Part shown: positions 1-64,000 of the stretch, piece after piece
Numbering within the stretch: the stretch's first letter is position 1
Layout of the letters: every line of letters begins with the position of its first letter
Assembly (NCBI GenBank): GCA_029948255.1
Contig: JALIZF010001826.1
Span: 372,001-436,000, forward strand
Length of the DNA stretch: 64,000 nucleotides
Source: Telmatactis stephensoni
Taxonomy: Eukaryota > Cnidaria > Anthozoa > Actiniaria > Isophelliidae
Reading direction: 5' to 3'
The notes under the pieces: model-generated
The model's database searches: none
What the model was told of the DNA's origin: nothing
What the model saw: only the letters and a program-made list of their open reading frames with translations
Translations under genes and position numbers: made by a program

Positions 1-2835
1 CCACCATTTGTTTTTTGTGTCATATTATGGATGTCTTTAAGTGTTACAACTTTTCCCGTTCCTTGGTTGATGTGTTGTTGGATTAACTTCTTGTTTGCCC
101 TCATCTTTAACATTAGTTGTACCTCAGTTTTTGTGTCCTTATTTAGTCCTCTTTGCTTGGGAAGGTGCTTGAATAAATTCTTAAGAGGGAAAATTAAACA
201 GAAATTACTTACTTACTTTTTGTTTTTCTGTTAAATATATGAGGAATCAGCTAAATGTCAGATCTCTTTCAAAAATTAGGTACTGCACTTACATGATTTT
301 ATTTATTGTTCCTACCTCATTTATTTCATGATTGTGTTTGTTGACAAATTCACGCACAACAAGTTTTTGGGCATCTCTTGATATGGTTACCTTTATCACA
401 GCCTTACAACCCATTTGGAATGTGCTTTGAATAAAGAAAAGCAACAAGAAATAAATTTGCTGCTGAAGAAAATTCAGGGGAGCAACACATGTAAATAGGG
501 TGAGCAGCTGAAATAATGTAGTTTTATTGCAATTATAGGTTTTTTGTTCTTTTTTGTGACAATTTGTTATCAAGATGCAATTGTGTTATCTTCAGGCTCC
601 AAGTTATTAACACACACTGCTGGCCTACCTTTGGTTTGGTCTCTTTCCCTTTGAGGTGGTTTTAAATTGTTTTCCTCCATGAACACAGGCAAAGGTAATT
701 TCGCTATATGTCAAATTGGGATTGGGTTTTTTCTTTGTACATCTCTTAATATATGCTTTAAGGCTTCTTGAGTTGCGCCTATACAAACTAACAAAGTTTT
801 TCTTTTCAAAGATCTGAATGGCATCTTCCAGTTCCTCATACGAATCGAATTCCCTTCCAATAGTTATACCAGTTCCATCATCATGCTTTTCACTACAATC
901 ATCATCTTCATGACCTCCATCATCTTCAGGCTTGTCATCATCACCATCAACTTGACCACCATCATGCTTGTTATTGTCATCAGGCTTGTCATCATCACCA
1001 TCAACTTGACCACCATCATGCTTGTTATTGTCACCCTCAGGCTTGTCATCATCACCATCAACTTGACCACCATCATGCTTGTTATTCTCACCAGGCTTGT
1101 CACCATCACCATCAACTTGAGCACCATCATGCTTGTTATTGTCACCAGGCTTGTCATCATCATCATCAACTTGACCACCATCATGCTTGTTATTGTCACC
1201 CTCAGGCTTGTCATCATCACCATCAACTTGACCACCATCATGCTTGTTATTGTCACCCTCAGGCTTGTCATCATCACCATCAACTTGACCACCATCATGC
1301 TTGTTATTGTCACCAGGCTTGTCATCATCATCATCATCAACTTGACCACCATCATGCTTGTTATTGTCACCCTCAGGCTTGTCATCATCACCATCAACAT
1401 GACCACCATCATGCTTGTTATTGTCACCATCAGGCTTGTCATCATCATCATCAACTTGACCACCATCATGCTTGTTATTGTCACCATCAGGCTTGTCATC
1501 ATCATCATCAACTTGACCACCATCATGCTTGTTATTGTCACCATCAGGTTTCGTATCATCGCCATCATCATGCATATCATTTGGTTTGTTGATATCAGTT
1601 ATCAAATCATCATCACTGATGTTGGAATCAACAGTTTTACTCTGCTGCTCATGATCTAAGTGGCTCTCATTAATATTACCATGTGGAGACAAGGTAAAGC
1701 CTAGGAGGCTTAAATCAATGTGCTTTCTCAAAAGCCAATGAATTAGCACTCGACGTAAATAACTAGAATGCATTGATGGCTTTAAAAGCCATTTCACAGA
1801 ACAAGGTAGGCTAGAGGTTTGGCTTAGAAATCCACTTGTCCATAGAGTAGGTAAGACAGAGCATATTGCTGCCATAACTACTACAATAACACCACATACT
1901 GATGAGCAGCTCTGAAGTGGAATGTTAGGCAAACAGCTACCAACACAGTGGTGGATTCCAGTTGCACTCCTCGGGTTTGACTTGTGTGCAACAAATCTTC
2001 CCTGTGCTGGTAACTTCTTCTTGGATGACATTGCACGTACCATTGGATTTACAATATCAGCGAGGTCTTCAGGGGTTGCCCAACCAAGTGTATCAATGTA
2101 GTGCCACTTATTTGAAAGAGTGTCAATATACAACAAAGACCAATGGCATCCACGCATGTTATGCTTACTGACATACGTCTTACCATCTTTAACAGCAACA
2201 TTTACAATTAATGTGATAAACTGCATTCCTTTTCCTCCAAGCAATTTCAAATCTTTTTCTTTCAATCCCACAAGATTGTTCAGAATATAGGTTTTAGTAT
2301 AATTACCATTGGCTTTACTAAGGTTAAGGAGGTCAGCATAAGCTTGTATTAATGACAGTGATAACCAATTGTCACCAGTCAGTGTTACTAAATCAGAGGT
2401 CAACACTGATTTGTTGATCACCACTTTTCCATCATTGTTTTGGAATATCAGATCAGCAAACTCACTTGTGCCTTCGGGAGGAGAGCAATTTGTATTGGGA
2501 GGGGTTACCATTTTCTCTAACCACTTCTTTTCTGACTTAACTGCGCCTGCAATCTCTTTTAGTTCATGGATTTTGAGTAATATCTCTACCCTTTGTTTGT
2601 CATAAGTACCAAGAGAACAGGAAATTGCATTTAATTCTTTTCTTTTTTGAAAGGTTTGCAACATTATTTGGCAATCAGTTTGGCATGGTATAAAATGTGT
2701 TGTCCCAAGGTCTGTTAAAACCTTAGGCATTTTTGAATGAAATGTTTGTGCTCCAGTACTGCCAGTCAAAGGGAATGCAATTTCAGACAGTAGACCTCTG
2801 TTTACTTTATGAAACCTGTTTTTGATGATGATATC
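1..2835 (-). CDS. Ulp1/C48-like protease with FAR1-like DNA-binding domain, 3 exons, partial
   Basis: Three exons can be read: 629..2835, 316..424 and 1..179 (continuing off the left edge). Acceptor at 2836 is a T-rich run ending CAG; donors are AAAG^GTAGG at 629 and GAG^GTAGGA at 316; acceptors lie at 425 and 180. The long exon has a C48-type peptidase core: W in DNWLSL, then GCHWSLLYID (His), HYIDTLG (Asp), and LQSCSSVCGV (Gln and Cys), so the His-Asp-Gln-Cys set looks intact. An acidic repeat tract follows. The end of exon 1 plus exon 2 (GCKAVIKV, FVNKHNHEI) and exon 3 resemble the FAR1/WRKY-GCM1-type domain of ZSWIM3-like, MULE-derived proteins. The true 5' exon above 2836 is not identified. 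Likely a domesticated or recent transposon-derived nuclear protein with deSUMOylase-like fold; function not shown. No stop or frameshift breaks the three exons. Confidence 0.7.
927..1562 (-). repeat. 57-bp coding minisatellite, about 11 units
   Basis: Eleven or so units of 54-60 bp encode variants of KPEGDNNKHDGGQVDGDDD inside the protease gene. Length changes are multiples of three, so the reading frame is kept in every unit. The same tract stays open in other frames on both strands, which explains long spurious ORFs here. Confidence 0.9.
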
Positions 2836-3721
2836 CTGAAAAAAGATTATACTACAGTAACTTATGCTGTTTAAATGATCTTTATGATCCCTATAACAAT
2901 TAAAACTGTGAAATGCATTCATTTATCAGCCATTTATGCAATCATTCAGTCAGTGATTGAATTTAGTGATTCAGTGATTCACAGTCAGTAATTCATTCTT
3001 TTATTAAATACATAGTTTATCCATCCATCCAATCACGTTATTCATTCATTGAAACTTAAAATTTGATATTTAAAAGGCTTTGTATACTTTGTACAGTCAA
3101 GATTTTTGAGGTTATATTAGTTGTGTATGCAGATTATTCAGAGGTACTACAACTGCTATAGCTACTTGCAATCCACAAATATGCACTGGCCTCTACTGAT
3201 GACCTTCATTGACACTAATTCATTACTTCATTTAACAATAACAAAACACAATATCACTTGTATCCAAGGTTTACAAGTTTACCTGCAATATTGGATCAGG
3301 TTCTCTTTGGACCCTAGTGAAATTCCCTAAGGAATAATGAAAATTTGTAAGCTGCAAATGCAGATAAGCTATGACAGAAAAAGCACAAGTAATAAATACC
3401 TCTAGTCCTTCTCATGGCTTGAATGAGTAATGGTTTGAAGTAGTAATATTGTTGTAAATAAAAGGAACCAAAAGTTATTCCACAATCCACGTAGCTGCAA
3501 GAAGTTGTACGAAGTTTCCCGCGAATTTTTCTTGGTACCCAGGATCACGCCGAAAATTCCGTCACGCAATATGACACACGCAGATGTACATGAATTAGAA
3601 ATTCGAAATTCGAAATCCGTACAATAATTCTGGATCGCTAATATCACTTAAAAAGGTAAGATAAATTCAGGTACAGAAAGACTTGTACTTGAATAGGATA
3701 AAAATGTACAAAACGTGGCTG

Positions 3722-3755
3722 CCGTACGAATAGCGTGCGTGACTTATTCGTACGG
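3722..3755. repeat. 34-bp palindromic site 1
   Basis: Perfect 11-bp arms CCGTACGAATA (3722-3732) and TATTCGTACGG (3745-3755) enclose a 12-bp asymmetric spacer GCGTGCGTGACT. The layout (11-12-11) resembles a dimeric DNA-binding or recombination site, but no binder is known from this sequence. Confidence 0.85.
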
Positions 3756-3911
3756 ACATGGAGTTTTCCTCTGCAAATCGAGCCCAAATGGGACCAAAAC
3801 ATTCAGAAACAATTTTCGTAGTGTCTAAAACCAATGCTAAAAGTATTGAGAAACAGTTTGACTGCACAGAATTTAGGCCTCTTTGAGTTTAGACATGGTT
3901 TTTAAATGCTG

Positions 3912-3945
3912 CCGTATGAATAGCGTGCGTGACTTATTCGTACGG
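3912..3945. repeat. 34-bp palindromic site 2
   Basis: Same arms and identical 12-bp spacer as the site 190 bp upstream, in the same orientation, with one change in the left arm (CCGTATGAATA). Flanking sequence is not similar beyond a few bases, so the site itself seems to be what is conserved. Confidence 0.85.
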
Positions 3946-4296
3946 AGGGTTTTTTTCCTTCTAATTACGAGCCGAAATGCGAATAAATCGTCTATAAAAA
4001 CATGCCTTTATTCGTTCATGGAAATAATTCGATAACAAAAACTAAAAATGGCAAATCTACCGTTAATTAAATAAGATAGTGTCATTGCTAGTTAGTGACC
4101 TTCACTGTCTTCGAATCGGTGAAATTTTTCTAAGTGTCGCTTTTCGTCTTGGTGTACTCTGTGCTCGGCTAAATCTACACGATAAAATCTCGAGCGTTGA
4201 AGCTTTCTCAAATTGTTACCTACTTTTAAACAAAGTTATGATAGTTTAAAATCGGTATCTTAAATAATTGCTTTAAATTATCGAAATATTTGAATG

Positions 4297-4346
4297 TCCG
4301 TACGAATAGAAATTACAAGTCGCCGTACGGTTACCGTATGAATAGC
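4297..4346. repeat. Additional CCGTACGAATAG half-sites
   Basis: Within 50 bp there is CCGTACGAATAG (about 4298), CGCCGTACGG (about 4322) and CCGTATGAATAG (about 4334). These are further half-sites of the motif seen at 3722 and 3912. Confidence 0.6.
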
Positions 4347-4530
4347 CACTGCGTTTGTGATAAAAGCTTTCTGTCGCTTTTGGCGAGTAAAGTAAAGTAT
4401 TCTTGTGCTGTCTTGTATTTTAATCGGGTTTATTTTGGAATCTGGTTCTACAATTCGATAGCCAGCACAAACTTTTGACTGCTATGAACGTAACTGGCGT
4501 GTTAGTTTGTATTTTTAAGGCTGGTTCACA

Positions 4531-4756
4531 CTAGCGTCGGATTCGGAATCGGAAGCAGAAAACAAAGGAAAAGACAAAAGAGTTAAGTCAAGCGTGTGAC
4601 ATAAGACATCGACATAAGCATCTCAAGAAGCATAAGACCAAGCATAAGCATAATCAAAGACAAAGGAAGGAACAAAGAAAAACACCTTTCTTTTGTATTC
4701 TAATCCCTAAATTCTTTGTTGTTTTCTTACGATTCCGATTCTGATTCCGACGCTAG
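4531..4756. mobile_element. Small inverted-repeat element nested in the Harbinger left end
   Basis: Inverted arms: CTAGCGTCGGATTCGGAATC at 4531 and GATTCTGATTCCGACGCTAG ending near 4755. It interrupts the Harbinger terminal repeat exactly after CTAG, and TAG is repeated on the far side, suggesting a 3-bp duplication. About 225 bp, no coding capacity; a MITE. The exact boundaries are uncertain by a few bases because the ends share CTAG. Confidence 0.6.
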
Positions 4757-5440
4757 TAGACCTTTTGTAATTAGGACGTGTGTCCTATGTACCAAAATGT
4801 CTCACTTATGTCAGGGTATTGTTATTCATAAACGCAAGTATGGGAAAGAACAATAAGTTTTAGATGGAGTGAAATGTTTAATCAACAAATGCCATTCAAA
4901 TATTTGTTGTTTGTGCTAATGAACGTTTTCAAAGAATACACGATTTTTTCACAATGATATTGCAATATTTCTCAATAATATTGAAAAATACAATGACAAC
5001 AATGAGAATATTACTGCAAATATGCTATAGTTTGATCTTGGACTTTCGCGTACATAAAGAATGTTTTATCAAATTTGAAGATTCCATGGGGCTTGTACAT
5101 GCAGTTCTCAAACATTTCGTTATCGCATTTGGTAGATTGCATCACGTTATTTTGTTAGATATCCATTCACTTGAATCACAGCTAACATTCTAAAAATTGG
5201 AAAACTACAGCGTCTGTTGCTGTAAATCACGCATGATTTACAGCAATAGAAAAGAATATGGTGTTTGGGCCCGGGAATATTTTCAGAGTGAGCTCTCACA
5301 AAAGATTAAATCGCACATGGTGAAAGGCTATTATTCTGTTTGAAAATGCAAATCCGAATGCGTTATTTTTTGAATTATCAAAATTAATTCGGTTCGCATG
5401 TTCCGCTCTTAATTTATCAAGCTATTACAACAGTATTATC

Positions 5441-6139
5441 ATGGAGGTTGCACCACCATTTCCAGTCTTTTTAGCTCAGGTGCCTGCAATAATTTTGGCT
5501 TTTATATGTCACCTGAAATTCAACCTGTATCCTCCATTTCCCTTGGAGCTTTTTGGTACAGCATGTTTTATACTTGTTTTTATTGTGAACCTACTGGATC
5601 AATATCCACTGAATGTGCTGAATCGGTTGGGGATATTTGGGCCCGAAAATAATGGGGGAGAGATTATTATTTGGAACTATCAAAATCTCCTATCAAGTTC
5701 TGGTACATGACGGGTGAAACACTGAAATCCTTTCAAGATATCTTGAGAAGAATGAGGCTACCATTATAAATTCCCAACGAAGAAACGGTAGGCGAGTTCG
5801 CATACAAAGTCTGAACATTACAAACAGATTGCTTTTAGTACTAATATGGCTCCGACGTTATCCACGTGTACAAACTCTTGGTGCTATGTTCAAAGTGGAC
5901 ATCTCGTACATAAGTCGAACAGTTAAGCACATTGTTCCTCTACTCCTTGAAACGTTCTTCCGAGAAGTATCTTGGCCGAGTCCTGAAGAATGGCAAGCAT
6001 GGCAAGGTCACTGGAAAAGGTTTCCTACCTGTGTAAGTGTAGGGGTAATTGATGGAACCACGCATTCAATATGGCGCCCATCAAAAAGGCAAAGGCTTTT
6101 CTATCGTCGAGATAAGAAAAAACACTTTTTGGCGTGATT
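5441..6139 (+). pseudogene. Harbinger (HARBI1-like) DDE transposase remnant
   Basis: The clearest stretch is 5829-6137, with LIWLRRYPRVQTLGAMF, ISYISRTVKHIVP (helix-turn-helix part) and GVIDGTTHSIWRP, the first catalytic Asp motif of DDE_Tnp_4 enzymes. Upstream, 5441-5760 carries related sequence in shifted frames (for example ETLKSFQDILRRMRLP around 5718-5765). The reading frame ends just after the first Asp block and continues shifted past 6140. Several frameshifts and the missing second Asp and Glu make it non-functional. Orientation agrees with the surrounding element. Confidence 0.75.
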
Positions 6140-6701
6140 GCTCAAAAAAAATGTTTCTTTTACCATCCATGTTCGAAGAATAGGCTGTGCAGATGTGTTT
6201 GAATTTAGCCTAATTTATACTAGTGAGGGTGAAAGTTATCACGTCCCTTTTTGAATGTTTTCAAACACCATATTGCAAAAGCTAAACAATTATAAGTTTG
6301 TGAAATGTTGGAATGACGCGCAATGATAAGTGTAGGCACTAACTATGGTGTAGGTTTGCACGCTTGGATTTATTTCTCACCTCTCATGTTGAAAACAGGT
6401 CAATTGATCATTTTACTTTTCTTATTGTTGCTACAAGAAACAAGTAAATACAAACCAAATATCTTCGAAAAATCATAAAATCGCCTAAGAAGGTGTATAT
6501 TATTTTCGCATATTCTAAGTCTATTCGTTCAGATTCCAAAAGGCGTCATGCATGCACGTTCTCATTGCTATGCAGCCGCGTCTATCATTATGCTAATAAT
6601 GAAGCCAGCTCATTATTTCGGTCTAAGTCATTTGTTAAGTAGGACGTCCTCGGACTTGGGACAACCGTCTTAATTTCAAAAGGTCTAGTGTGAACCAGCC
6701 T

Positions 6702-8320
6702 TTAGCGATTAACTTGGCTCGTGCATGATTGTGTTTGATACTTAAGACATTTGAACGTGTTTAGCTTTTTTCATGGAAAAAAAGGCTTTCATTTTACTTG
6801 TGAAGAGAGTTCAGCATCACGTTTGTTGCAGCGTAAAAATCACTGTTATCCTTTCAAATCCTTGAACAGTACTTTTTTCTTGTGTATCATTTTGCTAGCA
6901 TTCCATTTTGATCTCTGTCCTTCCATATCTACAACTTTAATCTGTGAGGGTTTCCCATTACATGGATATTGTCAGACTATCTATAGCTCACAGTTTGACA
7001 GAAAAAAATAACATATAATTATATAAATAATTGTAATAATAAATAGATAGGTCTTAATATTAAATTATATAGCTAAGTTATTTACAGCTTGCCAAAATCC
7101 ATCATAAGACTTGGATTCAATTACAGAGTTACTGAGAGTATCCAAACCCTTATGGTTCTAGCAAAAAAAAATTGTAGTAATAGAGATTTCTAAGTGAGGA
7201 GGGTTGAATCAACTCCTTAGCATTACATTGACACGTTACTCTTTCTTTAGGCTTAAAAAAGTCAGGTACCCTAATCCTCCTTGATAAAAAAACTTAGAAA
7301 ATTGCCAAATAAAAAGGCATTCTGGTGCCTGCAAGTCGTTTTTACTTACCAAAGTAAGGCAATCAGATTCAGTTATCCACTAATGCATGTAAATTAGTAT
7401 CTTACAAAACTCCACTTATAATTTGTTTTTCATTACTCTGTGCTCAAAACAACTCTTCTTACAATTCAAAAGAAAAATTGGTAAATGGAGTATCTGCCAT
7501 TCCCTAGTTTGTTCTTCATAAAGAAGGAAAAAAACTGAACACCGTACAATTGTAAATGGAAATTTCTTGCCATATTTTGTTAATGAAGTGTTGAACTCTT
7601 GAATAAAAATGGTTTCTACTTTCGATAAGCATGAATTGAAGTACTGGAATTTTGCAGATTACTGTAACTCTTGTCAAAATAAAAATGAAAATACAATTAT
7701 ATTGACTTTAAAAATAGTCACTAGACTGTGTAATCTCCTTCACAGCTGTTTTTAGTCTCGTCACGCCACTGAAATCCTCTCCACAAACAGCTGCTGACCC
7801 GAGTGTAACATTCCTTTCTTAAGGAGGCTTCCTACAATTTCTCTAGTGCTCAACCAGTCAACTTGAAATGGCTGTAGTTCTTACATGAGAGCACCCACAG
7901 TTATCTTTCGTTCACTTACTACATAAAGACTGAAGTTTTTAATGGTATGTGTTTTGTTTACATCGGGGTTACCATAGCGATGAAACGATGACGTCATCGT
8001 TTTAGATTGCAAGCAATTTTACGCATTTTTTGACCTAAACTTTTAAAACGATATACAAGACATTAATATTTAGGACTTTGGCTAGTAGCATACGAATTTT
8101 GGAGATATTCGTATAAACAGATTTTGAAATATTCGAGGCGCAATATTTTAACCCCAAAAATAACAATTTATTATCAGGTTTCAACTCAATAATTTTAAAA
8201 GCAAAGCAGCATGACAACTATTTGACTGTCAATACGTTGCTCATATATCAGACTACTTCTTACCAAAGGGAGAAAACAGTTGACAGAGAGTTTTCTTTTG
8301 GAGCATTAAGTAGTATACAA
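6702..8320. other. No gene seen; 20-bp CRE-centred palindrome
   Basis: This AT-rich interval holds only short, unsupported reading frames. The one ordered feature is a perfect 20-bp palindrome AAACGATGACGTCATCGTTT at 7983-8002 around a CRE-like TGACGTCA core, about 320 bp upstream of the plus-strand reading frame at 8321; it could be a promoter element, but this is inference. Confidence 0.5.
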
Positions 8321-8667
8321 ATGGCGGTTCTACATCAGGTGCAGGAGGTGCAAGCCGGTGCGCGCGGTGCAAAGGGGGAGTCACGCCCCAATAGAGGGGA
8401 GGTCACGCAACGGCGACCAGGGAGTAACGGGCCGGCGATCCGCTTGCAGGACAGGCGTTTTATAGACCGAGGGCTTAGGGTTTTTCGCACAAATCAGTTG
8501 AACCCTTCAACCATTAATCTACTGGATACAAGATGAACCCAATCAAATTTATGAAAAAGCTCTTTATTTCCACGTATGCAGTGGAAGTGTGCAAACACCT
8601 CCATGAACTCAATATTAAACACTGCTGTGGTTGTCAAGTCAAAAACAGCTACCAATGTACACAATGA
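8321..8667 (+). pseudogene. Polinton-associated Cys-motif protein, plus-strand copy, frame-broken
   Basis: Two overlapping frames: 8321-8536 (starts MAVLHQVQEV, GC-richer than its surroundings, Arg/Gly-rich) and 8533-8667 (MNPIKFMKKLFISTYAVEV then NIKHCCGCQVKNSYQC). The second matches the block LLIQAYAHVV...CEGCHNDWPSQRDHDCL of the minus-strand gene at 8919-9310 in spacing of hydrophobics and Cys residues, so both belong to one family that I associate with cnidarian Polinton regions; its function is unknown. The reading frame ends early at 8667 and the two frames overlap by 4 bases, so this copy is probably broken, although an intron could explain the join. Confidence 0.4.
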
Positions 8668-8918
8668 AAAAGCTTTGAATAGACAAATGAAGCAGAACTG
8701 ATCGCGAATTTGCATACGTTCTAGACACAAAACGTTCCACAAAAAATACTTTGAACAACACATAGTTTAATGCAAAAATACAGATAAAACTATAATAATT
8801 ACATGTCGTGAAGCAAATTTAGTTTGATGATTAAAAAAATGTCATTCATCCTCTTATCCTTGCAACCTCAAAAGTAAACACCATTCAAACCTATAAGTCA
8901 TTGTTTTAGTTTACAAGA
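8668..8918. repeat. Partial duplicate of the neighbouring gene's 3' end
   Basis: ACATGTCGTGAAGCAAATTT near 8802 repeats ACATGTCGTGAAGCAAGTTC near 8922, the end of the minus-strand Cys-motif gene, followed by further similar bases. It is a short decayed duplication of that gene end. Confidence 0.5.
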
Positions 8919-9310
8919 TTACATGTCGTGAAGCAAGTTCAGCTTGCTGATCAAGAGAGCTTCCAGATTTTCTCTTTTTCTCGAAACTATTTCTGTTCTA
9001 CTGTCTTTGCAGTTGTATCTCAAAAGTTCAAGACCATTCAAACATGGTTCTAGAGTTTCTGTTAGCTTTGAAAATACCCTCATGACAGTGTCCTTGTTGG
9101 TCTTTTTCAACGCTTGTGTCAGGTAGCGATACACTCTTGTTTCGTTGTTCAACATTAGGCAGTCATGGTCTCTTTGAGAAGGCCAATCATTGTGACATCC
9201 CTCGCAGTTTTCGTCTACCAAATCCATGATAATATTAATCACGACGTGAGCATAGGCTTGGATGAGTAAGCTCTCAATTTCTTCTTGTCTTGGTGTAATT
9301 TCAAAAGGAG
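8919..9310 (-). CDS. Polinton-associated Cys-motif protein (minus copy)
   Basis: An open minus frame runs from about 9310 to the stop at 8919 and can be extended to 9608, but the extension reads through an inverted repeat and an inserted element, so it is not trusted. The core reads ITPRQEEIESLLIQAYAHVV, then CEGCHNDWPSQRDHDCLM, a Cys/His cluster that could bind zinc, then a Leu-rich helical tail (ETLEPCLNGLELLRYNC, ENLEALLISKLNLLHDM). I know this family only as a recurring small protein near cnidarian Polinton polymerases; no function is established. Its first exon is not identified. It converges with the related plus-strand fragment at 8321-8667. Confidence 0.45.
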
Positions 9311-9479
9311 GAAAAAGGGGGTTTGACAAATACGAAATCGTACTGATTTTTTGCCATAAACATGAGAGCGAGGCCGAAACGCAGTGATGCGATGAATACA
9401 GATTATGCATAGTAATTAGAAAGTTTATTGACTTTGTGTTTGTTATATTAACAATAAAACTACCAGCACGATTTTGTTT
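9302..9479 (-). repeat. Inverted repeat arm A (Polinton region)
   Basis: About 175 bp, roughly 95% identical in inverse orientation to 11127-11301. Of five substitutions examined in the inner third, four are silent in the frame that reads MFMAKNQYDFVFVK, hinting that this short frame was once coding. The arms face away from each other, with the small zinc-finger gene and an inserted element between them. Confidence 0.75.
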
Positions 9480-9515
9480 CTCTTTTTGGTTTTTATTCCA
9501 TAACACATCTAAATG

Positions 9516-10476
9516 GGGGTTGCTAAATTGTGAGCCTGCGAGCCGGAGCCTCTGTATGCGAGCCACAAGCCTTTTTTCGCGCCAAAATATAATTTCGCGC
9601 CAAAACATGTAAATTATGATCTAGGATTATCTTTGAGACAAGATGGAGGAATACAAGGTAAGGTTTCAATTAGTTTTTCTTTAATTTAACACTTTTGCCT
9701 CGGAATTACTGGATTATGTTCGTATTTTAACTAATTTAATGCCCCTTTTGTGCCCTGTTTTCGCGATTATGTGTTAAACGATTCAAACTGGTCCAAAAGG
9801 TGAACAAAGTTTCGATCGGGCCACATGAAAATTTCAGAGATTTTGCTGAGCTAATATGCGGAATTCTGGAATGTATTATTCCTTATATTCCCTTGATATA
9901 CTGGCTAAAGCGAAAACAAAAGAAAAGAAGGCCCCTAGGGCTGGTCATATGGTATGACGCAGTCAAATAATCGTTCATGCGTACCTCAAATTGTTCACTA
10001 TATTAAAGCTCTTGATCCAACTTCGAAAAAAAATTGTAACCAAAGAACTGTTTCAAATATATTGGATCTTGTTAGAAAATTAGCATTTCTGCTGTCCTAA
10101 AAACGCGTGACGTAGACGATAAACAGCTTATACGTATACCCGTATACCATTGAAACAAAACGCAAGCATGCTTTCTTCTTATGTTCCATACATGAAGGAC
10201 TTGGCTCATAAGATGACTTGGCTATACCACTGAACATTAATGGCGTTCGTTTCTCGGAAGTCGACGATGTCCACCATCAGTAGTAGTCCAAACCCAAGAA
10301 GACTTCAAGCAGTAGTAAGCTTAATTATTTAGGTTTATATGTGTCTCCTAGCAATTTATTACAAATAAATGTCACAAAAATACAGCATTTTACGCTTATA
10401 TTGAAGACTCGCAAAAATAGGCTCGCGGCTCGCACATGCAGGCTTGGGCTCGCAGGCTCGTATTTTAGTTACTCTC
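9516..10476. mobile_element. 0.96-kb element with GAGCC-rich inverted ends and 10-bp flanking repeat
   Basis: The sequence CATCTAAATG occurs directly on both sides (9506-9515 and 10477-10486). Inside, the ends are imperfect inverted repeats of about 30 bp containing GAGCCTGCGAGCC, followed by further GAGCC-type repeats (to about 9570 and from 10407). A 9-10 bp duplication with such ends fits a Mutator-like (MULE) non-autonomous element better than hAT (8 bp). No transposase is seen inside. It splits the Polinton remnant. Confidence 0.6.
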
Positions 10477-10626
10477 CATCTAAATGAGTATGTACAAATT
10501 GTATATTAAAAATTAGATTGTTTCTAAAGGTCCTTAAAATATGTCCAGCAGTAAAAGGTATACACATTACTGTAATAATTTAGTTGCCTCTGATTTATGT
10601 TTGTTTTTACATCGACTAATGTAAAG

Positions 10627-10974
10627 TCAACCAGTTTTAAACTCCTCGCCGACGACTTTATTAGTTGTTACAACTTTCTTCTTATTCTGTTTCACTTTTG
10701 TCTTGGCTACTTTCCCTACATTACACTGTCTTGGTTGCGATAACTCGTAGACCCTTTCTTGTTGTTTCGGTGTGTTTATATTGGTATTGTTTGCATCTGT
10801 TGTTATATTTTGGTACACAACGAATTTAACTTTCGGTTGTAATCTAGCTTCTTGTAAATACTTTCGCCTTTGCTCGAAGTGTACATCCACGAGATGGTTT
10901 GCCAGTCTTACAAGATATTTTGCTCCGCAATCTGGTATAGGACAATGGCGACAAACATGTTTAACCATGTTCAC
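10627..10974 (-). CDS. Small C2H2-type zinc-finger protein (Polinton-associated)
   Basis: An intact 115-residue frame begins MNMVKHVCRHC and has the finger CPIPDCGAKYLVRLANHL..VH (C-x4-C-x12-H-x4-H), followed by EQRRKYLQEARLQPKVKFVVYQ and a Lys-rich tail (KTKVKQNKKKVVTTNKV). I recognise the type as a recurrent companion of polymerase B in cnidarian Polintons; the role is unknown, possibly nucleic-acid binding. It lies between the two inverted repeat arms and downstream of polymerase B on the same strand. No frame breaks, single exon. Confidence 0.5.
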   Translation of the reverse strand: MNMVKHVCRHCPIPDCGAKYLVRLANHLVDVHFEQRRKYLQEARLQPKVKFVVYQNITTDANNTNINTPKQQERVYELSQPRQCNVGKVAKTKVKQNKKKVVTTNKVVGEEFKTG

Positions 10975-11126
10975 AGTTTGACGAACAGACCCAAAATGAG
11001 TTGTTTTCTCCTAAAACTCTATTAAAAAGAAGGCCAGCAAGGCCGGAAAACAGGCAGAAAAGGCCATTAACAGGCTAAAAAGGCTAAAAGCAGGCCAAAC
11101 GGGTAGAAAAAGCCAGTCGGGCCAAA

Positions 11127-11301
11127 ATTCGTGCTGGTGGTTTTATTGTTAATACAACAAACACAAAGTCAATAAACTTTCTAATTACTATGCATAATCT
11201 GTATTCATCGCATCACTGCGTTTCGGCCTCGCTCTTATGTTTATGGCGAAAAATCAGTACGATTTTGTATTCGTCAAATCCCCTTTTTCCTCCTTTTGAG
11301 T
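11127..11301 (+). repeat. Inverted repeat arm B (Polinton region)
   Basis: Inverse copy of 9302-9479. Its right edge abuts the end of the polymerase B reading frame at about 11302, so a rearrangement or truncation breakpoint lies there. Bases 11025-11126 just before it are rich in AAGGC/CAGGC and could encode a Lys/Ala-rich peptide. Confidence 0.75.
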
Positions 11302-13130
11302 GCTGTGCAGGGGATGATCACTTGGATATTCAGAAGTGTCAAATAAGTTTATATCTTGGTACATGTCTTGGTAAATATCATCCGTCTTTACATCATAGCA
11401 GAGGCTGTCAGTGTCAGTAAACAGAAGTGTTGCCTGGTTTCCATACTTTTGTTTGATGTAATTATAGTGAAAATCATACATCAACACTTTGGACAAGTCT
11501 AGAATGCAAAATCCCACATAGATGGGTCGGTTCAGGTACAGACTGGGTTTCTTCATGTTGACAGCAACCAAGTGTTCATCGAAAATCCTAAAGTAATCAA
11601 ACAGTTGTGATGCAGACAATTTTTAAAGTTGTTTCACAGTGTTCACTAGTTTCACATTGACACGTTTTCGTAGATTCTCCATAGTCTTTCCGAAGACGGC
11701 ATTGTTCATCAGCTTGAAAAAATCCTTTTCAAAGTCATTTCTGGCATTCTTTCTTTTTTCGGTATTAAAGTCGATATAGCTCTTAAACTCTCTTTAACTT
11801 TTTCTGGTGCCAGTGGGTAGCCCGAGTGCTGGTCGTGGAGATCTTTGGGATACTCTAGGTCCACTTCCAGGATGTATCCCTTGGTTCCATTTGCAGGGAG
11901 GGTCATGAGGTTCTCACGAAGTTCTTCTACTTCTGGGTCACTCAACCACCCAAAGTTGTTAACAGGGAGCGCCTCAGACATCGCCCAGCCATACAGATTA
12001 TTTGCATCTAGATACATGACATAGTTGGTGTCCTTAGTTGGATCATAGTCTTGAACATAGGGGTTGTTTGCTTTGCTATGACTGATCATCGATATACCAC
12101 CGCGTAGTCCTTCCTCCACGAACAAGTACATATCAGGGTCTGTGAGTAACTCCAATTCAACTCCTGTCATTTTGAGACAAGCACACCAAGCCAATCCTGG
12201 ACTCGTGTAATAGTGGGCGGGGTCCAGTTCGTAGTAGTTCAGGCAAATATTGCGAAAGTTTTCAAAGACATCCGCCAAGAGCAGCACGTCTGACTTTAGG
12301 TACAAGTCGTGGTACTCGCCCAAGTTATGACACTGAAAAGTGGTAACACATTTTGCGCGTGCTCATAATCATCATCACTGATGTGTTCTTGTGTGAGTTT
12401 GCTGTAGAACGCTTCTTTGGGCGGTAGTTGTGTTTGGTTGAATTTTTCTTTACAGTCCATGAAATCATAGGGGTACACGCCTTTGCGCAACAGCAACGGT
12501 AGTTTACTTGCTCCATGTATTTCTTCAAAATGGAAAACTTACTATCCCCTTCTTTAGCCAGGTTGCTAACCAGTTTTTCCAACGATGCATTCATAAACTG
12601 TAGAGAGTCGATAAAGTCCAAGTTCCCAATCGAGAAAGAAATGTATTTCTCTATATTATTGGGTATGCAGTTGATCTTTTTGTTCTTAATCGTACTTAGT
12701 CCTTGCATAATGAGGTGACTGTCATACCCGTGGAGGTTGTGCAATACCATGGGAATTTTCCCGGTAAACTTATAATTGAGGTTACACTCGTTATGTGCAG
12801 GACCACGATATAATCCCGTCAGGTGGTCATGGTCTCTGACTGTTGGCACCGAGGAGACCACCACAGATATGACAGTTACCCGCCTGCTGAAATTCCCGCT
12901 CCTGTTCTTCTGTGATGATGATGGGGACGACTTGTTTAATTATTTCCGATATACGTTGTTCCTCATCCAACAAACTTTGTAAAAACCGATCGACACAGTC
13001 ATCTGGTCTTCATTTTGTATATTTAAGACCGCCTTCTTGTCTTTGATCTTTTTGGGGAGGGGTAAATAGCCTGCTCCTTCTAGGGGTTTGTATACCGTTA
13101 CCCCCAAATCAAGATGGAGGACCTGGTGAG
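11302..13130 (-). pseudogene. Polinton protein-primed DNA polymerase B, decayed main part
   Basis: Polinton/Maverick elements are virus-like transposons that encode a protein-primed family B polymerase. Readable blocks in order on the minus strand: a region with CHICGG and VRDHDHLTG (12830-12950), a stretch with LVSNLAKEGDSKFSILKK (12600-12520), KSDVLLLADVFENF (exonuclease-type block, near 12290), motif A-type MYLDANNLYGWAMSEALP (near 12010) and motif C-type LLFTDTDSLCYDVK (near 11420). The frame is broken near 13000 (deletion), near 12835, near 12490, near 12320, in the 11640-11780 interval, and it stops at the junction with a repeat at 11302. Not functional. Confidence 0.8.
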
Positions 13131-14379
13131 AGGACGAAATTCATGTTGAGTTTTGTTTTTTGTTTTTATTATCACCACCAACATTATTACTTACCTCATC
13201 AATCTGCCATCCAGAGCCTTCTCTCTGGTATTCTAAGAAGGAGGTTTTGATTTTTTCCACTGATTCTTCATAGGTGTGCTCTATGTTGTGAGGATTGGTA
13301 GTTGTGTTGCATGTGCTTCTGAAATGGGGAGTAGATGTCTGTTTTTCACCTTCGGGGGTGAACTTGACCATTTTCACGTTGCTGCATAAAAACCATTTTA
13401 TGCCTCGACGCTTCTTGAACTGTTTTTGTAACTGTTTTAGGATGGTTTTCTTTTTCCCATCCAGTGTGAGCAGAAGATAGTGTTTTTCGTTTTTCTTGGG
13501 CTTGTATTTGTGCACGGTAGCATTGCTATCCAGTGCACAGTCGGTCTCCTCTCCACCTCCTTCTTGTTCTGTCTATAAAACAAAATATTGCAATGAATCT
13601 CTTTTCATTTAACGCATTTCAGAATGTACTATCTAAAAAAAAAACCTACCTCAGTATTATCATCACCTAACATTTGCCCATCATACTCTTCTAGCATTTC
13701 AAGTGGAATGTTTGCCAACTGGGAAAAATAAATTAAAATTACCTTTAATCCTATTATTGAAATTGGGCCCCTTTTGTGTGTGCAGGTACCTCAATATACG
13801 CGACATTGGAGTTCCTGTGTTAAGGGACATGGTGGCGTGATTATCTTTACACAATATTATTGTCAAGTAAATTATAGAAAACTAAAAACTTAGAAAAGTA
13901 TAAACTTAACTATGGCAGAGTAAATTACAGAAAGCTAAACAGTTAGAGAAAGAAGAAACTTACTTCGTATTCTTCCAGTTCTTGACCAGAGAGTTTTCTT
14001 TTCTTTGCCGGTTGAGGTGAGCCATCTTCCGTTGCACGTTTTCGACTTTCACAAGCTTTCTGCACATGTCTGTTGAGGTCATGTTGTCTTTTGAATTCTT
14101 TACCACAGCGTGGGCAGGGAAATTTTTGGGCAGGCTGATGAAATTCTCGTACATGCCGTTCTAAGCTTCTTTTGTGCTTGTATGTTTTCGCACAATGAGA
14201 ACACTGGAAAGTCTGTGAACCAAATCGAGAAAGACTTGATGTTAGAAATTAACATACTAAATGTCAGGCCATGAGTAAATAATAATTCGCTCTAGGTTTT
14301 TTTAATTTTTGAGCATCGTTTTCAGTTTTTTGAGATCATAGGATGAGTTCAGGGTAACAGAAACTTGTATGGAGTTTTA

Positions 14380-14927
14380 CTATAGATTTATATTAAAATC
14401 AATTCGTAAAATTTCTGAACTAAATGGAGAACTGATATGATTTGATTTTACATTGCAAAGCAGTGTAAACAAGCGTGCACAAACAAGGATTCTCTTGAGC
14501 TTATAATTTTCTACCTCAGTCTACTAAGTTTTTAACTAGCTTTCGTTTGTTTTCAAATACAGATGTGGACAGTAGAAAACTAGAAACAGTTTTCCTAAAT
14601 TAATTTCTGTGTAGAATTTGTGAACCAAATGCAAAACTAATACGATTTCCTTTGGATCTCGCAGAATGTAAACAAACGTACACGAACACAAATCCGACTT
14701 TCCTTTGAGCTATTTTTTATCTTAGTTGGTATTAACTAGATTAATTATTTAGCTGTTCGTTTTCGAACACAGATGGAACGTAAAAACAACAATAACAACT
14801 AGAATCAGTACGATAACCAACTTTCTGAACTATAATTTCTGTGTACGTTAACTTAAAAAGTCTTTACTATTTTGCCTATACGAAACAAACTGAACTTCAA
14901 CTCACTTGTTGTAATGGAGATCATTAA
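14380..14927. repeat. Intronic degenerate repeats of about 105-190 bp
   Basis: Blocks beginning with TTTCTGAACTA... and continuing through GTAAACAAACGTACACGAAC-like or AAACAAACTGAA-like segments recur around 14400, 14600, 14815 and again at 15944-16040 beyond the inserted element. The unit containing CTTGTTGTAATGGAGAT occurs at 14904 and 16024. These are old duplications in the polymerase intron. Confidence 0.5.
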
Positions 14928-15939
14928 CCCTTTCGCTCCTACAGCGCCCAAAACCGGCCGTAAAAATTCTACTCGTCTAAAAAATTACTTCTTCCTAAAA
15001 AAGGACAACTCAAACTCAACTTTGGTACGAAAGTAAACTTTAGTAAATGAGTCAAGTTTTGAAAATCAAACATTGTGAAACAACTGGCGATTTCTGCAGA
15101 AATTCGTCATTTCAAGGAAAGGAAAGGAAAAAATCACCATTTTGGGCTCAATTTTCATCCTTGAAAATCACACATTTTGGACCTCAATTTTTCTCAACAA
15201 ATTATCCTTTCCTGCACACGAAACAGCATTAACAACCAAATTCAGTCCTAGTCTTGTGTTCTCATGGACTTTTTGGCCTTCTTTTCCTTTCACGGACACA
15301 GCTGCGGCTGATTCATTGTGGCCATTTTGCAAGCACGTGTTTTTGGACTTTTACGACCTAAATGCATTCTGGGTAATTCAGCTCCTACGCGACAGCCACA
15401 GCCCTTCCCTCCATTTTTTAGAGTTTTTAGTAAAGTCTCGAGCCCCCTCGGAATTCTGCCCAAATTTCGCGCTTGCTGTGTTCCTCAATCGTCACAACTC
15501 CCAAAAAATGCCATGGCAGGTCCGAGAAATTCCCCTTGGACGAGCTTCAAAGCACACTTCGTCTTGGCGCCACTCAAAATTCACCCAGTCAAAGCTACGA
15601 GTCAAAATGCCTACGAAGTGTTACACCTTGACGAATTCTTACAGCAAGTAAGCTCTCTGCTACTTCCAGGCTTAATGATGCCCAGCCAGTAGGAACCAAA
15701 GGCGAAAAAAGGCTCGAAAATTTACAGAAATCCAAGTTTTCTGGACTTTCAAACGCCATCATCACTCCACCAAAAACGCTACCGCTTCAAACTGGTTTCA
15801 ACCGGTTAACTTGAGCCCTCAATAGTACAAAACAGCAGAAGTTTCTATGGTTACTCCAGTAAGCAGGCGAAAAAATACACAAATCGCTTATGACCTCAAA
15901 ATCGCGTAAAAACCTCAAAAATCCCCAGTAGCGAAAGGG
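14928..15939. mobile_element. piggyBac-like non-autonomous element (TTAA target)
   Basis: The ends CCCTTTCGCTCCTA (14928) and the inverse TAGCGAAAGGG (to 15939) are flanked by TTAA on both sides (14924-14927 and 15940-15943), the hallmark of piggyBac-type insertion, whose ends commonly start CCC. The 1012-bp interior is GC-richer than its surroundings and carries open frames on the plus strand (15142-15651 and 15318-15692), but none resembles a transposase. It sits in the first intron of the polymerase remnant. Confidence 0.75.
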
Positions 15940-16389
15940 TTAACCAACTTCTTAAACTATTTTCTGTGCAAGTTAGGTGAAAAATACTATTTTGCTTATG
16001 TAAAACAAACTGAAACTCAACTCTCTTGTTGTAATGGAGATGGTGTAGCATTTACTTCGGTGGGATGGTGCACTTCATTCTGTAAAGACAACCAAAGTGA
16101 ATTAGAGGATGTTGAATTCAAAAGAAACCTTAAAAAAAAAAATACTCACCTCAACTGGAAAAGTGAGCGCCATCAGTTGATCGACTGCCTCAGGAATTTG
16201 TTCAGTGGGTAGGTCATTACTGTGGATGTACTCTTCGAAATCTTTAAGAGTAGTGAATTTGTCCATAATGTAATCAAAACTTAGGTCCAAAAGTACACTG
16301 AAGGCGTTCCAGTCTCGGAGTGATGCACAAACTGATTGTGCTCGCCTTTTTATGACGAGTTTAGACGCCCACATAAATTAGACTTGCCT

Positions 16390-16640
16390 AAACACGCTCA
16401 ACAATAAAACTGCTGAGTCATTAATCAAAATGTACCGCCGATAATCGTAATTATGCACATTATATCATTATAAATGAACATATATCCCCTGCTGAGTCCT
16501 CTGGCGTAATTTACAGCCAATAGTCTAAATTATGCACATTGCTCATTCTAGATTTACCGCCATAAGGCCTTAATTCATATATTGCTCATTATAAATAGAC
16601 ACATTGCTCATTATAAATTTACCGCCAAGACTGGTTGATA
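16390..16640. repeat. Short irregular repeats with TTGCTCATT and ACCGCC
   Basis: CACATTGCTCATTATAAAT-like and TTTACCGCCA-like blocks recur about four times with variable spacing, immediately upstream of the polymerase first exon. Could be decayed promoter repeats; no coding sequence. Confidence 0.5.
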
Positions 16641-16977
16641 AAAATTTATAATGCTTTTGACTTTTTGCTTTTTGCGAAACTAATCTCGACGGTCTTCCTG
16701 TGTTACAATTGGCCGGGAGAGTCTGGGCACTTTATATGCTCGGTTCAGACTGGATCTTCGAGGAGTTTGTGGCTTTTCATGTACGATTTTATGAATATGC
16801 AGCACTTTGGGCAGCGGAAAAATGTTTGAAATTATGCGTTAGATAAGCCACGTAAGCCACGTTGTGCAGACATCCGTTGTGCAATCATTCAATGTACTGT
16901 GTGTTTCCTGGTGGTTCGTTTCGTGGAGTTTTTTTTTAGAAAGGTGAATATAAAACAATGTCAAATACTTATTTAAT

Positions 16978-17595
16978 TGCTAATGGAAGTATTCATCAAG
17001 GTGACGATCGCTTTAGCGCCATATCTAGGGGAGACAATGTGCTTTTATGAGTCTTTCAGCTCTGTTATGTGCAAACTCGTTCCCTGTTTCGACTCGATGG
17101 ACAAGGCAGACAGTCGATCGAATATTAGTAGAAGGAGATGCTATGTATATAAAGGCATTTGAAGAGGAAAGAATACCAGATACAGACACATTGTCGCTAA
17201 CTTCTTTGCCAGGTCGAGCCAGTTGGCCTTCGACAAGAACTGAAACACAACAATCAGCAATTGAGGCAAAACACTCGCCTGATAAGGCAAACAAACAAAA
17301 TGAACGGCTCGACGTAGCCAACAAATCAAATCAATCACCCGATAAGGTGACAAATACAAACTTACCTGATATGGTAGAGCCCATCGAGGCAAACAAACGA
17401 AATAAATCGCTTAACAAGGCAAAAACTCGAAATGAACAGCCCGACGTGGCTAAAAAATCAAATCAATCACCTAAAAGGATGACAAATACAAATAATCTCA
17501 ATACATTAAAAGTGGTCCTAGTTAATCGCGTTTGGCTGAGTATGAATAATGTAATCTTGCTGACTCCAGTGTTTTCTTCTGAATTACAATTATAA
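16978..17595 (+). pseudogene. Papain/OTU- or C76-like cysteine protease-like protein, frameshifted
   Basis: From about 16985 the frame reads GSIHQGDDRFSAISRG; one base is missing near 17032, after which QCAFMSLSALLCANS (candidate catalytic Cys in RQC-type context), TVDRILVEGDAMYIKAFEE and PDTDTLSLTSLPGRASW follow in the frame that starts at 17047. This layout is like the cysteine-protease-like domains I associate with large cnidarian transposons and with OTU/tegument-type proteases; the exact family is not certain. The rest (17240-17510) is a Lys/Asn-rich tail with two repeats of about 130 bp (NKSNQSPDKVTNTN and KKSNQSPKRMTNTN). The expected catalytic His region is not seen. Confidence 0.45.
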
Positions 17596-17815
17596 ACTTG
17601 GTCGCAGCACTTCACTTTCAAAAGAAATCGCTAGTACAGGATATATATATTAGTCTGGAATATTTCTCAGTTCTATGGAGAAAATAGATTTTTAAACGCA
17701 TTCTGAGTTTTATTTGTGCCAAGAATTAAACCAACACATGTCTGGTAATGAAGAACAGTTTTTATTCAGGTAGAATTCAAATTACAAGCAAATTACAAAG
17801 TTTCTAATAACTTTT

Positions 17816-18148
17816 CTAGCCAAAGTAGGGAGAGATTTTTCTAAAGTGAAGAGTCAAAAGGACTCGTCCAAATTCAAAAGGGACTTTTTGGCCAGTGTCA
17901 AGCCTTAAGCTCACTTCAACAGAGTCAAACTGTTTTTGGTTGAGGGGCAGATATTGAGGATTTAAAAAGGATTTGGTAATATGGTCTCCGTCTTTGCCTT
18001 CAACATTAATGGCTCTTAAAAGCTGAACTTGTGAGTCACCAACAAACGGAGATTGAACCAGGCTACAGTAGGTGTATAAGTTGTGAAATCCATAATCTAA
18101 ATCAGCTTCATTCGGTGCTGTGGTGGTTTTCGGGATAACTTCCTCCAC
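17816..18148 (-). pseudogene. Polinton structural (F54H12.2-like) protein, C-terminal fragment
   Basis: The frame of 110 residues contains YTYCSLVQSPFVGDSQ, LLRAINVEG, QYLPLNQKQFDSVEVSLR and PFEFGRVLLTLHFRKISPY. This is the C-terminal part of a protein class found in Polintons and often annotated F54H12.2-like, thought to be a virion-type structural protein. The N-terminal part is missing upstream (after 18150 no continuation is visible), so it is a fragment. It is on the same strand as polymerase B. Confidence 0.55.
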
Positions 18149-18591
18149 TGGAAATCCTTCAAATTTATCTTTCTCACAAAATTCTCTTCCTTTGGCAAAG
18201 AAAAAGTATTAACCTTCTATAGACTAATATTTAACTGGTTAAAACTAACTAGACGCACAATGGTGTGTTTACTTGTGCCCAGCCCAAGGATTGAGCCCAG
18301 AGGGGAATACAGCTTGGGATACCTGTGGCCTTACATAAGCTAGATGCCAAAGCTGCATCCATCGGTTACAGTGAAGTTTAAGTTGCTAAACATTTCCTGA
18401 CTCGTGAAAATAACTCTGTTTTGCTCAGAGAGTTTACGTATAGTAAACTTATCTCATTTATAACGTATCTCATGTTAAAGTTCAGAATTCTAATAAGTTT
18501 ATCGCTATTAAATTGTAGTTCATAGTCAATAAGTTCTAAAGTGTTTATATTTGTGTAATGTACTTTGTTAAAGCAATAGCATTAAGGTTAC

Positions 18592-18861
18592 TTATCGGTG
18601 ATCCTGTTCAAAGTCGTCCTCATTGTTGAATGTGTAGTGCCTTGTTGCATTCTCTGATTCCTTGAGATGTATTTTGCCATTGTTGGTCCATAGGAACTTC
18701 CAATTTAGGTCTTTCTTCAGTTTGTTGACTTTACCAAAGAGTTTCTTCCTTGCTGGGGTTAGTGATTCTGAGATGTAAAGTTGGTTGTTGCTGTCCTTGC
18801 TGCAGTTGAACTCGAGGGTGGGGATATATTCCTTTAGGTGTCTTGCTTTTTTCCCTGCCAA
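18592..18861 (-). pseudogene. LINE ORF1-like C-terminal domain fragment
   Basis: The 89-residue frame carries LYISESLTPARKKLFGKV, LNWKFLWTNNGKIHLKES and a terminal DDFEQ-type stretch, the pattern of the conserved C-terminal domain of certain non-LTR retrotransposon ORF1 proteins (also resembling baculovirus FP25K-like domains). It begins MAGKKARHLKEYIPTLEFN, which may be only the local frame start. It is isolated from the reverse transcriptase at 19.9 kb and lies on its 3' side, so it derives from another insertion. Confidence 0.45.
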
Positions 18862-19268
18862 TTTCCATCCGTTGGAGTATACTTATGCGACTTATTCCAA
18901 TTTAGTTTTGCGTATAGTCAACCACAGGAACGCCAACCAGGATTATTTGCACGCAGAACCTCTCCTTATAAATCTACCCTTTGACAAAGCTTCTAAATTT
19001 GCACACTTGTGTTGGGCTTCCTGTGTAATTACTGAGCGCAAATAGAAGAGGCTCCATTCAGTAATTGAGCGCGATGGAAAGTGACGATAGCACGAAAGAA
19101 CCTTCAGCTTCTTGAGTGCTCTCTTCACTTTCCTCTTCTATCTATTTTATTATATACTTGTTCAATACCAAGTCATACTGCTGTTTTATCCTGTTTGTAC
19201 AAAAGCGGTTGGGAGCACTTATTTTTTAACAATAACTGTATCTTATCAATACCTTGCTAGCAGAGATG

Positions 19269-19306
19269 TATTTATCTCCCCTTCGTATACGAAGGGGAGA
19301 TAAATA
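19269..19306. repeat. 38-bp perfect palindrome
   Basis: Two perfect 19-bp arms with no spacer, centred between 19287 and 19288 (left arm ends CCCCTTCGTA, right arm starts TACGAAGGGG). Such uninterrupted palindromes are unstable and unusual. It lies just beyond the probable 3' end of a LINE. Confidence 0.95.
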
Positions 19307-19494
19307 ATCAAGAAATCTGTTATTTAAAAATTATATTGGCACAAATAAAGCAAAGAAGACTGTAGCATTTAATGAAACATTTTTAATATAAACATTTTAT
19401 ATAGGACAAATGTTAACATAATGACAACAGTTAGTTCTTGCAACTGTACAGTTAAATGTTCACTTTAGTATTAAAACGTAGTCATTGATCTGAC

Positions 19495-21385
19495 AATGTT
19501 GGTTTTGTTTTCATTTTGTTTTGTTTGTTTTGTTTTGTTTTGTTTTTATTTCTCGTTTACAGTATTTCATTATGATTACAATTAATAACTAGTTTTAAAG
19601 AAATATATATAAATATAGAAATACAAAATTTGACCAATAAACATATAAACATATAGAAATATAATTAAGTGACATTGAGAAAGGAGGCTAAATAAACTTT
19701 CGTTTTCAAGTTAGCCCCCTGCCTTTTTGTGTTAATATTTAATGCAGGTGAAGGATCATGACACAAATAGACAAAAAGACGGACACATATACACAAACAT
19801 AAACACAAGGACGATGAAAAGGACATTCTTATATCATGAACAATTATAGCTAAGATATATTTTGTGGTTAATTAATTAGTATGAATCAAGTAGGAACAAT
19901 TACAGTCGTTGTTCGGAAAGAAGATACTCTTTCAATTGTTTCCTGAAGGACCTAATATTTGAGGATTTAAGGTAGACTGGGAGGTCTTTCCAGAGATCAA
20001 TTGCCACAAACGAGATAGCTTGTTTGCCTGTATTTGTTCTAACTTTTGATTTATAAAGATTTTGTTTACTTGCATATCTCGTATTGTAATTGTGGACATT
20101 GTTGGCATATTTAAACATATTGTCAAAGATGCTTGGTAAAATCCCACAATGCCACGAGTGCATAAATTGTAAGACATGCAAGCGATATACATTGTAAACT
20201 GAAAGTATACTTAGTAGGTTCAATAGAGGTCTGGCACTTGTCGTTTCTTCTCCATAAAGCGTGGCAAAGAATATTAATCTAATAATATGATTTTGCTTTA
20301 CCTGAATTTTTTGAAGGTGGCATTTGTATGTACTACCCCACGCTATAATAGCGTATGATATGTACGGATAAATCAAGTTATAGTACAATTCTTTTAGTTG
20401 CTTTAGAGAAACGTAATGTCTCAACTTGGATATGATCCCGGTGTTACGCGAAATTTGAGTGCAAATATATGAAATATGATATTTCCATGACATGGAATCA
20501 TCTATCGTGACGCCTAGATATTTAATGTGATTTTTCCTTTCTAATGAGTAGGAGGTTCCATCTACACTTCTAAGTTTGATATTGATATCTGCGTCTTTTT
20601 TCCTTGCGGACTTGACAATCATGAAGTTGGTTTTAGTCAAGTTTATGGATAGTTTGTTAGCATCACACCATGTCTTAACCTTTTCCAGTTCGGTATTCAT
20701 TTTTTTTTCCAGAGAATTAAGGTTATTTGAAGAAGCGAAAACGTTGGTGTCGTCAGCAAAAATTTTGAAGCTTAGTTCTTTTGAGCAATTAGGGAGGTCA
20801 TTTATGTATATCAGAAATAAAAGCGGGCCAAGTGTACTCCCCTGGGGAACTCCGCATTTTATTGATTGAAACTCGGATTCCACATTTCCAACTGAGACAT
20901 ATTGCTTTCTATTTGAAAGATAGTTTTCAAACCATTCTAGTGGTAGCCCTCGGATTCCATATGCCTGCATTTTTTAAGCAATATTTGATGATTAACTGAG
21001 TCGAAGGCCTTCGAAAAATCTAGAAACACACCGCAAGTATACAGGTTGTTGTCTATAGCTTTTTTAAGATTGTCTGTGATTTCTGCGATGGCTAGAGCTG
21101 TTGAGCGTCCTTTACGAAAACCAAACTGGAATTCGTAGAGGATCTTATGTTTTTCGATATAGTTTGTGAGTTGCTTGTAAACTAATTTTTCAAATATCTG
21201 AGTAAAAGTAGATAAAGTAGAGATAGGTCGATAATTGGCGGGGTCGGTAGAGTCTCCACCCTTATCAATAGGGGTTACTTTAGATACCTTTAAAATATCG
21301 GGGACGACTCCCTGGAGCAAAGACTGGTTAAAAATTTGGGACAGGGGCTGGCTTATATAGTCACTTGCAAGAGAAATGCACATAG
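19495..21385 (-). mobile_element. CR1/L2-like non-LTR retrotransposon, 5'-truncated
   Basis: Reverse transcriptase on the minus strand (stop at 19900), a 3' region of about 350 bp, and an A-rich tail in element orientation (TTTTGTTTTGTTTG on the plus strand, 19500-19552) define the insertion. The endonuclease part is missing: similarity begins near 21385, a normal result of 5' truncation during target-primed integration. Confidence 0.65.
19900..21383 (-). pseudogene. LINE reverse transcriptase, one frameshift
   Basis: From 21383: CISLASDYISQPLSQIFNQSL, DPANYRPISTLSTFTQIFEK, FGFRKGRSTALAI and FLDFSKAFDSVNH (RT motif with catalytic Asp), then a shift in an A-run near 20965-20975, then GIRGLPLEWFENYLSNRKQYV, GVPQGSTLGPLLFLIYINDL and IFADDTNVFA (FADD catalytic box), and the C-terminal LKELYYNLIYPYISYAI and NVHNYNTRYASKQNLY blocks to the stop at 19900. 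Only one frameshift is visible, so the copy is fairly young. Confidence 0.85.
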
Positions 21386-21917
21386 TACATTATGTTGCAA
21401 GAAACGGATACTAACATTTTAAATAAAATATTAATGTAATGTTCATACTAACTTAATTGTAAATGTTCACTGATACTTTTGAAAAATGTAGTCAAATAGA
21501 TATGATGTTGATTTCATCTTCATATCACGTTTATACCTCGCTTGTAAGAAATCAATCGATCAATCAATCTAATAATTTCAAACTATTATTAATGTAATGT
21601 TCATTCTAATGTCAACTTGAGTACTATGAAAAAGGAATGAAACAACATTAAGTGAAACTAACCTAGTTAAATTCACAGGATTGCACAATGTTGGTTTCAT
21701 TATCATACATTATTTTGCACGATATGCCAAGTAGCACCATGAAAATTTCATCTTCTGGTGATTGAAACAGTACAACTTGTCTTCCTTGGTTGCTTTGGTT
21801 ATAGTGATCGAGTAACTGGCAGAGCTGTCAGCCAAATATCGTCGGTGTTCTCGTTGGTAGGCTGAATGGCAACTCGAATGCTGGCCAACCTTGGACATGC
21901 TCCAATCGACATGATGG
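21386..21917. other. No gene supported
   Basis: AT-rich bases between the LINE and the ISL2EU-type element. TATTAATGTAATGTTCAT occurs twice (about 21428 and 21588), a small direct repeat. A minus frame here (21710-22141) shows no recognisable domain and overlaps the inverted repeat end of the transposon. Confidence 0.5.
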
Positions 21918-22139
21918 CTGTGCAATACACGGTTCTCATAATGGCCGAATTCAAGTGGAGGCCTGGTAACTATTATACATGAAAACGAGGTCACCCAGTC
22001 GTCCATAATATCGCACGAGTATATTGAAGCAATCAGTTGTAACATCAAAACAAAAGATTTTAGAAGCGTTATTCGGGTAAATTTTCTCGATATTTTTATT
22101 TTATACACTTCTACAAGCTTCGTATTGAATTTAAAATCC

Positions 22140-23565
22140 ATGCCGAGTCACTGTTGCAACTTTGTTGTAACAAAGACGACCGTTGTGTGCTCTCGACATT
22201 TCAGGGAAAATGACATCAAAAGATCTCTGGCAGGGAAAAATCTCTTTGAAAGTGGCGCCATACCATTAGTGTTTCCATGGATTCGCACCTCGCCAAGAAA
22301 GAGAAAGTTACCCAAGGAAAGACTTTTCATCGATAAAAATCTTACTGATCATCCCGAAAGTAATGATTTAGATGAAATTGTTGTAGTGGAGGAAGCACAA
22401 GAAGTATTAGAAAAAGTTATAGAAGCGAAAAGTGTAGATGTTGCCACCCAGACTGATCTGTCCGAACACGAGGTGTATCTGTCGGAAGTTGCTATAAAAT
22501 ATTCCAACCAAATAAAAACACTCGAGATACAAATAGAAGAGTTAAAGCTTCAGGAGAAACATGCAGAACTCGGGTATCAGTCGCTTCAAAGTAGGCTCTT
22601 TACTCTTGACTCAATAAAAGCTAAGAAATCTGACACAGCCCCTGCGTTTTATACTGGATTTCAGGGCTGGGATGCCTTCATGTCTATTTACAAATATCTT
22701 GATCCAGGAGAAAGAGGAGAAAATATTAATTTCTGGCTATCTGGAAATACTGATACTTCTGCTACCTACAATGACGATGATGATGAATCTGAAGAAGTGA
22801 ATTTAAGCAAGAAAGGCAGAGCAAGAACTCTAAAACCTGTTGAAGAGTACTTCTTGACTATGTGCAGATTAAGACAATGCTTCCATGAAGAACACCTTGC
22901 TCACTTGTTTAATATTTCACGGGCTACAGTGAGCAGGATATTCATAACATGGATCAACTTTGTGTATCTTAAGCTGGGTACAATAAATATATGGCCATCG
23001 AGAAAGGCTGTTAATATAGCAATGCCAGAAGCTTTCAAGGAGAAGTACAAGTCTACCAGAATTATAATAGACTGCACTGAAGTTAAATGTCAAATGCCAA
23101 GTAGTTTGCATTTGAACGGAGAACTCTTCAGTAGCTATAAACACCACACTACTTTGAAAGGACTAGTAGGCATTTCTCCTGGGGGAGCTATAACATTTAT
23201 TAGTCAGTTATACACTGGCAGTATTTCTGATAGAGAAATTGTGGAGAGAAGTGGACTTCTGGACCTACCTTTCGAGGAAAATGATTCTGTGAATGGCTGA
23301 CAAAGGTTTTACGATACAGGATCTACTGCCATTAGGGGTGCAACTAAACCTACCCCCTTTTCTGGGAGGTTCAAGCCAAATGTCTGCAGAAAATGTTGTA
23401 AAGACCCAAGAAATTGCAAGCCTCAGAATACACATTGAACGAGCAATTAATAAGATAAAGAATTTTCACATTTCGGACAGAGTCATTCCACTTCACCAGT
23501 TTGGAATCATAAATCAAATGTGTGGCATTTTGTGCAATGCCCAGCCAAATATAATATCAGCTTGA
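22140..23565 (+). pseudogene. THAP-domain DDE transposase of the ISL2EU-type element
   Basis: Starts MPSHCC; the THAP domain lacks about 45 residues in its middle and resumes at VTKTTVVCSRHFRENDI, then GAIPLVFPW. A coiled-coil (SNQIKTLEIQIEELKLQEKH) follows, then LRQCFHEEHLAHLFNISRATVSRIF (helix-turn-helix), and the DDE_Tnp_4 catalytic part: IIIDCTEVKC (first Asp), TGSISDREI, MADKGFTIQDLL (second Asp) and HIERAINKIKNF (Glu). A one-base insertion at about 23292 shifts the frame between SDREI and ADKGF. All catalytic residues are present, but the THAP deletion and the frameshift disable it. The transposase would act in the nucleus on the element ends. Confidence 0.8.
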
Positions 23566-25374
23566 TACCATTGACATGGGACTAACTAAATAAAATGACT
23601 GATCTTTGTCCATCCAAGAAGGTTAAATGATTGAATGATTTTATTTGACCCTTGAAGGTTGATGGAAGTATAATTGAAATCCACTGTTTTCTTCGATCTG
23701 TTCTTTATCAACTTGTTTTATGTGAATATTAATTTTTCCTTCATTGGTCAATGTAATGTCAATGTAGTGTTATGATAAACCTGGGCACTAGAGTGCAAAC
23801 ACAATATCCATGAAACAGTACTATTAATTAGCACTGATGAAACAATAGAAATTTAGTACTATTTAGCACAAAAGATATTTAGTACTCTGTCTTAGATTAA
23901 GTGTTTGCACTCTACCATTCAACCAGATAAGGAGTATTAAATACAGAATGTTTTGCATTGCTTTGTTCTGTTGCTTCAAATGCTAACAATCATTAGTGGT
24001 GCAAAGGTGTATTATAATCACAAGTACTAGTCAAGTTACAAAAGTACTTTCATTAAAAACATGCAACATAATATGGTAGCAATATTAACTGGACTTGTGT
24101 TTTCTATTATCACAAATCAGTGCAAAGCTTTGCATGCCTTTAGTGTTTATACTCTATTATGGTGTGTGATAAAATCACTTTTTTTTTCAAAAATGATTAA
24201 TTTTGTAACAGACTTTAGAATTGATATAATAACTTTTTATTGAAATAATGACAAATATTTTAAACTATCAACTGTTATTGTTATATTGCTACTAATGATC
24301 AAGTAAAAAGTTCATTTAATTGAAGGGATTCAGATGAAAATGGTCTGAGTGACTTCTAATCAAGTTTGGTTCATCAGATGGTACAAATAGTTATTAAATC
24401 TTTTTTCCTAAGCCAAATATCACTGTCTGGTAATTTTGAAAACATCACTTAGGTCATATCCATTGGTGGCCCTTCAATATTGTTCTGCTCAATCTGATTA
24501 AGGACTTGTTTTAGACATTTTATTGCTAAATCAAACATCACATTTGCATTATAAGTGGATATATATTGCATTATAAGAGCTTCAGAATGGGCTGTTATTT
24601 TGAGCTTGATCTCCAATACTTAGACCAAATATCGAACTCTCAATGGAGTACTTGAAAACTGAAGCTCTCATGACTTGGAGCAATTCCTTTCAGCTGGAAA
24701 TCTACGAATTTCTCACCCTACATGTTGCTAAATGAACGCATATAGAGGTCAATTATATTTTTCATTCAAGCATTCAAGAGATCTTGAGAGGTTTTTGTAA
24801 TGAAGTTTAACACAATTTTGGAACCAAGGCTCTATTTGACCTGATGCGTTTGGTCACGTAATAGATAAAACATCTGAAACATGAACGAAAAAATACACGA
24901 TTTGTTATTGTGTCAAAAACGTCGTTGTAGAAGTCTTTACAGCAAACAATTGAGATATATAGTGAAATAAAAAGTTGAATAAACTGGTATATTTTTGCAT
25001 GTTGGGACAAAGGCAAACACTAAGCTGCCGACAGACAAATTGACTAATCAGATATTCTTTAAACAGGTCAAAAAAGGTCTATATTATGTTACGGTTAAGT
25101 GAAGAATGCGTGAAACGGCTCGGGGAAGAGTACGAACGGGGCCGGTCATTGAAGCCTCTCCTAAAATGGACTCCCAGGGCACGAGTGAACGCACGTGTGC
25201 GTCTAGTTTAATACTAATAATTAGTACAGCAGTATGTTTCATGGGTTTAGTGCAAGCACTCTACTACATTATTTACATTATATCACTTATTATTTAATAA
25301 TAGAAAAAATAATTACATTTTGGATTCATGTTATTACCCACAAAACTTCAATCTGCACAACAAGAATAGTGTTT
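23566..25374. other. Noncoding middle of the ISL2EU-type element
   Basis: The interval between the converging genes. It contains no supported gene. Bases 24570-25210 are a dispersed repeat also found at 36417-37013; the remainder is plain AT-rich sequence. Confidence 0.6.
24570..25210 (+). repeat. Dispersed repeat, copy 1
   Basis: Starts TATAAGAGCTTCAGAATGGG and ends near ACGCACGTGTGCGT. Copy 2 lies in the same orientation at 36417-37013, with two insertion/deletion differences (a segment at about 24935-25024 is missing from copy 2, and copy 2 has about 60 extra bases near 36655-36720). No coding frame is shared; it could be a non-autonomous retroelement or a MITE without clear ends. Confidence 0.75.
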
Positions 25375-27452
25375 TTAAGAGACAGATGTTTCAGTGGTTA
25401 TTTTACATAGCTCAACTGCTGCTACTTTAATAAAGTTTGTAAAATAATATGCAATGAGTTTGTCTTTGAGTTCATTCCAATACTCAGAATCAAAAGGGAT
25501 CCTTTGAATATAGATACCTACATTAGTGTATACAATGAAATCGCACCACTTTGCTCCTGTTATTCCCATCCGTCCTTGAACTTGTGCATAATATGCATGT
25601 GACTTCTTCAAGCAACAGTCTGTGTCACTTGTCTTTTCCATGAAGAAAGAAGGATCGGAGCAAGCATCCAAGGGAGTAACATGAAATTTGGTATATGGAC
25701 ATTTCACCTCAGCAAGGCCAAAATGGTCATTGCATCCAGGGTCTAACACTCGTGCATCTGGAGAAGCACCAAGAATGGGATGTTCGTTGCATACCACGAA
25801 ACCACAAGGCAAAACTTGGACGGGTGAATTCCTGTTGAACATAAACTTGTGATACTGTGTCAATGCTATGTAATGGGTTGAAACTTTTTCCCATGGTTTG
25901 TGTAACTTGATGAAAATGCCTTGGGATTTATTAGTGACTTTGCAAATGTGTCGTGGTTTCTTTGCCTTTCAACAATTAATTGAAATTGAGATGCAGTAAA
26001 TCTCAGCTTACGTTCATCTTTCCACTTTTCACAGTCTGCCTGTTTTCTTGTCTCACATTCAATTATGTTTATGTCATTTTCAGTTATTTTGAGTTTATTA
26101 ATTACAGCTAGTTCATCATCAGACAGGTTTCCTGGAACAACCATTTCATGGCTATTCTAATTCCTCAAAGGGAACCTAGGAAATGTAAGTTCACTTAGTT
26201 GATTTGGAACTAAAAGTCTTGGAATGCAGTCAATGTTAGCCATAGCCTTGAAGTTAGATTCCGTGAATCCAACCTGATATGATAAGTATGATCCAACTTG
26301 GCATTTGCCAAATTTTGTCTCAACTGTTGGCTTTGCTTTGTCATCACCATCTTTAAGCATTTGTGCAAAGCCCATATTTGCGTCTATTGCTGCCATCTTT
26401 TTTTTTAAAGTTCTGTTCATCACTGTTGCTATGAGTGACCTTCATTCTGGCTTCGTATAAAAGATATTTCACACCAGATCTGGCCCTTTCTTCGTCGAGT
26501 TTTGTTTTGTTCACAACTATTTCCATAACTGGTTCTGGACCAATATTTGCACCCCCTCCTTTCCTGTGCCATTGTTGCAACTTCGATGTGCAAGCCAGGG
26601 TCGCATGTTGGTCAGACTCTGCAGAAAGATCTTCAGTAGATTTACAGGCAAAGAGGGTGAACTTGCACAGTTTGAACATCAAGGCTAATATATGATTACA
26701 GTAGCCAACTTTTCCTGCTACACATGTACAGTGTCCAAATTCCACTTCTGCAGATATAATGCATAAAGCAATCTTAGGAATATGAGGGGGGGTCGCTCTT
26801 TCTGTAGCTGTGACAACACTTGGCTTTCACGTAAAAATATCTCTGGTCATGTGCACAACGGATTGCTTTGAGATATTCATCTTCCAAGAATGTTTTCACT
26901 TTTCTAAGTCCAGTTGGTATGGAATGGAATGGTGATCTCTATTTGCTATATTCTTTCCAGAATTCTTTATGTGATTGTCCATGTGCGCTTTTGAAAACAA
27001 AGGCATTTTTTCGAGAGATGCGGACCAAGCTGAAACATTGTCCTCGTCAGGAAACTTCACACGTTCTTTCTCTTTGGCGAGTTTGTTTGATTCTTTGACT
27101 TGATTTTCATGTTCCTTTCTTCGACTATATACTCTGTGCGGATCTGGATCTACAATATCTTTTTCTCGACCAGTTCTAATGTACTCGTTCACCCTATTGA
27201 GTAAAAAACAACAAAATGTTATTCACAAAAGAATCGTTTAACTTGGCATAGTCTTTCGAACAGCTTATCGTACCTTTTCACCAACTGAGCTTTTGTTTTA
27301 AGTCCTTTCCCGTTGTTTCCACGGCACTTCAGCCAAAATAATAATTCTTGATTTTTTAATTCTTCTGGTTTACGGCCAGAAAGGGACAATTCTGGAATAT
27401 CATATTCGGAAAGACCAATCGAATTCGAACTACACTCCATATTGGACGCCAT
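25375..27452 (-). pseudogene. SWIM zinc-finger / YqaJ-type nuclease of the ISL2EU-type element
   Basis: Exon 1 (27274-27452) starts MASNMECSS and holds a SAP-like stretch ELKNQELLFWLKCRG; donor AAAAG^GTACGA. Exon 2 starts at 27193 (acceptor TTTTTACTCAATAG). A 5-bp direct duplication (TTCCA, about 26925) shifts the frame before GLRKVKTFLEDEYLKAI. Then the SWIM motif CTCVAGKVGYCNHILALM (near 26730), a second shift near 26400-26450, a stop at 26157, and the YqaJ nuclease: ILGASPDARVLD (Asp), GLAEVKCPY (E-x-K) and YYAQVQGRMGITGAKWCDF (QxQ box), ending at 25375. YqaJ proteins are PD-(D/E)XK exonuclease-like enzymes. The gene is broken at least three times, yet the nuclease residues persist. Confidence 0.8.
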
Positions 27453-27634
27453 CTTGTTGTTTGTGAATGACTGGGTGGCCTCTATTTTGTGCACTAGTCC
27501 CCAGGCCTAAACCGTGGTCCGCCATTATGAGAACGGCGTATTGGTACACTTTGGTGTTTGGTTGGTGGATGAAACTTCGGTTAGCATCTTACGGCAGTTG
27601 AGACGTGTACCACATGGAGAAGTTGCCCAACATC

Positions 27635-28382
27635 TTAAGTAACATTCTCTAACACATCATCATCGGGAGAAGGGAACTGTTCTTCGACCGGTTGAAGTTC
27701 AGTGTTTGATGTAGTAGCCAACAGTTTCTTAGAGTTGAAATCTCTCACTCTCAGATGCTTGAACAGGTATGATCCAGGCACCTCTGTTCCATCAGGATTC
27801 CAGATAGTAAGCTTGATGGTGTCTAAAGAAAGAAAAAAATGCAAAATGAGTTTTCTGATAATGAATAGCATGTTGAGAACAGCATATGAGAAACTCACCC
27901 TTATGGTCTGTTATTGCTGCATCATTCAAAACTCGGACTGATCTCCCATTGTGCTGAATCGTCTCTATCCTATCTACCTTCATCGTTAGTTGTCCCTTGA
28001 TAGAAACTAGTTGTCCATGGTCAAGATTTTTTGCGCCCTCTGCGGTGACTAATGGACTTTCAGCATCCATAGGCGATGCCACCGCCTCAAACATAATGTC
28101 GTTGTTACTTGCTTCTTCGACTCTTGAATGTTTACTAACAACGATGTCCATATCGGCTGGGTTTGCTAGGTTCGGCTTTCTTTGTATGTTTTGCACTTTG
28201 ACTGGTGTCCAGGAAGATTGAAAATTTCCTAGTATCTGTCGTAGGGATGGCTCAAAGCATACAGCTCTGGTGTAGTTTCTTGCATCAGTCTGCAGATCAA
28301 AGTTAAAATACTTTGGCCCATTTATCCTCTTGCTCTGTTTGGTGGGGGACAAATTATGTACGTATCCAAGTTCGTCACTCAT
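27635..28382 (-). CDS. OB-fold, RPA-like nucleic-acid-binding protein, two exons
   Basis: Exon 1 27899-28382 (start MSDELGYVHNLSP chosen because upstream sequence is less protein-like), donor AAGG^GTGAGT; exon 2 27635-27822, acceptor TTTCTTTCTTTAG. The joined phases fit and give about 223 residues with no break. Blocks such as GPKYFNFDLQTDARNYTRAVCF and TIKLTIWNPDG...LRVRDFNSKKLLATTSNTEL look like the two OB-folds of RPA70-type single-stranded DNA binding proteins. It lies only 90 bp outside the right end of the ISL2EU-type element, on the same strand as the nuclease. It could be a host gene or belong to another mobile unit; I know similar multi-copy proteins in cnidarians but not their function. 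Confidence 0.6.
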
Positions 28383-28669
28383 ATCGAACAACTTTAATCC
28401 CTTCACGTCAGAGTGAAACGACTGCACTTTTTTTAGCTTTATATACAAAAACCTTTGTATTTTTGTTTTGCTTTCTTCAAAAATCATTTGATTCATGCAA
28501 TAAATTGAAAACAGTATATCACTTGATTAACTTCCAAAAATCGAAGTTAGAAAATTTTGGCAGTTGTTTTAGCTCATGATCATTACTTTTTCATATTTGG
28601 TGGCTCCTAAATGAGCCATTTTTTTGAAGCCGTTATGTTGATGGTAGTTGCGGTTCTTAAATGTTAGTG

Positions 28670-28838
28670 TGAGCGACTAAAGTGTTCCTGTCTGTTAAAC
28701 ATGTGTACCAAAAGATCAGCTTCTGTTGGTTTTGATTTGTTGCAATACTGACAATGTATGGGCTTCTCTTCAGCTTTATTCTGTGTACACATATCATGTG
28801 ATGCCCCAAGTGTTTTGATAACAACAGTCTTGATCCAT
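28670..28838 (-). CDS. Possible zinc-finger exon
   Basis: A short minus frame reads WIKTVVIKTLGASHDMC and then CQYCNKSKPTEADLLVH..FSRSH (C-x2-C-x12-H-x8-H, a C2H2-like finger) to a stop. It is preceded by a weak acceptor (GTATAAAG). It may be the last exon of an unidentified gene. Low certainty. Confidence 0.3.
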
Positions 28839-28964
28839 CTTTATACTACAAAAAACAAGGGTAGCGATTTGAAGAACCAGATGTCGTTAGGTGAACGTGT
28901 TCTGACTTAAATGACTAACAATGTTCAATCATTGAATTACGATGAACGCGATGAATTTTTAATT

Positions 28965-30478
28965 ATTTTGATGTTACTATTGTTTCACTGTCAATATTAT
29001 ATATGTTCATGATCAATCAACATTTTACAGCAACTTTCGACATGGTTTTTATCAATCCTGCATACTTACGAATCAACGATTTATTAACACATTTCAAAGT
29101 CAAAATTTCATACCACTCTTTCGATCTCATTAGAGATAATAATGTAATAACATAATAAGTAATAACACGATAAGAGAGATATTAGAAAGGAGTCTGTGGA
29201 AGTTGATAAAATGAGGGATAAATTTTCAATTGCCTTTTGTGCCTCAAAATTCCAGGTGCAACAAATAAATTTCCATTTTATAATACTCCTTCGTGTAAAC
29301 CATGATATGTTAACTTAGGAAATGATATAAGAATAATATTTTGAAACGTCTCACTTTCAAAATAAGAACCTACATAAATAAACTTTTATCATGTATGTTA
29401 ACAGCTGTGAAATGAACGACTGAATAAGTTACTACTTGGCATGTATTTTGAGTCTACACTACTACAGATAGGAGTGAACTAACAGTTTACAAGCCTCAAA
29501 AACAGTACTTGATTAAGTACATCCAGATTAGAAAATTTTTACTGAGAAAAATGTTACTCATAATTTCAAACTGAAAATCAAAACGATTTAATCCCTCAAA
29601 GAATTTCGATGGACCATCTTGTAAAATAGCATGTTGTGTGGCTTGTAATAACTTTTCAGCAATTTTATCACTTGATCGTCGTTCACTACCAGAATTGTCC
29701 TTCCTTTTGATTTGCCTAAACATTTTGATGTAACTATTGTTTCACTGTCAATATTATACATTTTCATGATCAATCAACATTCTAGAATTTTACAGCAACT
29801 TTCGACATGGTTTTTATCGATCCTGCATACTTACGAATCAACGATTTATTAACACATTTCAAAGTCAAAATTTCATACCACTCTTTCGATCTCATTAGAG
29901 ATAATAATGTAATAACATAATAAGTAATAACACGATAAGAGAGATATTAGAAAGGAGTTTGTGGAAGTTAATAAAATGAGGGATAAATTTTCAATTGCCT
30001 TTTGTGCCTCAAAATTCCAGGTGCAACAAATAAATTTCCATTTTATAATACTCCTTCGTGTAAACCATGATATGTTAACTTAGGAAATGATATAAGAATA
30101 ATATTTTGAAATGTCTCACTTTCAAAATAAGAACCTACATAAATAAACTTTTATCATGTATGTTAACAGCTGTGAAATGAACGACTGAATAAGTTACTAC
30201 TTGGCATGTATTTTGAGTCTACACTACTACAGATTGGAGTGGACTAACAGTTTAAAAGCCTCAAAAACAGTACTTGATTAAGTACATCCAAATTAGAAAA
30301 TTTTTACTGAGAAAAATAATTTCAAACTGAAAATCAAAACAATTTAATCCCCCAAAGAATTTCGATGAACCATCTTGTAAAATAGCATGTTGTGTGGCAT
30401 GTAATAACTTTTTAGCAATTTTATCACTTGATCACCGTTCACTACCGGAATTGTCCTTTCTTTTGATTTGCCTAAACA
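28965..30478. repeat. 757-bp tandem duplication
   Basis: Unit 1 is 28965-29721 and unit 2 is 29722-30478, about 97% identical, head to tail. Each ends with a minus-strand frame (FRQIKRKDNSGSERRSSDKIA...) that is open in unit 1 but has a stop in unit 2 (SER-stop). The frame is of unknown kind and may be an exon; the second unit is preceded by a pyrimidine-rich acceptor-like stretch near 30515-30530. Confidence 0.9.
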
Positions 30479-31630
30479 TTGAGGCTTTGATTTTTTAACT
30501 GAAGTTTTCTTCCTTGCTAAACAATAAAGAAGAAAGAAGAAGAAATACAAGTCACTTAAGCTATTTACTGTGCATGGGAAGACAATGTGTTACTGTCTGT
30601 GTCTTATGTTCCCAACTGAACTCACTTTTCTTTTGCTCCAGATCTCCCTATATGCAAATCAACATATTCCACTCTATAACTCGACATGCCCATCATAATG
30701 ATCTCAAAATTCTTGTTGACAACAACAACACTTTATTGTACCCTCAGTAAAAGAGAGTAAAATAATTTATTTTCATATTCAGCTCAATGAAATTTTGCAT
30801 GGATGCATAACTTTTCTAGCCACTTCCTCCTTGCCACCCTTAAACCAAAATTTACCATCCTTCTTGTGGTATGGCCTTTTCCTTCTGCCATATCCTTCTA
30901 GCTCCACCAATCTCTTTTTTATGCAGAGCATTGATTTGCAGGCATCCCACTTATTTATCGATCTGTGGAAAATCTTTCAGAAATCATCATTTTTCTTTCG
31001 AATGCCTAAAAGAGAGTAAAATAATTTATTTTCATACCCCTTCCTGCCAGGCCCCCCAGCCTAGGCCATAGTGATGCAGCTGGTGGCCATGGCGGATTTT
31101 TGCAAAATTTATTTTATTTTTCATTGGAATCTTAATCCTGAATTAACAAAGCATTTTTCTTCATAAGGTTATCATATTGAGATAGTTCTACTGGCTACTA
31201 GAGGCACCAAAGAGGCCATAGCTTTTATTTCTTCTTTTTATCTTGTGTATGTTAGTTGCAACTATAATTCTATTAGTGCTTTATGAATATACTTTTTTAA
31301 ATTTAGTATCTATAACATAGGGCAGAATTGAGGGACATCAAGGAGTGTTAACTGAATTAACTATCCCTCTGAGCGGGCAAAGTTCGAATCTTAAGCTTGA
31401 TTTAACAAAGAAAATGGCCAAATTGACGTCAGTCGTGATGACCTTTTCGCTTGTAAGTGCTTGAATATTTCGAAATTCAAAAAGGTTCACGCTAATTATC
31501 AACATGGAGATGTTATTCTACATGGTGATGTATTGAACTTGGTGCTGCTTTAAAAATTCGCATTGGAAAAAGAGTTTGGAGAAAGAAAAACTTTAAAAAA
31601 GTTCAAGCTTGGTTGCATTACTTCCCTCTT
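30479..31630. other. No gene supported; short direct repeat
   Basis: AAGAGAGTAAAATAATTTAT followed by TTTCATA occurs at about 30751 and 31010 in direct orientation, flanking 230 bp. The rest is AT-rich with short unsupported frames. Confidence 0.5.
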
Positions 31631-31639
31631 GGCCACATC

Positions 31640-31867
31640 ATCATCTTAGGCTACTACAGAGGATGCTTCATGTGGATATTCAGGGCAACATTTTCCAGAA
31701 TGGATCCCTCCCCCCACACACACACCTAGCAAGCAGACTCCCCAAAAGAAATGTGCTATTTGTTCCAAGCAAGGAATAGGAAGGAAACACGATATCAGTG
31801 TGGCCAATGCAAGAATCACCCTGGTCTTTGTGCTGCACCCTGTTTTGGACTGTATCACCCTCTATAA
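31640..31867 (+). pseudogene. piggyBac-type transposase C-terminal Cys-rich fragment
   Basis: KKCAICSKQGIGRK (about 31747-31788) is followed, one base shifted, by KETRYQCGQCKNHPGLCAAP and CFGLYHPL-stop (31783-31866). This C-x2-C ... C-x2-C ... C layout is that of the C-terminal zinc-binding domain of PGBD4-like piggyBac transposases. The DDE core is absent upstream, so only the tail remains. Confidence 0.55.
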
Positions 31868-31869
31868 GG

Positions 31870-32699
31870 GAAAATGAGAAAAATAGACATATATTAGCTT
31901 ATCAAGGTATTTGGCAGGCAACGAAAGGTGATGAATTACCGGAGCTCATTGTTGTGTTCATTGTAGTAAAAAATAATAAATGAAGAAGTCTGATGTGGGC
32001 AGCAAGAATCAATCAAGAAGTCTACATATAGACACTGAGAAGCAGTTCTGGATACTGTCAAGAAGTCTGGACGCAAAGAAGTCTTCCATGGATAAATTCA
32101 ATTTCCTTTACTTATATTTATAACTTACATTTTACATATTGCATATACAATTTGACTTTGATAACTTTGAAAACTAACTTTGACTTCGACTTTTGACTTT
32201 CATATTTACAATATTTACATTGATCTTCTGCCTCTCGCATTTATCCCTTTGTAGCGTCTTGTTCGTCTTCCATTGAAATAAAACAAAAGTAATTTTTATT
32301 CAAAGCCTCAACATATAACTTTAAAATAAAACAGAATTAATTTTTATTTAAAGTCTCAAGATATAACTTTATCGCACAACTGGGCCCAGGGTATAAAGGG
32401 TTGTAAAGTTCAACTGTTCATCTATATTAAGATATAATAATACGCATTTCTTTGTTTACACGAAATATTAAGAATGTTGATTATTGCAAATAAAAATCAA
32501 TGAAAAGTAACTTATCAGATTTGGGTGTAGTCAATAATTCAACAGTTGGACTTATTCACTTTGTAGTTTTCAAAGCTACCATTAAAATGCGAGAGACGTC
32601 GAATCATCTGTCAGACAAGTTGATTAACGATTTCTCTGAAACAAATGATAATCAATATAATATCAATCTAATGCAGAAATTGTTGTTTGTAGATTGTTA
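31870..32699. other. No gene supported; small tandem repeat
   Basis: AT-rich. A 50-bp unit (AAATAAAAC...TTTTTATT..AAGCCTCAA.ATATAACTTTA) is repeated in tandem at 32276-32325 and 32326-32374. TTTGACTTTGA-like short motifs occur at 32150-32200. Confidence 0.5.
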
Positions 32700-32714
32700 A
32701 TTAGAAAAAGTACT

Positions 32715-33015
32715 TACTGAATTCTTTCCTTGCTCATCCAAGGTGCTGCCTAGGATTTGAAATAGAAACACATCAATTTCCTAGCTTAATATTCCTATAT
32801 TTGCGATAGAGTATTATGCTAGCGCTTACCCGCTGTAATGAGTATTTTAGCCACTCTGAGATGTTCATGACCGTGATTAGCATGGCCATTTCTAGCCTGG
32901 AACGCATTTGTATCTAAATAAAGAAGTTCATTATTAGTCAGTATCTGAAAATATACCGTTACAAGTCACTTCAGCTACAAAACCTACCTGGAACAGCTCT
33001 TCGTCCGCCATTTTC
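32715..33015 (-). CDS. 5' exons of an unknown gene (starts MADEELFQ)
   Basis: Exon 1 ATG at about 33015 reads MADEELFQ, donor CAG^GTAGGT; exon 2 about 32832-32915 (acceptor TTTATTTAG, donor CGG^GTAAGC) ends ISEWLKYSLQR; exon 3 about 32718-32751 (acceptor CAAATCCTAG, donor ATTCA^GTAAGT) reads AAPWMSKERIQ. Phases agree. The product is not recognised. Support comes from a second copy of exons 1 and 2 at 33.6 kb whose changes are conservative at protein level (VSEWLRYSLHQ). Downstream exons to the left were not identified. Confidence 0.4.
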
Positions 33016-33609
33016 GGTAAAGTGCGGCAGAAGAATGAATGAGTGATATCAAATTTCAAGTGCTGGGTGTCCAACACACAAAGAATCACAGTTGATAGAA
33101 TTTCAGGGAACTTCAGTACAAGTTTCCGGCCATTTTAGTGTATCACTTTAACTGATCTAGTATTGTCGCACAAAATATTGACTAGTTTTTCATACTTCCA
33201 AAGAAAATTATTGAGCTACGACTTTGATGCGTCCTTTTAATGGTCTTTTTGGAAGGCTTCCCACAGCGCGAATAAGTGCTTTACCTCGTAAAGCGTTTTG
33301 CCTCACGAGTTCATGGAGACTTTGCAAGTGGAATAATCTGATGATTCCCTATGTTTTTATCCGGTTCTTGCAAACAATCGATTCAGAATTTCAAGATAGT
33401 ATTTTTAGCTAAGATTTTAATGACTTGATACTTAACATTTTTGCAAGTCCGACGTAAGCTGACATTCCAGCTTAGTCGAATTGTCGAATTTCAACAGAAC
33501 AAAGATCTTTGAAATCTATTTCAAATAATTTTAAGGACTACTAGTAGTATACTCGTTGTAATCAATAAAAGTTTAATTTGCAGGAAAAAGCTTCGAAATG
33601 ATTTAGGTA

Positions 33610-33960
33610 GAGTATTTATGCTTACCTGGTGTAATGAGTATCTGAGCCATTCAGACACATTGATTGCAGTCGTTCATTATTAGTCAGTATCTGAAAACAT
33701 ACCATTACAAGCCACTACAAAATCTCATAGACTTCGTTGTCTGCCATTTTGTGTCAAGTGCGCAGAGGAATGAATGAGTGGTATCAAGTATCAAATGGTG
33801 GGTGTCCAACACACAAACAATCACAGTTGATAGAATTTCAGGGAACTCACAAGTTTCCAGACTCTTTAGTGTATCACTTTAACTGATCTAGTATTGTCAC
33901 ACGAAATATTGACTAGTGTTTCATACTTCCAAAGAAAATCAAAACTTCTTACGGATAAAA
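33610..33960 (-). repeat. Duplicate of the promoter and first exons of the MADEELF gene
   Basis: Bases 33610-33960 match 32830-33210 (about 80%), including 5' flank (GGGTGTCCAACACACAAA, TTTAGTGTATCACTTTAACT), a start MADNEVYE and an exon ending VSEWLRYSLHQ with donor CAG^GTAAGC. The first exon copy runs into a stop (EIL-stop). It is either an alternative first-exon set or a decayed tandem copy. Confidence 0.6.
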
Positions 33961-34079
33961 AAAGGAAAAAAAAATGGTGAAAGCTGATTCAGCAGTAGTA
34001 GGTGTGAAAGTCGTCTGATGAAGTTGGTTGAGACAAATCGATGTTTTGTGAACAGATAAGACAGCTTTATCCCACCGGA

Positions 34080-34284
34080 AAGTTCCCATTACTCGAGGAA
34101 AGATAATCCAAACAAGTATTCAGAGGATGTACAACCTGTACCTGGAACAGTACGAGACTTTGGCATGGGAGAGGGAGAAAGTACGCCTACTGGCAAAACA
34201 AAACTCGAAGATGCCTGCAGCCATCCCCCAAACGCAAGCTATGCAATCTATTGCAGAATATTCAATACTGATGTAAGTGGCTGC
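34080..34284 (+). CDS. Possible exon, unknown helical protein
   Basis: The frame IIQTSIQRMYNLYLEQYETL then AWEREKVRLLAKQNSKMP and IPQTQAMQSIAEY up to a stop near 34282 is strongly helix-like, unlike the surrounding AT-rich noise. No splice signals or homologue could be named. Confidence 0.3.
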
Positions 34285-34289
34285 TCTTC

Positions 34290-36416
34290 AAAAAAGAGTG
34301 GTTCTGATTCGTCATATTATATTTTAAACACCAACGAACTCATTCATAGGAATGTAAACATGCTCCAGTAGTTGAAATGCCTTAAAAACAACTTTTCTCT
34401 GCCCATTTGATGATGGAAAAGGCTTGATAAAGTATTTATATAGGATTTTTTGGACATTTGAGAATGCTGGCATGCTTTTGTGTATAACATCATGTTCATT
34501 CAATCAAGGTCTTTAATCAAGCCAGCTCAATGCATATGCGATATCTGGACAATAATAAATGTCCTTCATTGCTTTATTGTCCATCTATGAATTTGTACAT
34601 TTTTTCCTAAAGTACAGCACATTGCACACATGCTAGCCCAATTCAATGCAAATTAGTCAAATCCTTTGTTTCTACCGATTAAATCGACACTGTACTTCAA
34701 CTTGGCTAGAGTATAAGAAACAATATACTTTAAGTGTTGGTATTTTAAACAAGCATGTGTATCAATCTAAGTACCAGTACCATCCAGAACTGGACCATGA
34801 TTTTGCAGTGTTAGGCTTTAAAGAAAGATTGAAGACCAGAGTTTTACAGTATGTGTTGAATGATGAAAAAATAGCAAATTTGCCAGTCTAAGAACTGAAT
34901 CAGCTCCCAAAAGAAATGAAAAAGAAGAAAAAAAAATCAATAAAATAAAAAAGCTCAGAAGAACAAGAATCATGAATTACACAAACACTGGTAGAACAAA
35001 AAGGCAGAAAGAGATTTAAAAAAATGCTCAAGCGATAAGATATCAGAAGAAAATAAAGAACTACGAAGAGAGAGAGGGGGGAAGGAGGTGAGAGGGAAAT
35101 ACTTTTCCTTACTAGAAAAAAATATATTTCTCTTGGGATTTTCATCTCTTAGACAGTTGGTATATTTTAGACATTCAAAATATATATGCATTCAAATTCA
35201 AAATACTTTTTGGTCTTTTTGAGAGAAAACAAACTTTTTAGGGTGTGTTACTACTTTGTCTTGTCTTGCAAATGTGTATATTGATTTGTCTCTTGTCAGC
35301 TGAACCAGTCTTCACCAAGACAGCTTAAATAAGTGAGGGGGAATTTCATAATACTGCACACGCCATGACAATTTCTGGTTGAGCTATTTTTAGTAACCAG
35401 ATGCAGTTCATTTTTTTTCTTACCCTACTCCCGTGCGTCATATATTTGAACAAGTGGGATTTTAAAATACCTCGACCGAATTTATTCCAAATTCCATGAC
35501 AAAAACCATATGATTTCCTAGTCATAATATACTCTATGACAATATACAATATATATATATAATATATAATATGAATCATCCAAATGAGCTCAGCTTGCAT
35601 AACTTCTTAACATTCAAACACACACTAAGAAAGTACACAAGTTGAGGTAAACATGCCCAATTTAATAATCATAAATCTCGGCAATATAGAACTGCAAATC
35701 TTGGATCACTGGCAAAGATGCTTGCACGGATCGGGGGCCTGTTAGGCTAAATCATGGGTAAGCTCTTCACCACCCTGTATATGTATATGTATATGTCTGG
35801 CATGATAAAAAGACCAGCAGTATATTAATAACCCCCAATCTGCAGGTGGTACAATTATCAACGAAATACTTTCTCCTCGGCCAATATAAGTTGTGTTCTA
35901 TTCTGGGAGTACCTGCCATGCATTTCTGGACAGCAACTCTGGACATTACATTCCTGTCAATAATGCGAAGTATCTATTTTTTAATCAGCAAATCAGTATC
36001 CACCATTACCTTTCCACTAATGAATAATTCACATCAGTCTTGTCTTGATCTGTAAAAAGGAAATGACCCGAGTTAGCACAATTTCTTTTATCCATTTCAT
36101 TCAGTCAGCAAATTTCCAATTCTCTGTCTATTGCTAGTGCTGCTGGCTTTAATTACTCTTGCCCAGGCCTATGGCCGGGAACGAGTTATAAACTGCAAAT
36201 GTTTTTTCTTCTTCTGTGTTCGTCCTGAGGAACTTCTGATTGGCTAAGAATGTAAAAACAATGCCCTTCATTCATCACCTTTGAGCGACTGCGAACGTAA
36301 GCCAGGAACTTTAGGAATGCAACATGGCCGACTAAAAAGAAAATAGCTTTCAGAGACAGGCTTTTTCTGCAGTAGAACAATGTAATTTGGAGCTTTTAAC
36401 TCGAGATATACCTATA
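34290..36416. other. No gene supported
   Basis: AT-rich sequence with an AT dinucleotide tract (about 35541-35571), ATATGTATATGTATATGT (35774-35793) and short frames only. A purine-rich run occurs at 34905-35110. Confidence 0.5.
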
Positions 36417-37013
36417 TACTTATAAGAGCTTCAGAATGGGCTGTTATTGTGAACTTAATCTCCAATACTTTGACCAAATATCCAACTCTCAATGGAGTAC
36501 TTGAAACCGAAGCTCTCGTGACGAGATAAAGAAGTGATTCCTATGAGCTGGAAATCTACAAATTTCTCACCCTACATGTTGCTAAATGAACGCATATAGA
36601 GGCAAGTCAATTATATTTCTCGTTCAAGCATTCAAGAGATCTTGAGAGGTTTTTATACTGATCTGAATTTTAACACCGAAATTCTAGACCACACAGTTTT
36701 AAAATTATATATTTTCATGGAACCAAGGCTCTATTTGACCTGATGCGTTTGGTCACGTAATGGATAAAACATCTGAAACATGAACGAAAAAATACACGAT
36801 TTGTTATTGTGTCAAAAATGTTGTTGTAGAAGACAGACAAATTGACTAATCAGATATTCTTTGAAAAGGTCAAAAAAGGTCTTTATTATTTTACGGTTAA
36901 GTGGTGAAACGGTTCGGGGAAGAGTACGAACGGGGAACGGGGCCGGTCATTGAAGCCTCTCCTAAAAGAGGCTCCAAGGGCACGACTGAACGCACGTGTG
37001 CGTGTAGTTGTTT
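36417..37013 (+). repeat. Dispersed repeat, copy 2
   Basis: Same-orientation match to 24570-25210, with a missing internal segment and an extra segment as described for copy 1. It ends directly at the coiled-coil gene fragment that follows. Confidence 0.75.
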
Positions 37014-37335
37014 ATGCTGCACCTGCTTATATATCTGTATGCAAAATCTGTAGCTACTGTAGCAAATTCTTCTTTAACTTTAAATGCCTTTTGTCTTTCC
37101 TCTACCAGCTCATTGTTTAATACTGCTACATCTGCCTCAGCCTTATTTAGCCCACTGCAGATTTCTTGGTATTTCTTCTTTGCTTTTTGCTTTTTGCTTT
37201 TTCTTTTTCCTTCTCTAGCTCAACCTCAATATCTCCATCACTTTCCATGTGGGCATCTGTGGTGCTACTTCCTTCATGACTTTTCGTTTGTTTTCTCATT
37301 AAACCCTGGTAGTTAATAAAAACTGTATTCTTCAA
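37014..37335 (-). pseudogene. Coiled-coil protein fragment, frameshifted
   Basis: On the minus strand, DAHMESDGDIEVELEKEKEK then, one frame over, KYQEICSGLNKAEADVAVLN and NELVEERQKAFKVKEEFATV to the edge of a dispersed repeat at 37013. A heptad-like, Glu/Lys-rich coiled coil; family unknown. It appears cut off by the repeat. Confidence 0.4.
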
Positions 37336-37728
37336 TTTCCATTTGGAGTCAAGTGAAGTTTCATGTTTACTAGTATGCTCACTACTCTTTAGTCAAGCTA
37401 AGGTTTATTATAATTGTTCTTCTGTCGTCAACTGTAAAACAACAACAACAACAATGAGACGGCTCAAAACTGAAAAACAAATCTCAAAGAATTACATTAA
37501 AATATTGTAACCAGGAATCATATTACTCAAGTTTATTAACGGTATTATTTAACAATTTCAAATACCATGAACAGGGGCCTTTGCCATCCACTTTCACTTT
37601 AACGATACCACAGTGATAATGACCGCCTGAAATATTCTAATTTTTAGCTTTTGCTATTAAAAGTTTCAGAAATACATATCATGTAGAAATGAAAAAAAAA
37701 AACCTGCTAAATTAAATGCAATAATTAG
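37336..37728. other. No gene supported
   Basis: AT-rich spacer with an ACAACAACAACAACAA run (about 37438-37453). Confidence 0.5.
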
Positions 37729-37856
37729 AGGTTAACGCACTCAGCGAGTGAATTATCGGGACCGCCGAGTGCAGTATGAAAAAATTTCGAGTTCATTGTT
37801 AGTAAACGAGTGAAGATAAAATCCCGATAATTCACGAGCAAAGAGTGCGTTAACCT
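37729..37856. repeat. 128-bp inverted-repeat (MITE-like) element
   Basis: Ends AGGTTAACGCACTC and GAGTGCGTTAACCT are perfect inverse copies (14 bp), with a second inverted pair inside (GTGAATTATCGGGA at about 37748 and TCCCGATAATTCAC at about 37822). Target duplication is unclear. Confidence 0.7.
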
Positions 37857-38244
37857 TTTTATTATTCAATTTGAATACACTGCAGAAGCAGGCTAAAACT
37901 GTCAGTCGACATCTAAGATCACTAGAAATAAGCTTAACTCAAGTCATCCAAAATAGTAAGACTTATTCAAAATTTATTTAATAGCATTTGGTAATTTTAA
38001 CAATACAAATTAAAATAAACCTTTCAGAAGAAAACTAGGAGAAAAGTACCGTGATACAAGAATAATAAACGAGTCCATGTTTACAACTTGCTCGGTAAAA
38101 TTGAAATCGTCCATAAGTCTTATAAACAAAGAACTCAGACTTTTTTGGATCGTTAAGTGATTCATCACTGAGTCCTAGAACTCGGTAAGTGAAAGGTCTA
38201 GAAAATTATCGCTGGAGTTTTGGATATAGGTTTAAACTGGCGAC

Positions 38245-38690
38245 TTACGGTTGAAACGCTGCTAAACCTTGGTGCATGAAGCCGGGAAGAAGTAGTTTTC
38301 GTTTGTCGACAGCCGAAGGCTGAAGTACTCGTTTGGCGATTTTTTCGATTCCTGATAAAATTTCTTTACCCCATCTGAGAGAAGTTGTGGGGAAAGGATT
38401 TCCAGACTTTCTGTTGGATATTTTTTGGATAGCCAGTCTAAAAAACAAAAATTATAGTGATGAATTTGCAAAGCCGGCGAATAGTGCTTTGACAAAAACA
38501 ACACTTCAAAAACTGAATTTACGGTTTGAATGAAAGTTAGAACTTCGTAAGCTTACCGTTAAAAACAGAGACAGACTTGTGGCGACAGACTTTCTAAACT
38601 TTCTATGAGATAGGCTTTGGATAACAGTTGAAATATGTTGATCTCAGTAAGCTCCAAAAACTTCAATGAAATTGAGTTTACCTTCATAAC
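38245..38690 (-). CDS. Unknown two-exon gene with a repeated exon motif
   Basis: Upstream exon about 38545-38686 starts MKVNSISLKFLEL and contains LLSKAYLIESLESLSPQV; a downstream exon starting near 38438 (acceptor TTGTTTTTTAG) reads DWLSKKYPTESLEILSPQLL then SDGVKKFYQESKKS. The two share the pattern LSK-Y---ESLE-LSPQ and about 70% of bases, so one may be a duplicated exon. The family is not recognised. Upstream (38700-38830) contains CACGTCATAAC and TGACCAATCAG, promoter-like CRE and CCAAT elements. Confidence 0.35.
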
Positions 38691-38837
38691 GCACGCGTGA
38701 TTTTATAGAAAATTAATACGTCGGCATTAATCCCTCGTGACGTGTTGTCACGTCATAACAACGCGTCACGTGGTACAAACTGACCAATCAGAAAATCAGA
38801 ATTTGTACAGTGCATGAAAATTGAATAATAATAACCA

Positions 38838-39255
38838 ATAAATCAACTGTTTATCAAAATGGACTGGCACGTATTGCTTGCATTGCGGACTTGGCTGGTC
38901 AGCTTACGTAAAAGCAAATATTCCATTTCTTCTTTTGTTTAGTTGGTTGGTTTGGTTTTGCAGCATTGATACATAACTATTTAAGAAACTGGGATGGCTG
39001 TAGAAGATTCCAATTTGTTTTTATATGCATGAGTGATTAAGTTGGCAATTAGAAAGGAAAACCGAGACCAGTAAGTGCAGCATACTTATCAATGCTAGCC
39101 TGTTTGAACCTCCCCACACCACGGAAGGGTGTTCATGATGGGATATGATTAGTCTTCATGAGGCAGCACTGCAGCTTGTTTGTGTATACTCAAGTAAAAC
39201 CGTACAGTAACAAACGCTGAAATCTTTCTTTTTGAAATACACATAGTTAAGATAT
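38838..39255. other. No gene supported
   Basis: AT-rich bases with no supported frame. Confidence 0.5.
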
Positions 39256-39304
39256 CAGGGTACCTCAGGGTACCTCAGGGTACCTCAGGGTACCTCAGGG
39301 TACC
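39256..39304. repeat. Tandem 10-bp repeat (CAGGGTACCT) x5
   Basis: Five exact head-to-tail copies of CAGGGTACCT (last one lacking the final T), each containing the palindrome GGTACC. Confidence 0.95.
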
Positions 39305-39802
39305 AGGCGACCGGTGTGCATTCAACTCTATATTGAGCCAAACCTTTTAGTCTTAAACCCCATTAAAGTATACATTTTTAGAAAGCTGAATGAAAGTAGA
39401 AACTATTTCTATTATTTTTATAGTAAATTAATTTTTTCCTTTTAGGTTAGAGCAAATTATTAAAATTTTCACTGAAGTGTCTTTGCAGAGTTCCCGGCCA
39501 ATCAATATTGATCGGAAAACAATGTTAATTAGTTGCCCTGTTGTTCTGTTATACACGACTTGCACAATGAGCGGCCCTGGTAATGAGGGAACACCAGGAC
39601 AAGGCCACCAAGGCCTCTATCAAAAGAACCACAACAAGCGTGAAGCAAAGTCGATAAATTATTCATTATTTCACTACTGTTAAATGTTTAAAGCTTAAAT
39701 CGCTTCCAATTCTAAGCTGGCAGCAAGTTCAACGTTTCAAGTGTCCTTGATATATATATCTCATGGGAAAAAACGAATTCTCAAAGAATTTACGTTCGCG
39801 AC

Positions 39803-39958
39803 ATGCCAAGTCATTGCTGTGTTGCTGAGTGCGCGAAGAAGGGTTATCACGATGAAGACGGGAATAAAGTTTCCTTCTTCCAGTTTCCCACAGAGAAAAC
39901 TTTGAAGAAAAAGTGGATCCATGCGATCAGAATAGATGAGGGAGATTTTTTTAAATGA
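39803..39958 (+). pseudogene. THAP domain, first half only
   Basis: Open frame of 51 residues: MPSHCCVAECAKKGYHDEDG, then KVSFFQFPTEKTLKKKWIHA and IRIDEGDFFK-stop. It contains the C-x4-C part and the conserved Trp of the C2CH THAP zinc domain but not the later C and H. It covers exactly the part of THAP that is missing from the transposase at 22140. Confidence 0.7.
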
Positions 39959-41290
39959 GAGGAAGTAATATTTTTGAAGATCTTCTTTGAGTTGTCTCCA
40001 AAACTGAGGCTTGAATGGAATTCGCTGAACATAGAGTCCATTGTTCGTGTAAACTATGAAATCACACCACTTTACACCTGTCACTCCCACCTGTCCCTGA
40101 ACTTTAAAGTGGTATGGGTGGTTTTCTTTCAAAGTGCATTCTGTCACTTGTTTTACTCATTGAAAAACCAGAGTCAGAGCAAGCCTCCATAGGTGATACA
40201 TTGAAGTGCTTGTAAGGGCATTTTACTTCGACAAGACCAAAATGATCAGCACAGCCTGAATCGATTACCTTGGCATCAAGTGAGGCACCAAAAATTGGAA
40301 ATGTCTTTGATACAACAAATCCACTCCTAAATACCTTTACTGGTGTTCCTCTGTGGTACATAAACTTCTCATACTCTTGGAGAGCTATAGGTTCATATTT
40401 GTGTCCATGATCTGAATAGCGTTTTGAAATTTCTGGTGGATTCATCAGTTTAGCAGCAAAAGTGTTGTGATTTTTTTTTTGTTTTGCTATCACATGTGAA
40501 GCAGTGAATCTATAGTTTTGTTCAGTTTTCCAACTCTTGGAATTTGCTTGCTGTCTTGTTTCAACTTCAACACTGTTAATTTTGTCCTTGTCTAGCTTAA
40601 GTGATTCAGCAAATGCTTTTCCATTTTTATTCACATGGTAAGCACACTTTGATTGTTATTGGGAAGACGGACAACAGAGTCAAGGTTTGCCAAGGCTTTA
40701 AAATTTGCCTATGTAAGAGCAACTTGGTAAGATAGGAATGATCCCACCTGACTTTTTCCAAGGGCCATATGAGCCAAACCTAAATTGGAGTCAAGCTTTT
40801 GAAGTCCTTCTTTAAAATGACACCTGATCCTGTTTTTGTTTCATTGAGTTTTGTTTTGTTTACTTCAACTTCCATGACTGGCTGTGGTGCAATGTTCGAG
40901 CCACCACCTTTCTTGTGCCACTTCTGAAGTTGTGACATGCAAGCCACATCCCTTTCGTGGTCTTCAAATGAATCTGTTGTCTTTGTGCAGAAATACAGGG
41001 AGAATTTACAGAGTTTAAACATAAGGGCCAGCACATGGTTACAATAGCCAACTGTTCCAGCGACACACAAACTAAAAGCACTTTACACCTCTCCAGATAT
41101 AATACACAACCAGGCAACCTTTAGATTGTGTGGTGGGTCGTTCTTTTTGAAGCTGTGGCAGCACTTCGCGATAACGTAGAAATATTTTTGATCACTTGTG
41201 CACTGTATATCCTCCAGGTATTCATCGTCTAGAAATCTTTTTGCTTTTCGGAGTCCAGTAGGTAAGTGTCATTGTGAATGCCCAAGTAAA
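39930..41290 (-). pseudogene. YqaJ nuclease with SWIM finger, decayed (copy 2)
   Basis: In minus orientation: GLRKAKRFLDDEYLEDIQC (about 41265), CVAGTVGYCNHVLALMFKL (SWIM, near 41060), KWHKKGGGSNIAPQPVMEV, then FGASLDAKVIDSG (near 40290; the usual P before D is replaced by L), GLVEVKCPYKHF (E-x-K, 40225) and KVQGQVGVTGVKWCDFIVYT (40100), ending in LKEDLQKYYFLSFKK near 39950. Frames change at about 40790 and 40140. Each domain matches copy 1 at 25.4-26.9 kb in order. Confidence 0.75.
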
Positions 41291-42194
41291 TAATTGTCAT
41301 TCAAGTCTGACTGTCTTTCCAGTCAGCTTGTGAGAAATATGACTTGAGCCCAACTAGAGGTCCTCTCTGAATCTCACGCCTCCTGATACCAAGTTCGAGT
41401 TTCATCTTGTAGTTATGATTACTGCAGCTTCTCCTGGTTGCATATTCCTCATGATATACTTGTAGTCATCTGGTCCTTTGTTCTTATAAGGTAACTAATG
41501 TACTCAGTGTGGATATAAAGAGATTCTTTAATGTCAGCCCTCAGGTATGTTTCCACACCTGTATGAGGAAGAGCATTTACTGTGGTCTGCAGGTTATCAC
41601 ATACTTCATAAATAGCAACAGAATTTTCACTGCAGCAGCTGTGGTCATCCTTACATGAACCAAGTGCATACGGCATGCAAAGCTCTTGGCATGGTGAGAT
41701 AATATTTTACCAATTTTTTTTGATAACACCATTCATAGGACTAATAGCAAGTCAAGCAGACTATCTAGCCTGTAAGAGTTTATGACAGTGAAGGTGCCCC
41801 TAGTGAGCAATCACTTAAAGACAATCTATTGGCATCAGTTGTATTTTTATGAACAGCCCATGATCTGCTTCCCACTTCTACGTACCCTTGGAATCCTTTT
41901 CATACAAGCACATCTTGATAGCTTTGCTAAGTATTGCTCATCTAAGGCCCTTTTGCCTTCCCTGAGCTCTCTTCTTTCCCAAGCTAGCGGCTTCACAAAG
42001 AATATCATTCTTCTGGCTGAGATCATCTTGCTTTTCCTGGCTTTCTTTCTGAGGAAATATACTCGGTTGTGCTGAGCAAGTGTCACATTTCTCTGTGGGT
42101 TCTTCTGGCCAGTTCATGTGGTCGATGGCACTAGCTCAGTTGGCTTGTTTCTGTAGTAAGAAAAAAGGACACAGAGAATCTAATACCTAAATGA
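41291..42194. other. No gene supported
   Basis: A minus frame (41449-41676) with several Cys residues (CKDDHSCCSENSVAIYEVC) lies upstream of the nuclease remnant and could be its 5' part, but it does not match the copy at 27 kb. No other support. Confidence 0.4.
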
Positions 42195-42415
42195 TTTTGT
42201 CTTTTACCACCTTGTGCAAAACTACGCTTCCTGCCAAACTAACGTCTCGATTGGGAATTTGGTCAATAGGCTACCAAAAATCTAGACAGAGGCGGAGTTT
42301 CTATACAATGTTTGTACACTTTGCTGGCTTCCCAGTAGCCTATTGACCAAATCCCAATTGAGACTTTAGTCTGGCTGGACGCACAATTATGCACACGGTG
42401 GTAAGTAAGGGTTAA
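42195..42415. mobile_element. Foldback (MITE-like) element, arms about 75 bp
   Basis: Inner arms 42244-42274 and 42335-42364 are nearly identical in inverse (ATTTGGTCAATAGGCTAC and inverse), and the similarity extends outward with mismatches to TACCACC-TGTGCA on both sides, giving arms of about 75 bp around a 60-bp loop. Confidence 0.75.
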
Positions 42416-42435
42416 AGAATGAACACGAGTGTTCC

Positions 42436-42512
42436 ATGGGATAAAGAGTCCCAAGGATTAGATAGTGCGCCCTCGTGGCCTTTTATCTAATGTGAGGGAC
42501 TCTATATCCCAT
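42436..42512. repeat. 77-bp imperfect hairpin
   Basis: ATGGGATAAAGAGTCCC (42436-42452) pairs with GGGACTCTATATCCCAT (42496-42512); inside, ATTAGATA (42457) pairs with TATCTAAT (42484). Probably a tiny foldback element. Confidence 0.75.
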
Positions 42513-43985
42513 TCTTCGAATATGTCCATACTTACGAGTGATTTACCCGCTTTTATTGTTAAATTGTCTAAGGGCTTATTTGTTTTGCACTGCTTTCTTT
42601 GGTCTGATACATTTTTTTGCATTTTCCAATTGAAGAGGCTCGTTTATGTCTTACACTTCAGACTGGGCAGCTGGGGGCCGCTTTGGCTAAAGAACTCAAC
42701 AGGCTTTTTTTACGGATATAAATTGTCACAATACATGAGATGGATACTAAATCTACTAGAGTGAAGAGCTTGATAATGACAGCAAAAAGTGCCTATTTTA
42801 CGTGCTATCAAGCCTGAAAACACAAGTTCGAGGTTTCGAGTGTCTAAAATTTCTCACAGTAAGTTTGACTTTGTGTTTGTCATAATTCATCTTATAGTAA
42901 AGGAAAAAGAAGTATGCTTAGTACTTGCCAGTTAATTGAATTAAACTGCAAAATATCGAAAATGGAAATACTTCGGAAATCCCTTGTTGCACTTATTACA
43001 CAGAGTAAAGAGGAAAAAACAATAGATTGCACTTCAACATGAATGTTTTAATAATGCATAACGCTTGCACGTTTCATGCCTTTGATCTTTTCCATTGTGG
43101 TGCTCTCCACTCCATCCTAACTTTATGAATTCACCTTTTCCTCCAAGCTTTGTTGTCCTCTCTATGATAAATTTCTCTTCAAGCAGGATCACTTGCATCT
43201 TGGAATTTTTTCAACTATATATCAACCTGCCTTGCACAACTATATGACCGTGTATCTGGGTTCTTCTATAATTATGATCTTGTTTTGGATTTGAGAAATT
43301 TATTGTAATACGTAGAACAATGAGGGTGGTACGCACGGGTCTGTGGTCCCATGCGAGGTACTACCCTCAGGAATGTCTGACAAGTGGTATTACGTTTTGA
43401 CAAGAATATTTCCTCATAACACTGAGGACATTGCCTAAACTTGTTTTGAAAATTAGCACCGACTCTAACTATGGTTTTGCATGATTTGGTAATCACGCTG
43501 AAAATTTTGGCTTGGTGCTTTTTTGCATGTCGAATCTTGGGTATAAAGTAATAATAATAGAAAGAATTTGCCTGGATTAATTTGTCAGGAATTATCACCT
43601 AAAGCACAAGTTCTGAAATGTTACTGCAAAAACCTTAATAAAATGGAGCCGCAACCAGCTTTTCAGTCCTTTTTTTGCTGACGGTGTCAACCAAATTCTG
43701 GTATTTTTAGGGTCTATAGTGGTGCAAAGCTTTGCCATGTTACCTTTTTTACTTTTTTACTTTTTTAGCAACACATTGTTAATACTAGTATTTTGTCTTT
43801 ATTGGATAACCTTTCACTTTCAAGCGTTCTTGGGCATTTATATAAGGGGTGTCTGAACCAAACAGAGGTTGATCTTTGTACAGTGGTATCTCACAGGTGA
43901 ATATCCAGAAACTTTCCCAGAAATAGTGCATCTTGCTCTGATTAATCAGATAAGAAACAATCGCCGCAGGGTATGAAGACAAACT
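42513..43985. other. No gene supported
   Basis: Short frames only. A minus frame at 43272-43598 has Cys pairs (CPQCYEEI) and basic residues but no recognisable family or splice context. Confidence 0.45.
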
Positions 43986-44758
43986 GTGGACACCAGGAGA
44001 ATTGGATATCAGATTGGGGATGTGTATTGGTGTGAATGGGGTGAGAAAAGAGTGCGGTGTTCTGAGTTGGAGATAGTCAAGTTGATAGGCAAAGAAGAAT
44101 GTGGGAGAAAGGAATTAATGCAGGATATGCATTACAAAGTGAATAAAGGAGAGTGTGGTTATGAAATTATGTCTTGTTTGTATGGAATGTCATATCGTGT
44201 GGGTGGTATTTAATGTGGGGGAGCGATTTTATCAGATGCTGGAGTTGACGTTTGAGGACATGAATAATTTAAAAATTAGACCATCAAATTTGGAGGAATC
44301 AGAGATGCTGTGTGATGTATAAAGGAGAAAAACGCAAAAGTGGTGTAAAGATGAGTTTGGAAGTGATGGGAGCTCGTTGGTTAAAAACAGAAGAATGTTT
44401 GTGTCACTTACCTGTAAAGAAAGTCAAAGACAAGAATGGGGGATGTACGTGGCTTGTGGGTTGAGTCCCAAAGTCAAAGAAAGATTGGGCGACAGTACTC
44501 TTTGACCATGTTCGTTGTTTTGCCGTGAAGACTATTGGATTTTAGAAAGGATTATCCTTGTTGCTTGCATTTCTTAAAATGTCGTTTTCGTTTTAATAAG
44601 AAGAACATGGTGATGTTTTACAACTGTCCATTACAACCATTTGATGTGGATGAGCCATATGCATTTTTCGAATTTGTGTGTCATAAAGCCAAGTCATCGG
44701 AGGAAGATACAAACAAGTATGGGAAGAAAAGGAGTTGGGAAGAGATGGAAGCGCAGTG
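43986..44758 (+). other. Run of unrecognised protein-like frames, purine-rich
   Basis: Three broken plus-strand frames follow each other: 43986-44213 (QIGDVYWCEWGEKRVRCSEL...), about 44224-44500 (MLELTFEDMNNLKIRP, RRMFVSLTCKESQRQEWGMY) and 44535-44758 (CLHFLKCRFRFNKKNMVMFY, ending KKRSWEEMEAQ). Base composition (GGAG-rich) differs from the flanks. It looks like one decayed gene of unknown origin. Confidence 0.35.
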
Positions 44759-44956
44759 AGCATTGATAAAAGAAAAGATGGACAAAAAAGAAAAAAATGC
44801 TCATTGAACTGTTAATGATTTTTATTAAATGTACAAAAAATAAGTTACATTTTTTGTAAAGGTTATATATGTAAAGTTTATTAAAGTTTTTGGTTTGAAA
44901 AAATAAATGTTTCATGCTGTTTTTACAATAGGTTTTTAAGGATACACGGGACACAA

Positions 44957-45960
44957 TCGAGTACTTCACTTTGAACCCTAGTGGCGCGATTACTTTACGA
45001 TAACTTACGTTAATGTACATTTTCTAACAGCCTAAAGACCAAAATTTACATATCTTATATCTTTTCCCCATAAAACTGATTAATTTGGGAATTATCAAGT
45101 ACCGAAAAAAATGCGTCTCGGAATTTGAAGTTTATTCTCCTAACGTTTTGTATGGATGGATCAAATTTTTATTCCACCTTGTTTTGCCATCATTGATCTT
45201 GCAAAGTGTGTCTGGGTTTTTTTAATTAACGCTCCAGGTGATGAATATCTTTTGAATCAACTTGCCAAATATCATTGAAATTGATTGATTACCGAGGGAG
45301 AATAAACCTTTCAAAGTTGCATTTTTATCTAAAAACTCTTCCCGAGAAAAGCATTTATTTATACCACTATTTATAGCCGAGTATACAGTATACACAATAA
45401 ATAAATAAAAAGGAAGGTTTTTTGTATTAAATTTAAAGCTACAGTCATCTTATTTTTGTTTTTGTTTTTTTCTATTTTCTACCTTGCTTAATTTTTTTTG
45501 ATTTTTTATTATTACTTTTATTTTTTACCTCTTGTTTGTTTGTTGTTTTTCTTTTCTCTCTAGCTTTCTTTCTTTTCTTTTTTCCATTTTTCTTTTTTTT
45601 TTTTCTTTTTTCTTTTTATTTATTTATTTTTTCTTTTCCCTTTTTTGTTTGTCTCCTCAATCCTCAATCCAGGCTAACTTTGGCTATCAAGGAGATATTC
45701 AATATCAGGACACACACGATTTTTATATGAGTGACTTCAAGCTTGTGACTTCAAGTGTGTTGTATTCTAATCATGACAAAAAAACTGCCCTTTCTTCAAA
45801 TCTAATAAATGTTGAACCCACACTTCCTGCCGTGTTTTTCTCGTTGAAGAAATTGTTCACTTTCGGTGATGTGTGCATTGGAGTGAGACACGAGATGCGC
45901 ATATTTCACCAGATGACACCAATCGACCTTTCGTCGACAGGAGCCCATTAGTAGGAGCCT
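44957..45960. other. No gene supported; T-rich tract
   Basis: 45460-45650 is an extreme pyrimidine/T tract. The frame that follows (about 45672-45951, NFGYQGDIQYQDTHDFYMSD) begins after an acceptor-like TCAATCCAG and could be an exon, but nothing identifies it. Confidence 0.4.
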
Positions 45961-46237
45961 TCATCTCGGTATTGGGGTGTGGAGGTAACACAATCGCAAA
46001 TCAGGCTATTTTTAGAACAGAATCCCACGGGTCCGCACGCTCACCCTCCCCTTCCCCATCGCTTGATCGTGAAAAGGTGGTAAAATTGCTCCCATAATGC
46101 CTTGCGATCGTAGTGCGCACACCACCTGGGGTTAATCCAACTCGGAGACCACGATTCGTGGTCTTCCGGTTTTAGTGTGCATGTCCGGAAATAGAACTCT
46201 TGGTCTCGTTTATTTTGTTTGCCTTTCTGTTTTGAGA

Positions 46238-46289
46238 TAGCCTCCTACGCGCTAGTAGAGGGTCCCTAAGAGCGGCGCGTAGGAGGCTA
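46238..46289. repeat. Hairpin with perfect 15-bp arms
   Basis: TAGCCTCCTACGCGC (46238-46252) and its exact inverse (46275-46289) with a 22-nt loop. A second small palindrome (AGACCACGA/TCGTGGTCT, 1-nt centre) lies at 46146-46164. Confidence 0.85.
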
Positions 46290-46453
46290 ATGTTTGAGAA
46301 GGTAATTCACGACTTCACAGTTATTAAGAGACAACCAGTCAACTTTGCAAAGTGCAGTACAGATAATACCCTGAGTACCAGAGGCTCGATATTCGCTTTC
46401 ACCCAAGCCGGAGGAGTGAGCTGATGTGAGTATATGAATAAATTATGTTTGAC

Positions 46454-47121
46454 CATTGGTCATGTCCAAATGACAAATTGCCAATTGGTCATGACCATTG
46501 GTCAATGGGGACTGTATTGGACATGTTTGCGACTTCTGACAATCTGGAATGTGTGATTACAGAAACAAATCTATAGCTTCCCCCCGCCACAAGGGGGTTG
46601 CAATTTCCAAGGGTGTGTCAATTATTGACAAAAACGCACAAGCTCTCAGAGGGTCGAATAACCACAGGCACCTGAAAAAAATTAAAATACCAGGGGCATC
46701 TCCAATGAAAATCTCTCTATGGAAGAAAGGATGAATACTTTTTTTTGGAATCACTATATCAACAACAAACTTCAATAACTCCTTACTCATTGGTCATGTC
46801 CAAATGACAAATTGCCAATTGGTCATGACCATTGGTCAATGGGGACTGTATTGGACATGTTTGCGACTTCTGACAATCTGGAATGTGTGATTACAGAAAC
46901 AAATCTATAGCTCCCCCCCCCCCACAAGGGGGTTGCAATTTCCAAGGGTGTGTCAATTATTGACAAAAACGCACAAGCTCTCAGAGGGTCGAATAACCAC
47001 AGGCACCTGAAAAAAATTAAAATACCAGGGGCATCTCCAATGAAAATCTCTCTATGGAAGAAAGGATGAATACTTTTTTTTGGAATCACTATATCAACAA
47101 CAAACTTCAATAACTCCTTAC
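46454..47121. repeat. 334-bp tandem duplication, nearly identical
   Basis: Unit 1 46454-46787 and unit 2 46788-47121 differ by only a few bases (mainly a C-run: CCCCCCGCC against a longer C-run near 46911). The unit begins with a nest of CATTGGTCATG-like palindromes. The identity implies a very recent event or an assembly artefact. Confidence 0.9.
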
Positions 47122-47206
47122 TCAAAGTTTTGGAATCTCTGCTCACAGCACTTCACTTTCTATTAGAAACTGCTACTAAATAATATTTACAAGGGCCTTA
47201 GGAATA

Positions 47207-47446
47207 CACAATGTAAACTAAACCAGATAAATTTTTGTCAAACCATCGATTTTTACAGCCAAATTGAGCTGTATTTTCACGCTATAAAATCTAGAGCGCG
47301 AGCGATAACATTCCAATTTCCGCGTCATTGCAAATGGAGATGTTATTGCTCTCGCTCTAGATTTATATGGCATGAAAATACAGCTCAGTTTGGCTGTAAA
47401 AAATCGTTGGTTTGACAAAAATTTATCTGGTTCCGTTTACATTGTG
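47207..47446. mobile_element. 240-bp foldback MITE with TA duplication
   Basis: Arms of about 108 bp, starting CACAATGTAAAC and ending GTTTACATTGTG, are inverse copies around a loop of about 25 bp. TA flanks both ends (47205-47206, 47447-47448), as for Tc1/mariner-type MITEs. No coding capacity. Confidence 0.8.
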
Positions 47447-47539
47447 TATTTATTGTAATTTGTCTTTCTTTTCTGCAATGCCATTTATGTAACATGGAAT
47501 GCAAATAAATGAATTTTGATTCACTGATTACCCATCTTT

Positions 47540-47740
47540 ACCAAATGCGCAGATGTGCAAAAATGCCAAAAAAACATGGGCAGATGTTGCCCGACCCACC
47601 CAAAATGGCGTGCGCAGATGATGCCCGACCCAGCCAATACAGCGTGCGCATGCACAAATGTGCAACAATGCCAATAAACCTGCACATATGTTGCCCGACC
47701 CACCAAAAACAGCATGCGCATGCGCTATTGTACCCAGGTT
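47540..47740. repeat. Degenerate GC-rich tandem repeats
   Basis: TTGCCCGACCCACC or ATGCCCGACCCAGCC followed by AGCGTGCGCA-like blocks recurs three times at about 60-100 bp spacing, with AAATGCCAA-type interludes. Overlapping frames on both strands here are by-products. Confidence 0.65.
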
Positions 47741-48035
47741 CACGCTATGGTTTCCAGATTCGCACTATGGTCCTAGGTTAGCTATTTCAAGAAAGTTTGT
47801 CGTTAAAAGCCCTACGCGCCCAGACCAAAAAGGAGCATGGGAGGTAAAAATATTCCGTTATTTGTGACCTTTCTCAGTTTTCAAAATATATTTTTCTGCA
47901 GAATTTCATGATACAAGAATCTAAAAACATGCCACACAAAAAGTTAAACCAGTGTCTTGTTTCTTACATATTCGACATCTACAGTCTCGACCGCGGAATA
48001 AGAGAGCATGAGTCATGACTTTATCGTATGTGGTT

Positions 48036-48051
48036 GGCTCTGAAAAGAGCC
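48036..48051 (-). terminator. Histone-type mRNA 3' stem-loop
   Basis: Minus strand reads GGCTCTTTTCAGAGCC: 6-bp stem and TTTC loop, the exact metazoan replication-dependent histone 3' consensus, followed by AACCACA. It begins 29 nt after the stop codon of the chromodomain reading frame, the usual spacing in histone genes, and no histone coding sequence lies beside it. Seen directly; that it is used for 3'-end formation is inference. Confidence 0.75.
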
Positions 48052-48080
48052 GTTGTTCGATCCTGAGCTCATCGATCAGT

Positions 48081-48621
48081 TCAGCGTATTTTCTTGGTGT
48101 GATGCCTATATCGATGTGTTATATATGACTCGGTAATGTCATATTTCTTGCCACAACACTGCATCTCGAAACCTGGATGCTGTTTAAAAAAAGCCAGCAC
48201 ATAGTTCCTCCATGAGAAATCATTTGTATCCTTCTTGTCGAACTGTCCAATTTTTGTTCTCGCTTTCTCTGAGAATTGTTTCGAATTCTCTTCCCGCTTG
48301 CTGATCTCCTCGACTAACTTGTCTTGGAGACTGGTTGCATCCGTGGTCTTCTTCTGTCTTCTTGTGTCCTCCTCCATAGCACTCGCCGCTGACTGTCGTC
48401 AGACTTCTCGTCAGCTTCCTCTTCTTCCGGCGGTTGTCGAAGGCTGCTACCATCTCTGGTGGCAAGTGTTTGACTGGTTCCCAAGTGTTGTCATCTTCAG
48501 TATATCCAACCCATGAAACGAGCATCTCTACTCTTCCTTTTCTCTTTCTTTTCTTTAGGATCTCTTTGACGTAAAATATTCCTTGTAGTATTTCTGGCTC
48601 TGGCGCCTTCCGTTTTGACAT
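48081..48621 (-). CDS. Intronless chromodomain protein with one frame shift
   Basis: Starts MSKRKAPEPEILQGIF at 48621. The chromodomain is YVKEILKKRKRKGRVEMLVS then WVGYTEDDNTWEPVKHLP, with the aromatic-cage positions Y, W and W present, so methyl-lysine binding is plausible. After RRKKRKLTRS the frame has to change once (between about 48411 and 48365) to reach MEEDTRRQKKTTDATSL, a charged coiled-coil part, and the end FSWRNYVLAFFKQHPGFEM..CCGKKYDITESYITHRYRHH, stop at 48081. The shift is either a mutation, an assembly error or a programmed shift. No introns; a histone stem-loop lies 29 nt downstream. The chromodomain may derive from a retroelement or Polinton integrase. Confidence 0.55.
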
Positions 48622-48649
48622 CTTGGCGGTTGTGATTAAACGGCGTCCG

Positions 48650-48794
48650 TCCCTGCCCTTTTAACCACTCCTGCGGATCGGAATCAATGCGTTTTGATTG
48701 GTTGTTCACAAGAGCCAATCAAAAGGCGAGATTAATCTACGTGAACAAAGGGTAATTGGCTTCTAATTGGCTCTCGTGAACAACCAATCAAAAC
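48650..48794. promoter_or_regulatory. CCAAT-rich inverted-repeat promoter of the chromodomain gene
   Basis: A 26-bp inverted repeat (48691-48716 and 48769-48794, one mismatch), with GATTGG/CCAATC in each arm, plus two more ATTGG boxes between the arms, stands 70-170 bp upstream of the start codon. A TATA-like TTAAAAGG (minus strand) lies about 40 bp before the ATG. The layout is like compact, possibly bidirectional, histone promoters; no gene was found on the plus side. Confidence 0.5.
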
Positions 48795-49159
48795 TGGAGG
48801 GATGATGTGAAGAAAAAAATATCAGAAGTTTTATGCTAACTTTTATCAATTTTGATCATTTTTTGTGATAGGATGACCTTGTATTTTGAAACGTGAAACA
48901 ACGTGCAAAATTCTGCACGCTTCAAGGATGAACGCAAAAATAAATCCTTACAGGGAAATATCGGGTTTTAAGTTAGTCGAGAAACACCTTTTTTTCAATT
49001 AACAAATGTTAAAATACAGTTTTTCGGTTGTAATGTTTACCGGTCAACATTATAATGTTTCCCGTTGCCAGTAGCAACCTCGAGACACTGACATTTCTTC
49101 ACGCGCGCGCGCCACTATTTCAACCAATCAGAGCACGAGTTGACATCTGGTATATAACA
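48795..49159. other. No gene supported
   Basis: AT-rich, with a CG-dinucleotide-rich run (CACGCGCGCGCGCC) at 49101-49114 and a CCAATCAGAG box at 49124 just before the RecQ-like fragment. Confidence 0.5.
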
Positions 49160-49390
49160 ATGCTAGTTATATCTCCTCTACTAGTGCTGATGGAAGATCA
49201 AGTAAGCTTTTTATTGAAGCACAATGTTACAGCGGCAAATGTTTCTGCTGAACAGGATGAAAAAGTGCTTAGAAACATCGAACTTGGCAAATATAGACTT
49301 GTTTAACCTGTCTCCGGAGTCGATGCTTTCAGTTGAAGCGATGGCGGTCGATGCTTCGCAGTATCGAGAAAGCTCGTTGTATTTATAGCT
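49160..49390 (+). pseudogene. RecQ-like helicase fragment
   Basis: MLVISPLLVLMEDQVSFLLK, TAANVSAEQDEKVLRNIELG and KYRLV are RecQ-type motif Ia and following sequence; after a frameshift near 49305, SPESMLSVEAMA and YRESSLYL continue. The Walker A part and the rest of the helicase are missing. It is unrelated in extent to the fragment at 58.7 kb (only motif Ia overlaps). Confidence 0.6.
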
Positions 49391-49489
49391 ACAGACAATC
49401 ATCGACTTATTTTTTTAAATCACAAGCTAAAGCTTTAATTTCAGTGTCTTGTTTGTATTTTTCGAGCTCCCTTTGACAGCTGTGGCAAA

Positions 49490-49935
49490 AATGAAAACTC
49501 GTGCAGAACCGGAGAACCTTCCTGATTGAATTTGGGGGTGTTTTGAACTAATCCTATCCATGAGTTCACATTCCATGCGTTCACGCTAGAAACCCGTGCA
49601 GAACCGGAGAACCTTCCTGGAAAGTTAGGGAAGATGTCTTGATTGAATTTGGGGGTGTTTTGAACTAATCCTATCCATGAGTTCACGCTAGAAACTCGTG
49701 CAGAACCGGAGGAACTTCCTGGAAAGTCAGGGAAGATGTTTTGATTGAATATTTCACAGGGATCCTGCAACTGCTGGGGCTGCCACTTTGTATGTAATTT
49801 AGGGTTGTTTTTAACTAATCCTATCCATGAGTTCACACTAGAAACTCGTGCAGAACCGGAAAAACTTCCTGGAAAGTCAGGGACGATGTTTTGATTGAAT
49901 TTGGGGGTGTTTTGAACTAATCCTATCCATGAGGC
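49490..49935. repeat. About 100-150 bp tandem repeats x4
   Basis: Blocks with TTGGGGGTGTTTTGAACTAA then TCCTATCCATGAG, ACTCGTGCAGAACCGGA and TTCCTGGAAAGT recur at about 49530, 49645, 49800 and 49900 with unequal spacers. On the minus strand they give repeated MNSWIGLVQNTPKFNQ, probably incidental. Confidence 0.8.
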
Positions 49936-50511
49936 GATTCTTCCGGAGTAACCAGCTCAGTTGGTGGAGTTGGTGGAGTCGGAGGTTCGCCAGCCATAAT
50001 TGAGAGTTTTCAGCAACTGCGAAAGTGGCTCGTCGAAGCACTCGACATAATGCATGTGAGAGAGGTTGATACTTCAACGTAGGTTAAGGTATTAGAATCG
50101 GCTAATTTTCATACCTCTCAAAATTTTTCAAACTTCACATGTGAATTGCTAATGCTATCTAATTTTCAAAACTTAATTTAAATTTTCGAAACCTCCTTTT
50201 AGAACGAAAGAAAATTACCTTTTAAAATGGCCATTTTCAGCTAAAAATCAATAACTAACAGGATTAAGCCAAAGGTCAACCGGGGAGAATGGTCACACTA
50301 CGAAGTAGATTTACTGATTATTCCACAAAACTATGAAGTATTATCACTTTTTATTAGCCAATGATACTAAGAATTGACATCTTTTGTGAAACGTTTTACA
50401 ACTTTAAGTAACCACAAAATGTATTTTTGATACCCGTTGCAACTGTGGAATGTTGATGTTGTTTATGAAATTGTTAGGTGATCAGGTTACATATTAACCC
50501 TAAGGTTACAT

Positions 50512-50953
50512 ATCACCCCTAGCCAGGAACTTCATAAATAATTTCTTTGTGAATGGCAAATCTGCTTTCTTAAATATTTCTTGATACACACATTTCCCTT
50601 TAGAGAAATTAAGCATTCAAAATTAGAAAATGCAAATGAGATGACGTCAAACCAGGAATTTGATGCCTCATTTTGTTTCAAATTTTCAAACAGGTGCATA
50701 AGGGTAAGGAGTAAATATGTCCATAGTGTGTAGTTTAGCACAGAAAACCTTTTCCAAAAGGTAAAATTGTAATAATTGCTTATAGTCATGTTTTGTATAT
50801 TTAATAATTCCTGGGTTGACGTCATCTCATTTGCATTTTTCATTTCGAATGCTTAATTTCTCTGAAGGGAAATGTATATATCACGAAATATTTAACAAGG
50901 CAGATTTTCCATTCACAAAGAAGTGATTTATGAAGTTCCTGGCTAGGGGTGAT
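50512..50953. mobile_element. Foldback element, arms about 149 bp
   Basis: Left arm 50512-50660 and right arm 50806-50953 are about 88% identical in inverse, starting ATCACCCCTAGCCAGGAACT, and contain ATGCAAATGAGATGACGTCA, i.e. an octamer next to a CRE-like TGACGTCA in each arm. Loop of 145 bp. A similar arm motif occurs at 60506 and 60654. Confidence 0.8.
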
Positions 50954-51149
50954 AAAGACTTTAACTTTCAAAAGATTAAGGTTTATTTACACAGGGCTGA
51001 TTATTTTTTTGAAATAACTCGCTTTGTAAAAAAGTTTTTAATTTGCTTTTCTTATAAAATGAAAGATTATACCCTAATTAACCTTACAGCACGTTTTCTA
51101 TAAATTAGTAATTTGAAGCAATTTTGTGTCCCGTGTATCCTTAAGGTTC
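50954..51149. other. No gene supported
   Basis: AT-rich bases ending with the inverted GGATACACGGGACACAA end at 51124-51144. Confidence 0.5.
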
Positions 51150-51580
51150 TTTTGCACTTTACTCAGTCTTTGATCTTGTTGGATTTGAATTCTAAGTGGC
51201 TGATGTTTCCGTTTAGTTTGCAGTAATGGTGGTCTGTTAGGTGTGGGTGGTGTTGGAGGAGTGCTTTGATGATGATAACAAGGAGAAGGCTCTGGTCATC
51301 CAGGAGGACTGTAGTATTCTTGGTTCCAGTCTTGGCGGTCAAGGTCTTTGTCCTCCTCGTCATCATCAGATTTGTCACTGTCTTCCCAAATTGTTCTCAT
51401 CGGTCTGGGTGATGGTGGCGATGTGGCTCTGTAGTTGCTGGGTCTCGATTTTTCTTTATTATTATTGGAGTTTTGAGGCTTGACTTCCATGCAATTGCAT
51501 TTGTGGAAGAAGCATTTTCTTCTCATAATGGTGATTACCTCATCATCTTGATCGTCTTTAGTCCGGTTAGTTACTTCCAC
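51150..51580 (-). pseudogene. Unknown acidic/proline-rich protein, one frame change
   Basis: From 51580: MEVTNRTKDDQDDEVITIMR, CFFHKCNCMEVKPQ, RATSPPSPRPMRTIWEDSDK and DDDEEDKDLDRQDWNQEYYS; after a frame change near 51290, STPPTPPTPNRPPLLQTKRK and LRIQIQQDQRLSKVQKNL continue to about 51150. Composition is protein-like through both parts, so one indel or an intron probably separates them. Family not recognised. Confidence 0.35.
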
Positions 51581-51589
51581 TTTTCATTC

Positions 51590-52479
51590 AGTCATGACTA
51601 AAAAAAAGGTGAGACTAAAAAAAAGGTGAACATTTTTTTTAATTAATTTAAAAAAAGGAGAATGATAATATGAAAATTTTGCACTTGTGGTTAACTTTTT
51701 ATCTGTGTATGGGTAAGTGCCAAAGTAAGATTTTGATTAGTATTACTAGCTGAATAAGTTACTTAAGTTAGTTAAGTGTACTTCTGAAAAGTTGAGCTCC
51801 AACTGGTGATGAATTAGAGATGGTGGTCATATTTGTACATGGTCGAAAAAGGAAATGGACATGGTCGAAAAAAGAAATGGACCTCGGGGATACCCCCCTC
51901 CCCCATGTTCAAATTGGGTTGTATTTTGGTATGAAATAGAAGGAGATATAGGGGTATCCCCCTCCCTAGGTTTTGATTGGTTGATGGGATTGGGTCTGTA
52001 TTGTTATAAATAGAAGTGAAGAGACAGACTATTCAGAATTATCAGCTCCAGTTTGGTCGGGCTTTACTCTTGCGACATTTTAATGTGTTGTTGGTACCTA
52101 GAAGAAATATTTGTCTTTGAAAAAGACCTCAAGCAGATAGTCAGTGTGAGTGTTGTCGGTGTTTTTTGTGTGTTGCTGCTACTCCCGTGTTCAAGCAATG
52201 CCACAAACGAGAAGAGAAGCCTTGCGATCTTCACGATTTTATCAATGTGACCTGGGTAGAAGGAGCAGGACTTTTAATGGGACTTTATCCCGACACGTTT
52301 GCTTTTTGTGTACACGATGTGTAGCATCGGTAATGGTTCACTGGGGATGGGGTGCCATGAAGTGTTTGCCTACAAAGCAAGGAGGGCATGCTTTTAGAGT
52401 TGGTACTGGGATTGAATCGCAATTTTACACAATCAAAGGTGATCAAAGATTAAATTTATTTAAGAATAAATAAAAATCG
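51590..52479. promoter_or_regulatory. Candidate plus-strand core promoter and leader
   Basis: GATTGGTTGATGGGATTGGG (51976) is followed by TTATAAATAG (TATA box, about 52003) and a possible start about 25-30 bp later (ACTATTCAGAATT). A 21-bp unit (GGTCGAAAAAGGAAATGGAC) is repeated twice at 51840-51881, and GGGGATACCCC/GGGGTATCCCC inverted motifs occur at 51889 and 51948. Frames downstream (52053-52473) show no known domain. Confidence 0.35.
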
Positions 52480-53045
52480 TATTTCGTGACTGCTTCCTCA
52501 ATGTTTTTGTACAATGGTAGGCTGGTGGTTGGATGAGAGGCTCGATCTTTTCAGACGAATTGCACCATCTCTCAACCAGTGACTGTTTTCTTGATGTTTT
52601 TGTACAATGGCAGGCTGGTGGTTGGATCAGATGCTTGATCTTTTCAGATGAATGGCACCATCTTCCAACCAGTGACTGTTTCCTCGATGTTTTTGTACAA
52701 TGGTAGGCTGGTGGTTGGATCAGATGCTTGATATTTTCAGACGAATGGCACCATCTCCCAACCAGTGGCCGTTTTCTTGATGTTTTTGTAGAATGGCAGG
52801 CTGCTGGTTGGATCAGATGCTTGATCTTTTCAGACGAATGGCACCATCTCCAACCAGTGACTGTTTCCTTGATGTTTTTGTACAATTGCAAGCTGGTGGT
52901 TGGATCAGATCCTTGATCTTTTCAGACTAATGGCACCATCTCCCAACCAGTGACTGTTTCCTTGATGTTTTTGTAGAATGGCAGGCTGGTGGTTGGATCA
53001 GATGCTCCATCTTTGGACGAATGGCACCATCTCCCAACCAGCAGG
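52480..53045. repeat. 93-bp minisatellite, about 6 units
   Basis: Head-to-tail units containing CTTGATGTTTTTGTACAATG, GCAGGCTGGTGGTTGGATCA, and AATGGCACCATCTCCCAACC. The period is a multiple of three, and the minus strand stays open through five units (repeat WCHSSEKIKHLIQPPACHCT). The open frame continues past the array (53225-52998) into unique sequence, so a coding repeat is possible but not shown. Confidence 0.85.
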
Positions 53046-53474
53046 CACAAGTAACTGGCGTGGGTCTTGGTAAAGCACAATAGCTTGACATGTCACATTG
53101 ATCATGTTGTCGCGTTGTTTATGTGTGCGTTGATCTGCTGGTATTCTTGCCCACCATCCCACAAGGTACAACATACATGGCATGGCTTGAGAAGTAGAAT
53201 GCGACGTGCATTGATGTACAGCCATGAGGTAGAAAAGGTGATTCAGAAATGTGTAATTTCACTCTACGGACATGTTGATTATAATAGGAACACTAAACTA
53301 AAAGAAACAGGTGCTCTCACCACTCGGCCATTCCATCCTAGGTGTTGGTAATCATTAAACAATACAACTATGTGAAGGATGAAAACATCAAATATAGTCA
53401 GGTTTAAACGCTTGGCCAGATTTTTGCATCAGAGGCGACCATCTAGGCGACCACCCTTTCAATTTTTAGTTACA
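53046..53474. other. Unrecognised frames on both strands
   Basis: A minus frame (53225-52998, YLVGWWARIPADQRTHKQRD) leads into the minisatellite. No domain, start or splice evidence. Confidence 0.35.
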
Positions 53475-53690
53475 TTAATGTTGGTGCTTGAAGTTGAATG
53501 TTGGCTCGTAAAGTTCAAAGTAGAGAGCTAAACTTTAATGTTGTCGTGTAAAGTTGAACGTTGATCAACAAGGTTTTGAAAGTTGAGAGCTAAACTTCAA
53601 TGTTGTTGCGTGAAGTTGAATGTTGATCAAGGTTTTGAAAGTTGAGAGCTAAACTTCAACATTGATTCATGAAGTCATAGCATAGTACAG
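53475..53690. repeat. About 60-bp tandem repeat x3-4
   Basis: Units with GTTGAAGTTGAATGTTG-like, AAAGTTGAGAGCTAAACTTC and TTGATCAACAAGGTTTTG blocks recur at about 53480, 53545, 53600 and 53645. Confidence 0.8.
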
Positions 53691-54485
53691 GGAAAATCAT
53701 TTTCTGACCTTCCGAATGATCGGTTTGCCCATGTAATTTCCTCTATATATACCATGTTTGGACATTAATCAAGTATTATAATAAACTATACAGTTTTGTT
53801 CTATATATGCAAATCAATGGACTGTGAACTATTGTTATTAGTATTGAATGAATTTAGAAATAGAGTAAAACAATTTTAGTGATACATTATAGCTTCAACG
53901 ATAAATAAAGTCTTGGGAATTGAACAAGCGATGAAGCTGAACAGTGTCATCCTCTAATACCATTCCAAGACCATTCCAAGGGAACTTAGCGTTTGGCCTA
54001 TCAGCTGTTTTATGCACTATGATCATCATAATGTTTGCAAAAAAAAGTTACCATCCGGTTGTAGTTTTTGATCTTTGGACCAAAAGAGGAAAAGATTGCA
54101 TCTGAAACACCAAAGGCTCATATCTTGCATGACTTGCTCCTGAACGTTACATGCATTACCCATTTGTTGCAAACCTTTTCTACCTGTTTACGTTTGACAT
54201 TTCTTGTAATATCAGAGTGCAGAAACTGAAAAACTTCAATTTCTCATTGTATGTAAATACTGCTGTACCCACATTGCTGTGGGTAAAGCAGCTGGGAGTC
54301 CACTAATTTTGAAATGTTCAGATTCAATGGAATGGTGCTGAAGAAAATCAATTGAAAATACAGGGATTATTCTGGTATTAGAAGAGTGCTCTCTGGCTGT
54401 GAGACGTTTCTTGCAGTTCCATATCTAAAAGAAAACAGGCAACACAGCAACATGTTCTGGAGAAAAAAGATGCCCATTCAAAACA
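53691..54485. other. No gene supported
   Basis: AT-rich sequence with short frames only. Confidence 0.5.
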
Positions 54486-54489
54486 GAGT

Positions 54490-55430
54490 GCTTGAGCTGT
54501 TTGTGGAGAGGCTTATTGAGCTGGGTACCAAATCCAGGAGGACGTTGAGAGATATAGGCCTGTAATTAGTTACATCATTTTTGTTAAGCCTTTTATAAAC
54601 ACAGGGGAAACATGCAGTTTTTAAAATCCTCTGGTACCTCCCCAGATTCATATAATCTCTTATAGATTTTGCAAAGAATTGACGCTATGGTTGTTGATAG
54701 GTCTTTAGGATCCTGGGACCAATGCCATCTGGACCTGGGGTTTTATGGATCTGGAGATTTTGGAGCAATTTCAAAACACCAGCTGTAGATATGTTTATGT
54801 CTGGTATACTTGGGCGTGGCGAAGTAGATGGCAAGAGATCTTGAGGTAAAGGTCTTTCTCTGATAAAGACAGATTGGAATTGTGTTTAGATAGTTGGCGG
54901 GAGCAGTCACTTTTCTCCATTTATATTCAAGGAAGGAAATCCAGTTGTGTCAGAACGACAGTGCTTAATAAAGGACAAGAATCGTTTCAGGCATGATTTT
55001 TTTTTGCTATTCTCCATTGGTGTAATTATTGACTCAACATAGTCCCAATATGCTTAACTTGTCTCATGTTGAGTTGCTCTCTTTGTTTCTCTATTTTTTT
55101 ACTGATCATGGAGAATTCGTTTCCCTCAGAGGTATGAAGTTTCAACAAAGTGTTCATTTTGTGATACGGTTTGTCCTTTTTCTTTATCAATTTCTTGATA
55201 TGGATTGTTATCGATGGGAGGTTATCTTTAGACTTGCATCTTTTAATAGGGATATGTTCTTTTATTTGCCTGTGAATAGCTATTTTCAATCTTGCCCAGA
55301 GTTCATTTGCAAATAAACCATTCCTTATATCACATAGCATGGAACTTATATAAGAAAAATCTTTTGCAAAGGAATCCCAACTTGCTTTGTTGTACAGTGG
55401 AATTTCTGGTTCATGATAACTGGTCACAAA
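54490..55430 (-). pseudogene. Non-LTR retrotransposon fragment (EN-RT linker and start of RT)
   Basis: The minus strand reads EIPLYNKASWDSFAKDFSYI, LPSITIHIKKLIKKKDKPY (55427-55026), then, after breaks, HKTPGPDGIGPRILKDLS (about 54760-54700) and ILCKIYKRLYESGEVPEDFK (about 54690-54620), the first RT motifs. Everything downstream of the first RT block is missing. CR1/L2/Jockey-like. Confidence 0.7.
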
Positions 55431-55629
55431 ATTGCTCTATATGATATAATAGCTGATATTACTTCTAGTAACATCTAGTCGGTAAATGGCAAGTCATGGC
55501 AGTATGTGGTAAGATATAAAAAGGTAATGAACCTTGTACATAACCTAGGAAGCTGACGCTGCACTCATTTTACCCCCTCCCTCCATCAGTACTCTGTTTT
55601 AAGGTGGCTTGACCCACTTCCAATGTATC

Positions 55630-55940
55630 TTGTGAAAAGGTTAGCAAGAGTTCAGCTTGCTGACACAGCTTTTGTAACCAACAGATTCACTAGAGAAGAC
55701 ATCATCAAGCTTAGCTGGCTACCCATCCTGGGCATCGACAGTATAGCATACTACACCTGGCATATAATGCACAGTACAACATTGAATCATTGAATGGCCA
55801 AGTTAACTACCACTACCACATCCCAGTCAGGACACTTCGGTCATCTGACTGAGTACAACTTCAAGTACCTTTAGCATCTGGTACATTTCAAGATGCCTGT
55901 GCTACTCTCTTCAATACTTTACCAAAAGATGTAAGGATAT
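55630..55940 (+). pseudogene. Non-LTR retrotransposon C-terminal fragment (plus strand)
   Basis: The plus strand reads RLARVQLADTAFVTNRFTRE, DIIKLSWLPILGIDSIAYYT and, after a stop, GTFQDACATLFNTLPKDV-like blocks in shifted frames. This is the pattern of the region after the RT domain in CR1/L2-like elements. Confidence 0.6.
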
Positions 55941-56929
55941 AAGGAATTTTTGTTTCCATTATTGCTAATGGAATTTGTTTTTTAAGCAATTAAGAGTTAA
56001 GTACCTTCTTGCTCTGCAGTGAACGAATTATCCTATAATCTTTCATAATCATCATCTTTGCACATCATTACCAGCCTGAAACTGCGTACGAATTATCACT
56101 CTATATTGGATCAGTTTTTTTGTTGTTACACTGGAAAGAACCACGACAGACTGCATATCGTAAGTCTCTGCAATCTTTCACTTGTGTTACATTTCCTTTT
56201 CCCATATTGTACCATTCAATGTTAAAGCTTTTCTTTATATTTTGCGGTTTTGACACCCCCCCCCCACATGGTATAATACCAAGCCATCAATTCCTTTCAG
56301 TATCAAGCATTCAACCACAAGGACAGGTGTAGATATCCAGAGTTTCTGGACCAATTCTTTTTTGGTTGTCAGTTTTTTCTTTATTGGCACAAACTACTTC
56401 AGAGATTTCAAGATAAACAAGATTTAAAGTGGTTAACATGAAAATTTAACCTCGGTGTCTTTGCCATTTTCAAAGGTTCAAAAGGTTCAAAGGTTTTTAT
56501 TTTCCGCACATATAATTTCATGCTTACAAATTACGAATTAATAGGTGGAGGGCACACACACAAAACGCCAACAACAAAAAACAAAAATCAAACAAACAAA
56601 CAAACAAAAAAACAGCCCACAAAGGTTATGTGTGCTTTTTGCACCAGTTTGAGTTATTTTAAACATGGGAGGGCAGAGAGCTATTATGACAATATGTATA
56701 AAATGTGGTCAATATTAGATACAACTTATATATGTACATAAATGTACATATAATACTGTGATTGATGACAGCTGAAGGTAAGGAATTTTTTTGATTTACA
56801 ATAGATATATTTCAAACCAAAATAAATAGTAATTATTATTATTTTACAATAGATAATATTTAGATTTCTTTGCAATTGGTTCTAGCATAATGGGAAATTA
56901 GGTACTTACTATGTAATAGTGTACATAGT
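55941..56929. other. No gene supported; CAAA microsatellite
   Basis: Contains a CAAA run (CAAACAAACAAACAAAAAAA, about 56590) and AATTATTATTATT (about 56830). TTCAAAAGGTTCAAAGG repeats occur at 56473-56495. Confidence 0.5.
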
Positions 56930-57181
56930 TTAAATGAGAAGGAGCATTTTTTTCCAATATTCAATTATGTCTGTAATGTGATGAGGATAGAAGGAAAGTT
57001 TAAACTTTTTTTCTGGGAAATGCTGTTTGATAATGAAACCTTTTATGTCTAGTGGAATTTTATTCCAGTTTTTGGATGCTGCATATTGGACACCATGCTG
57101 CCCGTAATTCAAATTTTTCTGAGGAATATAAAGGTTTTTGTTAGATTTTGATCTTGTGTTATATTGGTGTACTTCATTCAT
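56930..57181 (-). pseudogene. Non-LTR retrotransposon C-terminal fragment (minus strand)
   Basis: VHQYNTRSKSNKNLYIPQKN, then LNYGQHGVQYAASKNWNKIP and LDIKGFIIKQHFPEKKFKL to the stop at 56930. It is the extreme C-terminus of a CR1/L2-like RT (compare HNYNTRYASKQNLY at 20.1 kb). The A/T microsatellite at 56820-56850 may be its 3' tail. Confidence 0.65.
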
Positions 57182-58435
57182 ATCAATAAAGAGTTTTGAA
57201 AATGTGCTGGGAAACTGGAATATTTAAAGGCAATTTCGCTGAGTTGTAGCTTTACTATTTCGAAAATTTTCAAAATTTCAAACTTTTGGAACAAAGGTCT
57301 ACTTGGTGTTTTATATGTGGAAATGTGGTTTTTCATGTTAAGTTTTAGGGGGGGCTATCAAAAATTATTCCCATTGTGGAAGAATGTAAGGGGAAGAGCA
57401 TCAAGAAAATCCAGTAAAGTCATCTTCAATCGTCACTTAATATTTACACTCCATGAAAAATGCAGAAAAAATCACTCCACACACGTTGTGCTACACAGGA
57501 AACCCAATCACACTACTTCCCATGTAACCACACCTTCAAATTTTCGTTCTCGTTTCAGCCAAGCTACACTACATAACATGCCAAGTTCAATTACCAAAGG
57601 AATTGGCCATCCGTTCTACTCTTACTAGACCTACAGACCTTCCAAGTAATTAAGTCCAAACTTGTTCAGCTCCATAAACCATTACATTACGATGCCCTTT
57701 TCATGCCTATTATCCTGCCTGACCCGCTCACCATCCCCTGTGGCGTTTCTTGTCAGTCGTCTGGTCACGTGTAGGGCAAGACTTTTGGTGATAAAAATTA
57801 CGAAAGGCATGGGTTTTCATCTGCTGCTCCATATCTTGCTCCTGATGAATAGTATAGAGCAGTACCAGCGACTATTGACATTTTTACAAGTGGTTCCATC
57901 ACAAGAAATGTCTACATTTCTTCTACATGAGCTCATAGTAGACTGCCTTATATGTACATCTGTTATACAATTATATTCCAACTTTGTGTGTTAGAATGAA
58001 TTGCATACATTTTGACAATTTTCCAGTCCCTGTATGTTGAATTGAAAATGTTCCTTATAACTGGCTGTGTAGTATAGACCTTATAAAAATGATCAGAATT
58101 TGTAGTTCAGCAAATTAAATTATAACACTTTTGACTGAGACTGTAGTAATTTCTTTTCACTTATCAACTTGTAAAAAGCAGATACTTAAATGTGATATGA
58201 TATGATATATGTCATATGATAATATCATATGAAACAGGAAACTAAAGACATCTTGTCTGAATTCAACTGTTTGGCGTTGTCTTAGCTTGGGACTGTTTAG
58301 AGACTGTGCCATAGCAATCCTAAGCTGGCAAACCTCTGTAAATATGATCTCGTGTTCTGGGATTGAATGCTTGAAATAGCTGTATTAAACCCAAAACAAA
58401 TAATAGAAATATCATTAAGCTTATAATACTAAACT
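57182..58435. other. No gene supported
   Basis: Frames at 57317-57628 and 57662-57994 (+) lack recognisable features. ATATGATATATGTCATATGA-like palindromic AT motifs occur at 58195-58230. Confidence 0.5.
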
Positions 58436-58444
58436 AACTGTATG

Positions 58445-59387
58445 TAGACTGCGAGCAGTCCTCCTTTTCCCTCCAGAATCCCAAAATACGAGTCCGATCA
58501 GAAACACGGACGAGCGAGGAATGGGGGAGAGAGGGGGAGGGGAGGCGGGGAGAGGAAAAGGAGGGACTGCAGACAATCTACTAAGGTTTGAATTACCCGT
58601 TGCCGACACAACGGAAAATTCCCATTGGTCAGAATTTGTGATCACTCATCGGCTTGTCAGTTGACTGTCATCAACTTCGACGATTAACTCCAGAGATCAA
58701 CGTGAGTTAGTTGTTATGGCGGATGAGTTGATAGAAGCGTGTTTGACGGATTTTAAAAACATTACATCTTTAAAGCCGGAGCAGAAAGTTGAGGTAAAAA
58801 GTCTACTAAATGGAAAAGATGTATTCGCTGTCTTGCCGACTGGCTTCAGAAAGAGTTTGATTTACCAGTTATTTGTTATGGCCAAACTTTGAATTAAAGC
58901 AAGTGAACGTTCCTCGGTTATTGTTGTTTCGCCATTGAGAAGTATTATTCAAGACCAAATAAGTGATTTGAGCCAAGCTGGTATAACTGCTGCCGAGTTA
59001 TCGCCGACTTCATTTGGTGATATTGCCGAAGTAAAATTCCATGTGGTTTTTACCTCGGCATAAAACTGCCTTTCTACGGATTTCCGGCAGGTTCTGAAGG
59101 AGAAAAAGCTCAAAGTGTACGTGTAACTTAAGTCTTAATAAACTTTCGTGCTTGACCCTAAGCTTAAAATGTTATGTTCATGTAGCTGTTAATGACGACT
59201 CGATGATAACTCTTGACAGGTGTGAAAAATGGGCGGTAATTCAAACCTTAGTAGATTGTCCGCAGTCCCTCCTTTTCCTCTCCCCGCCTCCCCTCCCCCT
59301 CTCTCCCCCATTCCTCGCTCGTCCGTGTTTTTGATCGGACTAGTATTTTGGGATTCTGGAGGGAAAAGGAGGACTGCTCGCAGTCTA
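58445..59387. mobile_element. Pack-MULE-like element carrying a RecQ gene fragment
   Basis: Terminal inverted repeats of about 154 bp (58445-58598 and 59235-59387) are about 98% identical, starting TAGACTGCGAGCAGTC, GC-rich inside. The 9-bp sequence AACTGTATG flanks both ends directly (58436-58444 and 59388-59396). Long inverted repeats with a 9-bp duplication fit the Mutator superfamily. The 636-bp interior contains no transposase but a 5' piece of a RecQ-type helicase gene including its start codon. Nearly identical arms suggest recent insertion. Confidence 0.8.
58716..59126 (+). pseudogene. RecQ-like helicase N-terminal fragment captured in the element
   Basis: A 137-codon frame starts MADELIEACLTDFKNIT and keeps one reading frame to a stop at 59124, interrupted only by an in-frame TGA (58890) and TAA (59061). 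Walker A region VLPTGFRKSLIYQ: the Gly before Lys is replaced by Arg, so ATP binding would fail. Motif Ia follows: VIVVSPLRSIIQDQISDL. The helicase core beyond that is absent. The similarity begins at or before the start codon and stops near the right inverted repeat, as expected for a captured gene piece. Confidence 0.7.
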
Positions 59388-59396
59388 AACTGTATG

Positions 59397-60505
59397 TACA
59401 CCTCCCATGCACTGATATCTTAAAACATAACGAGTATATTTAACAGGTAAACAAGAAGAATATATACCTCAAACACTTTTCATTAAGATGATCTAAAGGT
59501 TTCCTGCTGGGCCTCAATGGAACTGAAATGCCGCCATTTTACAAAAAAAAGCTCTCTAAAGTTGTTGATCAGGATCATTAGTGTTGGCAATAGGACAAAG
59601 GATTAAAATGTAGTGATTCAAGTCTATCAGGATTGAAGCTGATAAGACCTTGATTCAGATCAAATATTGCCAGCTTGAAAGAATCGTCATGAAGATGACC
59701 AAATGGAAGGTCCAGGCTTGGGGATGATGATAGGATGAGGGTGATGATGCTTTCCTTGCTTTGAGGATAGCTTCTGTCAGTTGTTTTAGCACCTTGTCTC
59801 TTGACGTGCTCTCTGATGCTTTCCTTCTTTCTATCGGTCACGAGGGCAAACTTTTCAGCATTGACATGCTCAAGCTCTTCATAGGGACTTCTTGCTCCAG
59901 AGATCTACACCCTGCTCAATGTGTCTGGTAGGTGCATCTTTGTGCCTGGTATATACATGACGTTGATGTAATATTTCTTGTTTAGAAAGTTGGAATTTTT
60001 TTTCTCATTCTTTAAATTTAATAGTTAAGTTTTTCGGAATTTATTCAAAATCCCTTTGATAAAACTTTCAGATTTTGAGTTGGTTAACTGTGCAACAAAG
60101 TGAAGTTTAGCACCTATATAGCCATTTTTCTAGAGCTCACCAAAACGAGAGATAGTTTAGGAAAACTGAACCCAATGATCTTTGTTTTTTTGTTGCCATA
60201 GCAATGCGTCATGGAAAAAAATTGGCATCAATCAAATCTTCAATCCCTCAGTATCTTGTGTGAAAATCATTTTGATCAGACAAATGTAAGTTGACCAATT
60301 TTCAAGAATAAAATTGGAAGTTTTGTCAAAATCGATCACCAAAATACTACTACTAATACTACTACTAAACACATTGATAATAGTTTGAGGATGTAATATC
60401 TCACTTTTTCTTATTTTTAATTATGTGAATTTTGATGCATTAGACTCACCAATGAAAAAGCACAACTTATCACTAAAACATGAGCCTATGGGATTTGTCA
60501 AAATT
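59397..60505. other. No gene supported
   Basis: Plain AT-rich sequence. The minus frame at 59578-59841 has no recognised features. CTACTACTAATACTACTACT occurs at about 60346-60365. Confidence 0.5.
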
Positions 60506-60678
60506 CAAATGAGATGATGTCATTTAAGGGATAATTTATTATACAAAAATATTACAGTGCAAACTACTTAAATTTTGACATATGGTTTAGTAAAGATTTT
60601 GTATATTTAGTCAAAGAGCACTTGCTGTAAACGTAACAGCATTTAGGTCAAACCCCTTAAATGAAGTCATCTTATTTG
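60506..60678. repeat. Inverted repeat with octamer/CRE-like arms
   Basis: CAAATGAGATGATGTCATTT (60506) and its near-inverse (60654-60678, three mismatches), 120 bp apart. The arm resembles the inner part of the arms of the foldback element at 50.5-51 kb, so they are probably relatives. Confidence 0.6.
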
Positions 60679-60805
60679 CATTTTGAAATTTCAAACTTTC
60701 ATATCTCCGAAAATATATGGCCGATAGACGAAATTTTATTTGAAGGGTTATTTTCAACACACAAAGATTCAAAATATATACTAATCTCGTAGACGTTATA
60801 GGAAC

Positions 60806-61425
60806 TTAAATCACATCTTCCACCAACAAAGGTCCATTTGAATTTGCTTGTGATGGAATTGCCAAATCCCTAGCTGATAGGATGACCCCCTCTAAACAAC
60901 TACCAGATCCTTCAATAGACAACATTGAGCCTCCTTGATATAGCATTCCAAAATGATTAAACCCTGGAATGCAGTTCCAAAACTGGAATTGAAATGGGAA
61001 CAATCCATAATACCATGTCCAAAGCACTGTTTACACATGTAAGGATGTGCTTCTGTGGGGTGCATTGTCATGACATCATCAAACAGCAATCTTTGGTTAA
61101 GTATGTCAACAACAACTAGGCCCAATGTGAATCAGTCATATGTGAACCAGCATTAATACAATTAGTTACATCTGCAAGACCAATATCTTCAAAAAACGTA
61201 TGGTATTTCAAGTTCTGGTCAAAATTTGTAACTCGGGCAAATGTTTGAGATGACAAGTATATTGCTCTTTTGTTGCCATTGAGGCTCTCCAGATCCACAA
61301 CCTTAATGATGGTAATGTCCATAATGAAATTATCAAGGTATCGATCTTCTGCAAGTGTCACGAAAGACTGCAGGTCTGACCAGCTTTGAGTAATGTTTTG
61401 CTTAATCTACAATCCCATAGTAGCC
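60806..61425 (-). pseudogene. Ulp1/C48-like cysteine protease, frameshifted
   Basis: The minus strand reads SWSDLQSFVTLAEDRYLDNF (about 61395), AIYLSSQTFARV, then SHWA (61120), one base lost, LVVVDILNQRLLFDDVMTMH (His-Trp and Asp blocks), a further shift near 61010, FQFWNCIPGFNHFGM and GSGSCLEGVILSARDLA (60875), where the Cys block of Ulp1-type peptidases lies. SCLEGV in place of the usual C-G-V is unusual. Three frame breaks; not functional. It belongs to a different subfamily from the intact copy at 1-2.8 kb. Confidence 0.6.
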
Positions 61426-63599
61426 TTTTAGTGGAATCTTCTCAGCATCTGTAAGATGATTATCTTGATCAAGCAATGCCCTTATTTCCATTTTGACTTT
61501 TTGTACATCCAAAAATTTCCCTAAAACTAAAACTAAAACTAAGAAATTGCATGAGGAGAAAAACAACCAAAGTTTCCAATGGTGAAAGCCAATATGTTTT
61601 TGTCACATCTCAACATTTTCTTTGTCAGCTTTCCAGCAGGTTCCAGTCTCACTGTAAGTGACAATGGGCCAGTTTGAACAAAAGGCCCATAGCATTTGAT
61701 GTCTTTCTGTGTTATGTTATTATGCTGAACAGGAGGGATACTTATATCTGAAAACTATTGACAAGATAACAATGAATCAAAGAATAATTGGCATTAAGTT
61801 TGAATGCTCTCACTATCATATTCATGTACAATTATCACAAGAGTTTGACTGTCTTGGCCTGTTTTGTGATAAGTCATCCATGAGGATTCAGTTTTTGACA
61901 AAGAATGGCGAACATTAAATTGAAGGGATGATATTATTTTCTTGTGCTTAGAGGAATGATATATAATGGCATCATCGATCACAGTGACTGGATTTTGGCC
62001 CTGGCCTGGGACTGTTTTGTTAACTAATCTTGATATTTTTCTTCTCGTGAGTCATAATTATATTGGTAGGCCTCTCTTGGGTCACTCTCTTAGTAAACCC
62101 TTATTCCTTTATCACGAATAAACTCATACATGGCATTGATAAGGGAATTGATGGTTTGGTTTTGATCCATGCTTTCTCATCATTAGACCAGGCCTTCTTC
62201 CTCCATTCACAACCTTGGTAATAAAAGCACTTCTTACCTAGTAAAGAAAATTACATTTTCGATTCTCCCCAAGTCCAGAAATAAAGTGATTAAAATATCA
62301 CGTAGAGAAACTTAGAATTGCATCTTCTTTTACTGTCTAAAGGTCTAAGGACCTGTAAGTAACTGTAGCTTTGTGTTAGAGAATCTTCCTAATTTATCTC
62401 AGTTAGTGTTCACTACTTGTGTAATGAAATAATGTAACGTTTGTGAATTTTATGAGGTTTTGTCCAAAAAATCATAATCATCAGAAGCTTTTGAGAAGAA
62501 AAACCAAAAGCGGAAATCGTCGATATGAAATTAAAGAGTCCCACACAAAGAAAATCTATCAGAGTAAATTCTCCTGGTCACTGTACCACTTCCAGTCGAA
62601 AGTTTTTGTTTGGGAATTCGAACCAGCCTTCTGCCTCCAGTTTAAATGCAAACTTAAACATCAATGATTTAGATCCATCCTCCATAGGATTTGCGCAGAA
62701 AGTCTGTATTGCTTACCAGTGTTGTAGTGAAGAGCAAATTTGAACCTGAGGACTCTAATATCTTAAAGAACATTTGCCTAGCTTATACAGCTGTTGGATC
62801 ACCCGTGGTTGTTCAGCATTCAAATTCAAGTGAAATCCTTTTTCGTTTAATGAATTTAAAACCCTCGGTCAAGCTTTTCGTTGAAATGTTCATTGTAGTG
62901 GCATGGACCTATGGAAGGGTTGCATAGACTGACCCACACCGGATCGTGCAATGGCCTTCAGCAGTAGGATTCATGGAGGGGAATGACTTCAAGTGCTGTG
63001 GTCTACTTTGGTGTCGCCAGCTGCCAGTGGGGAAGTCCAGTTTTGTAGCCTGTCTGGTTTACATTTTTGGGAGGCTGGCTGATGGGCCCTTGGCCATGCT
63101 CTGGCAGTGTCGCATATCATCGATTGATTATGACATGTTTTAGTCTAGCAGACATTTGTATTGTGGAATATTGTTTAAGCAGAAAAGATTAAAGATTAAG
63201 ATTATGAACAAACCAGATTTGTCTATTGTGAACTTTTGAGAAATTACAGTTAGTATGTGCGTGGCTGTCATCGATAGCTGTATTGGCTGGATGGGTTAGC
63301 ACCAATGGTTCAACTGAAGTATTGTGGTTTGGTCTCATGACACCTCTAGTGGAAAAGTCACACTTCAAGTAGAGGACTGAATTGTTGCTGAACGGGTTCA
63401 GTAAATCAGGGGTGCATGACCTAAAGCTGTGGCACTTGCTACTGTTATTGTAGATATTGGTGTGGTATCACATGGAGGATTACTTATCACATATTGTAGA
63501 ACTGTACCATTGGTATGAGGCTTGCTTTAAATGGACTTGACATTTTATGTTGACTTTAGGAACTGTTAGTGTTATGTGAATTATTGTTTTTCTTAGTTT
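61426..63599. other. No gene supported
   Basis: A short minus continuation of the protease (MEIRALLDQDNHLTDAEKIP, about 61495-61430) is seen. Plus frames at 62443-62745 (Ser-rich, RKSIRVNSPGHCTTSSRKFL) and 62691-63143 are unrecognised. AACTAAAACTAAAACTAA lies at about 61525. Confidence 0.4.
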
Positions 63600-64000
63600 G
63601 CTCGAGGACGAGTCGAACAATAGTGGGGGTGAATGTGACAGGGTCACTTTGACCTGAAATTGACAAATTATTTTAGTTAATTATTCTACTTCACATACAT
63701 TTATAGCCTCAACAGATATAAATATGCTAGCATACAACAGATTTAAAAATCGGAGTCAAACAGGAGTTAAAAAGGAGTTGAATTCGAGTCAAACAGAAGT
63801 CTAATTGGAGTTAGACCATGGATTTGTTTGGAGTTTGCTTGATGGGTGAACACTTTAGCATAAGAGAATTAGCCTTTATCTTTAGCAGTTTTTAGTACAG
63901 TTGTCAAAATAGTCATTACTGTACCTTGTTTCTTGATTTTTTTTTTAGCTATCTTTAGAACCACCAGCACAGCACAAACAGCTTGGTGGTCTTTCATGCT
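63600..64000 (+). other. Possible LTR-retrotransposon 3' end (polypurine tract and LTR start)
   Basis: CTCGAGGACGAG at about 63600, then the purine tract AATAGTGGGGGTGAA (63620-63634) and TGTGACAGGGTCAC as a possible LTR start (63635), the order found at the 3' ends of Ty3/gypsy-type elements. The remainder, with GGAGTCAAACAGGAGTTAAA-type GGAGT repeats (63752-63820), would be the LTR, running off the window. No pol was found upstream, so it may be a fragment. Confidence 0.3.

Follow-up and report, generated by a model that had tools for sequence, protein, structure and literature searches.

Histone-type 3′-end signals beside a frame-broken chromodomain gene copy in the sea anemone Telmatactis stephensoni

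According to the excerpted account of PMC5011920, the replication-dependent histone genes of Hydractinia echinata consist of a single exon with a TATA box, short UTRs and no poly(A) signal, and they carry a 16-bp 3′ stem-loop together with a purine-rich downstream element. The same excerpts place the stem-loop-bearing genes H3.3.2 and H2B.3/4 in S-phase cells and describe H3.3.1, which possesses a poly(A) signal, as replication-independent. Histone pre-mRNA is cut after a CA at 5 and 7 nt (ACCCA, ACCCACA), as excerpted from PMC6303110. The locus analyzed here lies in a 64-kb window, i.e. the whole stretch of 64,000 nucleotides under study. It resembles the Hydractinia genes, as far as the excerpts describe them, in its TATA-like box, its short leader, its 3′ stem-loop and the apparent lack of a poly(A) signal before that stem-loop. 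However, the products of the Hydractinia genes are histones or histone variants, whereas the gene presented here codes for a chromodomain protein and has a downstream element of no more than moderate purine content.

With regard to the encoded product, the closest described proteins are the CBX (Polycomb) and HP1 families, with which it shares a chromodomain with aromatic residues at three cage positions. In contrast to these families, no chromoshadow domain was detected, and the gene combines a helical linker and a C2H2-like C-terminal finger with a histone-type 3′ end. Rhino and Oxpecker, the Drosophila HP1 relatives, are likewise chromodomain readers among the matches listed (4u68, 4quf, 7vrf), but their C-terminal part differs; both are characterized by fast evolution and duplication, and we know of no histone-type 3′ end in either. 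In animals, the histone 3′ stem-loop signal is not known from messages other than those of histones, and among the literature matches listed, in which subscription papers are thinly covered, no non-histone animal gene with this stem-loop was found. We propose, with about an even chance of being right, that the locus belongs, as one copy among apparently many, to a probably anthozoan family of small chromatin-reader genes whose build follows that of replication-dependent histone genes. The coordinates of the features are collected in Table 1.

Table 1. Features of the chromodomain gene copy and of the second histone-type 3′ end (positions within the window).
Feature	Position	Strand or location	Basis or remark
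CCAAT-bearing inverted repeat	48691-48725 / 48760-48794	upstream of gene	35-nt arms, 91% complementary, 34-nt spacer
TATA-like TTAAAA	48664-48659	minus	37 nt before ATG
ATG ORF, 133 aa	48621-48220	minus	ends 168 nt before stem-loop
Chromodomain-coding part, first frame	48409-48621	minus	Pfam Chromo E 2.8e-10; 90% identical to P0001
Acidic linker holding the frame shift	48381-48414	minus	frames and relatives (EEADDS-type repeats, variable length)
C-terminal part, other frame	48084-48395	minus	89% identical to P0001; stop TGA 48083-48081
Histone 3′ stem-loop GGCTCTTTTCAGAGCC	48051-48036	minus	exact sequence match
Rfam Histone3 (RF00032) match	48056-48011	minus	33.2 bits, gathering 34
Cleavage region AACCACA and putative histone downstream element ACGATAAAGTCATGA	48011-48035	minus	RF00032 alignment
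Second histone-type 3′ end, stem GGCTCATTTAGGAGCC, 1 mismatch	28622-28576	minus	RF00032 26.7 bits, E 0.0024

An earlier note on this DNA had reported an exact histone stem-loop, and the conserved 16 nt were indeed recovered on the minus strand, in the orientation of the gene and shortly past a stop codon. Base composition predicts 1e-5 exact matches per 64-kb window; with up to three mismatches the window contains two matches against a shuffle mean of 0.36, and 6 of 100 shuffles had at least two. The corresponding RF00032 match spans all 46 model positions (E 9.2e-6 when the entire window and every family are counted). A default Rfam scan at gathering scores reports neither this site, because its score falls just under the gathering value, nor the second one at 28622-28576. 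The stem-loop also forms when the 61 nt around it are folded computationally (z -2.1), and 8 of 200 shuffles fold equally well. The same note had placed the stem-loop 29 nt after the stop of the ORF; this distance holds for the TGA that closes the C-terminal-domain frame, but that TGA lies in a frame other than that of the ATG ORF. Judged by these features, the element qualifies as a genuine histone 3′ stem-loop, and it is known from this one copy of the chromodomain family only. RF00032 also matches a third place, 1753-1795, at E 0.9, which was put down to chance. Searching viral_contigs with the 16-mer yielded 11 stretches, a count that comes without a chance level.

Directly after the stem, AACCACA provides CA steps at +5 and +7, so the cleavage step about 5 nt past the stem has the spacing given in the excerpts of PMC6303110. 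ACGATAAAGTCATGA occupies the place of a histone downstream element and may act as one; its core is AAAG, but its richness in purines is no more than moderate. The stretch GATAAAGTCATGA, a candidate for pairing with U7 snRNA, is mostly common to the second site. From 47000 to 48700, the minus strand has neither AATAAA nor ATTAAA ahead of the stem-loop: the single AATAAA, at 47454, lies past it, and ATTAAA does not occur at all.

The chromodomain of the intronless ORF described earlier is present (PF00385, E 2.8e-10), but the gene is not contained in one frame, since its two domains are encoded in different ones. The ATG ORF runs past the chromodomain part out of frame to 48220. Compared with its relatives, the copy carries at least one frame shift in the linker; we read two, because a short middle piece in the third frame, EEEEADEKSDDSQ, resembles the linker of the relatives. 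A small intron was rejected as the cause of the frame change, which takes place within about 35 nt. The relatives align to the gene without introns, and the shift of the frame is seen here in genomic sequence. Because chromodomain and C-terminal domain sit in different frames, we infer either that the copy is a pseudogene of recent origin or that the assembly is in error at this point; barring such an error, a complete protein is probably not produced. The gene encodes a chromodomain protein and not a histone; in agreement with the earlier statement that no histone ORF is near, none was recognized within the window (four core histones as tblastn queries; best E 1.6).

Its two parts together predict a two-domain protein, consisting of a CBX/HP1-like chromodomain and a C2H2-like C-terminal finger. 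The best PDB sequence match of the chromodomain is CBX4 (2k28, E 4.7e-11), and the best fold match among the Foldseek matches listed is HP1alpha (2rvl, E 6.4e-5). Each of the 50 Foldseek matches listed, out of 470, is a chromodomain or a protein containing one (CBX, HP1, Rhino, Oxpecker, CDY, MPP8); by sequence and fold, and among the matches listed, the domain is nearest to CBX4, CBX7 and HP1. In the alignment to CBX4, F16, W37 and Y40 stand opposite F, W and W, at positions which we take to be the methyl-lysine cage of the chromodomain. A chromoshadow domain, as expected of the HP1 family, is absent from the domains above cut-off in the window ORF, P0010 and P0011, all of which yield PF00385 only. 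A chromovirus integrase as the source of the chromodomain was rejected, since the best PDB sequence matches are cellular CBX/HP1 proteins and the Pfam scan lists no integrase domain for the C-terminal part. In the relatives, the chromodomain is followed by an acidic linker whose length varies and then by a C-terminal domain bearing SWRNYV, FFKQHPGF and CCGKKY...THR.RHH; the C-terminal part of the present copy is composed of a helical stretch and a C2H2-like finger (SWRNYV..FFKQHPGF..CCGKKY..ITHRYRHH). For this part no Pfam match lies above cut-off, and the precomputed Pfam domains of P0001-P0008 consist of PF00385 only. The finger is our own reading: in the relative P0023 the Pfam C2H2 model scores below cut-off (E 0.037), and the structure model of P0001 (mean pLDDT 70.5, pTM 0.40, 27 sequences) predicts, besides the chromodomain and a long helix, a C-terminal beta-hairpin and helix that look like a C2H2 finger.

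A first search, with a read-through of the gene as query, found nine relatives among 86 candidates, the best of them 85% identical over the full length. The profile search gave 77 proteins among 2847 candidates, many of the weaker matches being HP1 or other chromodomain proteins according to their precomputed Pfam domains. With domain models built from nine of the 77 proteins, the C-terminal domain was recovered in 35 (domain E < 1e-3), and both domains are nearly complete, i.e. cover at least 50 of 55 model positions, in ten of the 77. Decayed copies look common: of the 35 relatives in which the C-terminal domain was recovered, 25 are incomplete. Furthermore, three cluster pairs (P0010/P0032, P0025/P0040 and P0037/P0039) each name equally long longest contigs, a sign that several copies may share a contig. 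On the strength of these similarities the gene belongs to a real protein family. This family appears to be multi-copy with many decayed members, although part of the incompleteness may arise from gene prediction on short contigs. Profile scans of viral_contigs and genome_contigs found no loci encoding relatives. In one relative, P0040, the N-terminal part of the chromodomain is joined to a DDE_3 transposase domain, a fusion that gene prediction may have made by reading across an insertion.

Upstream of the gene, a 26-bp inverted repeat had been described; the arms are in fact 35 nt long, and the claim in that form did not hold. The repeat (48691-48794, minus strand) is a putative NF-Y-type promoter array with five CCAAT motifs within 105 nt. 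It ties with two other clusters, both located within a tandemly repeated palindrome, as the densest of the window, and because of these equally dense clusters CCAAT density alone proves little. The TATA-like box of the earlier note is present, as TTAAAA. P0002-P0004, which are 66-69% identical, share the same predicted N-terminal extension, reading through the region that corresponds to the leader. Back-translated with the degenerate code, the extension of P0002 matches the leader and TATA-like box at 46 of 46 aligned positions with three 1-nt gaps, a fit reached by none of 400 random segments. The extension of these three proteins is the translated leader, and leader and TATA-like box are common to some relatives. 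At 49121-49300 on the plus strand, a divergent CCAAT and TATATAA (49151-49157) precede a short ORF that starts at 49190 and may have a splice donor; the chromodomain gene could have a divergent neighbor 0.5 kb upstream of it.

The window contains a second, weaker histone-type 3′ end, 19 kb from the first and absent from the earlier note (Table 1). Its RF00032 score also lies under the gathering value, its mismatch is situated at the top of the stem, and ACCA and an AAAAAG block follow. The 28 nt after both stems are identical at 22 positions, an agreement whose score was reached by 5 of 5000 random window segments, a set that includes overlaps with the query itself, as its maximum of 148 shows. 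The upstream flanks, by comparison, score 13 against a random mean of 12.9 (the mean being that of the downstream comparison), and the two sites have no coding sequence in common. The pattern of stem, six bases, stem and ACCA, defined post hoc with both sites already known, occurs twice in the window and not once in 60 simulated windows; a profile of both sites found no third one at a significant level within the window. A short ORF with a zinc-finger-like tail (28664-28792) stops 46 nt before the second stem; this motif is one of four of its kind in the six frames of the window, and the last 42 residues of the ORF have no Pfam match. A decayed copy of the chromodomain family near this stem was considered and rejected, the best match there scoring 5.3 bits. 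Because 22 of the 28 downstream bases match without shared coding sequence, a common 3′-processing element, or the dispersal of one, is likely. Two histone-type 3′ ends thus lie in a window without a recognized histone ORF, and the orphan second one suggests that such ends can disperse without a histone gene.

The gene is flanked by a perfect 21-bp inverted repeat starting with TTAA (44936-44956 and 51124-51144), which spans 6.2 kb and has no further match in the window at up to three mismatches. The similarity of the two arms stops after 21 bp, as at the ends of TTAA-site elements. Inside this bracket no transposase was recognized, and the only other wholly internal ORF of at least 100 aa, at 50532-50843, has no Pfam match above cut-off. 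The surroundings are rich in transposons: ORFs at 19900-21383, 22140-23300, 25375-25842, 40104-40445 and 625-2922 comprise a reverse transcriptase, a THAP/DDE transposase, two YqaJ-like nucleases and a repeat-rich ORF with ZSWIM3_N. Among the 120 matches listed, of 663, for a THAP/DDE transposase ORF of the window, all six that bear an organism name come from anthozoans (Montipora three times; Oculina, Paramuricea and Stylophora once each), in keeping with an anthozoan origin as far as a transposon gene can show it. A tandem duplication of about 335 bp at 46454-47124 (pieces 96-100% identical) contains palindromic CCAATTGG units, and a long hairpin at 42238-42370, similar to Rfam MIR6135 on both strands and under gathering score, is probably an inverted-repeat element.

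Several explanations can account for this arrangement. That the gene is built like a histone gene – with CCAAT array and TATA-like box, with a very short leader, without a visible intron and with a stem-loop 3′ end replacing the poly(A) signal – is favored by the combination of stem-loop, cleavage region and downstream block, by the shared leader, by the lack of an earlier poly(A) signal and by the position after the stop; we consider the chances of this build to be evenly poised. A random hairpin that happens to have the histone sequence is very unlikely, close to negligible: the Rfam score does lie under the gathering cut-off, but the expectation of 1e-5 exact matches per window, the downstream stretch common to the second site and the correct CA spacing all speak against it. 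The stem-loop could also be specific to this locus, and then of little bearing on the family, if a dispersed fragment of a histone repeat, comprising stem-loop and downstream element, landed beside a chromodomain copy. The orphan second site keeps such a capture alive: it lies 19 kb off, shares the 28-nt downstream stretch and has an unlike upstream flank, no histone ORF is recognized, and repeats and transposon ORFs are frequent in the window. Nevertheless, the stem-loop begins 29 nt past the stop of the C-terminal domain, in the right orientation and with no recognized histone coding remnant between, and we regard capture as unlikely.

Alternatively, the gene could be the cargo of the 6.2-kb TTAA-ended element, in which case the histone-type signals would aid the spread of the element rather than serve chromatin biology. 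The unique bracket and a seemingly multi-copy family with many partial copies are consistent with this; however, no transposase is recognized within the bracket, the two ends perhaps stem from separate insertions, and the element is seen as a single copy, all of which makes the cargo model quite unlikely. More weight has to be given to a recent, unexpressed pseudogene whose elements are relics. At least one linker frame shift relative to the relatives, two by our reading, and the 25 incomplete among 35 relatives argue for a dead copy; against it, both domain parts keep about 90% identity to P0001 and contain no internal stop, and the 3′ end is intact. We see the arguments on this question as balanced, and a dead copy is compatible with a histone-like build of the family, so that the probabilities of the two overlap. 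The earlier note had offered a chromodomain protein expressed in S phase, or capture of histone regulatory DNA. It is right in that histone-type 3′-processing signals adjoin a chromodomain gene of a real family, but this copy is frame-broken, and expression in S phase would suit the family or its ancestor better. Because the copy is broken, function is to be sought in intact family members.

Under the histone-like build, which we prefer, and provided that the stem-loop is a trait of the family, the gene would be transcribed in S phase, its stem-loop would be bound by SLBP, and the AAAG block would pair with the U7 snRNP. The transcript would be cut at a CA, 5 or 7 nt past the stem, leaving a tail-less mRNA that is synthesized and degraded alongside histone mRNAs. 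Through the aromatic cage F16, W37 and Y40 of its chromodomain, the protein would recognize methylated histone H3, and the C-terminal finger may hold another partner; as a result, heterochromatin readers would be supplied together with new nucleosomes. Replication-coupled, tail-less expression is our best inference, one that could fall either way with nearly equal probability.

Beyond this locus, multi-copy non-histone chromatin-reader genes of Anthozoa, perhaps along with further zinc-finger genes, might use the histone 3′-end machinery and form a second class of stem-loop mRNAs, a generalization that we offer tentatively and judge possible, if on balance doubtful. If it is true, the mRNAs of these chromatin readers would be tail-less and replication-coupled, and poly(A)-selected transcriptomes would easily miss such genes. 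The histone-only rule would be broken by a chromatin gene that carries histone-type signals without encoding a histone. Such a gene would give a natural test of how genes join or leave the histone 3′-end pathway, and also of whether heterochromatin readers arrive in step with new nucleosomes.
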